Origin: Hanleya hanleyi
Taxonomy: Eukaryota > Mollusca > Polyplacophora > Lepidopleurida > Hanleyidae
Direction: 5' to 3'
NCBI GenBank assembly: GCA_036873755.1
Contig: JAVTVY010006821.1
Span: 62,001 to 126,000 of the forward strand
DNA length: 64,000 nt
The position numbers and the translations under genes are program-made. Every line of letters begins with the position of its first letter. Position 1 is the first letter of the stretch. Under the pieces are notes generated by a model. The model was given only the letters and a program-made list of their open reading frames with translations, ran no database searches and was not told where the DNA came from. Positions 1 through 64,000 of this stretch are shown here, in pieces.

Positions 1-1109
1 ACTTTGAAACTCAAATATTCTTGGTTCTCCAATCACATTATGCTTGCGTATGTTGATCTTGCTGTTGTTCACCATTCTGACCTTTATAACCACATTTTTT
101 TCAGGACTGCACAAATTGCTTGCATGAGAATTGCATTCACACACTCTTGTGTATTCGCTTTCACTGTTCCAAGTAACCAATTATTTTCACTCACTCCGAA
201 ACATCCTTGTCTGTCAGTGTGATTCAGTTAAAGCGAGATTCAAATAAAAACTATTTATTTTGAGGTCAAGATCACTGCATTCCAAAACTGAATCTACATG
301 TATCTGTAATTCACGATTGTGTCTTGAGTGCTGATCACTTGTCCAAACTTCATAGGTGTGTTGTCCATGTGATTCCAAAGAAGTCTGTGGAATTTAGATT
401 AACACTAGTCAATGGTCCAAATTACACCACCCCATAACTGAATTTAATCTTGTTACAATCTCCACAATATTTTGTTAAGTGCAATCCAAAGTCCTCCAGC
501 AAGTAGCTCTCTGAAGTTCAAATTATAGAACAATTGGTAAACTGGAACTTTGTCTTCTTTCAATTTGACCTATTTTAATGTATTCTGAGCCGTCTTGGCC
601 TATGTGTCTATTTGGGAACAGACGCAGTTGGTTTTGGTGAGAAAATATCCACCAGAGATGAATGACTTGAACTGATGCCTGAAGTAACACAGAAACACAG
701 TTTAGAAATACTCAATTGGTGGGAGATTCTTGAGTTCAAAGACTCTTGTTTTTAAATTGGGATGATTTCTGGGGGGGGGGGGAGGGAGGAGTCTGTTGTT
801 TTCAGTTTGTTCCATTTTTTTTATAAACTGAGCAATAAACAAAGTTCATTTAGGGATAGTTTAATGGATCCACCATTTGCTTATTGGGTGTGACACAGAG
901 CTAATATTGGTTGGTTGGCATTTAACAGAAAAATGCCATTCGTGTTTCCTTCGGAGGTGTACAGTTCCTGATGTAACAGATTCCAGATTTGCAGCAATAT
1001 TAAATTGGAGATTTGTGAATTTCTGAACTCACTGCTGCCAAGAGTTCCTTTGACTTGAATGTGTGTATTCCTCTGGTTTATAACTGAACCTATTCACACT
1101 GTTTTCCAG
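1..1109. other. No gene recognised (probable intron/intergenic)
   Basis: AT-rich sequence with no convincing coding stretch. A polypurine-type G run lies near 771-790. The 3' end leads into the splice acceptor of the exon starting at 1110, so at least its right part is probably intron. Confidence 0.5.
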
Positions 1110-1214
1110 AAAGCCCTCCCCATTGGATGAAATCTATACATCACCTGACAGATTATGAGGGTCCGTCAACAAACAACCACAGACTTCCATTTGTCCAACA
1201 GTTTCCTTTTGGAG
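1110..1214 (+). CDS. Internal exon of an unrecognised host gene (exon A)
   Basis: A 105-bp open segment is bounded by a pyrimidine-rich acceptor (gttttccag before 1110) and a donor (gtaatg from 1215). Read in phase 1 it encodes about 35 residues beginning with SPPHWMKSIHHLTDYEGP. It ends in phase 1, the same phase as the exon at 3098-3196, and joining the two gives an uninterrupted glycine codon at the junction. The agreement of phase, splice signals and composition (Pro/Gln/Asn rich) is the evidence that both belong to one gene on the plus strand. I do not recognise the protein. Further exons would lie outside or in the unassigned 3.2-6.6 kb stretch. Confidence 0.5.
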
Positions 1215-1430
1215 GTAATGTCTCAAATTGGTTCTCCTACTTCTGCCAAGAAGGAATTCCATGTGCTTATCAAATCTTAATAAAAACAAATTTTACTAGA
1301 ATTAGGGAGCGAAACAGGAAAGTTTTTTTTTTAACTGAACATACATTTTATCATCATAGTTTGCCTCATTTATGCAGAATTAATGCTTTCTTGAAACACA
1401 TTTGACAACTGCCTCCACCACTTACTGTCT

Positions 1431-1849
1431 CACATTATGACAAAACGGGATTTTTTCGGCAATATATCCGAACCAATTTCTCTCAGAGCACTGAAATTTT
1501 GTACATCATCTGAACATTATTTGTGCATTTTTATCCTGAACTTTCATGAAAATCCATAACGGGGGTCAAATTCACCAAAATGAATTTCGCCCTGACAATT
1601 TTGCATGTTAAATTATGATGTCATAGTGGCCAGTCCCAATGTTACAACATGACAAGCCTAGCGTCATTGTGCCTTGAAAATAACCTGCGAGGATATTGGA
1701 GATTTTCTTTGATTCTGAATAGATTTCTTTGAAATTTCAGATTAAAAATGCACAAATTACATATAGATACATGTACTGTGAGGAATTTCACTTCTCTGAG
1801 AAAACTCGACACCGATATCAGGCCGAAAATCCTGTTCTGTCATAATGTG
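1431..1849. mobile_element. MITE with ~25-bp terminal inverted repeats
   Basis: The left end starts CACATTATGACAAAACGGG and the right end is its inverted, slightly diverged counterpart (CCTGTTCTGTCATAATGTG). Both arms continue inward with a TTTTCGG block. The 419-bp interior has no coding capacity. The family is not identified. Confidence 0.65.
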
Positions 1850-1911
1850 GAATTACGGAAATGTCCATCCATCTCCGGTGTTGTGAAAGTAAAATATCAA
1901 TAACCAAGGCT

Positions 1912-2606
1912 CTTGATATAGTGAACTTTGCATGAAGGTGGATAGAAGTCAATAACTGTATTAAAGAGTTGTCCAAATATTGTTGATGAGGATACTTTAC
2001 TCTAGAGCCTTGGTACAGTACTGGAAATTTGGCACAAGTCTTCTTTATGAATGCCTCTAGGTCAAGTTCACTCTGTACTGACCTTTATCTATGTTCAAAG
2101 ATCACAGAGGTCAAAATCTGAATAGCAGTCCTATTTTCTTGTGAACACATTCATACTTGGCACAATGGTGACTTGTAAGCGTCTCAAGGTCAAATTCACT
2201 CCAGACTCGCGTTGACCTAGATTCAAAGTCATAGGTCAGAATGTGAATAACATTGGATACAATATCTGAAGAACAGACTGAGACTGAGATTTGGCACAGT
2301 GCGGCATTATGAAGGCTTCTATGTCATGTTCGCTCCATGATGACTTTGACCTATTTCCAAAGGTCACCAAGGTCAAAATGTGAATAAGTCGTATTTGCCT
2401 GTGAGCACAATATCCAAGGGAGAACTTGACTCTTTGGCACAATGCTGCCTCATGGGGGCCTCCAGGTCACTAGGACTGATCACATATTTCCAAAGATCAT
2501 CTGTGAATAGGAGTAAAGTATCCTCATGAACAATATTTGGACATCACACAGTTATTGACTGATATCTGCCTTCATGCGGATATATGCACTATATCAAATG
2601 TTGTCT
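1912..2606. mobile_element. Fold-back element with ~90-bp inverted arms and internal AGGTCA repeats
   Basis: The arm at about 1912-2000 (GATATAGTG ... CATGAAGG ... GTCAATAACTGT ... GTCCAAATATTGTT ... GAGGATACTTTAC) recurs inverted at about 2508-2606. The interior holds roughly 140-bp repeats containing AGGTCAAAAT and TGGCACAATG. No coding region is seen. Confidence 0.65.
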
Positions 2607-3097
2607 AGGGAATTTTAAGTTATGACAGTTACACACACTTTGAGACAGGCTGTCCCGCATGGGAACCTGCTACCTACTCAGCTTATTTGGAACTTGAAGT
2701 GCTAATGTAATGACGTACTGTATCGTCAATCAACGTGTTAAAGGGGATGCATTTTGTTCAGAGAACATGATTTATTGCTTTCAAGAGAAAAGAAAATATT
2801 GTTTTTGTATGTTATTATGCTGGAATAATAAATCTATCATCCAAAGAGATTGTTTCAAATTTTGAGCAGTCATTCAGACTCTTAACAGATTTGATTACCT
2901 GCCATCTTTAGAAGAAACCATGTATATACGGTCCTGTTATTGTATCACTAGCTTTCTATTCTAATAAATGTGTTGGCCTCAATAGTTTGGGATGGGAAAA
3001 TGCACTTTCTTTGATTGAATTACTAGAGTGCTTACCAATCCTCTTGGATACATTGACTTGTGTACAATATTGACTGGTATGTGTTGTTTGGTGACAG

Positions 3098-3196
3098 GAC
3101 CTGCCTGGCCACCACAGACAAACAACCCCCCTCCAGGATTCCAGACCCTCAGACCAGCCACACAGCCAACAGAGCCACACACAGTTGCTGCAGAAA
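3098..3196 (+). CDS. Internal exon of an unrecognised host gene (exon B)
   Basis: A 99-bp exon is flanked by acceptor ttggtgacag and donor gtaagt. Phase 1 in and phase 1 out, matching exon A at 1110-1214. The 33 encoded residues are proline/threonine-rich, including PAWPPQTNNPPPGFQTLRP, suggesting a disordered or extracellular linker segment. No domain is recognised. Both exons have lengths divisible by three and could be skipped without changing frame. Confidence 0.55.
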
Positions 3197-6100
3197 GTAA
3201 GTTACTCCACTACATCTTTTTTTATTGTGGACGTTACGCACACTTTATCTCTTTGTGATGTGGGTAACACTTTTCTAGCTGATAATCTGTAGCGAATGAG
3301 TCATGATATGACAGAAAAATTGTTGAAAACTACCTAACTCCTACTCAAATGAAATTTGGGCCAACCCTCACATCCACAGTGTCCATTGGTCCATTTACAG
3401 TTGTATAGCATTAGTTTCTTCAATTATCATATTAAAAGTGTGGATGAGGACAGTTTGTATTTAATCAAGTCCACCTGAACTCAATATTCCTGAACATTTA
3501 ATCTCTTTTCACATGTCACAAATGTTCTTTGTAGGTTTACAGTAGCAGTTCAGGGTAGCACATCCAGCAGTGTAGAAACTGTTCACAGAGCCCAGATTTT
3601 GCCCTTGACTGGTGTATTTGCAATGGTTTAGTAGGGGCACAGCATGTCCAATGACAGAATCTCACTTGTACCTTGATAATAAGTTAGACTTCCCTGTCAA
3701 GAAGATAATATATAATGTGCTTACGCCTGCATGGTTTCTATAAATTCTAATTTTAACCCTCTTCCTTCCATCTGTGGATGTAAATGTTTGGTATTGGTGA
3801 AATACCGGTTTAGTGGAAACTGCTGGGAGTTAGATTTGTTCTGTGATGACAGCATGATTGATATGATACAGAAGGTGAAGCAGATTCTGTCACTGGACAT
3901 GGGTGTCCCATTGTTTACAAGAATAATATACAACTATTGCTTAATATTTTGGCGGATCCCAGCTCTAGCCTTTGTGATGACCTTCCTATAAATTTAAATA
4001 TCCAGACCATGTGGCATTGACAGAAAAGTATGTGTAGTATTAAATAAGGTATCCTTACATGTAGCGTATGCTAATATCATAATCTGGTTCTAATACAGTA
4101 TCACAGTACAATCTCCTGGTTCATTTCCACTTATTATATACCGGTACAGTATTGTTCAGTCATGTATCTTCTGAACTGTGGAAACTTGGAGTATTTAAAG
4201 GAGAACTTGCTTAAATGTGTTTTTACTCTATATCCTTGACATTTTTTTGTGAATTGAAAGGTTTCACGGGAATAATCCATTTCATGTCAGAGAATAGCAT
4301 TTTTTCCCGGGCTAACCAACTTTAAGGTGCCATCATTAGAGAGGTCAGAGTTGAGGGAGAATAACATCTGAGTTGAGTGGATGTAATGTTGGGAGTTGCG
4401 GCGAAGACCATGTGACGGTACCAATAATGTCGCCTCTGTTACATCGCATGAAACAAGAACCACATTACTGCTCATAGAGTCCCACTTTCGTGTATAAATA
4501 TGGTGGTACCCTACAGCCTCTCGTCACAAAGTAAACATTGCATATTATCATGTGATGAATTGTTTCCTTGAAACACCTTATTTCCTTGAAACACCTTATT
4601 TCCTGAAGAAAACTGACATTGAGAAGACTTCTCCTAAGAACTGTAAGAGGGGTACGTGTTTATGTTTGATTCAAGTACTTTACACTTCAAATTATTACTG
4701 TAAGATAATCTTGTATATTATGAATTTTAATGGGATCTGTGTAATTATGTGTATTTTTTTCCTGTAGGTTATTCCAGTTGTACGATATCATGGTTATTCA
4801 TGTTTTGCATTCACTTTGAACAAAACAAACACATTCATATTGGTTGAGAAAACATTATATACATTGTTGAATAAAACCGATTTCACTAAAAGAAATTATC
4901 ACTCTGATTAGGCAATTCTACAAATGAATTACATTTCCAAGATTTAATTTATCTGTAAACATGTATTGCAGACAAAGATTGTTAGAATTTTCTTCTTTGG
5001 GATGTATATTGAAATAATAATATTAACGATACCAGAATTTACATTCTTGATGGTATGTCCATGTAATTCCGTATCTAATATTACCTGACTCAATTTGCTT
5101 GATGATGATTCTAATAACTGTAATGCCATTCTGGGAGTAACTTTAAGCATTTTACATGAAATATTCATTAAATATATGACATGCCTGTTATCAAGCCCAC
5201 ATCAGATATGGTATATATTGTGACAAGCAGAACATAATTCACACATCCTGCTATTTGTCATACTTGCCAACTGGAGCCTGCTCTAGTATATGTTACGTGT
5301 ATTTGATTTTGCTGGTTTTTCACTGTTCAGTTTTGAATGGTTTCAGAGGGTGTTCATTGTTGTGATGATAGATATGTATGTACTGAATAGACTTTATTTT
5401 CTGGACAGGATTGAAGTGCTATATCGCAGTATGGCCTTATTGACCATTTATAGTCTGTGCCACATGGTCTGGGAGTTGATCACACAGGCTGATCTTGTGT
5501 AGAACACTCATGGATATAGCTGGGAGTAGTTAATTGGTGTCACTGGGTTATCTGGGAATGAACTCTTATGCCATTTGCCTGTCAAACCTACTGGAATAAC
5601 AGGATACATCCTGGATCCACTTCTTAGTCTGCATGACATTTGTTTGCAGGTATTTACCCTGCCCAGACTTAACCCAGCATGTATGGGATATGTTTGTCTT
5701 CAACTTTGGCCTTGGAGTGTGGGTGGCAAAAGAACAGTGTCCGAGTACTGTATGAGCAAATGAGATTTGTCATTCACAATGTGCTAACTAAAACTCTGTT
5801 ATTTATGAGAGATATTTGAAATTCACATCATATTATGATGGTGCGTAAGATGTTACAGTGGATGTCTTAGCCATTAAAGCTACAGACATAGCTACATATA
5901 TATAGCTCTGGTGTTTTGTTATCTATTCTGTATGATCCCATTGATCTGTCTCTTGAAGCGACAGGTGCTGAGTCCTACCTAAGACTTACAGGTTATACCA
6001 GATGACCCCCAATGACTACTGTGTGTTAAAAGATACCGAGTGGTGGTCCAAGCAACAACTTGGTGTCTTTTTGAAAGACTTTCTGTTAGAAAGACAGCCT

Positions 6101-6608
6101 TTCCTTCCTTACAGGTATGATGGGGATGAGGGTATTTGATTAATTGAGACTATGCATCCCAAAAAAGAAGTTTCTAATGTATTTTGGTTCATCTTTCCTA
6201 CAATGACAAATAGTTTCTGTTCTGTAGAATTCGGTATGTTTGTTCCCCCAAGACTTGTATTTGTTGCTCAAATCTACACCTGCTGTTGCTATGGCTTATC
6301 TCCCTTTAGGAGCATCCTTACAAATAGTTAAAACGAAAAGTTGTCTCCCCTTAGGGAGCTCTCTCAGCTCAGCTAGGTTACTTAAGCCCTGCACAATCCT
6401 GAATCTCCCTCTTTCTCTATTTGTACCTGCTCGAGTGTGGTGCATATCAAGGAAGTGTCCTATAGTGCTGGTTTGGTTGTTGTTGGTTTGACCTTCGGTT
6501 GTACCTTTGCTAAACTAGTATTTTCTCTTGCTGTATTTCTTAGACATTATGCAGATGATTGAACATCAGGAAATCATTGATCATTGACAGTTTTCTATCT
6601 ACAGTTTT
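3197..6608. other. No gene recognised (probable intron or 3' region)
   Basis: Follows the donor at 3197. Several acceptor-like pyrimidine tracts exist, but none is followed by a phase-1 open exon that I can support. A short tandem CTTATTTCCTTGAAACAC repeat occurs at 4556-4601. Confidence 0.45.
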
Positions 6609-7785
6609 AATTATGTCTCCCCCAACTATGTTGGGGGGAGACATCTAGTGTTTGTGCTGTCTGTCTGGATGGATGTCTGGATGGATGTCTGTCCGTCCCC
6701 TTGCCTTGTCTGCAAGATATCTTGAACTACTCGATGGAATTTCACCAAACTTGGATGGAAGCTTCATTGGGATAGCCCCCTCATTTGATTAAGTTTTGGT
6801 GTGTGTGCGTGCATTCATCCGTGTCCTGTGTCCGTCCGTCCGTCCGTCCATCTACTTGTACATGTATATACAGGCCTTGTCTGCAAGATATCTTGAGAAC
6901 TACTGGACGGAATTTCACCACACTTGGATGGAAGCTTCAGTGGGATAGCCCCCTCATTTGATTAGGTTTTGGTGTTTGTACGTGCATTCATCCGTGTCCG
7001 GTGTCTGTCCGTCCGTCCGTCCTGACTCCATCTACTTGTACATGTATATACAGGGCTTGTCTGCAAGATATCTTGAGAACTACTGGACGGAATTTCACCA
7101 AACTTGGATGGAAGCATCATTGGGATAGCCCCCTCATTTGATTAGGTTTTGGTGTGTGTGCATGCGTTCATCCGTGTCCGGTGTCCGTCCGTCCGTCCAT
7201 CTACTTGTACATGTATATACAGGCCTTGTCTGCAAGATATCTTGAGAACTACTGGGTGGAATTTCACCAAACTTGGATGGAAACTTCATTGGGATAGCCC
7301 CCTCATTTGATCAGGTTTTGGTGTATGCGTGCATGCATTCATCCGTGTCCGGTGTCCGTCCATCCGTTCATCTACTTGTACATGTGTATACAGGCCTTGT
7401 CTGCAAGATATCTGGAGAAGTACAGGCAGATGCATGAAACTTCTATACGGTACAGCATGTATACTATAGGTGTGGCTCTTGTATGTTTTGCATCTTTCCT
7501 ATAATGTGATCAGTTTCGAAATAGTGATGCTTCACAATTACATGTATTTCACATTGGCTGGACGCTGTAGATGTCGGCAATTCACTCATTGCTACATAAA
7601 TCCCGACTCCTCCCTGGGTTACTGCAACAATGAAAATCGCTTCTTTGTAATTAATATTTTTAGATACGCAGCTTTGTTTAGGATACTTATTGCTACATTC
7701 ATTTTATAGCACTTTCCCTTAAATTATGTGCCCATTCAAGGCAAGGTGGGAGGTTGGGGGAGACGTATGTTTTTGCTCAAAAAAA
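6609..7785. repeat. Element with five ~170-180 bp tandem repeats and GGGGGAGAC ends
   Basis: The left end is a palindrome (ATGTCTCCCCCAAC ... GTTGGGGGGAGACAT, 6613-6644). The right end near 7757-7775 repeats GTTGGGGGAGAC. Units share the phrase TGCAAGATATCTTGAGAAC at 6711, 6882, 7062, 7231 and 7402, followed by a GTCCGTCC run and a TACATGTATATACAGG box. Non-coding; a mollusc-type satellite-bearing transposon is the likely origin. Confidence 0.6.
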
Positions 7786-7839
7786 CAACCAGCATAGGCT
7801 TCATGCCGGAGCGGCAACTCAAGGGTCAAAGCGGAACCT

Positions 7840-8366
7840 CTAGTTTTTGGTGAATGGATGCCCTAGGGGGGAACGATGTGTTACATACGAAATGTAGGTC
7901 GAGGTCAGAGGTCAAAGGTCAGTGTGACGGAAAAATCAGGAAATCATTAAAAATTTCTAATTGTTTGTGAGTGGATTCAATAGGGGGAAATGAGGTGTCG
8001 CATACCAAAATATAGGTCAAGGTCGAAGGTCAAATGTCACTGACCCAAAAATCAGGAAATTATTAAAAATAATATTTCTTTGTGTGAGTAGATACATTAG
8101 GGGGACACAATGTGTCACATATCAAAATGTAGGTCAAGGTCAAAGGTCAAGGTCACTGTTACCCCAAAATCATGAAATTGTAAAAAATCATGATTTTCTG
8201 AGTCCATTGAGAAATTACGGATAGCCGTTTTGTCATGTACCAAAATTTAGATCCAGGTCAATAGTCAAGATCACTGTGACACCAGAATCAAGGTCAAAGG
8301 TCAGTGTGACCTAAAAATCAGAAAATCATTAAAAATTACTAATATTTGGTGAATGGATTATACCTC
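7840..8366. repeat. Fragment of the AGGTCA-rich element
   Basis: Same repeat units as at 8705-9933 and 18213-21013: TTTTTGGTGA...GGATNC, ACGATGTG, AAATGTAGGTC, AGGTCAAAGGTCA, ATCAGGAAATCATTAAAAA. Non-coding. Confidence 0.7.
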
Positions 8367-8704
8367 CTTATCAGGGTCGTCAAGTTTGACAGTCCCGGTC
8401 TCCATTTCTAGATCTTTCTCTTGATTGTCCTAGAGGCTTCGACGTTTGTTCGCCTGCACGTCTCTCGACTTTGGTGTTTTTCGTTAAAAAAAAAAAAAAA
8501 AATCCTTTTGACAATTTGGTTGATGCGTCTTCATTATCGCTTGGTTGACCTCCATCGTTTTGCGAGATGCATATCTTCTTATACCCATTCATCCTCGTCT
8601 TCGGCGTTTCCTACGATTCACCATCGACGGTCGTCGGTTTGAGTGGCAAGTCCTCCCGTTCGGAGTCTACATCGCCCCTTGTATCACTTCTCTAGTCTTG
8701 GCGT
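8367..8704 (+). pseudogene. DIRS-type retroelement reverse transcriptase, part 1 (broken)
   Basis: Encodes RT finger/palm motifs around 8560-8690: RDAYLLIPIHPRL and RRFEWQVLPFGVYIAP, the typical K/R-DAY-HIPI and LPFGL-AP blocks of DIRS-like and other RTs. An A-run near 8486-8501 lies upstream. The reading frame stops where the AGGTCA element begins at 8705; the next piece of the RT resumes at 18095. Frames are disrupted, so this is a dead copy. Confidence 0.65.
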
Positions 8705-9933
8705 TTTTATACGCCCGCCAAAAAGGCGGACGTATTATGTGATGGCAGTTTCCGTCCATCCGTCCGTCTGTCCGTCCCCCGTGTCCGGTCTATATCTGGA
8801 ACAGTTTTCTATTTACAGTTCCAATTTTTGGTGAGTGGATACCCTACGGGAAGACGATGTGTCGCGTACAAAAATGAAGGTCGCGGTCAGAGGTCAAAGG
8901 TCACTGGTCTGAAAAACAGGAAATCAGTGAAGTAAAATCAGTGAAGTGTTCGTGTCCGGTCTATATCTCTGGATGTTTTCTATCCACAGTTGCAATTTTT
9001 TGTGAATGGATACATCAGGTGGAGACGATGTGTCGCGTACCGAAATTCAGGTCGAGGTCAGAGGTCAAAGGTCACTGTTGCCTAAAAATCAGGAAATCAT
9101 TGATAGTTTTCTATCTACAGTTCTAATTTTTGGCGAGTGGATGCCCTAGGGGGAAACGATGTGTTGCATGCCAAATGTAGGTCGAGGTCAGAGGTCAAAG
9201 GTCAGTGTGAATGAAAAATCAGGAAATCATAAATTTCTAATTTTTTGTGAGTGGATTCAATAGGGGGAAATGAAGTGTTGCCTATCAAAATATAGGTAAA
9301 GGTCATTGTGACCCAAAAATCAGGAAATTATTAAAAATAACATTTTTTTGTGTCAGTAGATACATTAGGGGGACTCAATGTGTCTCATATTAAAATGTAG
9401 GTCAAATGTCAAGGTCACTGTGACCCTAAAATCATGAAATTGTTAAAAATCATGATCCATTGAGAAATTACGGGTAGCCGTTTTGTCATGTACGAAAATT
9501 TAGATCCAGGTCAATAGTCAAGATGACTGTGACACCAGAATCAAGGTCAAAGGTCAAAGGTCACTGTGACCCCAAAATCAGGAAATTATTATAAATAACA
9601 TTTTTTTTGTGTCAGTAGATACATTATGGGGACGTGATGTGTCGCATACCAAAATGTAGGTCAAGGTCACTGTGACCCCAAAATCGTTAAATTGTTAAAA
9701 ATCATGATTTTTTGTGTCCATTGAGAAATTACGGGGAGATGGTTTGTCACTGTCACTGTGACTCTAAAATCAAAAAATCTTTGAAAATTACTTTGTTTTG
9801 TGTCCGTAGATTCATTAGGGGGACATGATGTGTCACATTCCAAAATGTAGGTCAAGGCCGAACGTCAAGGTCACTGTGACCCCCAAAATCATGAAATTCA
9901 TAAAAATCATGATTTTTTTGTGTCCATTGATAC
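8705..9933 (+). mobile_element. AGGTCA-rich element copy 1, left part
   Basis: Starts TTTTTATACGCCCGCC with a small hairpin (CGCC...GGCG), then a GTCCGTCC run, then repeated units with AGGTCAAAGGTCA. Interrupted at 9934 by an LTR element and resumes at 17291. The same left end starts copy 2 at 18213. Non-coding. Confidence 0.75.
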
Positions 9934-12140
9934 TGTAGCGGAAATTTCCAGTACTACATGTGTTAATATGGAAACTTATTTTTCAATGTCTAGATATGCT
10001 GCCACCAGTACCACTAAGGGTGATACGACCTGTATGAACTCTCGTTCCTTGTGTGAGACTCGAGCGAGAACTGTTCTACACTGGTTTCTAATCTGTACAA
10101 CCTTGTTTCTTTAGTATGAAACCTTATTGAACCTCTGCTTCAATAGACTTGAGCACAATTATAACCAATCTCTCTTCGGGGGTGCCGCTACCAAGGGGGT
10201 ACGTTTTCGTCGTGTCACCAAGTAATTATACACTCAATCATAACACTTGCTCCATTCGCTGCTGATACTGCTGTGGTCAGGTTTCAACATCTATTGTTGT
10301 GGTATTTCATCCAGTCACCATAGTAAATTATATGGTCCCTTGACTTATATTTGTAGCGGAATTGAATAATTCAGTTGCAGTCACTTTTGCAATAGACTAT
10401 AGTCCTATACAATGATGAACATCAACAACGGTTTCAAGTTCAACAAATTATAACTGTTTATTCACCTATATACAATTTCTGTTGTATACCAGTTTCATAT
10501 ATTGTCTATGCTATTCCTTGCATATATGTTTGCACCATGTTGAAAATAAATCTGACATCTCTGTACTAGTTTTTATGGTAGTATTTCCAATGATATGGAT
10601 CTACACGAGATCTCAGTTCGCTGTGTGCAGAACTTGCACAGAGTACAATACAAATACGTTGTGTGCCGAAATGGTTATAGATACAATGTTGCTGTGCAGA
10701 AACGGTTGTACTTGCCGCCGACTGGGGAGACCCAACACTGTAGTATACGGTCTGTGCCAAATCGGTTGCCTGAACAGATTTGGTTGTGCTGGCTTAAATT
10801 CTGCTATAACCGCTTTGCGTGCCAAAAGTGTTTATTTTCCTTACTTACTAGAACTAACTTTCATGATTATTCACTGTTTATGACTTTTGCTCAGCGAAGT
10901 TATCCTTAGAAGTTCAGCTCAACTGTCGCGGTATGGCTTCCTGCCGCTCTCAGCAGAGTGCATTGAAATAACCTGGCTCCGCACAGCAAATGGGATTTCC
11001 CAGGTTAAGCTCAGCAAATGGGAATTGCCATGTTAAGCAGAACAGGATTTCTAGATGGTGTACAGCCCTTCTTGCAGCGATAATTCAGCGGGAAATCTTG
11101 CTATTTATTTAGGTTGAATACTATAAACATCTATTCTTCCAGTTGGTTGTTTGTACGATAGCAACTTCGGTTTTATTTTAGCTGTCGGAGAGAACTTGTA
11201 TGTCCGGCTCTGAGAGCATCACCAAGTGTACTGTGCGAAAACGGCTGTATTTATAGATTTCTGACAAAGCAGGCGGAGCCTAAAATACTACACGAAATGA
11301 GACGATCTGATTGGCCGAGAGCCGAAGTTTTGGCTACTGTCAATCACAATTGTACACAGAACGGCTGAGAAATACGAAATGGGGAAATATTTCCATACCC
11401 CATACAATTTTATAACTAAATAATTTCCATATAATTATTTCATGTTTCTGACTGAACTTATGTGAGAAATATACCCAAAGATCTGAAGTTTGTATAGTGT
11501 GTTTAAATACAACTTCTACCGTCGCTAATTTATGAAACGAGGCCGGGAAACACTGTCAAACTTCCCCGCCAAGTTCCCGCTCCATCCTCAAACAGCGTGT
11601 TGGCTACGAAAACATATCGGTGTTCCGTGCGATAAAACAGAAGAATGGAGATGCTATCTGAACGATTCCTATCCGCATGGTAAGCGTAATACTATCAGTT
11701 TCCAAGTTATAATGTCCCAGACGCTAACTCGTCCGACAAACATAGTTTCTGACCGAAAATCCTATAACTTGACAACAACAACACAGCATGCAGTGAAAAC
11801 TGGCGGCAAATCAGGTTGTCAAGAATTTTGATAAACTTCAAAAATCTATAGCGCTTAAATTACAACGTATTATGAGCTGACATTTCGCCATAATAAACTT
11901 GAATCTATTGTGCAAACATAGATAAGTAGGACTTTGCATGAAATTACGCGAAAGAGATGAAACTCACGGATTTCTGACTGGGGGTAAATTTCTCAACAGG
12001 CCAAGACAGACGATGTTTGCGTGAGGCTCTCGACGGTCTAATGTTTATGTTTTGGCACTGAAGTCGAGGCTCAAGAATGTGGGCACTTTATCCAACCATA
12101 GTTTTTAAAACACAATACTGGCGAATTTTCGCCACACTAC
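9934..12140 (-). repeat. LTR (left copy, 3' LTR on minus)
   Basis: Plus-strand ends are TGTAGCGGAAATTTCC and TTCGCCACACTAC. Differs from the right copy at about six bases that I noticed. Short open frames inside are present identically in both copies and show no recognisable protein. Confidence 0.85.
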
Positions 12141-15083
12141 CCCCTCCCAATACTTGTTCGTCCCCGAACAAGGGATAACTTGGCTTATGGAGATTTCATG
12201 CAATATCCTTTACAAGTTTTCATAGATGGTTTCAATTCTTTTTCTGTGCTCCTACTCTAAACTGGTATTTACAATTTTCTCTCACAAATGTATTGCTTCT
12301 TTGTTTAGCAATCACAGAACAAACTGGATACCCAGATTAAACAGGTAAAGTAACTTTTAACACTGTCCAACGTTAACTGTATCATGCAAAGAACATAACG
12401 GTTCATGTAAGTGTTCATACAGTCCAAATGTCTTCTTCAGGCAGGTCATAATGTCCATTGCCTTTTCTGGTTTGAACTTTTAATTATCAGTCTAATTATT
12501 ATTAAGGTTTCCTATGCGTTCACATACCTATCATTTTCAGACTGATCTCAGATAATGAAATTATAAAATCATATAGATTTTGTTGAATTCAGGTTGCCCT
12601 CGAATAATTATCTCCATGTCAATTGTCAATGAGTCCTTCTGTAATCAATGTCATTGTGGCAATAAGTTCTCAGTACATGTATATACTTGAAACATAAAGA
12701 AAAGTAATTATGCTGAAATATTTCAGTTGTCCCTTAAGATTTTGGATTTTGTTTAGTTTTCTAGACTTTCGACCGAAACACTGAACTACTGAAAAATTAT
12801 TTCTTAAATCTTCTCATCTGTTCCAGGTTGTGTAGATGGAGTTGATGGAAGGACCAGTTCCTCTATCTAGGGCTGGATGGTGGTTTCTTCACTGTTGATT
12901 CTTCTGGGGGCAAGCTCAGAATCTGCCTGGTGATCGAAAGGTATCTCCAACATTGCTTCTTCTTCATATGGTTATCTCAAAGGTGATGCGACTCCAGACT
13001 CGAATGTTAAGTTTTACTCATTTTGCTCTTCCCAAGTCTACATCAGACTGAGGAAATACTTCTAAGCAACCACTTTACCAAACATTGGCTAGCTGGATCT
13101 ATATCCCACGTATAATGGTACTTCCTTAAGTACAGCGACTCCAAATGTGGTAATGTTACTTCAAACTATTAAACTTACATCACAGAATTTTGACAGAAAC
13201 AGTTTCCTCTTTACTAGCTTCAAGGACCTCTTTAGTTTCTTCAACAACTACTGCAATGTTTAACTCAGGACTAAGCCCAGCGCTTTTAGTCCCTGCGATG
13301 TCGCACCCATATATGAATCCCAATGACTACGACTCGCGTTCTGTATCAACCAAAATTATCCGCACCTCATTCTACGTTTTTCGGTTTTCCCTATAAAGGT
13401 TCGCATATGGCCCATTTACCCAGGATGCTGCTTCCCAGTTCAGGTTGACTAGCAACAATCTTTTGCGTCCCTGGCGGAAGAATGGTCGTCTCCGAAACTA
13501 CAAGACGACAGCAAAACTGGTGCCCATGACATAGAATTTGTTGACCGTTACATGTCAAGCAGTTTCCATTTAGATGAATTTCACAGTCATTCTTCATTAG
13601 AAAGTCCATTCCCAGGATCCTATGTAGTTGTATGTTAGCTACATGTATGACATAACTGATTGGTTGGTATCCATTTCAGAGATTCCGCTGATATTCAATA
13701 ATGTCTGATTAGCTGTCATTAACTGCATGGACGTTGTCTGTGTTACAGGTCGACTTTTCCTGCAGCATACGGTTGTATACACACTCAAATAAAATTGTAA
13801 CTCAAGATCAAAATTTATCAATAACAAATACGGTTTCCGTTTCGGCCTGGAACATAGTCATCCGCTTCCTGGTGGTTCTAACCCTACCTTTCATACAGCT
13901 TCGTTATCCTGTCTATGTTGTTGCTGACGGTTTTACATAGGTGAAACACGTTATTTCTCACGAATAGCTGTTTGTCCCATCTTCATCTGTTTCATGGAGC
14001 TTCCTTGGACCTACAACCGATCCTTGCCCTTTTGGGCCGGCTGTATCGCGTTTTCCGATTTACGTTGTGCAATTTATAGCTGATATGTTTCAATCCACGG
14101 CAGAACAATCGTGGATCACGTGTCCTCTCCTGACACCTTCAACATTCGATACTAGAATGACTTTTAACCTTTGAGCTTGTGTTTTGACATATCCGTATGA
14201 TACCCTATTAACACATTCTTTGTTTTTCACTTCCAGGGAAGATTTGATCATCGAATCCTCATTGCAGTGTGTGACATCTGCACGCCTGCTGAACTTGTCT
14301 GTAACACCAGGGTTGCCATGGTTACACTGTGCATCTACCTGCCTGTAACCGTTGATCTCCAGTGCAAAAGTTGCAACCGCTGATGATTTATCGGTTTACA
14401 CTGACTGGTTGGATATCTGTATACTAGAGTATCCAAGTTTTCTATAGCATTGAAGAAGGATATAATTGTCAACCATTCAAGATGTGGAGTGTCCATACCA
14501 GGATGTCGAATGGAAGTGGCCAACTCCCTTATCGCCTGTCCCAGTTCGCGTAGATGCTCCTCACTTGTGTTGATCTTCCCTCAGCTTTGCTAAACCTGTG
14601 AACTTGATCTCGCACCATAAATCTTGTTCCCAGAACTTCTATCAACTTGGTTGAAATCTTGAAATTTGTTCATCGGAGTTGCTCGCTTCGCAGCCCTGTC
14701 TACCTGTCCGAGTTGTGGATGTACATCTGTTTATTTAGGATTTGGTCTGCAGTTATTCCTTCCATGAACTGTCACTATAACCTATGGGGTATTCATTTCC
14801 TCTGACGACGATTTGCGCCTTACACGTGAGTTACGTCGTCTAGCCAACTCACGCGGGGGATGTTCTCAAAGCCGGAATGCTGACTACCTCATCTTCCAAC
14901 TACTGTTGATGTGATGGATGAAATGACACTTCGGGATGACTGTCCTCATTAATGCTGGTGTCCGGATCTCTCTGCATTTTTCGTCGGATGTATTTAACAG
15001 TTCAGCAAGGCTTAATGACAGTTTATGTACTTATGACACCAAGTACTGTAGAAACAATACTAATCCCACCGCTCGTCACCAAT
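12141..15083 (-). other. LTR element interior, mostly non-coding
   Basis: Besides the protease fragment, a weak gag-like trace occurs near 14040-14520 (degraded Cys/His region). No polymerase domains are seen. Confidence 0.5.
13391..13830 (-). pseudogene. Retropepsin-like fragment of the LTR element
   Basis: On minus the segment encodes MTANQTLLNISG (around 13700) and, in another frame, GMDFL-type MDFLMKNDCEIHLNGN followed by a Cys-rich tail (13391-13609). This order resembles the C-terminal half of a Ty3/gypsy aspartic protease, including the conserved hydrophobic-GMDFL block. The catalytic DTG region is not visible in an intact frame. It is the best coding evidence inside this element. Confidence 0.45.
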
Positions 15084-17290
15084 TGTAGCGGAAATTTCCA
15101 GTACTACATGTGTTAGTATGGAAACTTATTTTTCAATGTCTAGATATGCTGCCACCAGTACCACTAAGGGTGATACGACCTGTATGAACTCTCGTTCCTT
15201 ATGTGAGACTCGAGCGAGAACTGTTCTACACTGGTTTCTAATCTGTACAACCTTGTTTCTTTAGTATGAAACCTTATTGAACCTCTGCTTCAATAGACTT
15301 GAGCACAATTATAACCAATCTCTCTTCGGGGGTGCCGCTACCAAGGGGGTACGTTTTCGTCGTGTCACCAAGTAATTATACACTCAATCATAACACTTGC
15401 TCCATTCGCTGCTGATACTGCTGTGGTCAGGTTTCAACATCTATTGTTGTGGTATTTCATCCAGTCACCATAGTAAATTATATGGTCCCTTGACTTATAT
15501 TTGTAGCGGAATTGAATAATTCAGTTGCAGTCACTTTTGCAATAGACTATAGTCCTATACAATGATGAACATCAACAACGGTTTCAAGTTCAACAAATTA
15601 TAACTGTTTATTCACCTATATACAATTTCTGTTGTATACCAGTTTCATATATTGTCTATGCTATTCCTTGCATATATGTTTGCACCATGTTGAAAATAAA
15701 TCTGACATCTCTGTACTAGTTTTTATGGTAGTATTTCCAATGATATGGATCTACACGAGATCTCAGTTCGCTGTGTGCAGAACTTGCACAGAGTACAATA
15801 CAAATACGTTGTGTGCCGAAATGGTTATAGATACAATGTTGCTGTGCAGAAACGGTTGTACTTGCCGCCGACTGGGGAGACCCAACACTGTAGTATACGG
15901 TCTGTGCCAAATCGGTTGCCTGAACAGATTTGGTTGTGCTGGCTTAAATTCTGCTATAACCGCTTTGCGTGCCAAAAGTGTTTATTTTCCTTACTTACTA
16001 GAACTAACTTTCATGATTATTCACTGTTTATGACTTTTGCTCAGCGAAGTTATCCTTAGAAGTTCAGCTCAACTGTCGCGGTATGGCTTCCTGCCGCTCT
16101 CAGCAGAGTGCATTGAAATAACCTGGCTCCGCACAGCAAATGGGATTTCCCAGGTTAAGCTCAGCAAATGGGAATTGCCATGTTAAGCAGAACAGGATTT
16201 CTAGATGGTGTACAGCTCTTCTTGCAGCGATAATTCAGCGGGAAATCTTGCTATTTATTTAGGTTGAATACTATAAACATCTATTCTTCCAGTTGGTTGT
16301 TTGTACGATAGCAACTTCGGTTTTATTTTAGCTGTCGGAGAGAACTTGTATGTCCGGCTCTGAGAGCATCACCAAGTGTACTGTGCGAAAACGGCTGTAT
16401 TTATAGATTTCTGACAAAGCAGGCGGAGCCTAAAATACTACACGAAATGAGACGATCTGATTGGCCGAGAGCCGAAGTTTTGGCTACTGTCAATCACAAT
16501 TGTACACAGAACGGCTGAGAAATACGAAATGGGGAAATATTTCCATACCCCATACAATTTTATAACTAAATAATTTCCGTATAATTATTTCATGTTTCTG
16601 ACTGAACTTATGTGAGAAATATACCCAAAGATCTGGAGTTTGTATTGTGTGTTTAAATACAACTTCTACCGTCGCTAATTTATGAAACGAGGCCGGGAAA
16701 CACTGTCAAACTTCCCCGCCAAGTTCCCGCTCCATCCTCAAACAGCGTGTTGGCTACGAAAACATATCGGTGTTCCGTGCGATAAAACAGAAGAATGGAG
16801 ATGCTATCTGAACGATTCCTATCCGCATGGTAAGCGTAATACTATCAGTTTCCAAGTTATAATGTCCCAGACGCTAACTCGTCCGACAAACATAGTTTCT
16901 GACCGAAAATCCTATAACTTGACAACAACAACACAGCATGCAGTGAAAACTGGCGGCAAATCAGGTTGTCAAGAATTTTGATAAACTTCAAAAATCTATA
17001 GCGCTTAAATTACAACGTATTATGAGCTGACATTTCGCCATAATAAACTTGAATCTATTGTGCAAACATAGATAAGTAGGACTTTGCATGAAATTACGCG
17101 AAAGAGATGAAACTCACGGATTTCTGACTGGGGGTAAATTTCTCAACAGGCCAAGACAGACGATGTTTGCGTGAGGCTCTCGACGGTCTAATGTTTATGT
17201 TTTGGCACTGAAGTCGAGGCTCAAGAATGTGGGCACTTTATCCAACCATAGTTTTTAAAACACAATACTGGCGAATTTTCGCCACACTAC
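15084..17290 (-). repeat. LTR (right copy, 5' LTR on minus)
   Basis: Near-identical to 9934-12140. The minus-strand primer-site-like sequence lies immediately inside (15065-15083). Confidence 0.85.
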
Positions 17291-18094
17291 ATTGACAGAA
17301 GACGAAGTGTCGTGTACCAAAATTTAGGTCAAGGTCAAGGTAACTGTGAACCCAAAATCAGGAAATCACATTTTCATATGTCTGTCGAAGACGAGGTCAT
17401 GTAATGCGATGTTGCATTCTGTCCATTCATCCATTAACATTTGTTGTCCATGCGATATCTCTGGTTTCAAGGTATGGAATGATACCAAACTTTGAGTATA
17501 CCTTACTCGCATGGCAAAGAGGAGCCATACATTTTGAGATCAATTTGTCCAAGGTCACAGTCCTTCAAAACTGAATCAAGTTTTTCACCTACCATATGTG
17601 TTAGGTTGGAATATTCTCTCTCCTACATGTATATGGCATTCATCCTGTCTCCTATTTGAAACAGCTACAACTGTTGTGAAATAAAAACCATACATTTAGT
17701 AATTTAACGGGGAGAGGGATCCTTTATGAACTTCATACCTCTTTATTAACTCAAGAACAAAGGTTTACTTCATCACTTTCTTCTTCCTTCATGAAAAATT
17801 ATCTCGTCTGAAAGGAATCCATTTGCAGGAAAACTACTATTTTCTTGTGTTTGAATATTGTCGATTTCGGTGCGGGATATGTGAGCTCTCGGCTCTTGCT
17901 TCAAGGTCAACTGGTTACCAAGAGTTAAGCTCGTTTTAGTTTATCATTCAATATAAGATGTTATATATGTTACATTCTCAGAAGCACAAAATTGTAGGCT
18001 AGCTACCAATTGGAATCAAGGCTATCAAACAACCTTGAAATTTGGACCAATGGAATTCCAGATACACGGGCGTATATTGTAGCCCCTTGGGCTC
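17291..18094 (+). mobile_element. AGGTCA-rich element copy 1, right part
   Basis: Continues from 9933. Matches 20193-21013 of copy 2 along about 800 bp, ending in GGGCGTATATTGTAGCCCC and CTTGGGCTCTTGTT. Non-coding. Confidence 0.75.
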
Positions 18095-18212
18095 TTGTTC
18101 TCCATCTCTGGGCTTTCACTTCGAGGTTTACTTAGGTTCGTCGTTTCTTTGGGAGCAGTTTTTCGACACTCTCCATCAAGTGCTTCGTCCCCGTATAGAC
18201 CGTTGGACCAGT
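18095..18212 (+). pseudogene. DIRS-type RT, part 2 (palm with mutated catalytic box)
   Basis: Encodes LGFHFEVYLGSSFL, which lines up with the RT catalytic block where YLDD is expected. Here the aspartates are replaced by Gly-Ser, so the enzyme would be dead. The piece lies between two AGGTCA element copies and fits between part 1 (8367-8704) and part 3 (from 21014). Confidence 0.55.
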
Positions 18213-21013
18213 TTTTATACGCCTGCCAAAAGGCGGACGTATTATGTGATGGCGGTTTCCGTCCGTCCGTCGTTCCGTCCGTCCGTCTGTCCGTCCCTCG
18301 TGTCCGGTCTATATCTGGGACAGTTTTCTATCTACAGTTCTAATTTTTGGTGAGTAAACATTTTCATTATTACACTTGAATTACTAAAATCAACTAGAAC
18401 ATCAGTGGATTTACTGGGTTCCTTCTTGTGCGAATTATCGACATTACCAACACGATCAACCTTAAATCTCCATGACATTATGACGTTTTTAGATGAGTAT
18501 ACACTCACTTCCGCTCATCTAAAAACGTCACACAGCGGTGCAATGGCGGCGCCCAGTGCACGCCGTGGCGACCAACAAAATATTCAATATTTCTTTTATT
18601 TCGCATTCTATCAACATAAGTTTTATATAATAAGGTTTGGAATGCGATTGCCGATAAATATAGTCACACTCAAAAATAAGGTAAGTACTCCTTTAACCTT
18701 GATTTTGGTACGCGACACATCATCTCCCTATGGGGAGACGATGTCCTGAATGCTGACGTCATCAGTCACGTCATCCCACAGGCAACATGGCGGCGTCCAC
18801 GTCGACCTCAAAGCGGAAACATGGCTTCACAAATTGTAATAAAAATAATAGGTTATCACCCTCAACGACAGTAAAATAGTTGGTTACATTTATTTAAGAG
18901 TCTAACCTTTGTAATAGGAACCTATATAAAATAAAGTAAGTACTCCTTTAAGGTCAGAGGTCAAAGGTCACTGGCCTAAAAAACAGGAAATCACTGAAGT
19001 GTTCGTGTCCAGTCTATATCTGTGAATGTTTTCTATCCACAGTTGCAATTTTTTGTGAGTGGATACGCTAGGTGGAGACGATGTGTCGCGTACCCAAATT
19101 GAGGTCACGGTCAGAGGTCAAAGGTCACTGTTGCCTAACATCAGGAAATCATTGATCATTGACAGTTTTCTATCTACAGTTTTAATTTTTGGTGAATGGA
19201 TGCCCTAGGGGGGAACGATGTGTTACATACGAAATGTAGGTCGAGGTCAGAGGTCAAAGGTCAGTGTGACGGAAAAATCAGGAAATCATTAAAAATTACT
19301 AATTTTTTGTGAGTGGATTCAATAGGGGGAAATGAGGTGTCGCATACCAAAATATAGGTCAAGGTCGAAGGTCAAAGGTCACTGACCCCAAAATCAGGAA
19401 ATTATTAAAAATAATATTTCTTTGTGTGAGTAGATACATTAGGGGGACACAATGTGTCACATATCAAAATGTAGGTCAAGGTCAAGGTCAAAGGTCAAGG
19501 TCACTGTTACCCCAAAATCATGAAATTGTAAAAAATCATGATTTTTTGAGTCCATTGAGAAATTACGGATAGCCGTTTTGTCATGTACCAAAATTTAGAT
19601 CCAGGTCAATAGTCAAGATCACTGACACCAGAATCAAGGTCAAAGGTCAGTGTGACCTAAAATGACTAATATTTGGTGAGTGGATTCAATAGGGGGAAAT
19701 GAAGTGTCGCATACCAAAAATTAGGTCAAGGTCAAAAGGTCTCTGACCCCAAAATCAGGAAATTATTAAAAATAACATGTTTTCTGTGTCAGTAGATACA
19801 TTAGGGGGACATGATGTGTCACATACCAAAATGTAGATCAAAGATCAAGGTCACTGTGACCCCAAAATCGTTAAATTGTTAAAAATCATGATGTTTTGTG
19901 TCCATTGAGAAATTACGGGGAGATGGTTTGTCATGTACCAAAATTTAGGTCAAGGTCAATAAATCAGGAAATCATTAAAAATTACTAATATTTGTTGAGT
20001 GGATTCAAGGTCACTGTGACTCCAGAATCAAGAAATCTTTGAAAATTACTTTGTTTTGTGTCCGTAGATTCATTAGGGGGACATGATGTGTCACATACCA
20101 AAATGTAGGTCCAGGCCGAACGTCGAGGTCACTGTGACCCCCAAATCATGAAATTCATAAAAATCATGATTTTTTTTGTGTCCATTGATACATTGACGGA
20201 AGACGAAGTGTTGTGTACCAAAATTTAGGTCAAGGTCAAAGGTCAAGGTAACTGTGACCCCAAAATCAGGAAATCACATTTTCATATGCATGTCGAAGAC
20301 GAGGTCATGTAATGCGATGTTGCTTCTGTCCATTCATCCATTAACATTTGTTGTCCATGCGATATCTCTGGTTTTAAGGTATGGAATGGTACCAAACTTT
20401 GAGTATACCTTACTCGCATGGCAAAGAGGAGCCATACATTTTGAGATCAATTTGTCCAAGGTCAAAACTGAATCAAGTGTAGCTGACCATATGTGTTCGG
20501 TTGGAATATTCTCTCCCCTTCATGTATATGGCAGTCATCCTGTGCAGTTATCTCCCATATTTGAAAAAGCTACATTTAGTTAAACTGTTGTGAAATAAAA
20601 ACCATACATTTAGTAATTTAACGGGGAGAGGGGTCCTTTATGAACTTCATACCTCTTTATTAACTCAAGAACAAAGGTTTACTTCATCACTTTCTTCTTT
20701 CTTCATGAAAAATTATCTTGTCTGAAAGGAATCCATTTGCAGGAAAACTACTATTTTCTTGTGTTTGACTATTGTCGATTTCAGTCTGGGATATGTGAGC
20801 TCTCGGCTCTTGCTTCAAGGTCAACTAGTTACCAAGAGTTAACCTTGTTTTAGTTTATCATTCAATATAAGATGTTATATATGTTACATTCTCAGAAGCA
20901 CAAAATTGTAGGCTAGCTACCAATTGGAATCAAGGCTATCAAACAACCTTGAAATTTGGACCAATGTAATTCCAGATACACGGGCGTATATTGAAGCCCC
21001 TTGGGCTCTTGTT
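18213..21013 (+). mobile_element. AGGTCA-rich element copy 2
   Basis: Starts TTTTTATACGCCTGCC, ends CTTGGGCTCTTGTT, as copy 1. Contains many AGGTCA half-sites and DR1-type AGGTCAAAGGTCA. A segment absent from copy 1 occupies roughly 18357-18951 and holds GTAAGTACTCCTTTAA twice (18680 and 18935) and a perfect hairpin. Non-coding. Confidence 0.75.
18481..18530. repeat. Perfect 17-bp stem hairpin
   Basis: Arms TGACGTTTTTAGATGAG (18481-18497) and its exact inverse (18514-18530) flank a 16-base loop. Arms contain TGACG, a CRE half-site. Confidence 0.9.
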
Positions 21014-21840
21014 AGACGTTGGCATTATAGTTGTTTTGTCATCAACTCGTAGGGCTATTCATTTCTACGCAGGACCTTAGTCATTACGGTCGTCTCCTAG
21101 TTCGGTCACTGCAGTGCCATCTGTCTTATTTACAGATGTCGTCCCTCAATCCATTAGTGCTGGTATTGACGTCTCTACATCCACATCTGATTTGGTGGCA
21201 GTGCCGCCACATCGTCATGTGGGGTGTTCCTTTCTGATTTCCATCTCCGGATCACCATCTCTACACTGATGCTTCCGAGACCCGTTGGGGAGGCCATCTG
21301 GACTGACTGGAGGTGTCCGGCAGATAGTCTAGGTTGGATGCCAGACTTCACATCAACTTTCTGGAAATGAAGGCAGTCATCCTGGCAGTTCAGCATTGAA
21401 GTTGGCGTCTCGTGAATTCGTCCGTTCTCATCGCTACGGACAACTCTACTGTCAGTGCTCACATCAACAAGATGGGTACCACTCGATCTTTGTCAAGGTT
21501 TCGTCTGGTGTGGGGTCTTTATGACTCTGTCATCTCAATGCTCGCCATGTTCCGGATCGGCTCTTTGTTTTAGCGGACCACCTTTCTCGCCCCGACACCG
21601 TGCTTCAGATCGAATGGCCTTCATCCAGAGGTCTTCAGCCAGATCTGCAGCATCTGGGAGACCCCCCTTGATCGACTTGTTCGCGACGAGGAACTATGCA
21701 CAGTTCGCCCTCTTCGTCAGTCCGATTCTGTACCCTCAAGTTTTCGCCATCGACGCCCTTTCAATCAACTGGGACTACTTCCTGGCTTATGCCTACCCAC
21801 CCATGGCCCTGTTTCAGGAAGTTCTTCTTTAGATTACTCG
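21014..21840 (+). pseudogene. DIRS-type RT/RNase H, part 3
   Basis: RNase H start YTDASETRWGGHLD (about 21260-21303), followed by ATDNSTVSAHINKMG (about 21435-21475), the second acidic block, and then DLFATRNYAQFALFVSP and AIDALSINWDYFLAYAYPP (about 21680-21800), which are the typical end of the RNase H region in DIRS-like elements. Stops and frame changes separate these blocks. Continues into the recombinase module at 21871. Confidence 0.7.
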
Positions 21841-21870
21841 GCACGACTGCGTCATTCTGCTCGTGGTTCC

Positions 21871-22389
21871 GTGGTGGCCTTGTCGTCAGTGGTTTCCGGT
21901 ACTGGTTCCACTTCTCACTGCTCCGCCACGTCGTTTTCCAGTTTGGCCCAGCCTGTTGCGTCAACCTCACGGGATAATACATCACAACCCGCGGTGGCTC
22001 AACTTACACGTCTGCAGACTATCCAGAGTGCACTTACAGTCCAAGGATTTTCAGCAGAAGTTGCACAGACGATGGTTTCAGCCAATCGATCTTCCACATC
22101 GCAGCTCTATCAATCGAAATGGGCCTATTTCGCCTCCTGGTGCCGAGAACGTGATTCCGATCCCGACTCTGCCTCTCTTTCCTTAGTAGCTGACTTCCTC
22201 CTTCACCTACATCGTGATAAGAAGTTTCAAATCAGCGCCATTGAGGGGTTCCGGTCTGCTTTGGCTAAGGTTTTACGTCTTTCGACCGGCATCGACATTA
22301 GTCTGAATGACAATATCTCTGCTCTCCTACCTCTATTAAGCTGTTTCCCACAAGACTGCTTTCCTGGCGGCTTTCGCTTTGGCGTCTAG
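21871..22389 (+). pseudogene. DIRS-type tyrosine recombinase, N-terminal (core-binding) part
   Basis: An open frame of 172 residues: a Ser/Thr/Gln-rich lead, then GFSAEVAQTMVSANR, LYQSKWAYFASWCRER, LVADFLLHLHRDKKF and AIEGFRSALAKVLRL, which match the SAM-like core-binding domain of DIRS tyrosine recombinases. The C-terminal catalytic R-H-R-Y region is missing; the frame ends at 22389 soon after. Order RT-RNase H-recombinase is that of DIRS elements. Confidence 0.7.
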
Positions 22390-22632
22390 AGTTTTAACTA
22401 TTTGTAAGGATGCTCCTAAAGGGAGGTAAGCCATAGCAACAGCAGGTTTGATTTGATAACAAATACTAACATTATTTATAAATGTTTAATTTTTACCCCT
22501 CAGCATGTCCGTTGGTCTGTCCATCGCTGATTTCTCGTTAACATCATATCTCAAGAATGACTGTGCCCAGGAATACCAGATGTGACATTGACCAATTGTT
22601 TCGAGATCCCCCAGTCAAACGCTTCCAAATTT
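22390..22632. other. No gene recognised
   Basis: Short non-coding spacer. It includes AAAGGGAGGTAAGCCATAGC, the complement of text in 6280-6330, so it is another dispersed repeat. Confidence 0.4.
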
Positions 22633-23213
22633 TTATACGTCTGCTGAAAAGGGATGGAGCTGTCTGTCCATCCGTCCGTCCGTCCGTCCGTTTCGTGTCC
22701 GGGCTGAATATCGCGCACTTTTCAATCTACGGATCCGACGTCTGGTAGGTAGGTGCATTAGGGGGAGACGACGTGTCATGCGTTGCTTTCGTTCATGTTG
22801 GTCGTTCCCATGGCAACCAGACACACCCTCTTTTATCTCAGCCATTGTAAAGGTAGTTTCTCTCATGTCCGGACTGTATATCGCACACTTTTCCAGCTAC
22901 TGATCTGAAGATTGGTAGGTAGGTGCATTAGCGAGAGACAACACGTCATGCATTACTTTCGCTCATGTGGGCCATTTCCATGGCAACCAGACACACCCTC
23001 TTTATCTCAGTCATTGTAAAAGTAGTTTCTTTCGTGTCCGGACTGTATATCGCACACAAGCTACTGATCTGAAGTTTGGTAGGAAGGTGCATTAGGGGGA
23101 GATGACGTGTCATGCGTTGCTTTCGCTCATGTGGGTTGTTTCCATGGCAACCGGACACACCCTCTTTCTCTCCTGTCCGGACTGTATATCGCACACTTTT
23201 CAAGCTACTGATC
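22633..23213. repeat. GTCC-run element with ~165 bp tandem repeats
   Basis: Begins TTTTTATACGTCTGCTG followed by a GTCCGTCC run. Three to four units share CTGTATATCGCACAC, GGTAGGTGCATTAG, GTCATGCGTT and CCATGGCAACCAGACACACC. Ends in a further partial unit at about 23175-23213. Non-coding. Confidence 0.65.
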
Positions 23214-23696
23214 TTCAAAGTTTCTCAAATTTGGCGATACGTATCACATGCTGATAGCAAAATACGAGCGTAGCGTGCAAAGATGTATGACGTTACGTTT
23301 CGTAACTTATGTCTAATTCCGCTTAACCCGGGGCTAGGGGCCGTAATAACCCATGTACTTCAAGATCCTCATGGTGCTCATATGAACAGTCCCAATCAAA
23401 CTGTGACAGATACATCATTCTCTAGATGACAAGTTTACAACGATTATTATGGATTAGGAATACTGATCAGCGATACAGATTTGATATTTTTGGAACATCA
23501 TGATGTCTTGCCGGCATCATTGAAAACTGTTGACCGCTTTTCTCTTGCAGGAAACTAGTTTATGTATACTATATAATTGTCTTTTTGAATTTGATGCTAA
23601 TGCTGTTATATGGAATAGGTCTTTGGATTATGGATGCGGATATTCTTTAATGGACGACGGCTGAATTATGAATGGCAGACCAGACGCTTGTAATCC
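23214..23696 (+). mobile_element. 3' end of a non-LTR/Penelope-like retroelement (family P)
   Basis: Matches 32920-33398 with deletions: CTTGTGTCTAATT-like and CCGGGGCTAGGGGCCGT, then GGAACATCATGATGTCTTGCC, ending ACGCTTGTAAT. Several copies with the same 3' end and different 5' ends in this window imply a target-primed retroelement. Subfamily uncertain. Confidence 0.6.
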
Positions 23697-23876
23697 AGAG
23701 AAACAAGCATTGAATCTTGGTTTTAAATTTCTCCAAGAATACCAATGGATTGTGATCAGCATACACAATTACATTACCAGAGCTCTTGGTTATATACACT
23801 TAGAAATGTTGCAGAGTCAATACAAGATTAGACCTGACCTTTTCAAAGGTAGAATATGCATGTTGATGTTAATTGA

Positions 23877-24055
23877 AGTTAAGCAGCGTTGAGCTCGGTC
23901 AATACTTGGATGGGTGACCGGGTGCTGTACTGACTGGGCTGATCAGTGTCCAGAATAATAGGAACTGTGGACACTCTCGTGTTCTGGCACATGTAGGCAC
24001 CGTCGTGATATGACTGAAACAATGTTGAAAACGACGTTAAATCCTACTCACTCAC
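23877..24055 (+). mobile_element. 5S rRNA-derived SINE, 5' truncated
   Basis: Begins inside the 5S-like region (GTTAAGCAGCGTTGAGC), has the 5S box C ACTTGGATGGGTGACC and a tail ending TACTCACTCAC. Flanked by the 10-bp duplication TGTTAATTGA at 23867-23876 and 24056-24065, so it is a true insertion. Confidence 0.85.
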
Positions 24056-24289
24056 TGTTAATTGAGTCAAAGGTTTATTTACCCCAGCTTCATCCGCTTG
24101 AAGCAATAGAGCTCCTACCCCTACGTTGCCAGCATATATAACTACCTACCTGTCTATTGAATGATTTAGAAAAGTTGTAAGCTGGAAGCTTCTAACATGG
24201 GTTCATTTCTCAGAATGGCTTTGAGTTTTCAATGGCATTCTGCCAGCACTATGACCAAACAAATTTGGCGTTCTTTTTCAGAAGATTGG

Positions 24290-24780
24290 TCACTTAAATT
24301 TTCTTAAAGCTTTCTGTAGAAACCACTCATTCCCAGAAATCTGAACAACTCTTTTTGAACTGTTAATAGGGAAGCTCACAATGGCCTTTACCTTGGCTTC
24401 ACTTGGTAGTACTTGACCTTGACTCACCATATCCAGATAGTAGGTCTTGGTAAAATCACCTTTATGCAAATTTATCGCAAAATTGGCCTTGGCAAGTCTG
24501 TCAAATAGCTGCCTAAGATGTTTCAGATGGTCATCCCAGATGTCACTGTACACCAATACTTCATCAATGTAGGCAACACAATTCTCCAGTCCAGTTATGA
24601 CCTGATTAATTATCGTTGAAAACTGGCAGGAGCATTTTTCATCCCAAAGGCATGACCTTACACTGGTATAAACCATTCAGCATTACAAATGTAGATAATT
24701 CTCTAGCCTTGTCTGACAAAGGTACCGTGAAGCTACAACTGGACAGTTTCTGATAAACAAGACCTTAATATCAAGGTAAG
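24290..24780 (-). pseudogene. Ty3/gypsy reverse transcriptase fragment
   Basis: On minus the protein shows CSCQFSTIINQVITGLENC, then AYIDEVLVYSDIWDDHLKHL, where YIDE stands at the YxDD catalytic box, then LFDRLAKANFAINLHKGDF and a VSQGQVLPSEAKVKAI block leading to the linker before RNase H. This is the palm-thumb end of a gypsy RT. Asp to Glu at the catalytic box, frame changes and lack of neighbours in frame show it is dead. Confidence 0.75.
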
Positions 24781-24856
24781 ATCATACAGAATCAAATTAT
24801 TTCATTGCTTTTGACTAACGGCTTCGGAAAATATTGTCTGTTCAGCGCTTTTTCAC

Positions 24857-26791
24857 GGGGCTATGTAGGGACTAATGGTCCTGTATTGTAGTCAGGAAAA
24901 ACTTGAGCACATTTGGTACCGTTGCCAGGGTGACTGGTTGTTTATTTAACTGCTTTAGGCTTTGAGAGGAAGAGCAGAAGAAAAAAGTCCTGAAGTTATT
25001 CACCTGGTCTATATTAGTGAAGTTAAATATTTTCTGCTATTCTTATATATGTTCATATGTCATTTTCACAGAGATTTCCTGCTTTAGAGCATGAATACAA
25101 AATGGATACTATTCAGAGGTTGACTTAGAGTGTTTTCCTGAAAGGATGTCACAAATCGCTGGTTTGATAAAAACTTTATTTAGAACACTTAACATATACA
25201 GAAGAAAATAGTTTAAGGCAGACATATGTTTGCCATGTTGGCAAGAAATTCAAATTTTCTAGGCTTCCATTCTTGCAGAAATTGTATACAGGGTATGTAA
25301 ACTTAGGGCTACCACACAAACATCCCCTCCACCAGACCCTCTATACCATTTAGAATAGATACATGCAGACACATGCATGACCTAGGTCAATGGCTTGATT
25401 CACTTAGCTGATAGGGTCAAAGTCCAAGTCATTATGTTTAGATAGCAGTAAAGCTACAAGTCTGCATACAACCATTGTAAGAATTTATAATCTTCCAAAC
25501 TACGAGTGTACTCGCAGGTGGAGGTACATGTAAATAATATGATGCCATGAGAGGATACATCCCAGCATAGATCCAGTCCATCTAACCATGAGTATTTTAC
25601 ATTGTATCTCAATATTCATCTTTTGTCATTTACTGCTGAAGGATATGCTTTCTATAATCTGAAAAAAGTAAAAATATTTTACAAATATTGGTAACATGCA
25701 GAGAAGACATTATTTATCATTTCATCAGGTTGGTTTCATAATAAATGTCTGTCCCATCAGTCACAAGTTATTTTTTTAAATATATATATGTGTACAATTA
25801 CACTAATGCACTATAGATCTTTATTGAGAGAAATATGTGAGACTCTAAATTGTATGGCTCTTCGCCATGGAACTGAACATCAAAGAGTTAGTGGAATTAT
25901 TCCAACAGCCTATTTTACATTTAAATAGCCCCGTTTCAGTGCCTAAGGCTCTAGTTAACAACTACGGTTGGTGAATGGCTTGGCTCTGGGGCCTTGATCG
26001 CACACACAGTATATAAAAAGGCCCTACTGGAGCTAGGTATATTAAAGAGAAAGTGGAGACCACCCTGAAAGCCCAGCTGGTGAAAGTTGGTTAGTTTTAC
26101 ACCAAATTGTTGTACCCTCGGCTATCAGAATGAGATATTACGTGTGGCTCATGGCATCACGTCAGCATGCCATTTAACTAGAAAGACTCAAACTAGGGTT
26201 ATGCAACACTTTTATTTGCCCAAACTGCACAAGGATGTGAGTTACATACATGTCAGATGGTAGGAAAACCTCCGTATTCTATAAAACCAGCACCGTTAAT
26301 ACCGATTCCAGCATTTGAAGAACCATTCAGTAATGTTTTGGTAGATAAAATCTGGATATAAATATCTGCTGACGATAATGCATGTGACCACAAGATATTC
26401 TGATGCAGTTCCTTGGAAAACAATAACCACATTGATAGTTGTACATGCTTTGCTTCAGTTTTTCAATCTATATGATTCGGTCTGATCAGGGGTCAAATTT
26501 GATGTCTGGCCTTTTCCAGGAAGTCATGCACGAGTTAAGCATAAGAAAAATAAAGTCTACAGCCTATCATCCACAGTCAGGTATCTTTACAACGATATCA
26601 CCAGACTAAGAAGATCATGCTGAATGTTCTTGAGTACGCTGACAGTTGGAACATAGGTACCGGTAAATCGTTTGTTCTGTTTGCGACAACAGACATGCCC
26701 AACGAGTCAAACGGCTTTAGTCCATTTGACATAGTCAGAGATCCATTAATGATGGGGTACGGCGCATCACGTTGGGCACACCGGGGCTATG
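24857..26791 (+). repeat. Tandem duplication, copy A (~1.94 kb)
   Basis: Matches 26801-28741 in direct orientation with an offset of about 1,944 bp and few differences. Contains ~1 kb of non-coding sequence followed by gypsy integrase remnants. Ends inside a 5S-like SINE head (CACCGG then GGCTATGTAG). Confidence 0.85.
25920..26775 (+). pseudogene. Ty3/gypsy integrase remnant, copy A
   Basis: Traces in order: an HHCC-like stretch (LRVAHGITSACHLTRKT, about 26130-26190), a spacer ending KPAPLIPIPAFEEPF (about 26285-26330), the second acidic block SDQGSNLMSGLFQEVMHEL (about 26485-26535), and a C-terminal NGFSPFDIVRDPLMM (about 26710-26755). Several stops break the frame. Fits the C-terminal end of a gypsy pol. 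Confidence 0.65.
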
Positions 26792-26800
26792 TAGACCCGT

Positions 26801-28741
26801 AGGGACTAATGGTCCTGTATTGTAGTCAGGAAAAACTTGAGCACATTTGGTACCGTTGCCAGGGTGACTGGTTGTTTATTTAACTGCTTTAGGCTTTGAG
26901 AGGAAGAGCAGAAGAAAAAAGTCCTGAAGTTATTCACCTGGTCTATATTAGTGAAGTTAAATATTTTCTGCTATTCTTATATATGTTCATATGTCATTTT
27001 CACAGAGATTTCCTGCTTTAGAGCATGAATACAAAATGGATACTATTCAGAGGTTGACTTAGAGTGTTTTCCTGAAAGGATGTCACAAATCGCTGGTTTG
27101 ATAAAAACTTTATTTAGAACACTTAACATATACAGAAGAAAATAGTTTAAGGCAGACTTATATGTTTGCCATGTTGGCAAGAAATTCAAATTTTCTAGGC
27201 TTCCATTCTTGCAGAAATTGTATACAGGGTATGTAAACTTAGGGCTACCACACAAACATCCCCTCCACCAGACCCTCTATACTATTTAGAATATAGATAC
27301 ATGCAGGACACATGCATGACCTAGGTCAATGGCTTGATTCACTTAGCTGATAGGGTCAATTGATAGGGTCAAAGTCCAAGTCATTATGTTTAGATAGCAG
27401 TAAAGCTACATGTACAAGTCTGCATACAACCATTGTAAGAATTTATAATCTTCCAAACTACGAGTGTACTCGCAGGTGGAGGTACATGTAAATAATATGA
27501 TGCCATGAGAGGATACATCCCAGCATAGATCCAGTCCATCTAACCATGAGTATTTTACATTGTATCTCAATATTCATCTTTTGTCATTTACTGCTGAAGG
27601 ATATGCTTTCTATAATCTGAAAAAAGTAAAAATATTTTACAAATATTGGTAACATGCAGAGAAGACATTATTTATCATTTCATCAGGTTGGTTTCATAAT
27701 AAATGTCTGTCCTATCAGTCACAAGTTATTTTTTTAAATATATATATGTGTACAATTACACTAATGCACTATAGATCTTTATTGAGAGAAATGTGTGGGA
27801 CTATAAATTGTATGGCTCTTCGCCATGGAACTGAACATCAAAGAGTTAGTGGAATTATTCCAACAGCCTATTTTACATTTAAATAGCCCCGTTTCAGTGC
27901 CTAAGGCTCTAGTTAACAACTACGGTTGGTGAATGGCTTGGCTCTGGGGCCTTGATCGCACACGCAGTATATAAAAAGGCCCTACTGGAGCTAGGTATAT
28001 TAAAGAGAAAGTGGAGACCACCCTGAAAGCCCAGCTGGTGAAAGTTGGTTAGTTTTACACCAAATTGTTGTACCCTCGGCTATCAGAATGAGATATTACG
28101 TGTGGCTCATGGCATCACGTCAGCATGCCATTTAACTAGAAAGACTCAAACTAGGGTTATGCAACACTTTTATTTGCCCAAACTGCACAAGGATGTGAGT
28201 TACATACATGTCAGATGGTAGGAAAACCTCCGTATTCTATAAAACCAGCACCGTTAATACCGATTCCAGCATTTGAAGAACCATTCAGTAATGTTTTGGT
28301 AGATAAAATCTGGATATAAATATCTGCTGACGATAATGCATGTGACCACAAGATATTCTGATGCAGTTCCTTGGAAAACAATAACCACATTGATAGTTGT
28401 ACATGCTTTGCTTCAGTTTTTCAATCTATATGATTCGGTCTGATCAGGGGTCAAATTTGATGTCTGGCCTTTTCCAGGAAGTCATGCACGAGTTAAGCAT
28501 AAGAAAAATAAAGTCTACAGCCTATCATCCACAGTCAGGTATCTTTACAACGATATCACCAGACTAAGAAGATCATGCTGAATGTTCTTGAGTACGCTGA
28601 CAGTTGGAACATAGGTACCGGTAAATCGTTTGTTCTGTTTGCGACAACAGACATGCCCAACGAGTCAAACGGCTTTAGTCCATTTGACATAGTCAGAGAT
28701 CCATTAATGATGGGGTACGGCGCATCACGTTGGGCACACCG
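26801..28741 (+). repeat. Tandem duplication, copy B (~1.94 kb)
   Basis: Second copy, with small indels such as an extra GATAGGGTCAATT near 27350. Its right end runs into the complete SINE at 28713, which copy A contains only as a truncated head. Confidence 0.85.
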
Positions 28742-29085
28742 GTTCTCGTCAGATCACCGAAGTTAAGCAGCGTTGAGCTCGGTCAATACTTGGATGGGTG
28801 ACCGGGTGCTGTACTGACTGGGCTGATCAGTGTCCCGAATAATAGGAACTGTGGACACTCTCGTGTTCTGGCACATGTAGGCACCGTCGTGATATGACTG
28901 AAACAAGGTTGAAAACGACGTTAAACCCTACTACTCACTCACTCACTCCATTAATGATGATAAAAGAGGTTTTATTCTCTGAGGAGAATAACGTCTTGGA
29001 CTATGTGCCTACCTTTAGAGGAAGACTCCCTACGGCATGCAAGTTCGTCAAAGAACATCTCAAAAGGTTATGAAAACCCGATTTG
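27865..29085 (+). pseudogene. Ty3/gypsy integrase remnant, copy B, split by a SINE
   Basis: Repeats the integrase blocks of copy A. The frame up to RDPLMM (28710) is cut by the 5S-SINE and resumes after it with KEVLFSEENNVLDYVPTF and GRLPTACKFVKEHLKR (about 28960-29070), the normal continuation of a gypsy integrase C-terminal part. Confidence 0.65.
28713..28946 (+). mobile_element. 5S rRNA-derived SINE, full 5S head
   Basis: Head GGTACGGCGCATCACGTTGG and CACCGGTTCTCGTCAGATCA follow the 5S rRNA sequence nearly end to end, including the internal Pol III control region, then a ~110-base body and a CTCACTCACTCAC tail. Flanked by TCCATTAATGATG at 28700-28712 and 28947-28959. Confidence 0.9.
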
Positions 29086-29119
29086 TCAACAAGACCAGGG
29101 CTTGTAGCTTTAGTCATGG

Positions 29120-29440
29120 AGACAAAAGTATTGAATTAGACACAAGTTACGAAACGTAACGCCATAGATCTTGCACGCTACGCTCATATTTTGCTATCGG
29201 CATGCAATATGTATCGCCAAATTTGAGAAAGTTCGAGTGGAGGCGCTTGGTGGTATAGCCCTGTTTTATAAGTTTCTGCAACAATGTTTTGTGACGTTGA
29301 TTGAAATCGTCACATTTAACACAGGATTTAGCAAATGCTACTAGGCGAGATATGTATACGCCTTATGCAGGTTCCACTGGAATATTACTGTCCAGAAAGG
29401 GATAGTTTACGATGTCGAAATTGTAGTCATCTCTTTGGAA
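29120..29440 (-). mobile_element. Family P retroelement fragment, inverted
   Basis: Reverse complement of part of 32690-33005, including the GCGCTTGGTGG...AGTTTCTGCAACAATG coding part and the TAATTAGACACAAG border. Truncated at both ends. Confidence 0.6.
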
Positions 29441-29528
29441 ATATCACGAACGTGAACCCGGTCTATCGCTAGGGATAGTTAGTCAGAAAGACAATGACTC
29501 AAACCTTACTGAAGAACATGACAATACA

Positions 29529-31058
29529 CAAGGGCGTAGACAACGGGGGGCTTGGGGGGGCTTCAGCCCCCCCAAATTTTGACAGCCGGCAAAACAAACA
29601 AAAAACAAACAAACAAACGAAAAAAAACGAAAGAAAGAAAGAAAAAGAAAGCTAACATAGCATAGAAGATCACGTATATTATTCAATTAATACATGAGAA
29701 GTAAACTTATCACCGCCAGTGCATACCATTAGGCCTTAAATAAGATTGCAATTGATCAGTGACCTAAGCCATAGATTGACGATTTCGGGCTCAAATCTTT
29801 TGCGATCGTCTCTGAGAATGGAATAGTGTGCTCCAATTTCAATCAAATACCGCCTATTTGGGCGAAAAACATCAAAACTTCAGTTGAGCATAAATTTTCC
29901 TAATTTTTTCACTATTAAGTGGTTTTGATCCCGCTCATTTGTTCAGTATTTCTTTATTCACAAACAAGAGATACAAACTCTCAACTACTTTTCATATAGG
30001 AACTCTAGAAATAAACCTATTGTCTGTCCCAGATAATCCCAGACGTTTTCGGTGATATTTCGGAGACAATTTATCGTACAACATTGAAAATTCCCACAGT
30101 ATATAAACTAAAAAACATTAATTTTATTCCTGTCTTTCATTAGAATCTGTTGAGAATTGACGAAAATCACCGATACCATGTTATTTTGGGGCCACCATGA
30201 CTTTCATCTGCCATTGTTATAACATGCAGGCCGGAAGTTATGACGTCAAAAATATAACTACCAAATCTCCCATCTAATTTTTGTTTTCGCGATTTGTGGA
30301 GAACCACTGGAAGGATTTTGGTGATACTTTGAAATAAATTTAGCATTTTTTATCTGCTGTGTGAAGTTTCAATGCTGTCCGATAAACAATCTAGCCCCAG
30401 AGCTCACTTTAGCTGAGAAAGTTCCGCCAATACGGAAATAGCCGAACGTGAGATTGATCCTATAAATTGTCCGAGACATATCGCCGAAAACGTCTGAGAT
30501 ATATTATCCGGGACAGCCAGTAGACCTGAAGTCACTGTTTAATAACTGGTGTAAATATGGTAAATATGGATAAGTTTTCCTACTATTCCAAGAAAGGACC
30601 ACTAAGCTAACATTTTTGATAAGTCCGACAACTGCAGGTAGAAAGTAGCCCAGTTATCATCGATTAACAATATTTCCTATGTTAAAAAGATAGCAAAGGC
30701 AACCCGATTAATGAACCAGGGTTAATGTGCTCAGCCACGCGTCAATGTAGCCATTCCGATGCTATCGGGGCAGGATAGTATTGTCTAAGGGTTAACTTGA
30801 ATTATAATGCAAACCCGAGACTGAATGATCATTTCAGCTTGTAACGTTTATCAATGTAGTGATCGTCATTATTATGAGACATTTTGGCATAAATCAAAGT
30901 TCAGTTGTTACAATGTTATACTGCTCAGATGCTCCCAGAGAGTGCCAATTTACCATCAAGTTTCCAAAAAAAATCTTAAGCTGCGAGGGGGGATACCCCC
31001 CTCTCACACTCTCCCCCTCTCAAGCCCCCTCAAACCTGACAACTTGTCTACGCCCTTG
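29529..31058. mobile_element. TIR element with 5-bp target duplication
   Basis: Ends are CAAGGGCGTAGACAAC and the inverse TTGTCTACGCCCTTG. ATACA is repeated at 29524-29528 and 31059-31063. The G-rich (GGGGGGCTTGGGGGGG) and C-rich inner ends are also near complementary. The 1.53 kb interior has no recognisable gene; a second MITE lies inside. Confidence 0.75.
30024..30516. mobile_element. MITE nested inside the TIR element
   Basis: Inverted ends CTGTCCCAGATAAT... and ...ATTATCCGGGACAG; inner arms share CAGACGTTTTCGG and GATAT, followed by ACAATTTAT. About 493 bp, non-coding. Confidence 0.7.
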
Positions 31059-31199
31059 ATACAGACAGAGGAGAGTCTCACATGGAACCATTTGGCAGCA
31101 AATTTGTCAAACCCAGAACCTTGACTGTAAATTAAATCATTTGTTTGAACAGCAGAGTGCAGATATTGGGGATTTACTTCATGAATAAACCTCCTTACG

Positions 31200-31960
31200 T
31201 TCTGACAAGCCAGGTTGCACCCCTCTTGCTGTTCATGATGTGGTTATAGATGAGACTCGGCCTATTAAACAAAGCCCATACAGGCTTAATCCTGAACAGT
31301 TAGATCAGCTACGAGAACAGGTTAACTACATGCTAGAGCATTGTATTATAGGGCCAAGCCAGAGTAGCTAGAGCTCACCTATTGTACTCGTACCTGAAAC
31401 AGATGGTTCACAAAAGTTCTATATAGATTATCGTAAGGTAAGCACTATGACGTTCATCGATTCCTAGACTCGAAGACTGTATCTATAGGATCGGTCAGGC
31501 TGCAAATGTGACCAAGATAGACTTGGTAGCAAACTACTGGTACCATTGTACCATTGGCGTTTGTAACATCGGCTGATTTATATCAGTGCAAGGCCATGTC
31601 TTTTGTGATGAAAAATGCTCCTGCTAGATTTCAACAAATAATTAATTAGGTCCAAGCCAGATTGGAACATTATGTTGTATACATTGATGAAGAATGGTGT
31701 ATAGTGACACTTGGGATGACCATCTGGATGACTTGCTAAGGCAAACCTAGTGATAAATCGATAGAAAAGTGAGTTTGCTCAGGCTCATCACCTATCTGGG
31801 TAATGTGGGGGTCAAATTCAAGTACTACTATGTGAAGCTAAGGTCAAAGCTATTGTGGAATTCCTGTTCTCAGTTCTAAAGGGGAGTTAGTTCTTCTGCC
31901 CCCCCTCCCCCCCCATTATTTCAGTCACCTTTTAACCTCTTTGACCAATTAACCCAGCAG
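31200..31960 (+). pseudogene. Ty3/gypsy reverse transcriptase remnant
   Basis: Readable blocks: DETRPIKQSPYRLNPEQLDQ (about 31250-31310), SSPIVLVPETDGSQKF and YIDYRK (about 31375-31437), VTKIDLV (about 31510), then an eroded palm and VYSDTWDDHLDDLL-like text near 31700. The order is finger-palm-thumb of a gypsy RT. Many stops and frame changes. Confidence 0.65.
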
Positions 31961-32359
31961 TAAAATGTAAGATGTATATTTTGTGTAACGTAAGTATAAG
32001 GTGTCTATTAAATATTAAGTTCAGGGAGATATACTGAAGTTTGTTCTGACCAAAATTTTATTTTGGAACACCAACTTATGTCTTATGTCTTCACCTTCCC
32101 ACAAGACGTCACTTGTGATTGACTTGTCTACATACGCCCATAGGTGGTGCCAGACAATACAATTAGAACAGCTTCACAGATTCCTTGCCACAATATGTTT
32201 CTTGGAAATACTGTAAAGAGATAATGACCGTGTAGGCTACTCTAATTAGCAGGCTACAATAAATTAAACCAGAGTACACAGAGTTCAGTAGGAATATTAA
32301 AGATATATATATTCTATAAACAGGTATGTAGCATTTTATATCCCAAAATAACGAGTCAC
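31961..32359. other. No gene recognised
   Basis: Non-coding spacer left of the gypsy element; no repeat ends identified. Confidence 0.4.
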
Positions 32360-33973
32360 GTAACGGTGATCTTATGTACCCTATAAAACGGAGATGTTCT
32401 ATACCCTATCAAAACGGTGACCAACCAGTCTATTATGTTGCTATGATCTTATGGTCGTTTCATGTGTGACGGCAACCAACAGATCACACGGCCAACAATT
32501 ACATGTGGTACCTGGCCCATACCACGATGTTGTTAGGAATTACTGACATCGATATCTCCAGCCTGCTTGGAGCATAATCCAAATAGCCTCGGCCTAATTG
32601 TTCAATCAACGAGCAGGTCTTACAAGCCCTACAGGCACATCTTATTTAGATCTCTATCTCTATAAAAATGAAGCGGGTATTCTCTCTCGTCGACTTTATG
32701 ACAAAAGAGATGATTACAATTTCGACATCGTAAACTATCCCTTTCTGGATAGTAATATTCCATTGGGACCTGCATATGGCGTATACATATCTCGCTTAGT
32801 AGCATTTGCTAGATCCTGTGTTAAATGTCATGATTTTAATCAATGTCACAAAACATTGTTGCAGAAACTTATAAAACAGGGCTATTCCACCAAGCGCCTC
32901 CACTCAAAGTTTCTCAAATTTAGCGATACATATCGCATGCTGATAGAAAAATACGAACGTAGCGTGCAAGATCTATGGCCCTACGTTTCGTAACTTGTGT
33001 CTAATTCCGCTTAACCCGGGGCTAGGGGCCGTATGAACCCATGTACTTCAAGATCCTCATGGTACTCATATGAACAGTCACAATCAAAGCGTGACTGAGA
33101 TACATCAATCTTTAGATGACGACTTTACAACGAATATTATGGATTAAGAATACTGATCAGCGATACGGATTTGATATTTTTGGAACATCATGATGTCTTG
33201 CCGGCATCATTGAAAACTGTTGATCACTTCTCTCTTGCAAGAAACAAGCCTATGTTTATGTATACTAAGATTGTCTTTTTGAATTTGGTGCTAATACTGT
33301 TATATGGAATATGGAATAGGCCTTTGGATTATGGACGCGGATATTCTCTAATGGACGACGGCTGGATTATGAATGACGGACTAGACGCTTGTAATTACAG
33401 ATCAATACTGATTTCCAATATTAACTCATATCTTGCTTAGGTATAATCCATACATAATTTGCACCGCTGATCAACAAAACTCCTAGTTAAAATGGTATTC
33501 CCATATAAGCGTCTCTCTATGGGAAAGTTTCCTGCAAGATTGCCCATGTGACCCTGACGGCACTGCCGAACCCCACCAGGATGGTCGGATAACCTATTTC
33601 CTGTTTATAACCTTTTGACCAACTTAGTAAACATACAGTACAGTCCCTTCCGGTCAACGGTGAACAAATACCAACACCTACTGCACTGAGATAGCACTAT
33701 CACACATCCTGGTGATAGTGGAATGTACTAACGTTACTCAAAGCAATACACCATAGATGTGATATTCAGGTATAGCCACATTAAACTGCAACACATCTAA
33801 ATACGGGTCTTCACATGTAAAATATAGACCAGTATAAAATCATCAATGTATGGTGAAAGCTACTTTTAACAGAACTTTGACAAAAAGCGCAATAAAGTAC
33901 CCTAGTACTAAACTAATCAAAATATTAATAAAAATGACATAACCATAATTGTAACAATAATTAGTCGGTCACA
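32360..33973 (-). repeat. 3' LTR of the gypsy element, with insertion
   Basis: Left part 32360-32623 and right part 33399-33973 match 38814-39694 directly. The insertion at 32624-33398 is a family P retroelement piece. Confidence 0.85.
32624..33398 (+). mobile_element. Family P retroelement insertion (RT C-terminal part and 3' UTR)
   Basis: An open frame to 32993 encodes YLDLYLYKNEAGILSRRLYD, KRDDYNFDIVNYPFLDSNIP and GPAYGVYISRLVAFARSCVK, a region I associate with the C-terminal end of reverse-transcriptase proteins of an unclassified or Penelope-like retroelement in invertebrates. A ~400-bp 3' UTR follows, ending ACGCTTGTAAT. 5' truncated. Inserted cleanly in the LTR (compare 39090). Confidence 0.6.
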
Positions 33974-33988
33974 CTCACCCCCACTTTT
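33974..33988 (-). other. Polypurine tract of the gypsy element
   Basis: Minus-strand AAAAGTGGGGGTGAG directly precedes the LTR start TGTGACCG. Confidence 0.7.
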
Positions 33989-34196
33989 GTTTACTCTGCC
34001 CTCAGATAAACTAAACCCTAATTCTGTCCCTCCCTTAATAGGTAAATCGGAAAGCAGGCTCCGAGAAGAACTTTTCACGGCTTCTTCTCAAGTCTTCTGC
34101 CAGACTGCCTAGCATTGCCACGTGTTCCTCAGTAACTGACCGTGGCTCTCGGTACGGATTGGGGGTGTATTCCCGCGGTCCTACGAGATGATCGTC

Positions 34197-34478
34197 TTAT
34201 GACAGGTTCATCAGTAATCCTGGGGCTATGGTGAGGGGTATAATTCGATCGATTGGGTGACATGTTCCAAGGTGTCTGTCAAAATCATCCGGCAAGGTTG
34301 GTGACAACTGAAATCTAGCAGGAGAATGAGAACCCCATGGCATAAAATATCCATCCTCGTCAGAAACGTTCTCGTCCTCAGAAATGTTGTTGTCATAACT
34401 GTCCTTCCCATCAAGGATAGTAGTTTGTTTTGGAGACAAACGACAAGGAACACAAGGTAGTTTCGAAGGTGGATGTGT
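34197..34478 (-). pseudogene. Gypsy pol C-terminal tail
   Basis: An acidic, low-complexity tail (DSYDNNISEDENVSDEDGYF, then SHSPARFQLSPTLPDDFDRH) lies downstream of the integrase on minus. Acidic tails after the integrase chromodomain region are common in this group; no domain is recognised. Confidence 0.4.
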
Positions 34479-34795
34479 GCAGAGACGTAGACCGACTATG
34501 TGTCGCATACCAAAATTGAGGTCGAGGTCAGAGGTCAAAGGTCACTGTTGCCTAAAATCAGGAAATCATTGACACTTTTCTATCTACAGTTCTAATTTTT
34601 GGTGAGTGGATACCCTAGGGGAGAACAATGTGTTGCATACCGAATGTAGGTCGAGGTCAGAGGTCATAGGTCAGTGTGACCGAAAAATCAGGAGATCATT
34701 AAACATTCCTAATTTTCTGTGAGTGGATTCAATAGGGGAAAATGAAGTTCAAAGGTCATAGGTCGTATATTGATGCCCTTTGGGCTCTTGTTCAC
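34479..34795 (+). mobile_element. AGGTCA element fragment inserted in gypsy integrase
   Basis: Same units and the same 3' end (GTATATTGATGCCC, TTGGGCTCTTGTT) as copies 1 and 2, but 5' truncated. Interrupts the end of the integrase frame. Confidence 0.75.
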
Positions 34796-35752
34796 GGTGT
34801 TCCGCTGCCAGGCGATATGCCTCTTGGAGCTTCCACTTGTGTTCTGCAACCCAATTATTACATTCGCCTCCTCCAGCCAGGTCCTCAATACCAGTTTGGA
34901 ACTCGACTGGTAACCTGGAATCCCGAACATCAAGTAAAATGGTGAGAAACCAGTGGCTGAATGGCGGGTGACATTATAGGCAAAAACGACTTCTCTCAGG
35001 TGTTCAGGCCAACGTCGCTTCTGTCGTTCGGGAATGGTGCGTAAAAGATCATGTAATGTGCGATTGAACCTCTCGCATTGTCCATTCCCCTGCGGATGAT
35101 ATGAAGTGGTTCTAGACTCGGCGATGTTATACATTCTGCACAATTCGGAAACTATCTCTGACTCGAAGTTCCATCCCTGGTCACTGTGTATACGGAGAGG
35201 TACGCCATATCGGAAGAACCAGTCTCGCACCAAGATGCGAGTCACAGTATCAGCCTTCTGATTTCTTGCAGCAACTGCAACAGTATATTTGGAGAATACA
35301 ATGACCAAACCAGAAGACTTCGCTAGCTTGGTGAAATCTATGGCCAGTACCTCTAGTGGCCTGGTCGCCAACAAGGGTCTCATGGGGGTACGAAGCACTT
35401 TTGGTGGCATCAACCCAAGAGTGCAACGAGTACATCTCTTAATCCAAGCGAAGACACTGTCATATACACCTGGCCAATAATACCTTGCTCTCACAAGGTT
35501 TACTGTCCGTTCCACTCCTTGATGTCCTAGTTTGTCATGTAGTCCTTCTAGAACCTTATCCCGTAGGCACTTTGGAAGAACAAGTTGCAGGATTCTACCC
35601 TCCCGGGGGTCATGTACTTTACAATGTAGCACACCATCCCTGTCAACATAACGGTCCCAGTGACGAAGCATGGATAGAACATCTTGTGGGAGGCTCTGTC
35701 GCTGCTCTTTGTCTGGCTTCCTGTTGGCCTTTCTAAATTGGAGGATTTTCAT
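34796..35752 (-). pseudogene. Ty3/gypsy integrase
   Basis: The longest retroelement frame in the window. N-terminal zinc domain: H...H in [15 protein letters not shown] and C..C in [10 protein letters not shown]. Catalytic core: first Asp in [12 protein letters not shown], second in [14 protein letters not shown], Glu in [14 protein letters not shown], with the [10 protein letters not shown] block in between. A few residues seem deleted just after the first Asp block, where a longer loop precedes [14 protein letters not shown]. The N-terminus joins RNase H; the C-terminus is cut by the AGGTCA fragment at 34795. Acts in cDNA integration in the nucleus. Confidence 0.9.
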
Positions 35753-36084
35753 AATGCAAGGATCTCGACTGCAGCTCGGCCAATCGCGATGGAGATATTG
35801 CTGGTAGAGCTGTAGTTGATGGGAGTTGCTCTGAAGAATAGACCTCCAAAGACCGTTTGGATATGGGGATACAGTCTCGTACCTGAGCAGGCATTGCTGT
35901 CATTCCAGCAATACACGCCAGAACAGCATGGACTTAAATTAACCAGTGTTAAATGCCGTCATTTTCATCTGATGACGATACAGCTCACCAATCCCCAGTG
36001 TACGAGTTGTCACAGCGAAACAGCTCACCAATTACCAATATACAAGTTGTCAGACCATTACCATCATAGCTCTCTAGATTTGTA

Positions 36085-36245
36085 TCTAATACCGCTTATG
36101 CCGGTGCTAGGGGCCGTGTGGTCATATCATCCAAGTTGCCACATGAACAGGTACAATAAAAGCGTACCCGAGATACAACACATATCAAGAATCGTTAGAT
36201 TCTTGATCATGTGCTTGATATGTGCTAACCGGAAGACTATTCTGT
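36085..36245 (+). mobile_element. Family P-like fragment in the gypsy interior
   Basis: TTGTATCTAATACCGCTTATGCC and GGTGCTAGGGGCCGTGTG resemble the 3' UTR start of family P (32995-33035). It ends near an ATCAAGAATC hairpin (36186-36209). Confidence 0.5.
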
Positions 36246-37010
36246 GAAGTCATGTGGCTCTGTCAGTATGTCGGCACCTCTTCCCACTTCCCGTATATGT
36301 GTTGTAATTCCTCCTTATCCTGCTGCTGTAATTCCCCATGTTGCGCTCTGCACCCCTTGCATAGACAATAACCCTCAGCTTTCCATCCTGTTTCTGGGAT
36401 AATACGGCACCAAGCCCATTATTCGATGCATCAGTCTACAGGACAAATGGCAAGGAGTAATCTGCATAACCCAGTATTGGCGTCGCTGCACAAGTCTGGT
36501 ATGTGATTGGTGCATTGTACAGATCAAACAGCATGCGATGGTATTCAAACAAGCCTAGCGGGGCGGTGATTGCTGTCTTATGTTTGTCGGATTCGTCCAC
36601 ATCCACTTGATGATAGGCAGACTGTCGAGTCCATTGTGGAGAAGAATTTAGCACCCGACAAAGCATCCATTGATTCTTCTATACGTGGCAGAGGATATGC
36701 GTCTTTACGAGTCTTGGCATTCAGGAGTCTGTAGTCCACGCATACGCGGAGAGTTCCAGATTTCTTCTTGACCAGAACAACAGGACTGGCATATCCACTT
36801 CCTCTGGGGCGGATGATTCCCTTCTTGAGCACTTGTTTAATTTGTTGCTTTACCTCGCCAAGATGGTGCAGCGGTATACGGCGATGAGGTAGGCGGATAG
36901 GATCATCATCTGTAGTTGGAATGGAATGCTTCACAGCATCAGTATGACCCAGATCATCATGGGAAGTAGCAAAAATAGAGTTGTACTTCCAAAACATGCT
37001 CAACTCGAAT
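36246..37010 (-). pseudogene. Ty3/gypsy reverse transcriptase and RNase H start, deleted palm
   Basis: On minus: HSIPTTDDDPIRLPHRRIPL, VKQQIKQVLKKGIIRPRGSG, YASPVVLVKKKSGTLRVCVD and YRLLNAKTRKDAYPLPRIEE are the finger domain, followed after a frame change by SAYHQVDVDESDKHKTAITA and LGLFEYHRMLFDLYNAPITYQ. The text then jumps to TPILGYADYSLPFVL and an RNase H start TDASNNGLGAVLSQK, so the segment with the YxDD box and thumb has been deleted. A stop precedes the RNase H aspartate. Confidence 0.85.
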
Positions 37011-37181
37011 CTTTTGCTCCTCGCTTCCCTTGAATGCTGTCAAATCCAAACCCTCTGGCAACTCGTTTGAAGACATTTGACAGGAGTATCTGTTGTCATC
37101 ATCGACGTTCATCATGCCGGTGTGGTTGATGATAATTTCACTGGCAGTAACCTCAAGCTGAACCCTGGTTCTAGGCTTCAG

Positions 37182-37790
37182 TCAAACATCCTTCTTTGTG
37201 AGGTTGACCAGTTTAACATAAAATGAGCCACTTGTAGAATCTACAAGCGTATCCATCAGGAGTAAATTGCCTTGTAGTGGAGAGGCCAGGGGATCTACCA
37301 AGGCACAGGGCCCACAGTGTATTCCTACCACGCGGACATCACTAGCACTATCAGCTGGTACCCGTACTTCATCAACTCCAGCAGCACGACAAACTCCGAC
37401 CCCAACAGGAGATTCCTGTGGCAAAGGGAACAGACCGGCATACTGCGGCAATTGCTGCAATATATTGGTCCCTATCAAACCGGGCAACAGCTTCTCCCGG
37501 GTATTGCCTGGATTATCCTTTACCACAAGGACTCCGTCCACCTCCACATCCAGCTGTAAATATCCGACAAACGGTATTTCAGACCCATTAGCTGCCCGAA
37601 GGGAAAACAAATTTCCCGTCATTTGTGGTTGGCCATACTTACCCTCAAGGTGTTCCCGGAAAAACTCTTCCGTTACAGTACTTACCATGGACCCGGTGTC
37701 AATTAGGCATGAAACGGGCACGCTCCCAATTTTGGCCACAACTGTCGGTACACCGCTCACAGTACTGTCAAACCAACCACTTGAATCTGC
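37182..37790 (-). pseudogene. Ty3/gypsy aspartic protease
   Basis: Catalytic motif CLIDTGSMVSTVTEEFF, then a flap-like SLRAANGSEIPFVGYLQLDV and the hydrophobic LPGLIGTNILQQLPQY block. Matches retropepsins of gypsy pol. About 190 residues are open; a stop (37180s) separates it from RT. Cleaves Gag-Pol in virus-like particles. Confidence 0.8.
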
Positions 37791-37796
37791 TGGAGC

Positions 37797-38813
37797 TTAT
37801 AAGTTTCCCGGAAGTGTATTTCCAGCCTCCTGTGCCTGACGGTAGGCATGACAATCTGCCTTAACGTGACCACGTTTTAGACAGAAAAAGCAAAAAATAG
37901 ATTGCTGCCGATGCCCCCCACCAGAATTTCTCCGATCCAGCTGCTGATCCATTTTCACTTGCTGACTAGCTAGGGTATCCAACATCTTCTTTTGCTCTGT
38001 CATCATGGTGGCCATGGCTTCCAGCATCTTATCCTGGGGAGAAATGCTCTCCTGGGTGATGTCTTCTAGACCATCACTATATGCGGTCGCGTGAATAACA
38101 AGCCGCGCTGTCAGCTGTACTGCCCTGTTACAGAAACCATCACGCGCTCTGGACCTAGCTGTAATCTTTGACTTACCATCTGCCAAGACCGCCGTATATT
38201 TGAGGGCCATCTCGCGGACAATGAGGAAAGTGGCAGCTGGCTTATCTTGCATGAATTTATTTAGTTCCCATTGCAACCATCTGTCCCCCACCCCCCTCAC
38301 TCAACTGTTCTTTAAGTAACGTGTCCCGATTTTGTACCCTCTCGGGTGCTACTCGAGCTAACCTATCCACAAGATCTACTAGTGCATGGGAAAAGTCTGA
38401 CAAACTCTCACCATCTTACTGTTGTTTTTCATAAAAAGACCTCAGAATCTGCGAAGGAGTCCATCTTTCCTCATACACTTCTCTCCTTAAACCATCCCTC
38501 CGCAGTATTTATATCTGAACGACACCTAATCTCAGACCGGGCGGCGCCATCTAAATGTGATACCAGGTAGTCTACAGACACCGTCACCGAAACTGAGGGA
38601 TTGGACCACGGACTTGGCGTCCTGCACCCAATCTTCAATAGAAGATTGTCCTGAAAATCTTTTCAGCATTCTCTCTCTTGGAATGTTAACTGTCACTGAG
38701 GCCCGCGCTGTTAGAGCCTGGCCCTGCAGTGATAGCAGGAGCTCTATCACTTTGGCGCTCCAGACGAAGTGCCTCCAGCTCCCTCTGGCGCCCCTCCAGG
38801 TCTTCCACTAACG
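37797..38813 (-). pseudogene. Ty3/gypsy gag with CCHC zinc knuckle
   Basis: Minus-strand pieces in order: coiled-coil lead (LEGRQRELEALRLERQ), IPRERMLKRFSG and SSIEDWVQDAK, a capsid-like stretch (SLSDFSHALVDLVDRLARVA, then GDRWLQWELNKFMQDKPAAT), and a knuckle CFFCLKRGHVKADC (C-x2-C-x4-H-x4-C). Frames change at least twice. The start codon is not seen; the sequence abuts the 5' LTR at 38814. Confidence 0.75.
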
Positions 38814-39694
38814 GTAACGGTGATCTTATGTACCCTATAAAACGGTGATGTTATATACCCTATCAAACGGTGACCAACCAGTCTATTATGTTGCTATGAT
38901 GTTATGGTCGTTTCATGTCTGACAGCAACCAACAGATCACATGGTCAACAATTACATGTGGTACCTGGCCAATACCACGATGTTGTTAGGAATTACTGAC
39001 ATCGATATCTCCAGAGAAAGACCAGCCTGCTTGGAGCATAATCCAAATAGCCTCCGCATAATTGTTCAATCAACGAGCAGGTCTTACGGATCAATACTGA
39101 TTTCCAATATTAACTCATGTCTTGCTTGGGTAGAAGTACGAATCCATACATAATTTGCACCGCTGATCAACAAAACTCCTAGTTAAAATGGTATTCCCAT
39201 ATAAGCGTCTCTCTATGGGAAAGTTTACTGCAAGACTGCCCATGTGGCCCGGACAGCAAGGTTATAAAGATATAAACACCCACACTGCCGAACCCCACCA
39301 GGATGGTCTGATAACCTATTTCCTGTTTATAAACTTTTGACCAACTTAGTACACATACAGTATCCTTTCCGGTCAACGGTGAACAAATACCAACACCTAC
39401 TGCACTGAGATAGCACTATCACACATCCCAATGATAGTGGAATGTACTAACGTTAGTCAAAGCAATACACCATAGATGTGATATTCAGGTATGGCCACAT
39501 TAAACTGCAACACATTTAAATACGTGTCTTCACTTGTAAAATATAGACCAGTATAAAATCACCAATGTATGGCGAAAGCTACTTTTAACAGAACTTTGAC
39601 AAAAAGCGCAATAAAGTACCCCAGCACTAAACTAATCAAAATATTAATAAAAATGACCTAACTATAATTGTAAAAATAATTAGAGCCGGTCACA
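38814..39694 (-). repeat. 5' LTR of the gypsy element
   Basis: 881 bp, matching 32360-32623 plus 33399-33973. Minus-strand start TGTGACCGGCTC. Directly abuts gag, so leader sequence is missing. Confidence 0.85.
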
Positions 39695-39824
39695 ACCGCT
39701 TCCTTACTTTAATTGCAAATGGGCTACTTGGTTATATTTGTATCTATTTTAATCATTTTCAGTAGAATGTTAAAGGAGAGTTGAAGGGCAGGGAAGCCGA
39801 TGACGTAACTAAGAAAAAAAAATG

Positions 39825-40110
39825 GTTCGGGGGGTCAAACGAGGGACACGGAGGATCATAGGAGCGAGCAGGTGCATGGGGTCATCCGGAGGACGAATCT
39901 ATTTTTGGCGCGGATCGAATGTCGGGACACAAGGTCATAGGAGCAAGCAGGTGGCTCGGGTCGTGGAGAGTTCGAAGCTATTTTTGGCGCGGGTCGAATG
40001 AGGGACACGGGAGTCATCGGAGGGTCATCGGAGCGAGCAGGTGCATGGGGTCATACGAAGGACGAAGCTATTTTTGGCGCTGATCGAACGAGGGACACGG
40101 AATGGTTTAG
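39825..40110. repeat. Tandem GGGACACGG / TTTTTGGCGC repeats
   Basis: Three imperfect units of roughly 80-95 bp share CGAGCAGGTGCATGGGGTCAT, GACGAAGCTATTTTTGGCGC and AACGAGGGACACGG. Directly left of the first Polinton gene; could be part of the outer element's terminal repeat, but no matching inverted copy is seen. Confidence 0.6.
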
Positions 40111-40184
40111 GATAAAATGACGAGCTTTTCGAGCTCATTCACCACTCGCCTTTCGTGGTACACGCATCTATCAGTCGCTACAAG

Positions 40185-41036
40185 ATGATCTCCCTGCCAT
40201 ACAAAGTTTCCGCAGAAGTCTTTGGAGAGAAGGGGGCTGTCTTTCTACGTATTATCGATCACGGCGATGTACCCAACACGTCTCAGTCGAAGTTCATCAC
40301 ATTAACTACGAAGGCATGAGACAACCTAACATTTTACCTGCGGACCATCGACTCCTTTCTCGAACGAGGTGTGGACACACCCCAGCCTCTAAGCCTGGGC
40401 AAAGATGTATATATCAGTCATAATGTATTCAAGGGGAAATCATACGTGCACATCAGGTACTGGGATAAATCTACCACCAACGCAAGGAAGATATTTCCGA
40501 CGACTAAAGGAATTGCATTGGACGGGGTCTTATGGTCGGAGTTGAAAAAGAAAGCTCGAGAGATAAACGCTGCGCTGAAGGAGATGATAGCCGGCATTCA
40601 GGTTTGCGCATCGGGAGTCTTCGACGACGACGACATGTCATCGCCTCCACCGACTCGTACGGTTTGCTGAAGGACACAACTCCTCGAACATGCCATTAAG
40701 AAAGCGTGCATCGAAGAACTAGCCCCTATGATCTGTGAAATAAGGAGAGAACGCTGCCCCGGATGTGAGATCGACGACCCCAGCCAGGATCATCACGAGT
40801 GTATGATGAACGATCCCGATGAGATGGCGGACTTATACTTTGACGATGCTCTAGAACGTATTGATGAAAATGCGGCCATGAAGAACTTTGAATCCCTCAT
40901 CCAAAGGCAAACGGAAGTGAACGTGCACCCCCGTGTACGTGCACCTGATGAAATACCAGTGCGAAGACTGGAGGGAGACGGAACTGAAAACCGACCAATG
41001 GAAAAGGGACTTACTGAACTGTATGAAAAACGCTAA
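40185..41036 (+). pseudogene. PC4-like coactivator protein of the outer Polinton
   Basis: One reading frame from ATG 40185 to the stop at 41034-41036 is broken only by TGA codons at 40317-40319 and 40668-40670. The middle part shows SYVHIRYWDKSTTNARKIFP and TTKGIALDGVLWSELKKKA, which resembles the ssDNA-binding PC4/Sub1 fold (basic strand, KGI-L, W-L). The C-terminal part has RCPGCEIDDPSQDHHECMM, a Cys/His motif that I associate with invertebrate Polinton proteins. It likely acted on element transcription or replication; both are inferences. First gene of the plus-strand block. Confidence 0.55.
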
Positions 41037-41372
41037 CGAAAACTCTAACCAGTGTACTCTATGTTTTGGTTGGTAACAATACATACTTTATAAACTACCT
41101 ATCTCGGGTTGTTGTCGATGTTATTTAGTTAGCTTAAGTTAGCGTTCTCGTCATTAACCGGTGGGATACGTAGATGAGGGCAGGCATGGCGTCTAATGCA
41201 CGGGTTAACAGAGTTTAAAGCCCTGTACCCGAGAACACGTGTGATTGGTCACTTTTTGCGGTGCTCACGAGTGTATAGTGAACCATTCGAAAATATCTTA
41301 TTTTTTCAAACTATATTATAAATAAGCGAACTGTATATTTTCCGCTTATTCCCAAGCCGGACGTCGATCGGT

Positions 41373-41783
41373 ATGGATCAATACCAGAGAAAGCTCGTCA
41401 TACTTAAAGTTCTTTCTATAGGGGTTATATCGCTCCTAATTATACCACTCATCGTATTGTCCACGAAACGAACACCCTGTCCTTCATGCGCGTACCACAC
41501 CGGCAAAGATACACCGCGTGTTTTCGAAATACCATCGAGTGATATAACCATCATTCCCAACAGAACTTTATGTACACTGATGCAGCAAGTTATTATCGAC
41601 GATCATTTACGGGCTACTGTTTGCATCTACGCCAAGTTATTGAGGATTGATCTGCGTTATTTTATCAACGACAAAGCCACTATAAAGGGCATGGTCTTGC
41701 ACTACATGCAGTGGACATTACTCAAAGCTCGAACCCGTCTCATCGATACAGCTATTCATAACCTGCTAGAAAAGAAAATTTAA
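41373..41783 (+). CDS. Small membrane protein of the outer Polinton
   Basis: 136 residues. Residues 11-30 (ILKVLSIGVISLLIIPLIVL) form a clear hydrophobic segment after a short basic lead, suggesting a single N-terminal anchor. The rest contains CPSCAYHTG and LCTLMQQVIIDDHLRATVCI, an alpha-helical looking soluble part. It is intact. Stop TAA lies 2 bases before the next ATG at 41786. Function unknown; accessory virion or apoptosis-related protein are both possible. Confidence 0.5.
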   Translation: MDQYQRKLVILKVLSIGVISLLIIPLIVLSTKRTPCPSCAYHTGKDTPRVFEIPSSDITIIPNRTLCTLMQQVIIDDHLRATVCIYAKLLRIDLRYFINDKATIKGMVLHYMQWTLLKARTRLIDTAIHNLLEKKI

Positions 41784-41785
41784 AG

Positions 41786-41962
41786 ATGGATTGGAATCAA
41801 ATGGTGAATGCCGTCACCTCTTTACACGCCTACAAATCTATCATCCATAACATGTTTGAAGACGACGTAGTAAATAGAGGCCGCCTAAATTTACTACATA
41901 TCTATACATATTCAGTGTGTCAGAATGTTTTCGATAAGTTGAAATTTGGGATTACTATATAA
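41786..41962 (+). CDS. 58-residue ORF with Bcl-2 BH1-like stretch
   Basis: Starts MDWNQMVNAVTSLHAYKSII and continues EDDVVNRGRLNLLHIYTYSV, which resembles the BH1 box of Bcl-2 proteins (acidic-x-x-N-W-G-R followed by an amphipathic helix), with Arg for Trp before GR. It ends at TAA 41960-41962 without a BH2 box, so it may be a truncated or partial Bcl-2-like gene. Tightly packed between the membrane protein and the minor capsid gene. The preceding 41373-41783 frame may encode the other half of the same ancestral protein. Confidence 0.35.
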   Translation: MDWNQMVNAVTSLHAYKSIIHNMFEDDVVNRGRLNLLHIYTYSVCQNVFDKLKFGITI

Positions 41963-42007
41963 CGCTATACCAACGCCTAAGGAGACAGTTGACTGCGAAT
42001 CAGTCGA

Positions 42008-42430
42008 ATGGATAAGTACATCGTCGTAAACAGCGAAGACTCCAATACGCTTTTCCCCGAGAATCGACCATACAAATTTCGCGTCAGCTTGAATAAAAGC
42101 ATCCATTTCGACGAGTCTTGGGTCGTAGCCTTAGCAGAAATATTCATCCAAAGACAACCGCAGGTTAAATCAAGATCTCTTTTACGCCTGTGTTGTAATA
42201 TATGCGGAGATTCATTCGTAGGCGAGACGAAAGTACCTCTACTACGCTACGTCGAGGCCTCCGGACTCCAGAAAAAAACGGTATCTAGGATATACCCCAC
42301 GCCGTATTACCTACCCATCATTTTCAGCGACGTACGCTATCTAGAAATCGATATAACCGACGAACAGGGTGAACCGGCGACATTTCTCACCGAATCCGTC
42401 ATCGTAACGCTTCACGTAAAACAGCTATGA
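42008..42430 (+). CDS. Minor capsid (penton) protein of the outer Polinton
   Basis: 140 residues. N-terminal VNSEDSNTLFPENRPYKFRV leads to a SWVVALAEIFI strand, and the C-terminal YPTPYYLPIIFSDVRYLEID plus ESVIVTLHVKQL are the typical opening and closing strands of the Polinton/adintovirus single jelly-roll penton. The middle seems shorter than in most relatives, so an internal deletion is possible. Stop codon overlaps the ATG of the next gene (ATGA at 42427-42430). Would form vertices of an icosahedral virion. Confidence 0.75.
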   Translation: MDKYIVVNSEDSNTLFPENRPYKFRVSLNKSIHFDESWVVALAEIFIQRQPQVKSRSLLRLCCNICGDSFVGETKVPLLRYVEASGLQKKTVSRIYPTPYYLPIIFSDVRYLEIDITDEQGEPATFLTESVIVTLHVKQL

Positions 42431-43077
42431 CCGGGAGACCGTTGTACATCCCCGATGTGAATAAATGGATCAGATTTTATCGGAACGAGGCAAAGTCTGT
42501 CCATAAACCCTCGACGTATTTTAAGAAGCAGAAATTACAAGCGTCTAGTCCGTCATTCATAATCCAGCCGTCGTCCATTAGAGAATATCCACGTCCATAA
42601 TCCAAAGACCTATTCCATATTCCATATAACAGTATTAGCACCAAATTCAAAAAGACAATCATAGTATACATAAACATAGGCTTGTTTCCTGCAAGAGAAG
42701 CGGTCAACAGTTTTCAATGATGCCGGCAAGACATCATGATGTTCCAAAAATATCAAATCCGTATCGCTGATCAGTATTCTTAATCCATAATATTCGTTGT
42801 AAAGTCGTCATCTAAACGTGGAGGACTCGGCGGTAAGACGGGTGAATCCTGCATTATTCCCGTCGATCCTCATTCTAAAAACGTCAGCGAGAAGAAATTC
42901 AAGACGCCGGCTATTCAGCTTACGCCCCCCTCTCAACAATTGGTCGAACAAGTCTGAAGTCTCGAGAACGCGTGAACAGGAACCCATAAATAGGAAGCGT
43001 TCTCTTCCTACCGTCAGTTCACCCACCGATAAACGGAGAGCGCGGACCAAAAGATCGCATCTCTTCGAGTTATAACA
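42427..43077 (+). pseudogene. Small basic virion-type protein, interrupted by family P insertion
   Basis: Begins MTGRPLYIPDVNKWIRFYRN (WIRFY box common at the start of the short Polinton protein after the penton). At ~42533 it is cut by a 280-bp inverted retroelement piece. After it, one frame gives GGLGGKTGESCIIPVDPHSK and TPAIQLTPPSQQLVEQV, then a frameshift leads to a basic tail PTDKRRARTKRSHLFEL to 43075. I infer a core/cement protein; the family is only partly characterised. Confidence 0.55.
42534..42815 (-). mobile_element. Family P retroelement 3' end in a Polinton gene
   Basis: Reverse complement of 33120-33398, same 3' end ATTACAAGCGTC on plus. Inserted in the small basic protein gene of the outer Polinton. 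Confidence 0.8.
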
Positions 43078-43284
43078 TGGCACTCCTCACCGACAAAGGG
43101 TTCACCGAAGGTTAACCTAGCGAATTATCGTTAGTAGGTTCTCATCACCCCCTACGTAAACAGCAGTTGAAAGGCGCTATGTTATCGACGTTCGACCGTC
43201 TTATCAAATCTCCGAAGATGCACCCGTCGAATTCCTGATATCCGGTCAAGGCTCGGATTACATCGACTTGAAGTTTACGAGAAC
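43078..43284 (+). pseudogene. Major capsid protein of the outer Polinton, N-terminal stub only
   Basis: Starts MALLTDKGFTEG, a frameshift/stop follows, then YVIDVRPSYQISEDAPVEFL and GQGSDYIDLKFTR, which correspond to the N-terminal strands of the Polinton major capsid protein (compare the same region of the inner element at 52480-52590). The sequence then jumps straight into the ATPase, so the rest of the capsid gene, and any protease gene, has been deleted. Confidence 0.65.
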
Positions 43285-44040
43285 CGAAAATCTGCGCAAA
43301 CATGTCGAGTTACATCACGGCGGACGGCTTACAATGATACGTGATGTAATGTCCGATGTCATTACGGATGAAAGGGTATCCGAAACAAAGGCTGTGAATG
43401 CGGCCTTTCAACATCCCTTTACCGGGTGTGGAAACGCTTGGAAGGGACCGACATTCAGCCCTCTCCCACGCGTATTGTCTGGTGTTACGGACAATGGCAG
43501 CCCGCCTACGAGAATACAAGATTTAAAGAATGTGAGCTTCGTTCCCGGAATCCCGCACGATATCGGGAAGACCTATTACTTCGACCCTGCGCAGATCAAT
43601 ATTGTGGTGCTCGACGATATGATGAGCCAAGCCAAATCAGACGGACAAGTCGGGGATCTGTTTACCAAAGGCTCTCACCATCGGAATCTATCCATGATTT
43701 ACTTGACGCAGAATCTCTTCCCCCAAGGCAAGGCGTCCAGAGACATCACATTGAACTGCCAATACTTCGTGCTTTTCAACAATCCCATCGACCGTCATCA
43801 AGTTCAGCTCTTCGGAAGACGATAGGCTAGTTCACGAAAAAGTACGAAGAAGCTACCACCAAGCCTTACGGTTCCCTAATAATCGATTTGAAGCCGACTA
43901 CACCGGAAAGCCAAAGGCTAAGAATGAAGCTGGATGCGCGAACACAGACCGGACAAGGTCTATGCAGAAAGGCAATACCTTCTTGGTATAGGGAACAAAC
44001 GGGAGAAGGGAGACGTGAGAAATCGGGTGCTATAAAGCGT
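43285..44040 (+). pseudogene. FtsK/HerA-type genome-packaging ATPase, Walker A lost
   Basis: N-terminal NLRKHVELHHGG is the end of the zinc finger usual for this protein; AAFQHPFTG is the strand before Walker A. The P-loop is gone and the frame shifts (PTRIVWCYGQWQPAYE is readable in another frame at about 43465-43512). The original frame returns with SFVPGIPHDIGK, INIVVLDDMM (Walker B, about 43597), GDLFTKGSHHRNLSMIYLTQ and CQYFVLFNNPIDRHQVQLF. A stop at 43823 is followed by further family-like text (PYGSLIIDLKPTTPESQRLR). Would pump DNA into the capsid; this copy cannot. Confidence 0.85.
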
Positions 44041-44045
44041 ACCAT

Positions 44046-44399
44046 ATGGTGAAACATGACACGTGGAAAGCCCTGTTCGGTAGAGCATCGCGTATGGAAT
44101 TCAACGATGATATCAAAATGAAGATTAGAGAGTTCATAACGAATGGTTGTACGAAGCAGGAGGCTGAGGTCCAAGCAATAACTGAATACATGCCCCACAT
44201 GGTGAAGACGCTACGCCGGATGTATCTCGATGTGATCTTGGGTATAAAAGCTCTGGAGAACGACCCAATTCATGAGGAAATCATGAAGACCTGTGATGAC
44301 CTTCAGAAGTCCTACAACACGAGCTATGAGGAAGCGATGAAACAAAGCGTTAAAATGAAGGAACACTTGTTCGATAAACTTTACGAAGACGATGAATAA
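44046..44399 (+). CDS. Conserved small protein after the ATPase
   Basis: 117 residues, intact, highly charged and helical: EFNDDIKMKIREFITNGCTK, EYMPHMVKTLRRMYLDVILG, IKALENDPIHEEIMKT. Last gene of the plus block; its end and an AATAAA (44394-44399) face the 3' end of the polymerase gene at 44441. Function unknown. Confidence 0.5.
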   Translation: MVKHDTWKALFGRASRMEFNDDIKMKIREFITNGCTKQEAEVQAITEYMPHMVKTLRRMYLDVILGIKALENDPIHEEIMKTCDDLQKSYNTSYEEAMKQSVKMKEHLFDKLYEDDE

Positions 44400-44440
44400 A
44401 TTCCACGCATTTTATTAATAAACGTACACAGTTTGTAAAA

Positions 44441-47236
44441 TTAGCCATCATTTGCTTTCACTCTGATGTAGTCAGAGATCCGGATGAAGCCGTGTGCCAC
44501 AGTATTGATACCGTCATCTAGTACATACCGTTTATCGTCGAAGGCGGATAACGCTACTTTCTCAACGGTATGACTATATAACTGGTGGTCAATACTGCGA
44601 ATCTAGTTCATGGTCGTTTTTACAATTTTGTGTTGAATTAAACAGTCTTTATACATGATATGTCGAAGTTTTTTCTTTATAGCGTACTTGGCTATCCCCT
44701 TCGCCGTTTTCTTCTCTTCTCCCCCGTATAGAATGCTGTGCAACTTGGGCCTAAGGCCTACAAACTCCTCTATAGGAGTACCGCCGCATTCATCTTTCAT
44801 CTTGCCAAGTACTTTGGCATTGGTAGTGCTTTTGAGGTGGTGGTATTCCGTGTAGTTGCTGGTGTCGAACAAAACCAGATTCTGCGCCATGTCGCCGTGC
44901 AAATCTTCCGTCTCAATTTCGTAACAAACTATCAGTGTCAGAGAATAGCAGCTTCGCTTTTTGGCCATACTTTCGCTTCAATTCATTATAGTGGAAGTCG
45001 TATATAAGTAGCTTCGGGAGGTCTAGAATAGCGAAGCCGGCGTAGGTGGGTCTGTTCAAAAATAATTTAATTTTCTTTAGATTGACGCCGACTAAACCCT
45101 CGTTAAAAATTTTGAAAGTCTGAAAAGAGGGACTGGCGACCGTCCTCTAAAGTCTCCTCTAAAGAGCTCTATCCGGGTACATTTCCTAAGATTCTCCATC
45201 GTTTTCGCGAACACCGAGTTGTTCATCAGTTTAAAAAAGTCCTTCTCGAAGTCATTCTTAGCGGCCTTACGTTTGTCCGTGTTGAATGCGATGTACGGCT
45301 GCAGCCATGTAGACTGCGTGAACTCTATCCCGCGATGGATTCGAGTCAAAAGCATTCCCTGTGGCAGGTAGAACTTCAAATCGCGGTAGTGTATCACATA
45401 GTTCAATTTGTCGCGAAGGTTGGGAACGAGTTTTTCCGTGGGTTTGCCTTTAACCCTATCTCGCCTGGGCTTTTTGGGACCTGTCCAGGCCTGGGGGAGC
45501 CGACATGGCCCCCCCTAATTATTTTTCTTATCCCTTGAGCTAGGGGGCTGAAACTTACCACACTATACCCTTGGGTCAAGCTCTACCAGAAAATGTAAAA
45601 AAATCCAAGATGACCGCTTTGATGATGTCACAGTGACGTCATTTTCAAAAACGGCATTTTTGGGTCGATTTTTCGGTCGGATTTTCCGAATTTTTTATTT
45701 TTGCAATTTCTCCGCAAAAACTGCATGATAAATTAGTAAATATTAATGTGATGTGAAATAAAATAGTTTTTGCCCACTTTTCATCGCAGAAAAGCAGAAA
45801 TTTTGAAGAAATGTGACAAAAACATCACTTTTCTAGTACCCCACGTGGCCGCCATCTTGAACTTACCCATGATCCTCTGCTCAGGGGGTTATGCAAATGG
45901 GCTCAAAATGACCCCAATATGATAAACTATAAAGTCCCGAAGTTTCAGCACTCCATTTTTCGTCGTTCCGGAGATAGCGCAGAAAGTTTGGTAGGGGGGC
46001 CATAATGGCCCCCCAGGCCAGGTAGGGTTAATCTCTAGCTCTTCCTTCAATCCGAGTGAATGAGGCGAGAGCGTGTCATCCGTTACCGTCATTCGTTCGG
46101 GACAGAGAGGATAGTCGCTATGTGCCTCGTGGAGTGACGAGGGATATTGTAAGTCGACTTCGAAAATATAACCCGTTTCGGCATCATCTTCAATTTTCTC
46201 TATCTCCGTCGCGTCCAGCGACTGGATTTGTTCCTCGATCATCCACTCAAAGTCCCGTAGGGGTAAAGGCTGTGACATAGCCCACCCGTATATGTTATTG
46301 GCGTCGAGATAAGTAATCTACTTAGTGGGCGAGTTGACATTGTAATGGACCATGTTCGGGTTGTTCGCCTTATTATACTTATCAGAGATCATTGAAATAC
46401 CTCCGCGGATACCCCGTTCTATCATTAGGTGCATGTCTATGTCGCCCAGCAATTGTAGACGCACACCGGTCATTTTCAACATGGCGTCCCATGACAGACC
46501 GGGTGAGGTATAATAGTGAGCCGGGTCGAGATGACATTAGTTCATGGAAATGTTGCGAAAATTTTCGAATACATCGGCTAGTTGCAGGACATCGGATTTT
46601 AGGTAGAAGTCGTGGTAATGCCCTAGAGTTTGAATTGCAAACTCCGACCATACCGACTGCGCGTGGGGATAGTCTTGGTCGGAAATAGGCTCTTCGCGGA
46701 AATCGTTGTAAAACGCTTCTTTGGGAGGGAGTTGGCGTTCCGAAAATTTACTTTCGGTTGACATATACCCGTAGGAGTAGACTCCCTTTCTCAGCAGTTT
46801 ATGCTGTTGGTTAGGGCTTAGGAAATGTTGCCCGAGCTGGTGAAATTTTTCAACACCTTCCTTAGACATGTTGTCGACCAGAGTTTCGAGGGCGGCATTG
46901 AAAACTGTAGGGAATCGAGAAACCTTAAATTACCCAGAGAGAAGGAGATGTATTTTTGCATGTTATTCGGGATACACGTTATTTTCAGACCCTTGAATTT
47001 TCCCATGACACTACAGATGAGATGGCCGTCATAGCCCTTAGTGTTATGCAAAACGACGGGTATGAAAAACTGGCGCTTTTCTCGCTTGGTAGACCTCCTG
47101 TAAGTTGCACTGATTGTGAGCGGGGCCCCTGTATTTTCCCGTCAAGTGACAATGTTCGCGTACTCTGTCAGCGCCTAGTTCCTTGTCGCAGATATGACAA
47201 TGCGCCGCCGCTTTAAAGGAGTTTTCCTCCTCCCGG
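44441..47236 (-). pseudogene. Protein-primed DNA polymerase B of the outer Polinton, C-terminal two thirds
   Basis: Continues the gene cut at 58638. Minus-strand blocks in order: zinc-like CHICDKELGADRVREHCH (about 47280), HNTKGYDGHLI (exonuclease), YLDANNIYGWAMSQPLP (polymerase motif A region, about 46290), VIHYRDLKFYLPQGM, KDFFKLMNNSVFAKTMENLR (motif B, about 45230), SDTDS (motif C, about 44950), EEFVGLRPKLHSILYGGEEK, and a tail FDDKRYVLDDGINT with stop at 44441-44443. Frameshifts are frequent, one just after motif C, and a piggyBac-like MITE sits at 45454-46027. Replicates linear genomes from a terminal protein. Confidence 0.9.
45454..46027. mobile_element. piggyBac-like MITE in the polymerase gene
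   Basis: TTAA target copies at 45450-45453 and 46028-46031; inverted ends CCCTATCTCGCCTGG and CCAGGCCAGGTAGGG. 574 bp, non-coding. TTAA targets with CCC ends are the piggyBac signature. The polymerase coding text continues on either side. Confidence 0.85.
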
Positions 47237-47748
47237 AGTAGTATATAAAGAGTATTTGGAGGTCGATTGACCTCAGAAATTTGCATATTTTGTGGAGGAC
47301 ACGTGGAGGTCACACGCGACAGCCAATCAGAAGCGAGTATTGTGTCACATGGGGTCATGTGTGGTGGTGGATGGGTGGGTGGTGGGTTTAAGATGGCGGC
47401 TGTGGTGGATGGGTGGGTGGTGGGTTTAAGATGGCGGCTGTGGTGGATGGGTGGGTGGTGGGTTTAAGATGGCGGCTGTGGTGGATGGGTGGGTGGTGGG
47501 TTTAAGATGGCGGCTGTGGTATGTGGTGGTGGATGGGTGGGTGGTGGGTTTAAGATGGCGGCTGTGGTGGATGGGTGGGTGGTGGGTTTAAGATGGCGGC
47601 TGTGGTGGATGGGTGGGTGGTGGGTTTAAGATGGCGGCTGTGGTGGATGGGTGGGTGGTGGGTTTAAGATGGCGGCTGTGGTGGTGGATGGGTGGGTGGT
47701 GGGTTTAAGATGGCGGCTGTGAAAGATGTATTCATCCGCGGTGATGCG
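47237..47748 (+). repeat. Left inverted terminal repeat of the inner element
   Basis: 512 bp, inverse of 58142-58637 (496 bp). From the outer end inward: TATATAAAG (47243), ATTTGCAT octamer (47279-47286), CCAAT box in AGCCAATCAGAAGC (about 47320), then ~9 tandem 38-bp units each with TTTAAGATGGCGGCTGTGG, and an inner edge GAAAGATGTATTCATCCGCG. Confidence 0.9.
47361..47720 (+). repeat. 38-bp minisatellite with YY1 motif
   Basis: Units of GGTGGATGGG-TGGGTGGTGG plus GTTTAAGATGGCGGCTGT, about nine copies with few variants (GTGGTGG additions). AAGATGGCGGC is the consensus YY1 site. Present inverted at 58165-58510 and, in three units, at 52286-52378. Confidence 0.9.
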
Positions 47749-48179
47749 GTCATGTCTGGCGGTGATTCGGTCGCGGGAAAAACCTTCCGCGGAGAAAAAG
47801 TAGTCCCTAGATAAAATGGTCCGATGGGGTCGAGTGAGGTATCCAAGTGAAGCTTATGTGAAGGGGCATCTAATGGGCTGGGTGTGGGGTTGACATATCG
47901 GCCTTCTGCGCATGCGCGGTGGCCGAAGGGTATGAAAATAGCCGTTTTGGGAACAACAAGTTTAGTAATGTTTATATAGTTTATTACCCCAATGTTACAT
48001 CATACCCAGGCTGGGGGGAGCCGCCCTGGGTATGTTTAGTATGTTCACAGCAAAACAAATTGAAATATCAAACACCATGTTTTATTATTTAACACATTGT
48101 CACATTAGGTCAAGTGTTTACTGAGCTCAAGTCAGCGAGCAGCATGTAGACATAGAGTGTGGGTACAGCATGATATTCA
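47749..48179. other. No gene; 3' flank of the zinc-finger gene
   Basis: Non-coding. TTTATT at 48081-48086 gives a minus-strand AATAAA about 95 bases after the zinc-finger stop codon. Confidence 0.5.
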
Positions 48180-49100
48180 TCAGTGCACGGGTGACGCATT
48201 CAACCGATGGGGGTGATCGGTCAGCTTGGTCAGGAAAAACGTGACATTGGTTACCCTCTCTACCACCCATTGAATGTTGGGGCGTTGACGATGCGCCCAT
48301 CTCAAGGCATCCACGGTGTCCAGTATCTCCAGCATCGTCTCTAGTGACCCCCGGTTAATGATGGTGACCGGCTGGTCAAACACATGGTTGTTGGCACTGG
48401 GATAATAATACTGTAACTGGTCCGTCTTTTTGTGACGTAAGATGTACCCGAAAGCGACATTCAATGTAAAGGCCGTAGTTTGATCATTGAAGATGGCTTC
48501 CACGTAGCTGCGTAGACAGGTGCGGTTGGTCAGTGGGAAATTGTAGATATCTTGAGGGTGGAAACAGTACCGTGTCATGGACCAATGGCGCCTATCGATG
48601 TCACTGATTGGATGGTTGTCCTGTAAGAGATCGCTAGGAACATTTATGGGCTCCACCAGAAAATGTTCGATGTTGTCAGGACTCGAAACCGTAACGCTGG
48701 GGTCCGGCTGGATATTCAGGCTCTTCTCAACTGTGGGTATAGGCGGGCTCTCCTTCATCGTATCACCAGTGGCGTTCGTCTCCCCGGGCTTATCTTCACT
48801 GTATCTCACCTTCCGTGGCTCCTCTTCAGTAGGAAGTTGTCGTTCATGCTCATGGGCATGAATCAACCGTTGGTGTCGCAGCAACTGACTGCGTCGTTTG
48901 AAGAGTTGATCACAATCCTCGCATGGACGCTTGGATGGCCCATGAATTGAACGTTCGTGGCGCAGTAAAGCATCTTCCCGATTAAATGACCGTGCGCAGG
49001 TTATACAAGTATACAGTCCATCGTTGTGGGTGGAGGCCTCGTGGCGTCGTAAATTATCTAGACGAGTAAACTGCTTCTGGCAAGTTGTGCAAGTGAACAT
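48180..49100 (-). CDS. Three-finger C2H2 protein with Polinton polymerase N-terminal-like domain
   Basis: 306 residues, intact. Fingers at residues 4-25 (C4, C7, H20, H25), 32-53 and 60-81, all C-x2-C-x12-H-x4-H. A charged, Ser/Pro-rich linker follows (about 82-165). Residues ~165-306 (HWSMTRYCFHPQDIYNFPLT, FTLNVAFGYILRHKKT, YYYPSANNHVFDQPVTIINR, RPNIQWVVERVTNVTFFLTK) resemble the accessory region found upstream of the polymerase domain in some animal Polinton PolB proteins. Here it ends without polymerase. TATA box (minus CTATAAAAGGG, 49146-49156) lies ~50 bases upstream of the ATG. Probably binds DNA, perhaps the element's ends. Confidence 0.75.
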   Translation of the reverse strand: MFTCTTCQKQFTRLDNLRRHEASTHNDGLYTCITCARSFNREDALLRHERSIHGPSKRPCEDCDQLFKRRSQLLRHQRLIHAHEHERQLPTEEEPRKVRYSEDKPGETNATGDTMKESPPIPTVEKSLNIQPDPSVTVSSPDNIEHFLVEPINVPSDLLQDNHPISDIDRRHWSMTRYCFHPQDIYNFPLTNRTCLRSYVEAIFNDQTTAFTLNVAFGYILRHKKTDQLQYYYPSANNHVFDQPVTIINRGSLETMLEILDTVDALRWAHRQRPNIQWVVERVTNVTFFLTKLTDHPHRLNASPVH

Positions 49101-49145
49101 CTTGGTGGTTGATAGAGTGTCTGATGAAATGGCAAGGCCGCTTCC

Positions 49146-49156
49146 CTTTTATAGCA
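49146..49156 (-). promoter_or_regulatory. TATA box of the zinc-finger gene
   Basis: Minus-strand GCTATAAAAGGG, 46-56 bases upstream of the start codon at 49100. Confidence 0.6.
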
Positions 49157-49314
49157 CGCTAGCTGGTAATCTATTTTTAGCACACTCTACCCCAAGTCGA
49201 GGATCGAGACTGGTGTACTGGTGTACCACTGAGCCGCATTGCGCGCGTATGAAGACCCTTATACATACCCAATGCAGGCGCAGACGCGAAGTGCCCGGAC
49301 GATAGACACGGACG

Positions 49315-49420
49315 TCACCGATCCGAAAAGACACGGACTTTACCGAAAAGACACGGACTTTACCGAAAATACACGGACTTTAACGAAAAGACACGGACGT
49401 ACACGAAAAGACGCGAAGGT
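49315..49420 (+). repeat. ~20-bp tandem repeats (AAAAGACACGGACTTTACCG)
   Basis: About five imperfect units between the zinc-finger promoter and block copy 1. Function unknown. Confidence 0.75.
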
Positions 49421-50044
49421 GAACGCCATTGTGGGAAACCCCCACAGATAGGTCAGTACATGCATTTCTATGTTGTTCACGAATAATAAAAGGATTGTAT
49501 GTTTGGAGGTAGTTTTTAGTGAAAACCCGGAAGTGACGTCACAACCCACGTGACCTGCGTATATACTCCTGTAAAATAGAGCCGATTTTATTTCTTTGGA
49601 GGGGCAAGGTCAATAGGACTTGCGCTTTTTATACTACTAAACTGTGAAGTAGATTACATCTTACATAGGCCTTAAGGCCGTGATATGCATATGAAGTATT
49701 CTGGGGCATGGTCAGTACTTCCCAATTTTCCCTTCGTCTACTACTCGCCGATTTTTTATTTTTTTATTTTTTTTATTATTATTATTATTATTTATTTATT
49801 ATTTTTTATTTATTTATTTATTTTTTTTCTCCGTTTTATTGTCAAATGCAGGTATTCAAATGATTTGACAAATGATAGCGTACAAACGATGTAAACATAG
49901 GGAAAATTATTTGAGAAATTGTAGTTTGTTTCAATCAGCTGGTATGCAAAAGAATCTCATAGCGGCGTTCCAGGACAGCTTCAACACTGGACGCAAATTG
50001 TTTCCTGCAAGATAATAAAATAAAAAATAATAAGGGGAGAAAAA

Positions 50045-50117
50045 GTCTGCGCAGGTGGGACTCGAACCCAGGTGTTCTCGATCAACAGCTCAATGCGTTT
50101 CCATTGAGCCACGACCA
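50045..50117 (-). tRNA. tRNA-Asn-like pseudogene (copy 1)
   Basis: Minus strand shows an A box (TGGCTCAATGG), a CTGTTGA anticodon-loop-like stretch (GTT in anticodon position), a B box (GGTTCGAGTCC) and an oligo-T stop downstream. The acceptor arms do not pair, so it is a pseudogene or a Pol III promoter element rather than a working tRNA. Confidence 0.5.
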
Positions 50118-50288
50118 TGTTGTTGCTTTATAAAGATGTTAACTTCAACCAGAGTTGTATGGTTGGAATAATTCATTTGTTCATTTGAATTAACGTGGTA
50201 CTACCACGATAAAAAACATGCTAAAAAAATAACCAGGCCAACCCAAAGATAATATATGCCACCCTACGCTACGTAACTGTTGCTAAAA

Positions 50289-50343
50289 CCATATAAGGGG
50301 GTTCCCGGTAAATTTGAACAAATGATGACGTCATGACCGAAAT
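50289..50343 (+). promoter_or_regulatory. CArG box and CRE (copy 1)
   Basis: CCATATAAGG (50289-50298) is a perfect CC(A/T)6GG SRF site and TGACGTCA (50336-50343) is a perfect CRE, 37 bases apart. Confidence 0.5.
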
Positions 50344-50954
50344 ATCAACAACGCAGTTTCCACCGAGGCCGTGTCTTGGCCAAAACCGATAATGTCGGTG
50401 TGAATTTCAATGGATGTAGGCGAAATAAACGTAAGCTATCCTTCTATCACACACAAACTCATGTTGGCCGCTCTCAAATTTTCGTACAGGCCTTATTGCG
50501 AGAACTTGTGCGAGACGTGTGCACGAAAACTACGTGCGAAATCAGGCCTATTTTGTCATCGCATGGGCGGAAACAACTGCCGATCTAAGGAAAAATATTA
50601 CCTCAAAGGCAGCAACCGAATTAGCAATGTAAGCCTGAACAATTATATTTTCATCCCTTGAAGACTGTCGAATTATCCACACCACCCCAAATTTATAAGC
50701 CGATATTCTATTCTGTGAAAGCTGGATGTGATGAAAACGCACTGAGTCACACGTGCACTCGCAACAATTCGCAACAGTGTAATGAAATGTGTTCATTATT
50801 TAGGCGCTCATTTTCTACGACCTATACAGCCAACGTGGTTTATTAATATGCACACACATATGTTTTTCTTATAGTTCATTGGCTGAACACCCTCTGTTTT
50901 ACCACACCCACCCCACGTGGGTGTATGGGAGGGAGAAATTCATCTACCGTCACA

Positions 50955-51310
50955 CCCCAGAAACAGAAAACCGCTGGGGTGTCGACACCATGACACCAGG
51001 AAGAGCCAGGAAACATGTGTGTGTGTGCCGTTGGCCGAAATCATTAGCTTGATAGTTTAGTGTTTTCATTTCATTCATGTGGTAAACTGAAGACCGGATT
51101 TATACCGATGGAAATATCTGTGAATTTCGAAAAAATCCGTGACAAGCCAAGAAACAGAAAACCGCTGGGATGTCGACACCAAACCAGGGAGCATGTGTGT
51201 GCCGCTGACCAAAATCATTAGCTTCATAGTTTAGTGCGTTCATTTCATCCATGTGGTATACTGAACACCGGATTTACCGATGGAAATATCTGTGAATTTC
51301 GAAAAAATAT
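50955..51310 (+). repeat. ~190-bp imperfect tandem pair inside the block
   Basis: AGAAACAGAAAACCGCTGGG starts both units, followed by GTCGACACCA, AATCATTAGCTT and GGAAATATCTGTGAATTTCG. Repeated again in block copy 2. Confidence 0.75.
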
Positions 51311-51814
51311 ATATGGAATGAGATTCGTGGTGATACCCATATTTTTTTAGGATACGAATGCATCGTGATGAAGGCTTCATGGTGTGTTATACCCACCTAG
51401 GAAAAAAACAGCCCCCAGATATGCATCAAACGCCCGGGAGTATGGAATATAGGTATACATCTGGACTAAACTCTTTTATCAGGTAAGCTAGACTTTAGTA
51501 CTATACTTGCGTTGAAACCCATGCAGACAACCTATTCAAATTTCAATGCATTGGCAACATAGCGTCGCACGAAATATACGCGCCCCTGTTGACCAGGATT
51601 TTTTTATACTCCCACAACAACAGACAATTTGAAGACAATTTTCTAGCGGGGTGTTTTCTTGAACATAATTGCTGTAATATACTCTTCTTTTTGTGGACGC
51701 TAAATATAGGGGAGAAAATGGCAACATTGTGACCAAACCATAACAGTTGACAGCTGTAAAAATAGATACCGTGGCATAAAATGAGAGAGAACATTTCAAT
51801 CTGCCAATTTTCGA

Positions 51815-51925
51815 GATGAAAATTTTTTCTTGACGAAATAGAAATGAACGCGAATCTATATTCTACAAAACATTTTTTCTTGACGAAATAGAAATGAACG
51901 CGAATCTATATTCTACAAAACACTA
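51815..51925 (+). repeat. 51-bp tandem pair
   Basis: TTTTTTCTTGACGAAATAGA through CTATATTCTACAAAACA occurs twice in succession; also in block copy 2 at about 57710-57817. Confidence 0.85.
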
Positions 51926-52250
51926 GAAAATATTAGCGTAGGTGAATTTTTTTAGACTCATTTTAGACTGTTTTGTGCTTTCATCGAAAGTGAAAACACA
52001 TCTCGAAAAGTGTGTAGCAGTGTCGATATAAATCTTCAACCTAGATGTAAAAATAGATACCGTGGCATAAATTAGAGAGAGCATTTCAGTACACCTCAAA
52101 AAAAATGAAACCTGGACGGGTATCCTTCATCTCGAGGGGTCGCAAGTTCGATTCTTGCTTTCATTATGTGAGTATGTGTTGGACATGTGATCTTTAAATT
52201 TTATTATCACCAGACTAGCTTGAATGTTTTATGAACGCTAAATGTAGGAT

Positions 52251-52378
52251 CGCATCACCGCGGATGAATACATCTTTCACAGCCGCCATCTTAAACCCAC
52301 CACCCACCCATCCACCACCACAGCCGCCATCTTAAACCCACCACCCACCCATCCACCACAGCCGCCATCTTAAACCCA
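52251..52378 (-). promoter_or_regulatory. Internal truncated terminal repeat; likely capsid gene promoter
   Basis: Contains the inner ~128 bp of the right terminal repeat: CGCATCACCGCGGATG then three minisatellite units. The last YY1 site (GCCGCCATCTT, 52361-52371) is 11 bases before the capsid ATG at 52383. No TATA box is seen. Confidence 0.6.
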
Positions 52379-52382
52379 AAAC

Positions 52383-53688
52383 ATGTCCTTAATCCACGCC
52401 GAGTCCTGCCCCTCCACCAACAGTGAATTTGATTTGTGGACCGTGCCGCCCACACAGACCAGTGTCGAACAAGGATTATGGGTGGAGCATCTCCCGCTCT
52501 CCAGCATCAACGAAACCGGGCCCATCGAGTTCACCATCAGTAATGCGGATACGGCCTATGTGGATTTAGCCCATACCTACTTGTATGTGAAAGCCAAGGT
52601 GGTCAATGGAGCTGGCACCAGAATCGCTGACCAAGCAACGGTGGGCCCGACGAATCTCTGGCTGCACTCGATGTTTCAGCAGGTGGATATTTTTCTCAGC
52701 GACAAACTCATCAGTGACTCCACCAACACGTACCCCTATCGAGCCTACATCGAGACACTGTTGTCGTATGGCCGAAAGGCTAAAAAATCTCAGCTGACAA
52801 CCGCTTTATTCTACAAGGACACGCCCGAGCACATGGACACGGCGGACAATGGGGGATATAACAAACGGAAGGCTTTCACTGCGAACAGTGCCTCGGTGGA
52901 TATGATGGGTCGACTGCATGCAGACATGTTCATGCAAGACCGGTACCTCTTGAACAAGATCCCCATCAAAATCCGACTGATACGGGCGCCTCCGACCTTC
53001 GCCTTGATGGCCACTAACGTAGAGGGGCATGCAGCGGACTATAAGATTGTCATCCAAGACTCAGTATGTCCGAAAAGTGAAACCGAATCCAGCCGTTCAA
53101 TTGGGACACATGAAAGCCTTGGAAACAAAACCAGCCCAGTACCCTATCCGACGTGTGCAAACCAAAGTGTTCTCTGTGCCTGCTGGAAATATGGGCGCCA
53201 ACAAAGAAAACCTGTTCCTGGGGGAACTACCCAAGCGATTGATCCTGGCCTGTGTGGAAAATACCAGTTTCAGCGGAGCCTACCCAGAGAATCCGTTTGA
53301 CTTTCAACATTTCGGCATCAATTTTGTGGCCCTGCATGTGGATGGACAACAGGTGCCAGCCACGGCCTTAACACCGAACTTTGGGCGGAGGAATTTCATT
53401 CGAGCCTATCAGAGCCTGTTTACAGCCACCGGTCAAATCAACCAGGACGAAGGGAATATGATCAGTCGGGAGGACTACGCGAACGGATACACGTTGTTCT
53501 GTTTCGATCTGACCCCCACCTTAGAGAACGACCATCAGCTGGCCCTGGCCAAGCAAGGCAACTTACGGTTGGAAATCCACTTTGCACGAGCCCTGGCGAC
53601 AACCGTCAATGTGATCTGCTACGCCGAGTTTGACAACATCATTCAAGTGGACAAGGCGCGCAACGTCCTGTGTGACTTCTCCACCTAA
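52383..53688 (+). pseudogene. Major capsid protein of the inner element (one frameshift)
   Basis: Reads from ATG 52383 to about 53060 in one frame and from about 53060 to the stop TAA at 53686-53688 in the next, a single one-base shift; total size about 435 residues. N-terminal EFDLWTVPPTQTSVEQGLWV, PIEFTISNADTAYVDLAHTY and the central DRYLLNKIPIKIRLIRAPPT belong to the Polinton/adintovirus major capsid family (double jelly-roll, often listed as F54H12.2-like). Later blocks include RRVQTKVFSVPAGNMGANKE and a C-terminal DNIIQVDKARNVL. No other break is seen, so the shift could also be a sequencing error. Confidence 0.85.
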
Positions 53689-53689
53689 A

Positions 53690-54163
53690 ATGGATACAGA
53701 CCAGATAACCACCGTGCTGGAGAATGACCCAGAGACACGTAGGGTCTTTCAAGGGGTGTTCGCCCGAGATGTGTTTCCATTAGACCGTATGTATCCTGCT
53801 GCTTACGTTCTCAACACGGACCCGATGGATCGACCTGGTGAACACTGGGTGGCCGTGTACTTGACAGAACAGCAGGGCGAATACTTTGACCCGTACGGTC
53901 TGCCACCCCTCCATCCCGATTTAACAGACTTCATGGATCAAGGCACAGAGACGTGGTGTTGGAACAGTCAAACGTTGCAAAGCCTGACCAGTGGCGTGTG
54001 CGGACAATATTGCTTGTTTTACCTGTACCATCGATGCCGGGGAAGACCCTTATCTACCATCGTACAGATGTTTGACGAGTACCCCCAGGCCGAGGACCGC
54101 GATGTACTCGTCTATGACTGGGCCGCCCATCATTTCAATGTACAAGCCCCGTTCTGGGCTTAA
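53690..54163 (+). CDS. Adenain-like cysteine protease
   Basis: 157 residues, intact. Catalytic set by position: H52 in GEHWVAVYLTEQ, D67 in EYFDPYGLPP, Q94 in WCWNSQTLQ and C104 in SGVCGQYCLFYL, in the H-D-Q-C order of the adenovirus protease family. C-terminal RCRGRPLSTIVQMFDEYPQA is also family-like. Starts one base after the capsid stop codon (TAAAATG), so both are probably made from one transcript. Matures virion proteins in the assembling capsid. The last codons lie in the first unit of the hairpin array that follows. Confidence 0.9.
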   Translation: MDTDQITTVLENDPETRRVFQGVFARDVFPLDRMYPAAYVLNTDPMDRPGEHWVAVYLTEQQGEYFDPYGLPPLHPDLTDFMDQGTETWCWNSQTLQSLTSGVCGQYCLFYLYHRCRGRPLSTIVQMFDEYPQAEDRDVLVYDWAAHHFNVQAPFWA

Positions 54164-54312
54164 GTTAATGACAAGCCCCTTGTTCTGGGCTTAAGTTAAT
54201 GACAAGCCCCTTGTTCTGGGCTTAAGTTTACAAGCCCCTTGTTCTGGGCTTCAATGTACAAGCCCCTTGTTCTGGGCTTCAGTTAATTACAAGCCCCTTG
54301 TTCTGGGCTTGA
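54147..54312 (+). repeat. Hairpin array after the protease gene
   Basis: Six tandem units of ~28-32 bases, each a stem AAGCCC/GGGCTT with loop CTTGTTCT (first unit variant), separated by AAGTTAATGAC-like spacers. The first unit overlaps the protease stop codon. Followed by AATAAA at about 54351. Confidence 0.85.
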
Positions 54313-54348
54313 GTTTTCACGTGGTTGTTCTCACGTTGTTGTTGTTCA

Positions 54349-54362
54349 ATGAATAAAAAAAA
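54349..54362 (+). terminator. Polyadenylation signal for the capsid-protease transcript
   Basis: AATGAATAAAAAAAAAATG contains AATAAA ~185 bases after the protease stop; TGTGTGTTTTATT downstream is GU-rich. Confidence 0.6.
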
Positions 54363-54471
54363 AATGAGATCTCACCAAAAAACCCTGTCTTGTGTGTTTT
54401 ATTCCTAATGCATCAATGCCCAATGTGGAGATTCAGTCAAACTGAAATCAGTGGTGTAGGATGGGGCCAAA

Positions 54472-54842
54472 ATGTAACCCATCAAGTTTAGAATGCAAGA
54501 GCACTATAGTAAAAAATAGAGAGCCAATGAAATCAGCCTACAGACCAAGTACGTGTTTTTGGTCTAGGTTTGGAGCGGGCATTTCATTGAGGTACGTGTA
54601 TACGGTGAGTGAAAAGACTCGTCCAACACGTATAGATTATGTTGATGACTATAAGTTCTAGGTAACCCATCAAGGTTAGAATGCAAGAGCACTATAGTAA
54701 AAATAGAGAGCCAATGAAATCAGCCTACAGACCAAGTACGTGTTTTTGGTCTAGGTTTGGAGCGGGCATTTCATTAAGGTACGTGTATACGGTGAGTGAA
54801 GAGACTCGCCCAACACGTCTAGATTATGACTATAAGTTCTAT
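54472..54842 (+). repeat. ~185-bp tandem pair
   Basis: GTAACCCATCAAGTTTAGAATG to ATGACTATAAGTTCTA occurs at 54475-54660 and 54662-54842. Contains GGTACGTGTATACGGTGAGT. Non-coding; a further partial start (GGTAACCCATCCATG) appears at 54910. Confidence 0.8.
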
Positions 54843-55004
54843 GAGCATAATGCATGAAAGTGGCTTTGAACACCGTATTAGCCAATCAGTGACCTAGAAT
54901 GGAGCCAAAGGTAACCCATCCATGTCCAGAAAAACATTACCCGGGTGTACAAGAACCCAGATGTAGGCGCGGACGTCAGCGAAAGCACACCGTGAGTACC
55001 CCAA

Positions 55005-55090
55005 TTCGATTGGCTGATTGTTCGACCGCTGATTGGTTCTTTTTCTCGACCGCTGATTGGCTCTTTTTTCTCGACCGCTGATTGGTCCAA
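55005..55090 (-). repeat. Tandem CCAAT-box repeats
   Basis: Four GATTGG cores, three in the unit GACCGCTGATTGG plus a T/C tract. On minus these are CCAATCAGCGGTC boxes, typical NF-Y sites. Confidence 0.65.
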
Positions 55091-55199
55091 ATGGACCTGC
55101 CCATCTTTCCCAGGTTCATTTACAATCCCCTTTTTGTGCTCAAGCTCTGACTATAGCGATGCCGCAACATTGTCTCATTGGACATTGGACCGTTTGACC

Positions 55200-55320
55200 T
55201 GGAGCTGACCCTTTGACCTTTTGACCCGCGTCCGCGCGGGCACTGCCGGGGATGACGCGTGATGACGCGCGCGCGCGCGCTGCGTGCTGGGGCGGCCAGG
55301 CCAGTGGAAAACACCCCGGC
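55200..55320. other. GC-rich stretch with (GC)n run
   Basis: GCGCGCGCGCGCGC at about 55266-55279 in an otherwise AT-rich element. No gene. Confidence 0.6.
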
Positions 55321-55937
55321 GGTTGAACATTGGAACTCTTGTGGGTTTGGAGGATGAACATACGGACGTCTAAGGGGAAAAATTGGAACTCTTCTATGTT
55401 TGGAGGTAGTTTTTAGTGAAAACCCGGAAGTGACGTACACAACCCACGTGACCTGCGTATATACTCCTGTAAAATAGAGCCGATTTTATTTCTTTGGAGG
55501 GGCAAGGTCAATAGGACTTGCGCTTTTTATACTACTAAACTGTGAAGTAGATTACATCTTACATAGGCCTTAAGGCCGTGATATGCATATGAAGTATTCT
55601 GGGGCATGGTCAGTACTTCCCAATTTTCCCTTCGTCTACTACTCGCCGATTTTTTATTTTTTTATTTTTTTTATTATTATTATTATTTATTTATTATTTT
55701 TTTTATTTATTTATTTTTTTTCTCCGTTTTATTGTCAAATGCAGGTATTCAAATGATTTGACAAATGATAGCGTACAAACGATGTAAACATAGGGAAAAT
55801 TATTTGAGAAATTGTAGTTTGTTTCAATCAGCTGGTATGCAAAAGAATCTCATAGCGGCGTTCCAGGACAGCTTCAACACTGGACGCAAATTGTTTCCTG
55901 CAAGATAATAAAATAAAAAATAATAAGGGGAGAAAAA

Positions 55938-56012
55938 AGTCTGCGCAGGTGGGACTCGAACCCAGGTGTTCTCGATCAACAGCTCAATGCGTTTCCATTG
56001 AGCCACGACCAT
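55938..56012 (-). tRNA. tRNA-Asn-like pseudogene (copy 2)
   Basis: Identical A box, B box and anticodon-like loop to copy 1; one extra base in the downstream A/T tract. Confidence 0.5.
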
Positions 56013-56182
56013 GTTGTTGCTTTATAAAGATGTTAACTTCAACCAGAGTTGTATGGTTGGAATAATTCATTTGTTCATTTGAATTAACGTGGTACTACCA
56101 CGATAAAAAACATGCTAAAAAAATAACCAGGCCAACCCAAAGATAATATATGCCACCCTACGCTACGTAACTGTTGCTAAAA

Positions 56183-56227
56183 CCATATAAGGGGGTTCCC
56201 GGTAAATTTGAACAAATGATGACGTCA
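56183..56227 (+). promoter_or_regulatory. CArG box and CRE (copy 2)
   Basis: CCATATAAGG (56183-56192) and TGACGTCA (56220-56227), conserved from copy 1. Confidence 0.5.
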
Positions 56228-58141
56228 TGACCGAAATATCAACAACGCAGTTTCCACCGAGGCCGTGTCTTGGCCAAAACCGATAATGTCGGTGTGAATT
56301 TCAATGGATGTAGGCGAAATAAACGTAAGCTATCCTTCTATCACACACAAACTCATGTTGGCCGCTCTCAAATTTTCGTACAGGCCTTATTGCGAGAACT
56401 TGTGCGAGACGTGTGCACGAAAACTACGTGCGAAATCAGGCCTATTTTCTCATCGCATGGGCGGAAACAACTGCCGATCTAAGGAAAAATATTACCTCAA
56501 AGGCAGCAACCGAATTAGCAATGTAAGCCTGAACAATTATATTTTCATCCCTTGAAGACTGTCGAATTATCCACACCACCCCAAATTTATAAGCCGATAT
56601 TCTATTCTGTGAAAGCTGGATGTGATGAAAACGCACTGAGTCACACGTGCACTCGCAACAATTCGCAACAGTGTAATGAAATGTGTTCATTATTTAGGCG
56701 CTCATTTTCTACGACCTATACAGCCAACGTGGTTTATTAATATGCACACACATATGTTTTTCTTATAGTTCATTGGCTGAACACCCTCTGTTTTACCACA
56801 CCCACCCCACGTGGGTGTATGGGAGGGAGAAATTCATCTACCGTCACACCCCAGAAACAGAAAACCGCTGGGGTGTCGACACCATGACACCAGGAAGAGC
56901 CAGGAAACATGTGTGTGTGTGCCGTTGGCCGAAATCATTAGCTTGATAGTTTAGTGTTTTCATTTCATTCATGTGGTAAACTGAAGACCGGATTTATACC
57001 GATGGAAATATCTGTGAATTTCGAAAAAATCCGTGACAAGCCAAGAAACAGAAAACCGCTGGGATGTCGACACCAAACCAGGGAGCATGTGTGTGCCGCT
57101 GACCAAAATCATTAGCTTCATAGTTTAGTGCGTTCATTTCATCCATGTGGTATACTGAACACCGGATTTACCGATGGAAATATCTGTGAATTTCGAAAAA
57201 ATATATATGGAATGAGATTCGTGGTGATACCCATATTTTTTTAGGATACGAATGCATCGTGATGAAGGCTTCATGGTGTGTTATACCCACCTAGGAAAAA
57301 AACAGCCCCCATATATGCATCAAACGCCCGGGAGTATGGAATATAGGTATACATCTGGACTAAACTCTTTTATCAGGTAAGCTAGACTTTAGTACTATAC
57401 TTGCGTTGAAACCCATGCAGACAACCTATTCAAATTTCAATGCATTGGCAACATAGCGTCGCACGAAATATACGCGCCCCTGTTGACCAGGATTTTTTTA
57501 TACTCCCACAACAACAGACAATTTGAAGACAATTTTCTAGCGGGGTGTTTTCTTGAACATAATTGCTGTAATATACTCTTCTTTTTGTGGACGCTAAATA
57601 TAGGGGAGAAAATGGCAACATTGTGACCAAACCATAACAGTTGACAGCTGTAAAAATAGATACCGTGGCATAAAATGAGAGAGAACATTTCAATCTGCCA
57701 ATTTTCGAGATGAAAATTTTTTCTTGACGAAATAGAAATGAACGCGAATCTATATTCTACAAAACATTTTTTCTTGACGAAATAGAAATGAACGCGAATC
57801 TATATTCTACAAAACACTAGAAAATATTAGCGTAGGTGAATTTTTTTAGACTCATTTTAGACTGTTTTGTGCTTTCATCGAAAGTGAAAACACATCTCGA
57901 AAAGTGTGTAGCAGTGTCGATATAAATCTTCAACCTAGATGTAAAAATAGATACCGTGGCATAAATTAGAGAGCATTTCAGTACACCTCAAAAAAATGAA
58001 ACCTGGACGGGTATCCTTCATCTCGAGGGGTCGGAAGTTCGATTCTTGCTTTCATTATGTGAGTATGTGTTGGACATGTGATCTTTAAATTTTATTATCA
58101 CCAGACTAGCTTGAATGTTTTATGAACGCTAAATGTAGGAT

Positions 58142-58637
58142 CGCATCACCGCGGATGAATACATCTTTCACAGCCGCCATCTTAAACCCACCACCCACCC
58201 ATCCACCACCACAGCCGCCATCTTAAACCCACCACCCACCCATCCACCACAGCCGCCATCTTAAACCCACCACCCACCCATCCACCACAGCCGCCATCTT
58301 AAACCCACCACCCACCCATCCACCACAGCCGCCATCTTAAACCCACCACCCACCCATCCACCGCCATCTTAAACCCACCACCCACCCATCCACCACAGCC
58401 GCCATCTTAAACCCACCACCCACCCATCCACCACAGCCGCCATCTTAAACCCACCACCCACCCATCCACCACAGCCGCCATCTTAAACCCACCACCCACC
58501 CATCCACCACCACACATGACCCCATGTGACACAATACTCGCTTCTGATTGGCTGTCGCGTGTGACCTCCACGTGTCCTCCACAAAATATGCAAATTTCTG
58601 AGGTCAATCGACCTCCAAATACTCTTTATATACTACT
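58142..58637 (-). repeat. Right inverted terminal repeat of the inner element
   Basis: Inverse of 47237-47748, with about nine YY1-type minisatellite units (one shortened, near 58355), then CCAAT box, octamer, TATA-like sequence and terminus TATACTACT followed by the target duplication TCCCGG. Confidence 0.9.
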
Positions 58638-60090
58638 TCCCGGGTTATCTGCATAGGTTTGACACACTCTAATATATCGCAGATTCGTTTATCTTCTTCT
58701 ACGAGTTTTTTTCAGGAAAGTTTCTACGACATCGGAACCCCTATATAGCACAGCGGGCTTACTGTGTTCGGGCATTGTACTCACTACGGTATAACAAAAC
58801 CCGAACGGTTCGTGACGCTCGTATTTCGTGGTAGCCCCGGATTCGGAGTGAATTTACACGTAAAACATTCGAAATCGGCGTAAATGATGAACGGAACGCG
58901 TAACTGTTTCTTGATATTTTTGAATTCCAACCACTGCTCTTCGGGGTTTCCGGCAGTCTGATTCGCTGCGGGCCGTGTCGAGAACAGTGAGGAATGTGAT
59001 CGTTTAGCAACTGTCGAGTAGACAACGCGTGTAAACAATAATTGCAGTAGAATTGAGCGCCATTATGATTTGTGCGATCCCCTAACAATCGGCTCATGTT
59101 CTTGATCAAGCAGAAATGTCACTTCTCATCTTTAGATATGAGTAAAAGATCGACGTGTCTATCAGACTTTTGTTCGCTTATATGCAGGGGAAAAACCCCT
59201 TCGTCGTAACCGAACACGCTCACGGAAATATCGTTACGAGCTTCGAACTTCGATATTTGAGATGGAGGGATAGAAAAATCGATTCCATCGATGTTTAACT
59301 CGTTGAAGTACGGTTTATAATGTCGAATGCGATTCGGGTCACGCTTCGCGGGGTATAAGGCCGCTAGAATTGACCAGAGAAAGCAAAACTGATCTGTGTT
59401 CTGCGGGTTGACAATCGCCTTCTTTGTACTCAGATGAGGTGGCGTGGGGATATAGCTACTACCTTGAAAGGGCACATATTGAGCGATGTGTACCTGAAGG
59501 TGAATAATTTCGTCCAAGACCCATGCGCTTCCGTCTCGCTGATACTCCTGGAAGCTAGAATGTATTTTCTGGAAGGACTTGGCGAGCTGCTGTTTCGTGC
59601 TAATGAAATTAAGACTTCTGAACAGGGGTTCTGAGTAAATGGCCTCACCATCATTATTCGTTCAAGCGAGGCGGAGTTGTAGGGAAACGTACCACTTGAT
59701 CCCGCGTTGATCGTTTAACGTTGTCGTCAGCATGCCGTCAGCACGAACTGCGTTTTCGTTGTTATTAAAAAAATGCAGAATATCTGAATTGGTCGTTCTA
59801 GTAGGTGGAATAGTGTGGGTGTGCAGAGTTCCGTTCAGCGCGGACGATGACGATTTCACCCCTCCCGACTGTTTACCATGGCAACTGTTGCAATGCTGCC
59901 GGTGGCTGGTGTAAAATCGCTCGGGTAGTGGTCGATGACAGGAAGAACACTCACGACCTCGGCTATAACACTCCTCGCAGAACTGTTTTCCGGGCACTTG
60001 AATCTTCCACACCAGTTACATTTGGCCAGTCGAGCGGGTTGACCTGGAGATATAATTATGAATGTTACATATTTTATAATCGTCACGTTA
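58638..60090 (-). pseudogene. DNA polymerase B of the outer Polinton, N-terminal third
   Basis: Minus-strand blocks: CNWCGRFKCPE and CEECYSRGRECSSCHRPLPE (Cys-rich), ERFYTSHRQHCNSCH, GWVLDEIIHLQ-like text near 59520, YVPFQGSSYIPTPP, FCFLWSILAALYPAKRDPNR, YFNELNIDGIDFSIPPSQIS, CNYCLHALSTRQLLNDHIPH (zinc-binding) and PFIIYADFECFT, the ExoI motif of the 3'-5' exonuclease. Just after this the inner element starts. At least two frame changes. The join with the C-terminal part across the insertion is direct, with TCCCGG doubled. Confidence 0.85.
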
Positions 60091-60234
60091 AATCAACCAC
60101 AAGCCGCCGAGTTACTTTTCATGCGTGATGGCATTTTAACTTAAAGCTGACATGACCTTATTTAATGCACGAATGGTAGCGAAAAAAAATATTCACAGAT
60201 TTTAATTCCAGTTGAATAATACCCGGCGGAACTA

Positions 60235-60425
60235 ATCCGAGTGCCGAGTTCACGCCGCTATTCTGCCAACTTCTCAGCCGAGTACATTTGCCTTCACCGC
60301 ATATATAAAGCCTGAATCGACTGAGGACCTTGCCAGTCTGAACAGTCTCTCGGACAGTCCACATCATATTTATGCTGTTGTTGTTGTCACCAGCACATAT
60401 TCGGACTGTGGGCATCATATGCTAT
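60235..60425 (-). promoter_or_regulatory. Promoter-like sequence of the polymerase gene (inverted copy at 63.83 kb)
   Basis: On minus it holds TTTATATATGCGG (TATA box, about 60297-60309) followed by GCGGCGTGAACTCGGCACTCGG. The same sequence, about 85% alike, lies on plus at 63833-64000. A leader with a possible intron (acceptor TATATCTCCAG, ~60050) links it to the polymerase. Confidence 0.55.
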
Positions 60426-60429
60426 AACA

Positions 60430-63400
60430 CAATAACGCTCACACAATATAAAGGTATCTTGAAAAAACTGGGTAATATAATTAGGGATATGACTATTCAA
60501 ACACGATTCAGACATACCGGTGGATTTTCCTTGAAACAATCGAAACAAAGACACTTGTTTATCCCGTCACAGACTTCTCCGGCATTGTTTGTCAATTTAC
60601 CTCCCTCGCCACTCGCCAAAAACACGAAGGGGCAACTGTTCATTCTATTTCATGATTATCAGTTGAGGCTCGATATGGTGCACTTCGATTGCGCTGTGAA
60701 TTCAGCTTTCTGATACCGACTTCAAAATACTGTAATTCGGAAATTTCATTCCAAAGTAAGAATTGTTATATTTTATGTCTACTAATCAGGCCTGCCCGCA
60801 CTCAATTGCAAATTCCTAAAGACGGAGGTATAAACTGAAAGGGACATTGATTCTGATTGTGACCCAGTCCATTTTTAACTCATCCATCAGTAGTATAGAA
60901 ATGTGAAATCTCTTAGCATTCTTTGTTGGGAAATCGTGGTGGATGAATGAAGCGAAAATGACCCTTGACCTTTGACCCTCGGTTATTTCTGATCACCTGA
61001 CTGGCGGGTGGGTGCAAAACAGAGGCTTAAAAAACAGCCGGACATCTAAAAAATTCGAAAAAATAGACCGTACACCCAGGCAAATTGACATATATGCACA
61101 ATATTGGGTCCACTTTGGTCGTGCAGGATCTCGAATTGAACGCTCGTCGACGGCATTTCGGGTAACGTAACTGTCGATCTGATAAAATAAGGTAGATTCG
61201 TAGTCTTCCTCACTCAGGTTTGGGTGGGATACAACATCACAGGGATCTCTTTTGGTTCTTGTTATGGTTTTATAAATATGCAGTCTGTATATATTTGTCT
61301 TTGGGGTCATACGACTTCTTGTCAGCACATCGTCATCGTTTTCCACCACCGTCTATTAGTGTTGCGTTTCATTCCCTGGAAGATAGTTTGCTTATCAGCG
61401 GCCGTGCTTTCAGTTGTCAGTAGGTGGGGTCGCAGTATCAGTCAATGGACTGTCAGTGTCCGCCAGTACGCTTTCAGTGTCTGCGTCAGCTTCTCCTTAC
61501 CCATGTATATGATTTTGGTGTGTCATCATATCGTAGCTTCTGGTGAACGTCGGGATTGCTTTTATAGACGCAACACAGTAATGCCCTGCAAACACCTGTA
61601 TTTAGCATCCGAACGCCCTAATAAGATAGATCAGAAGCTATGAATGGTCTAAATGATCACATGATATACTATGGAATTGACAATCAACGAAACGTAGTGA
61701 AGCGTGTCAATGCCCGACGTTACGCTTTTCACTAGTCTGAACGCATTAACGCTATATCGTAACGGCTTATCGCTCTATCGCAATGGCATAACGTCATCGC
61801 ACACACATGCTCAATCTAACGTTCGGCTATTTCTGTATTGGCGGCATTTAGCCTTTCACATAAAACGAACAAAGAGCCTCCCATGGGGAGCGTATGGCAA
61901 TCACGTAGTGAGCCATCTACGAAATAGTGCCTTTAATAATCGAGCGATTCGGTCGCAGTTTATTGTGTAATGAAGTTAATTGTAATCATAAGAAGATAAT
62001 GCATTCATATTATACAAAAATATTTCTATGTTGAATAATAGTAGTTGATGCCGTGGGGCGGTATTGTCAACCTCACAGGGTGCAGCCATATTGAAGAAAA
62101 GTTCCGCCGCAAATTAATTGTGTGCATGCACGAACGTGATCCCGTTTCCACTCCCAGAATTCCGCTAGGTCAGTGGTCACTTTCGCAGCTACTGAGTTCT
62201 GTGGCTAGATGGACACCTTTTTGGAGGATTGGGCATTTACCCTTGATGGAAGTCATGTCATCGCCCAAAACGATATCCTTTTACGGATGTGTCCTCACCT
62301 GGGGTTGCCGCTGATACAATATAGATTGTAAGTGATGTCATACATAGAAATGACGTCATCATTAGAAGCGGATTTAGGGTTACCACCCACAGAGGCGGTG
62401 AAAACCGCGGTCAAATTATGAAAACAGCAGTTCCAGGATATGTTGGCATTACAGTACTCTGGACTGTCCGAAGACGCTTAGGACTAGAGCAGAACGAATG
62501 GATGATCATTTCACACGAACAAGAGCGAACATGGTCGAGGATGCGTTTGGTACACTTACAATAGCATAGGTGAATTGTAACCGCACCCATCGCGAATCCC
62601 ACAGCTTTGTTGCGATGAAAACAGCAGTTTTAGGGGATAAATACAATGTATAATACACAAAATGCTTGTTGTGTAAACGCAAAATGCTCGTTGCTGTTGT
62701 TGTTGCTGTTAATCCTTCTTTCTCTCATTCGATTGCGTCAAGGCGATACGACATTAGATGCTAGATTTAGTTGGGTGTATGAGTGTAGGGATCTTACTCC
62801 CCATCATTAGAGCCGTGCGCTGGGCACGATTCACTCAGTGACTCACTCATTTGTACCTAACCCCATCATTCAGTCACATCTAGTTCTGTATCTCCGATAA
62901 CATGCAGGAGGTGGTAACTTGTCAGGCTAGACTCATCATGCCCTACTGAGCGCAACCTATCGCCCGCGCTATCCCACAGCCCTTGTAAAAAATGGTGTAG
63001 TGACCATTGCTGGCGACATGTCCTGTAATATCCATTATTCCGAATTTTGTGTTTGTCCAGAATATCATTTTGCATCCACCTCCCAGTAACCTGGCCCGAA
63101 GAACCCTCGACGAACGCTTCAATACGCGACCCTGCACAACCCATGTGGGCCTAAGATGGTTTATCTAGACCCATTTGACTAGATGTAAAGTCTGTTTTTC
63201 CGGATATTCGCCGAGATCTGCGGCCATTTCCGAAGTCCTACTTTTCACGTCACTGGAAGTGACCTATTCAAGTGGTCATAGTCACTGAAGGCCAAAGGTT
63301 GGAGGTCAGATACGCCAGATTTCCCAACCACGAATGCTAAAAGAATTTACCTTTCCATACAACTGGTGGATAGGTCAAAATACTGGACGGACTGACAATC

Positions 63401-63832
63401 GCAATAATGGCTCTCAATTTGTAACTCCGTATTTTGGAATTTGCCATTCCGGTTTGCACAAATAGTCTCCAACAGCAACAGCAAGTCTCGCATTGTCCCC
63501 TTGGACGGTCAACGGTCAACATGGGTTGGTCTGTAGCAGTATCGTCATACCGGGTATCGAAAAAGAGATCGCATGTGGAGTGCATCGTGTAGAGCCTCAA
63601 TAATTATCAAATGAAGAATCGTCGCTTCGTGCGCCCTCTTCGTCGAGTCAGGTAAATTGAAATACAATGCTGTAGAAACTGGTGACGGGACCAACAGGTT
63701 TCATTGTGTTGAAGAAATACTGAAAGGTATGTCTAAATCGTGTATGGTTGTCAGATCCTTCAGATTTTATTACCCATTTTTTCAGATATATTTATACTGT
63801 TTGCGAATGAATGTGATATGATGCTCACAGAG
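60430..63832. other. No gene recognised between the inverted promoter copies
   Basis: Frames up to 139 codons exist but none resembles a known protein; I looked for an integrase (zinc HHCC, DDE blocks) and did not find it. A few AGGTCA-like and TTGACC motifs occur around 60960 and 63270. Confidence 0.45.
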
Positions 63833-64000
63833 CTCGAATTTTGGCTGGTGACAACGACAACATGAATATGATGTGCACAGTAGGAGTGTCAGTTCAGACT
63901 GGCAAGGTCCCCAGTCGATTCAGGCTTTATATATGCGGTGGAGGTAAATGTACTTGGATGAGAAGTTGGCAGACTAGCGGCGTGAACTCGGCACTCGTAT
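63833..64000 (+). promoter_or_regulatory. Promoter-like sequence, plus-strand copy
   Basis: GGCTGGTGACAACGACAAC, TTCAGACTGGCAAGG, CAGGCTTTATATATGCGG (TATA box at about 63930) and GCGGCGTGAACTCGGCACTC match the 60.3 kb sequence in inverse orientation. It points out of the window to the right. Confidence 0.55.

Follow-up and report, generated by a model that had tools for sequence, protein, structure and literature searches.

A rearranged Polinton copy in Hanleya hanleyi and its multicopy parent family, which appears to lack a polymerase

We analyzed a stretch of 64,000 nucleotides from the Hanleya hanleyi genome (contig JAVTVY010006821.1, positions 62,001 to 126,000), hereafter the window, in which positions 47237-58637 are a real insertion bounded by near-identical inverted repeats and a 6-bp target duplication (Table 1). 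The repeats show no mismatches across their outer 277 bp and differ mainly in array length. The only gene-like ORFs between them encode a C2H2 zinc-finger protein, a major capsid protein and an adenain-like protease. The Polinton/Maverick hallmarks present are the AGT-type ends, the target duplication, and the major capsid protein and protease. Using as queries the proteins of L001, a Polinton-type contig that served as our yardstick of gene order, we found neither a retroviral-type integrase nor a packaging ATPase in the element, and PolB matched through its residues 1-225 only, within the zinc-finger ORF. The protease shows a 43% match to that of L001, with a Pfam Peptidase_C5 score below its cut-off. 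A first-pass annotation, made from the sequence alone, had given exactly these coordinates, and its intact repeats, three-gene content and missing integrase, ATPase and polymerase were all borne out. A terminal repeat of the outer element around the insertion was looked for and not found.

Table 1. Coordinates of the element and its parts within the window.
Feature	Position	Strand	Remarks
Left target-site duplication	47231..47236	.	6 bp, TCCCGG
Left terminal inverted repeat	47237..47751	+	Starts AGTAGTATA; contains array of 38-bp units
306-aa ORF	48180..49100	-	Three C2H2 zinc fingers and N-terminal accessory domain of Polinton PolB; Pfam, C2H2 motifs
Extra right-arm copy	49495..52378	+	Non-coding AT-rich block and 131-bp right-terminal-repeat fragment (52248-52378)
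Junction J1	49497..49498	.	Zinc-finger region joined to right-arm block; blunt
Junction J2	52378..52379	.	Terminal-repeat array joined 4 bp upstream of capsid ATG; 1-bp microhomology
Major capsid protein gene	52383..53688	+	Native length; private frameshift (n=1) near 53.06 kb
Adenain-like cysteine protease	53690..54163	+	157 aa; reading frame open
Tail between protease and block	54164..55391	+	Repeat-rich, non-coding
Native AT-rich block copy	55392..58138	+	Position where sister family H carries polymerase
Right terminal inverted repeat	58139..58637	-	
Right target-site duplication	58638..58643	.	6 bp, TCCCGG

The zinc-finger ORF, which has neither an exonuclease nor a polymerase domain, is approximately 53% identical to PolB residues 8-164 and is the counterpart of the N-terminal part of the polymerase gene, a relationship absent from the first-pass annotation. 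Its best viral fold match was a C2H2 protein of Drosophila-associated adintovirus 2, a weak match (TM 0.28), and the fold matches listed included no terminal protein of phi29 or adenovirus.

Relatives of the element in its own genome, here termed family S, are 94-99.7% identical to it in the shared parts; at the site of the window's second right arm they instead hold 6.4 kb with integrase, ATPase, minor capsid and small genes. The S layout runs from one terminal repeat through the zinc-finger/PolB-N-domain gene, three small ORFs, integrase, ATPase, two small genes, minor capsid, p135, major capsid and protease to the tail, the AT-rich block and the other repeat. The integrase combines rve and a chromodomain in C7023. 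Two full copies, C20262 and C7023, carry integrase through p135 in the gap, and same-genome PolB pieces match them with PolB residues 8-164 only. The first-pass annotation had named close full-length copies with polymerase and integrase at the site of the 2.9-kb block as grounds for rejecting its reading, and this largely holds: genes for integrase, ATPase and minor capsid do stand there, but both full copies are without a polymerase. Reading the ends of five other S copies likewise showed no PolB beyond its N-terminal residues. AGT-type ends and 6-bp target duplications are shared by the window element and four S copies with both repeats (C7023, GAGCAA; C20262, TATGTG; C37210, CACCAG; C11137, ACGGTG).

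Four S modules each gave at least 40 loci in the genome, counts that are lower bounds because the searches scored about 40 best loci. Eleven further contigs have modules on either side of the 6.4-kb region; nine of them keep the C20262 spacing to within 30 bp and the other two depart from it by -77 and -335, versus -3488 in the window. In the nine of these 11 contigs that were examined downstream of the protease (seven by search and two by reading), tail and block come next, with no polymerase. A Pfam scan of nine S proteins detected no helicase, and a reading of the AT-rich block as a polymerase in decay was unsupported (best E 0.48). Family S therefore looks to be polymerase-less, capsid- and integrase-bearing and multicopy, and polymerase-bearing S copies may exist beyond the approximately 40 best-scoring loci.

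The first-pass annotation had proposed looking for a full Polinton with terminal repeats like those of the window, and such elements exist in a polymerase-bearing sister family, H, whose repeats are 90-94% similar to them. The H copy C10760 has the S gene order plus PolB. PolB scored in at least 43 loci, and the order capsid-protease-PolB in at least 40, 38 of which extend well into PolB. In C15983, an S arm is joined to an H arm with PolB within a CTCGAG duplication, and this chimera with its target duplications shows that S and H have recombined. It is probable that S depends on H for its polymerase.

Most S genes have dN/dS well below 1. Between S and H, the ratios were 0.09 for the integrase, 0.16 for the ATPase, 0.20 for p126, 0.32 for the minor capsid, 0.20 for p135, 0.21 for the capsid, 0.10 for the protease and 0.11 for the N-domain. 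The more divergent pairs gave 0.06-0.47 for integrase, ATPase, p126, p273, minor capsid, p135 and capsid, and some close pairs, with few changes, gave 0.88 for the capsid and 1.09 for the protease; in the three small ORFs, two copies differed too little to yield a dN/dS. Among five S copies the zinc-finger gene showed 15 nonsynonymous and 3 synonymous changes (pN/pS 1.44) and no selection signal. Indels in the integrase, ATPase, p126, minor capsid and capsid genes are private to one copy with few exceptions; programmed, shared frameshifts in the integrase or ATPase were rejected, every indel there being private to one copy among the copies compared. S copies are also mosaics (C7023 versus C20262 has dS of 0.005 in the zinc-finger gene and 0.19 in the minor capsid gene), and the purifying selection may therefore predate recombination and reflect a different, polymerase-bearing background. 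Within a single copy the two ends are near-identical, yet the outermost 40 bp vary between copies, the pattern that copying of one end from the other during replication would be expected to leave.

The satellite logic that the first-pass annotation applied to the window copy fails for that copy and fits its polymerase-less, capsid- and integrase-bearing, multicopy parent family. We regard it as plausible, if somewhat short of probable, that S is a true satellite Polintovirus. S retains its own integrase, packaging motor, capsid and other virion genes, and protease, and would most likely be replicated in trans by the H polymerase acting on the similar terminal repeats. The zinc-finger/N-domain protein of S, encoded on its own, may act in recognition or priming of the S ends, and template switching in mixed replication would yield arm-duplicated and S/H chimeric genomes, the window element among them.

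It is rather unlikely, though to be taken seriously, that S amounts to an ordinary non-autonomous transposon family multiplied within the genome by H enzymes, with virion genes as passengers and no satellite virus. The mostly private indels, the close-pair ratios and the neutral-looking zinc-finger polymorphism all suit such a family; the divergent-pair dN/dS values in seven genes are nevertheless unlike those of long-term passengers. We consider it unlikely that S replicates without H, through a host polymerase, the polymerase of another Polinton family or a replication gene of its own that escaped recognition. Pfam gave no match for the three small ORFs or p273, and one of the small ORFs (108 aa) was unmatched in the loci tested, which leaves room for such a gene. 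However, the other two small ORFs and p273 have counterparts in H, none of the four resembles a polymerase or helicase in Pfam, and the repeat similarity and the S/H chimera tie S to H.

Within the window element, the block at 49495-52378 is repeated at 55392-58269 with 99.5% identity (3 mismatches in 2735 bp, plus short indels), and the first copy terminates within a right-terminal-repeat fragment, a point missing from the first-pass annotation. The two copies diverge by 0.11% from each other and by 0.29-0.91% from three other copies, which argues that the duplication is recent and private. Junction J1 has one match in the whole 2.48 Gb genome (25 bases, at most one mismatch allowed), and J2 is absent from 35 of the 39 other capsid loci, the remaining four not having been read upstream. 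An apparent 5' truncation shared by six capsid matches was discarded, since the two that were read are full-length and had been cut by the search (the other four are unread). The uniqueness of J1 and the absence of J2 from the 35 loci read make the window element a one-off derivative: it is a single rearranged copy of family S and not a satellite family.

An assembly misjoin that hides an ordinary S copy at this locus is quite unlikely. J2 sits within a tandem array, the block copies are separated by so few differences, and further near-identical duplications occur elsewhere in the window, as a misjoin might produce; against this, J1 is a clean join outside any array, and C26864 and C15983 show different arm rearrangements within target duplications. 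That the three-gene element is itself an evolved satellite unit, as first proposed from its intact repeats, target duplication and open protease and zinc-finger ORFs, is highly improbable given the single occurrence of J1, the J2 counts, the 6.4 kb of additional genes in its relatives, the recent and private arm duplication, the frameshift in its capsid gene, and the window's spacing in none of 12 other contigs with modules on either side.

We therefore favour, as the likely history, a single rearranged descendant of S, a polymerase-less multicopy Polinton family that is most likely replicated by H. In the window copy, a duplicate of its own right arm would have taken the place of the 6.4 kb that run from the small ORFs through p135. 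This most likely came about by template switching in extrachromosomal replication and then integration of the product, probably in this order.

S shares with animal Polintons/Mavericks (Polintoviruses) the AGT-type ends, 6-bp target duplication, chromodomain integrase, packaging ATPase, minor and major capsid, protease and a length of 14-16 kb; the same end motif and 6-bp duplications are described for vertebrate Mavericks (PMC8097293). It differs in that the protein-primed polymerase is missing from the S copies read, its N-terminal domain alone persisting as a separate zinc-finger gene. Adintoviruses, which are related to Polintons and have been put forward as animal viruses, have a similar gene kit; Drosophila adintovirus 1 carries a PolB gene and adintovirus 2 has an almost identical complement (PMC8363768), whereas S has no PolB. 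The Tlr elements of Tetrahymena encode integrase, ATPase and capsid proteins without PolB (PMC4028283). They have a superfamily 1 helicase in its place and no protease, while S has a protease and no Pfam helicase.

Like virophages and satellite viruses, S has its own virion genes and apparently obtains its replication function from another element, and the S copies read display the satellite hallmark of own capsid genes without a replicative polymerase. Unlike in virophages, the suspected helper would be a sister element in the same genome and not a giant virus. Linear protein-primed viruses of the adenovirus type form defective genomes with duplicated arms. C26864 and C24212 resemble these in having the right arm inverted at both ends, but the arm in the window copy is a direct repeat and not an inverted copy at both ends, and S copies differ in being integrated in a genome.

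If confirmed, an animal Polinton family with capsid and integrase genes but no polymerase would constitute a satellite-helper pair inside one genome and make it testable whether animal Polintons act as viruses open to parasitism. Sister elements with common ends would allow assays of particle formation, trans-replication and interference, and arm-duplicated copies would be fossil evidence of linear, viral-type Polinton replication in an animal. A phrase search across 5.39 million papers of the open literature, with subscription papers and preprints outside its scope, found no paper on Polintons without PolB or on satellite Polintons, and broader open-literature searches found no such family in titles or abstract openings among the matches listed. 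Capsid relatives were not found in viral contigs; among genome contigs they occurred in three bacterial MAG contigs, including L001, which we take for animal contamination.

The H. hanleyi assembly comprises 2.48 Gb in 52,793 contigs (here designated C plus a number; fetched stretches, L), and the window corresponds to C6622:62001-126000. The first-pass annotation found only zinc-finger, capsid and protease genes between the terminal repeats of the inner element, and described the two virion genes as nearly intact and those of the surrounding outer Polinton as ruined. We found no other gene inside the inner element, which is surrounded by the remains of the outer Polinton. The outer polymerase has search support in a single segment (46261-46794); because ORFs occur on either side, the inner element appears to have inserted within that gene. 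An ORF in the outer Polinton region (40323-40667) matches PC4 (PF02229), a transcription-coactivator-like protein. The 38-bp units of the terminal-repeat arrays nearly all contain AAGATGGCGGC, the YY1 (host factor) consensus, and the arrays could possibly act as a promoter array.

Features of the inner element (window coordinates)
Feature	Position	Length or state	Remark
Terminal inverted repeats	ends of 47237-58637	about 510 bp each	start AGTAGTATA; other end is the complement
Target-site duplication TCCCGG	flanks inner element	6 bp, perfect	
Arrays of 38-bp units	47390-47717, 52282-52371, 58173-58484		
Zinc-finger ORF	within inner element		
Capsid gene	within inner element	native length	one private frameshift; full-length relatives mostly about 435 aa
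Protease	within inner element	open	

A genome search with the terminal repeat gave 72 matches from the best 40 of 2397 candidates, and copies of the parental family, S, were taken from 20 stretches and then from smaller sets. Two copies were read end to end, in pieces: C20262 (15,784 bp) and C7023 (14,142 bp), which are 94-99.7% identical to the window in common parts. Both have the order repeat, zinc-finger gene, three small ORFs, integrase, ATPase, p126, p273, minor capsid, p135, capsid, protease, tail, AT-rich non-coding block and repeat, and both lack a polymerase. When PolB fragments of this genome (L025, L015) are compared with the two copies, PolB residues 8-164 align with the zinc-finger protein at about 53% identity, and no other match occurs. 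The first-pass annotation held that close full-length copies with integrase and polymerase would mark the inner element as one deleted copy; C20262 and C7023 do carry the integrase, and neither carries the polymerase. Of five further left ends, those of C11137, C37210 and C21946 have the entire zinc-finger region, which is internally deleted in C34811 and mostly deleted in C13194. The right ends of C11137 and C37210 read protease, tail, block and repeat, with no polymerase. Several diverged zinc-finger gene copies (76-80% DNA identity), which are further N-domain genes, occur in L026 and L024 (C51261, C17135), in elements with S-type blocks.

Locus counts are lower bounds, because each genome search scored the best ~40 loci only. 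The capsid-protease stretch and the small ORFs with integrase each occur at at least 40 loci (both 95-100% identity), as do protease-tail-block (94-100%, the block being gapped at many loci) and the zinc-finger region (98-100%). The zinc-finger and integrase matches have 12 contigs in common, including C20262, and the modules adjoin in all 12. Besides C20262 and the window, 11 contigs among the matches listed have modules on either side of the 6.4 kb that run from the small ORFs to p135. The spacing is within 30 bp of that in C20262 in nine of them (C15210, -77; C15725, -335). Tail and block follow the protease in all nine contigs covered for this point, which are those other than C13194 and C52458 (seven from the protease-tail-block matches and two read).

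The window departs from this spacing by -3488. As assembled, its block at 49495-52378 duplicates 55392-58269 with 3 substitutions across 2735 bp, and the first copy stops within a right-terminal-repeat array, 4 bp 5' of the capsid ATG. The extra copy is bounded by a blunt junction, J1 (49497 to 49498), and by J2 (52378 to 52379), with 1 bp of microhomology. The two block copies diverge by 0.11%, against 0.29 and 0.44% from C20262, 0.66 and 0.91% from C7023 and 0.61 and 0.65% from C19; being closer to each other than to any of these, they represent a private and recent duplication. The J1 sequence has a single match genome-wide at one mismatch or fewer. Among the capsid matches listed (best ~40 loci), the window alone has a repeat array directly before the gene; 33 others start exactly at J2 and six further in, and p135 was found upstream of the two of these six that were read there. 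The spacing, the single J1 match and the private, recent duplication argue against the first-pass reading of a three-gene satellite unit.

In comparisons of S copies, dN/dS is low for integrase (0.14-0.28), ATPase (0.20-0.35), p126 (0.06-0.35), p273 (0.28-0.35), minor capsid (0.18-0.34) and, where defined, p135 (0.17-0.34). For capsid it is 0.32-0.47 in comparisons with C7023 and 0 to 0.88, on few changes, in other pairs; for protease it is 0-0.49, with two exceptions of 1.09 on few changes. The window copy on its own is uninformative about selection, its nonsynonymous and synonymous differences from C20262 numbering 0 and 3 in protease, 1 and 1 in capsid (192 codons) and 3 and 1 in the zinc-finger gene. 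Of six full-length copies of the zinc-finger ORF, five are open, the window's included, with no selection signal among five S copies (pN/pS 1.44, n=18); dN/dS of 0.24-0.41 against the diverged relatives in C51261 and C17135, and of 0.11 for its N-domain against PolB of the sister family, H, therefore points to past constraint. Values between S and H, for integrase, ATPase, p126, minor capsid, p135, capsid, the N-domain and protease, are 0.09-0.32 (protease 0.10) and are imprecise because several dS values exceed 1. S copies are mosaics, C7023 and C20262 differing with dS of 0.005 in the zinc-finger gene and 0.19 in minor capsid, so some of the constraint may date from ancestors with a polymerase.

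Family H bears PolB and has terminal repeats similar to those of S. PolB of C37834 matches at least 43 loci (96-100%, some with stop codons), and the capsid-protease-PolB stretch at least 40 (96-100%), 38 of 40 extending well into PolB. The H copy C10760, whose contig stops short of the element's left end, reads small ORF, integrase, ATPase, p126, p273, minor capsid, p135, capsid, protease and, on the opposite strand, PolB; its DNA identity to S is 75% in integrase, 66% in ATPase, 71% in p126, 68-76% in parts of p273, 81% in minor capsid, 78.5% in p135 and 68% in capsid. H has deletions of its own, since C26397 (L044-L046) keeps PolB and integrase and has lost part of minor capsid, p135, capsid and protease; no 6-bp duplication is visible there. 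This loss is of the reverse kind, with polymerase kept and capsid genes gone. Among the matches listed, none of the 40 H contigs is among the 127 S contigs, and one of 43 PolB contigs (C8411) also has S matches, ~35 kb apart.

We infer that S would use the H polymerase in trans and form particles, and that the zinc-finger protein may have a role in S. In the paper by Krupovic and colleagues (PMC4028283), nine Polintons without a capsid gene are reported also to lack protease and ATPase; S is the opposite, keeping capsid, protease and ATPase without polymerase. A phrase search of open papers found none on polymerase-less or satellite Polintons.

Within a copy, the left and right ends are nearly identical (mismatches: window and C7023, 0/125; C20262, 1/150; C26864, 2/125; C15983, 1/125), while the outermost 40 bp vary from copy to copy. 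C26864 has an inverted right arm at either end, inside a GACCTC duplication. C24212 (L012 8030-8140) is a palindromic S derivative. At its centre, within the capsid gene, lies a 23-bp hairpin whose loop is 11 nt long, the structure expected for a fold-back replication product; the tip of C24212 has six mismatches and no target duplication is visible. In the chimera C15983:25778-41286 (L014-L015), flanked by the 6-bp duplication CTCGAG, an inverted S right arm is joined to an H arm with capsid end, protease and PolB. C38574, an S copy, and C26864 have an H-type repeat middle. Any single rearranged copy may be a post-integration rearrangement or a misassembly. Taken together, the within-copy agreement of ends and the rearranged copies would fit replication as linear genomes, and with the chimera and H-type repeat middles they are consistent with template switching in a common replication pool.

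Outside the inner element, the window has direct duplications of 92-99.7% identity (9934-12140/15084-17290, 24865-26784/26799-28742 and 17288-18099/20189-21013), attributable either to recent duplication or to haplotypes that were assembled twice. A 5S rRNA-like sequence (28713-28817; Rfam, 56.8 bits) lies at a tandem duplication end.
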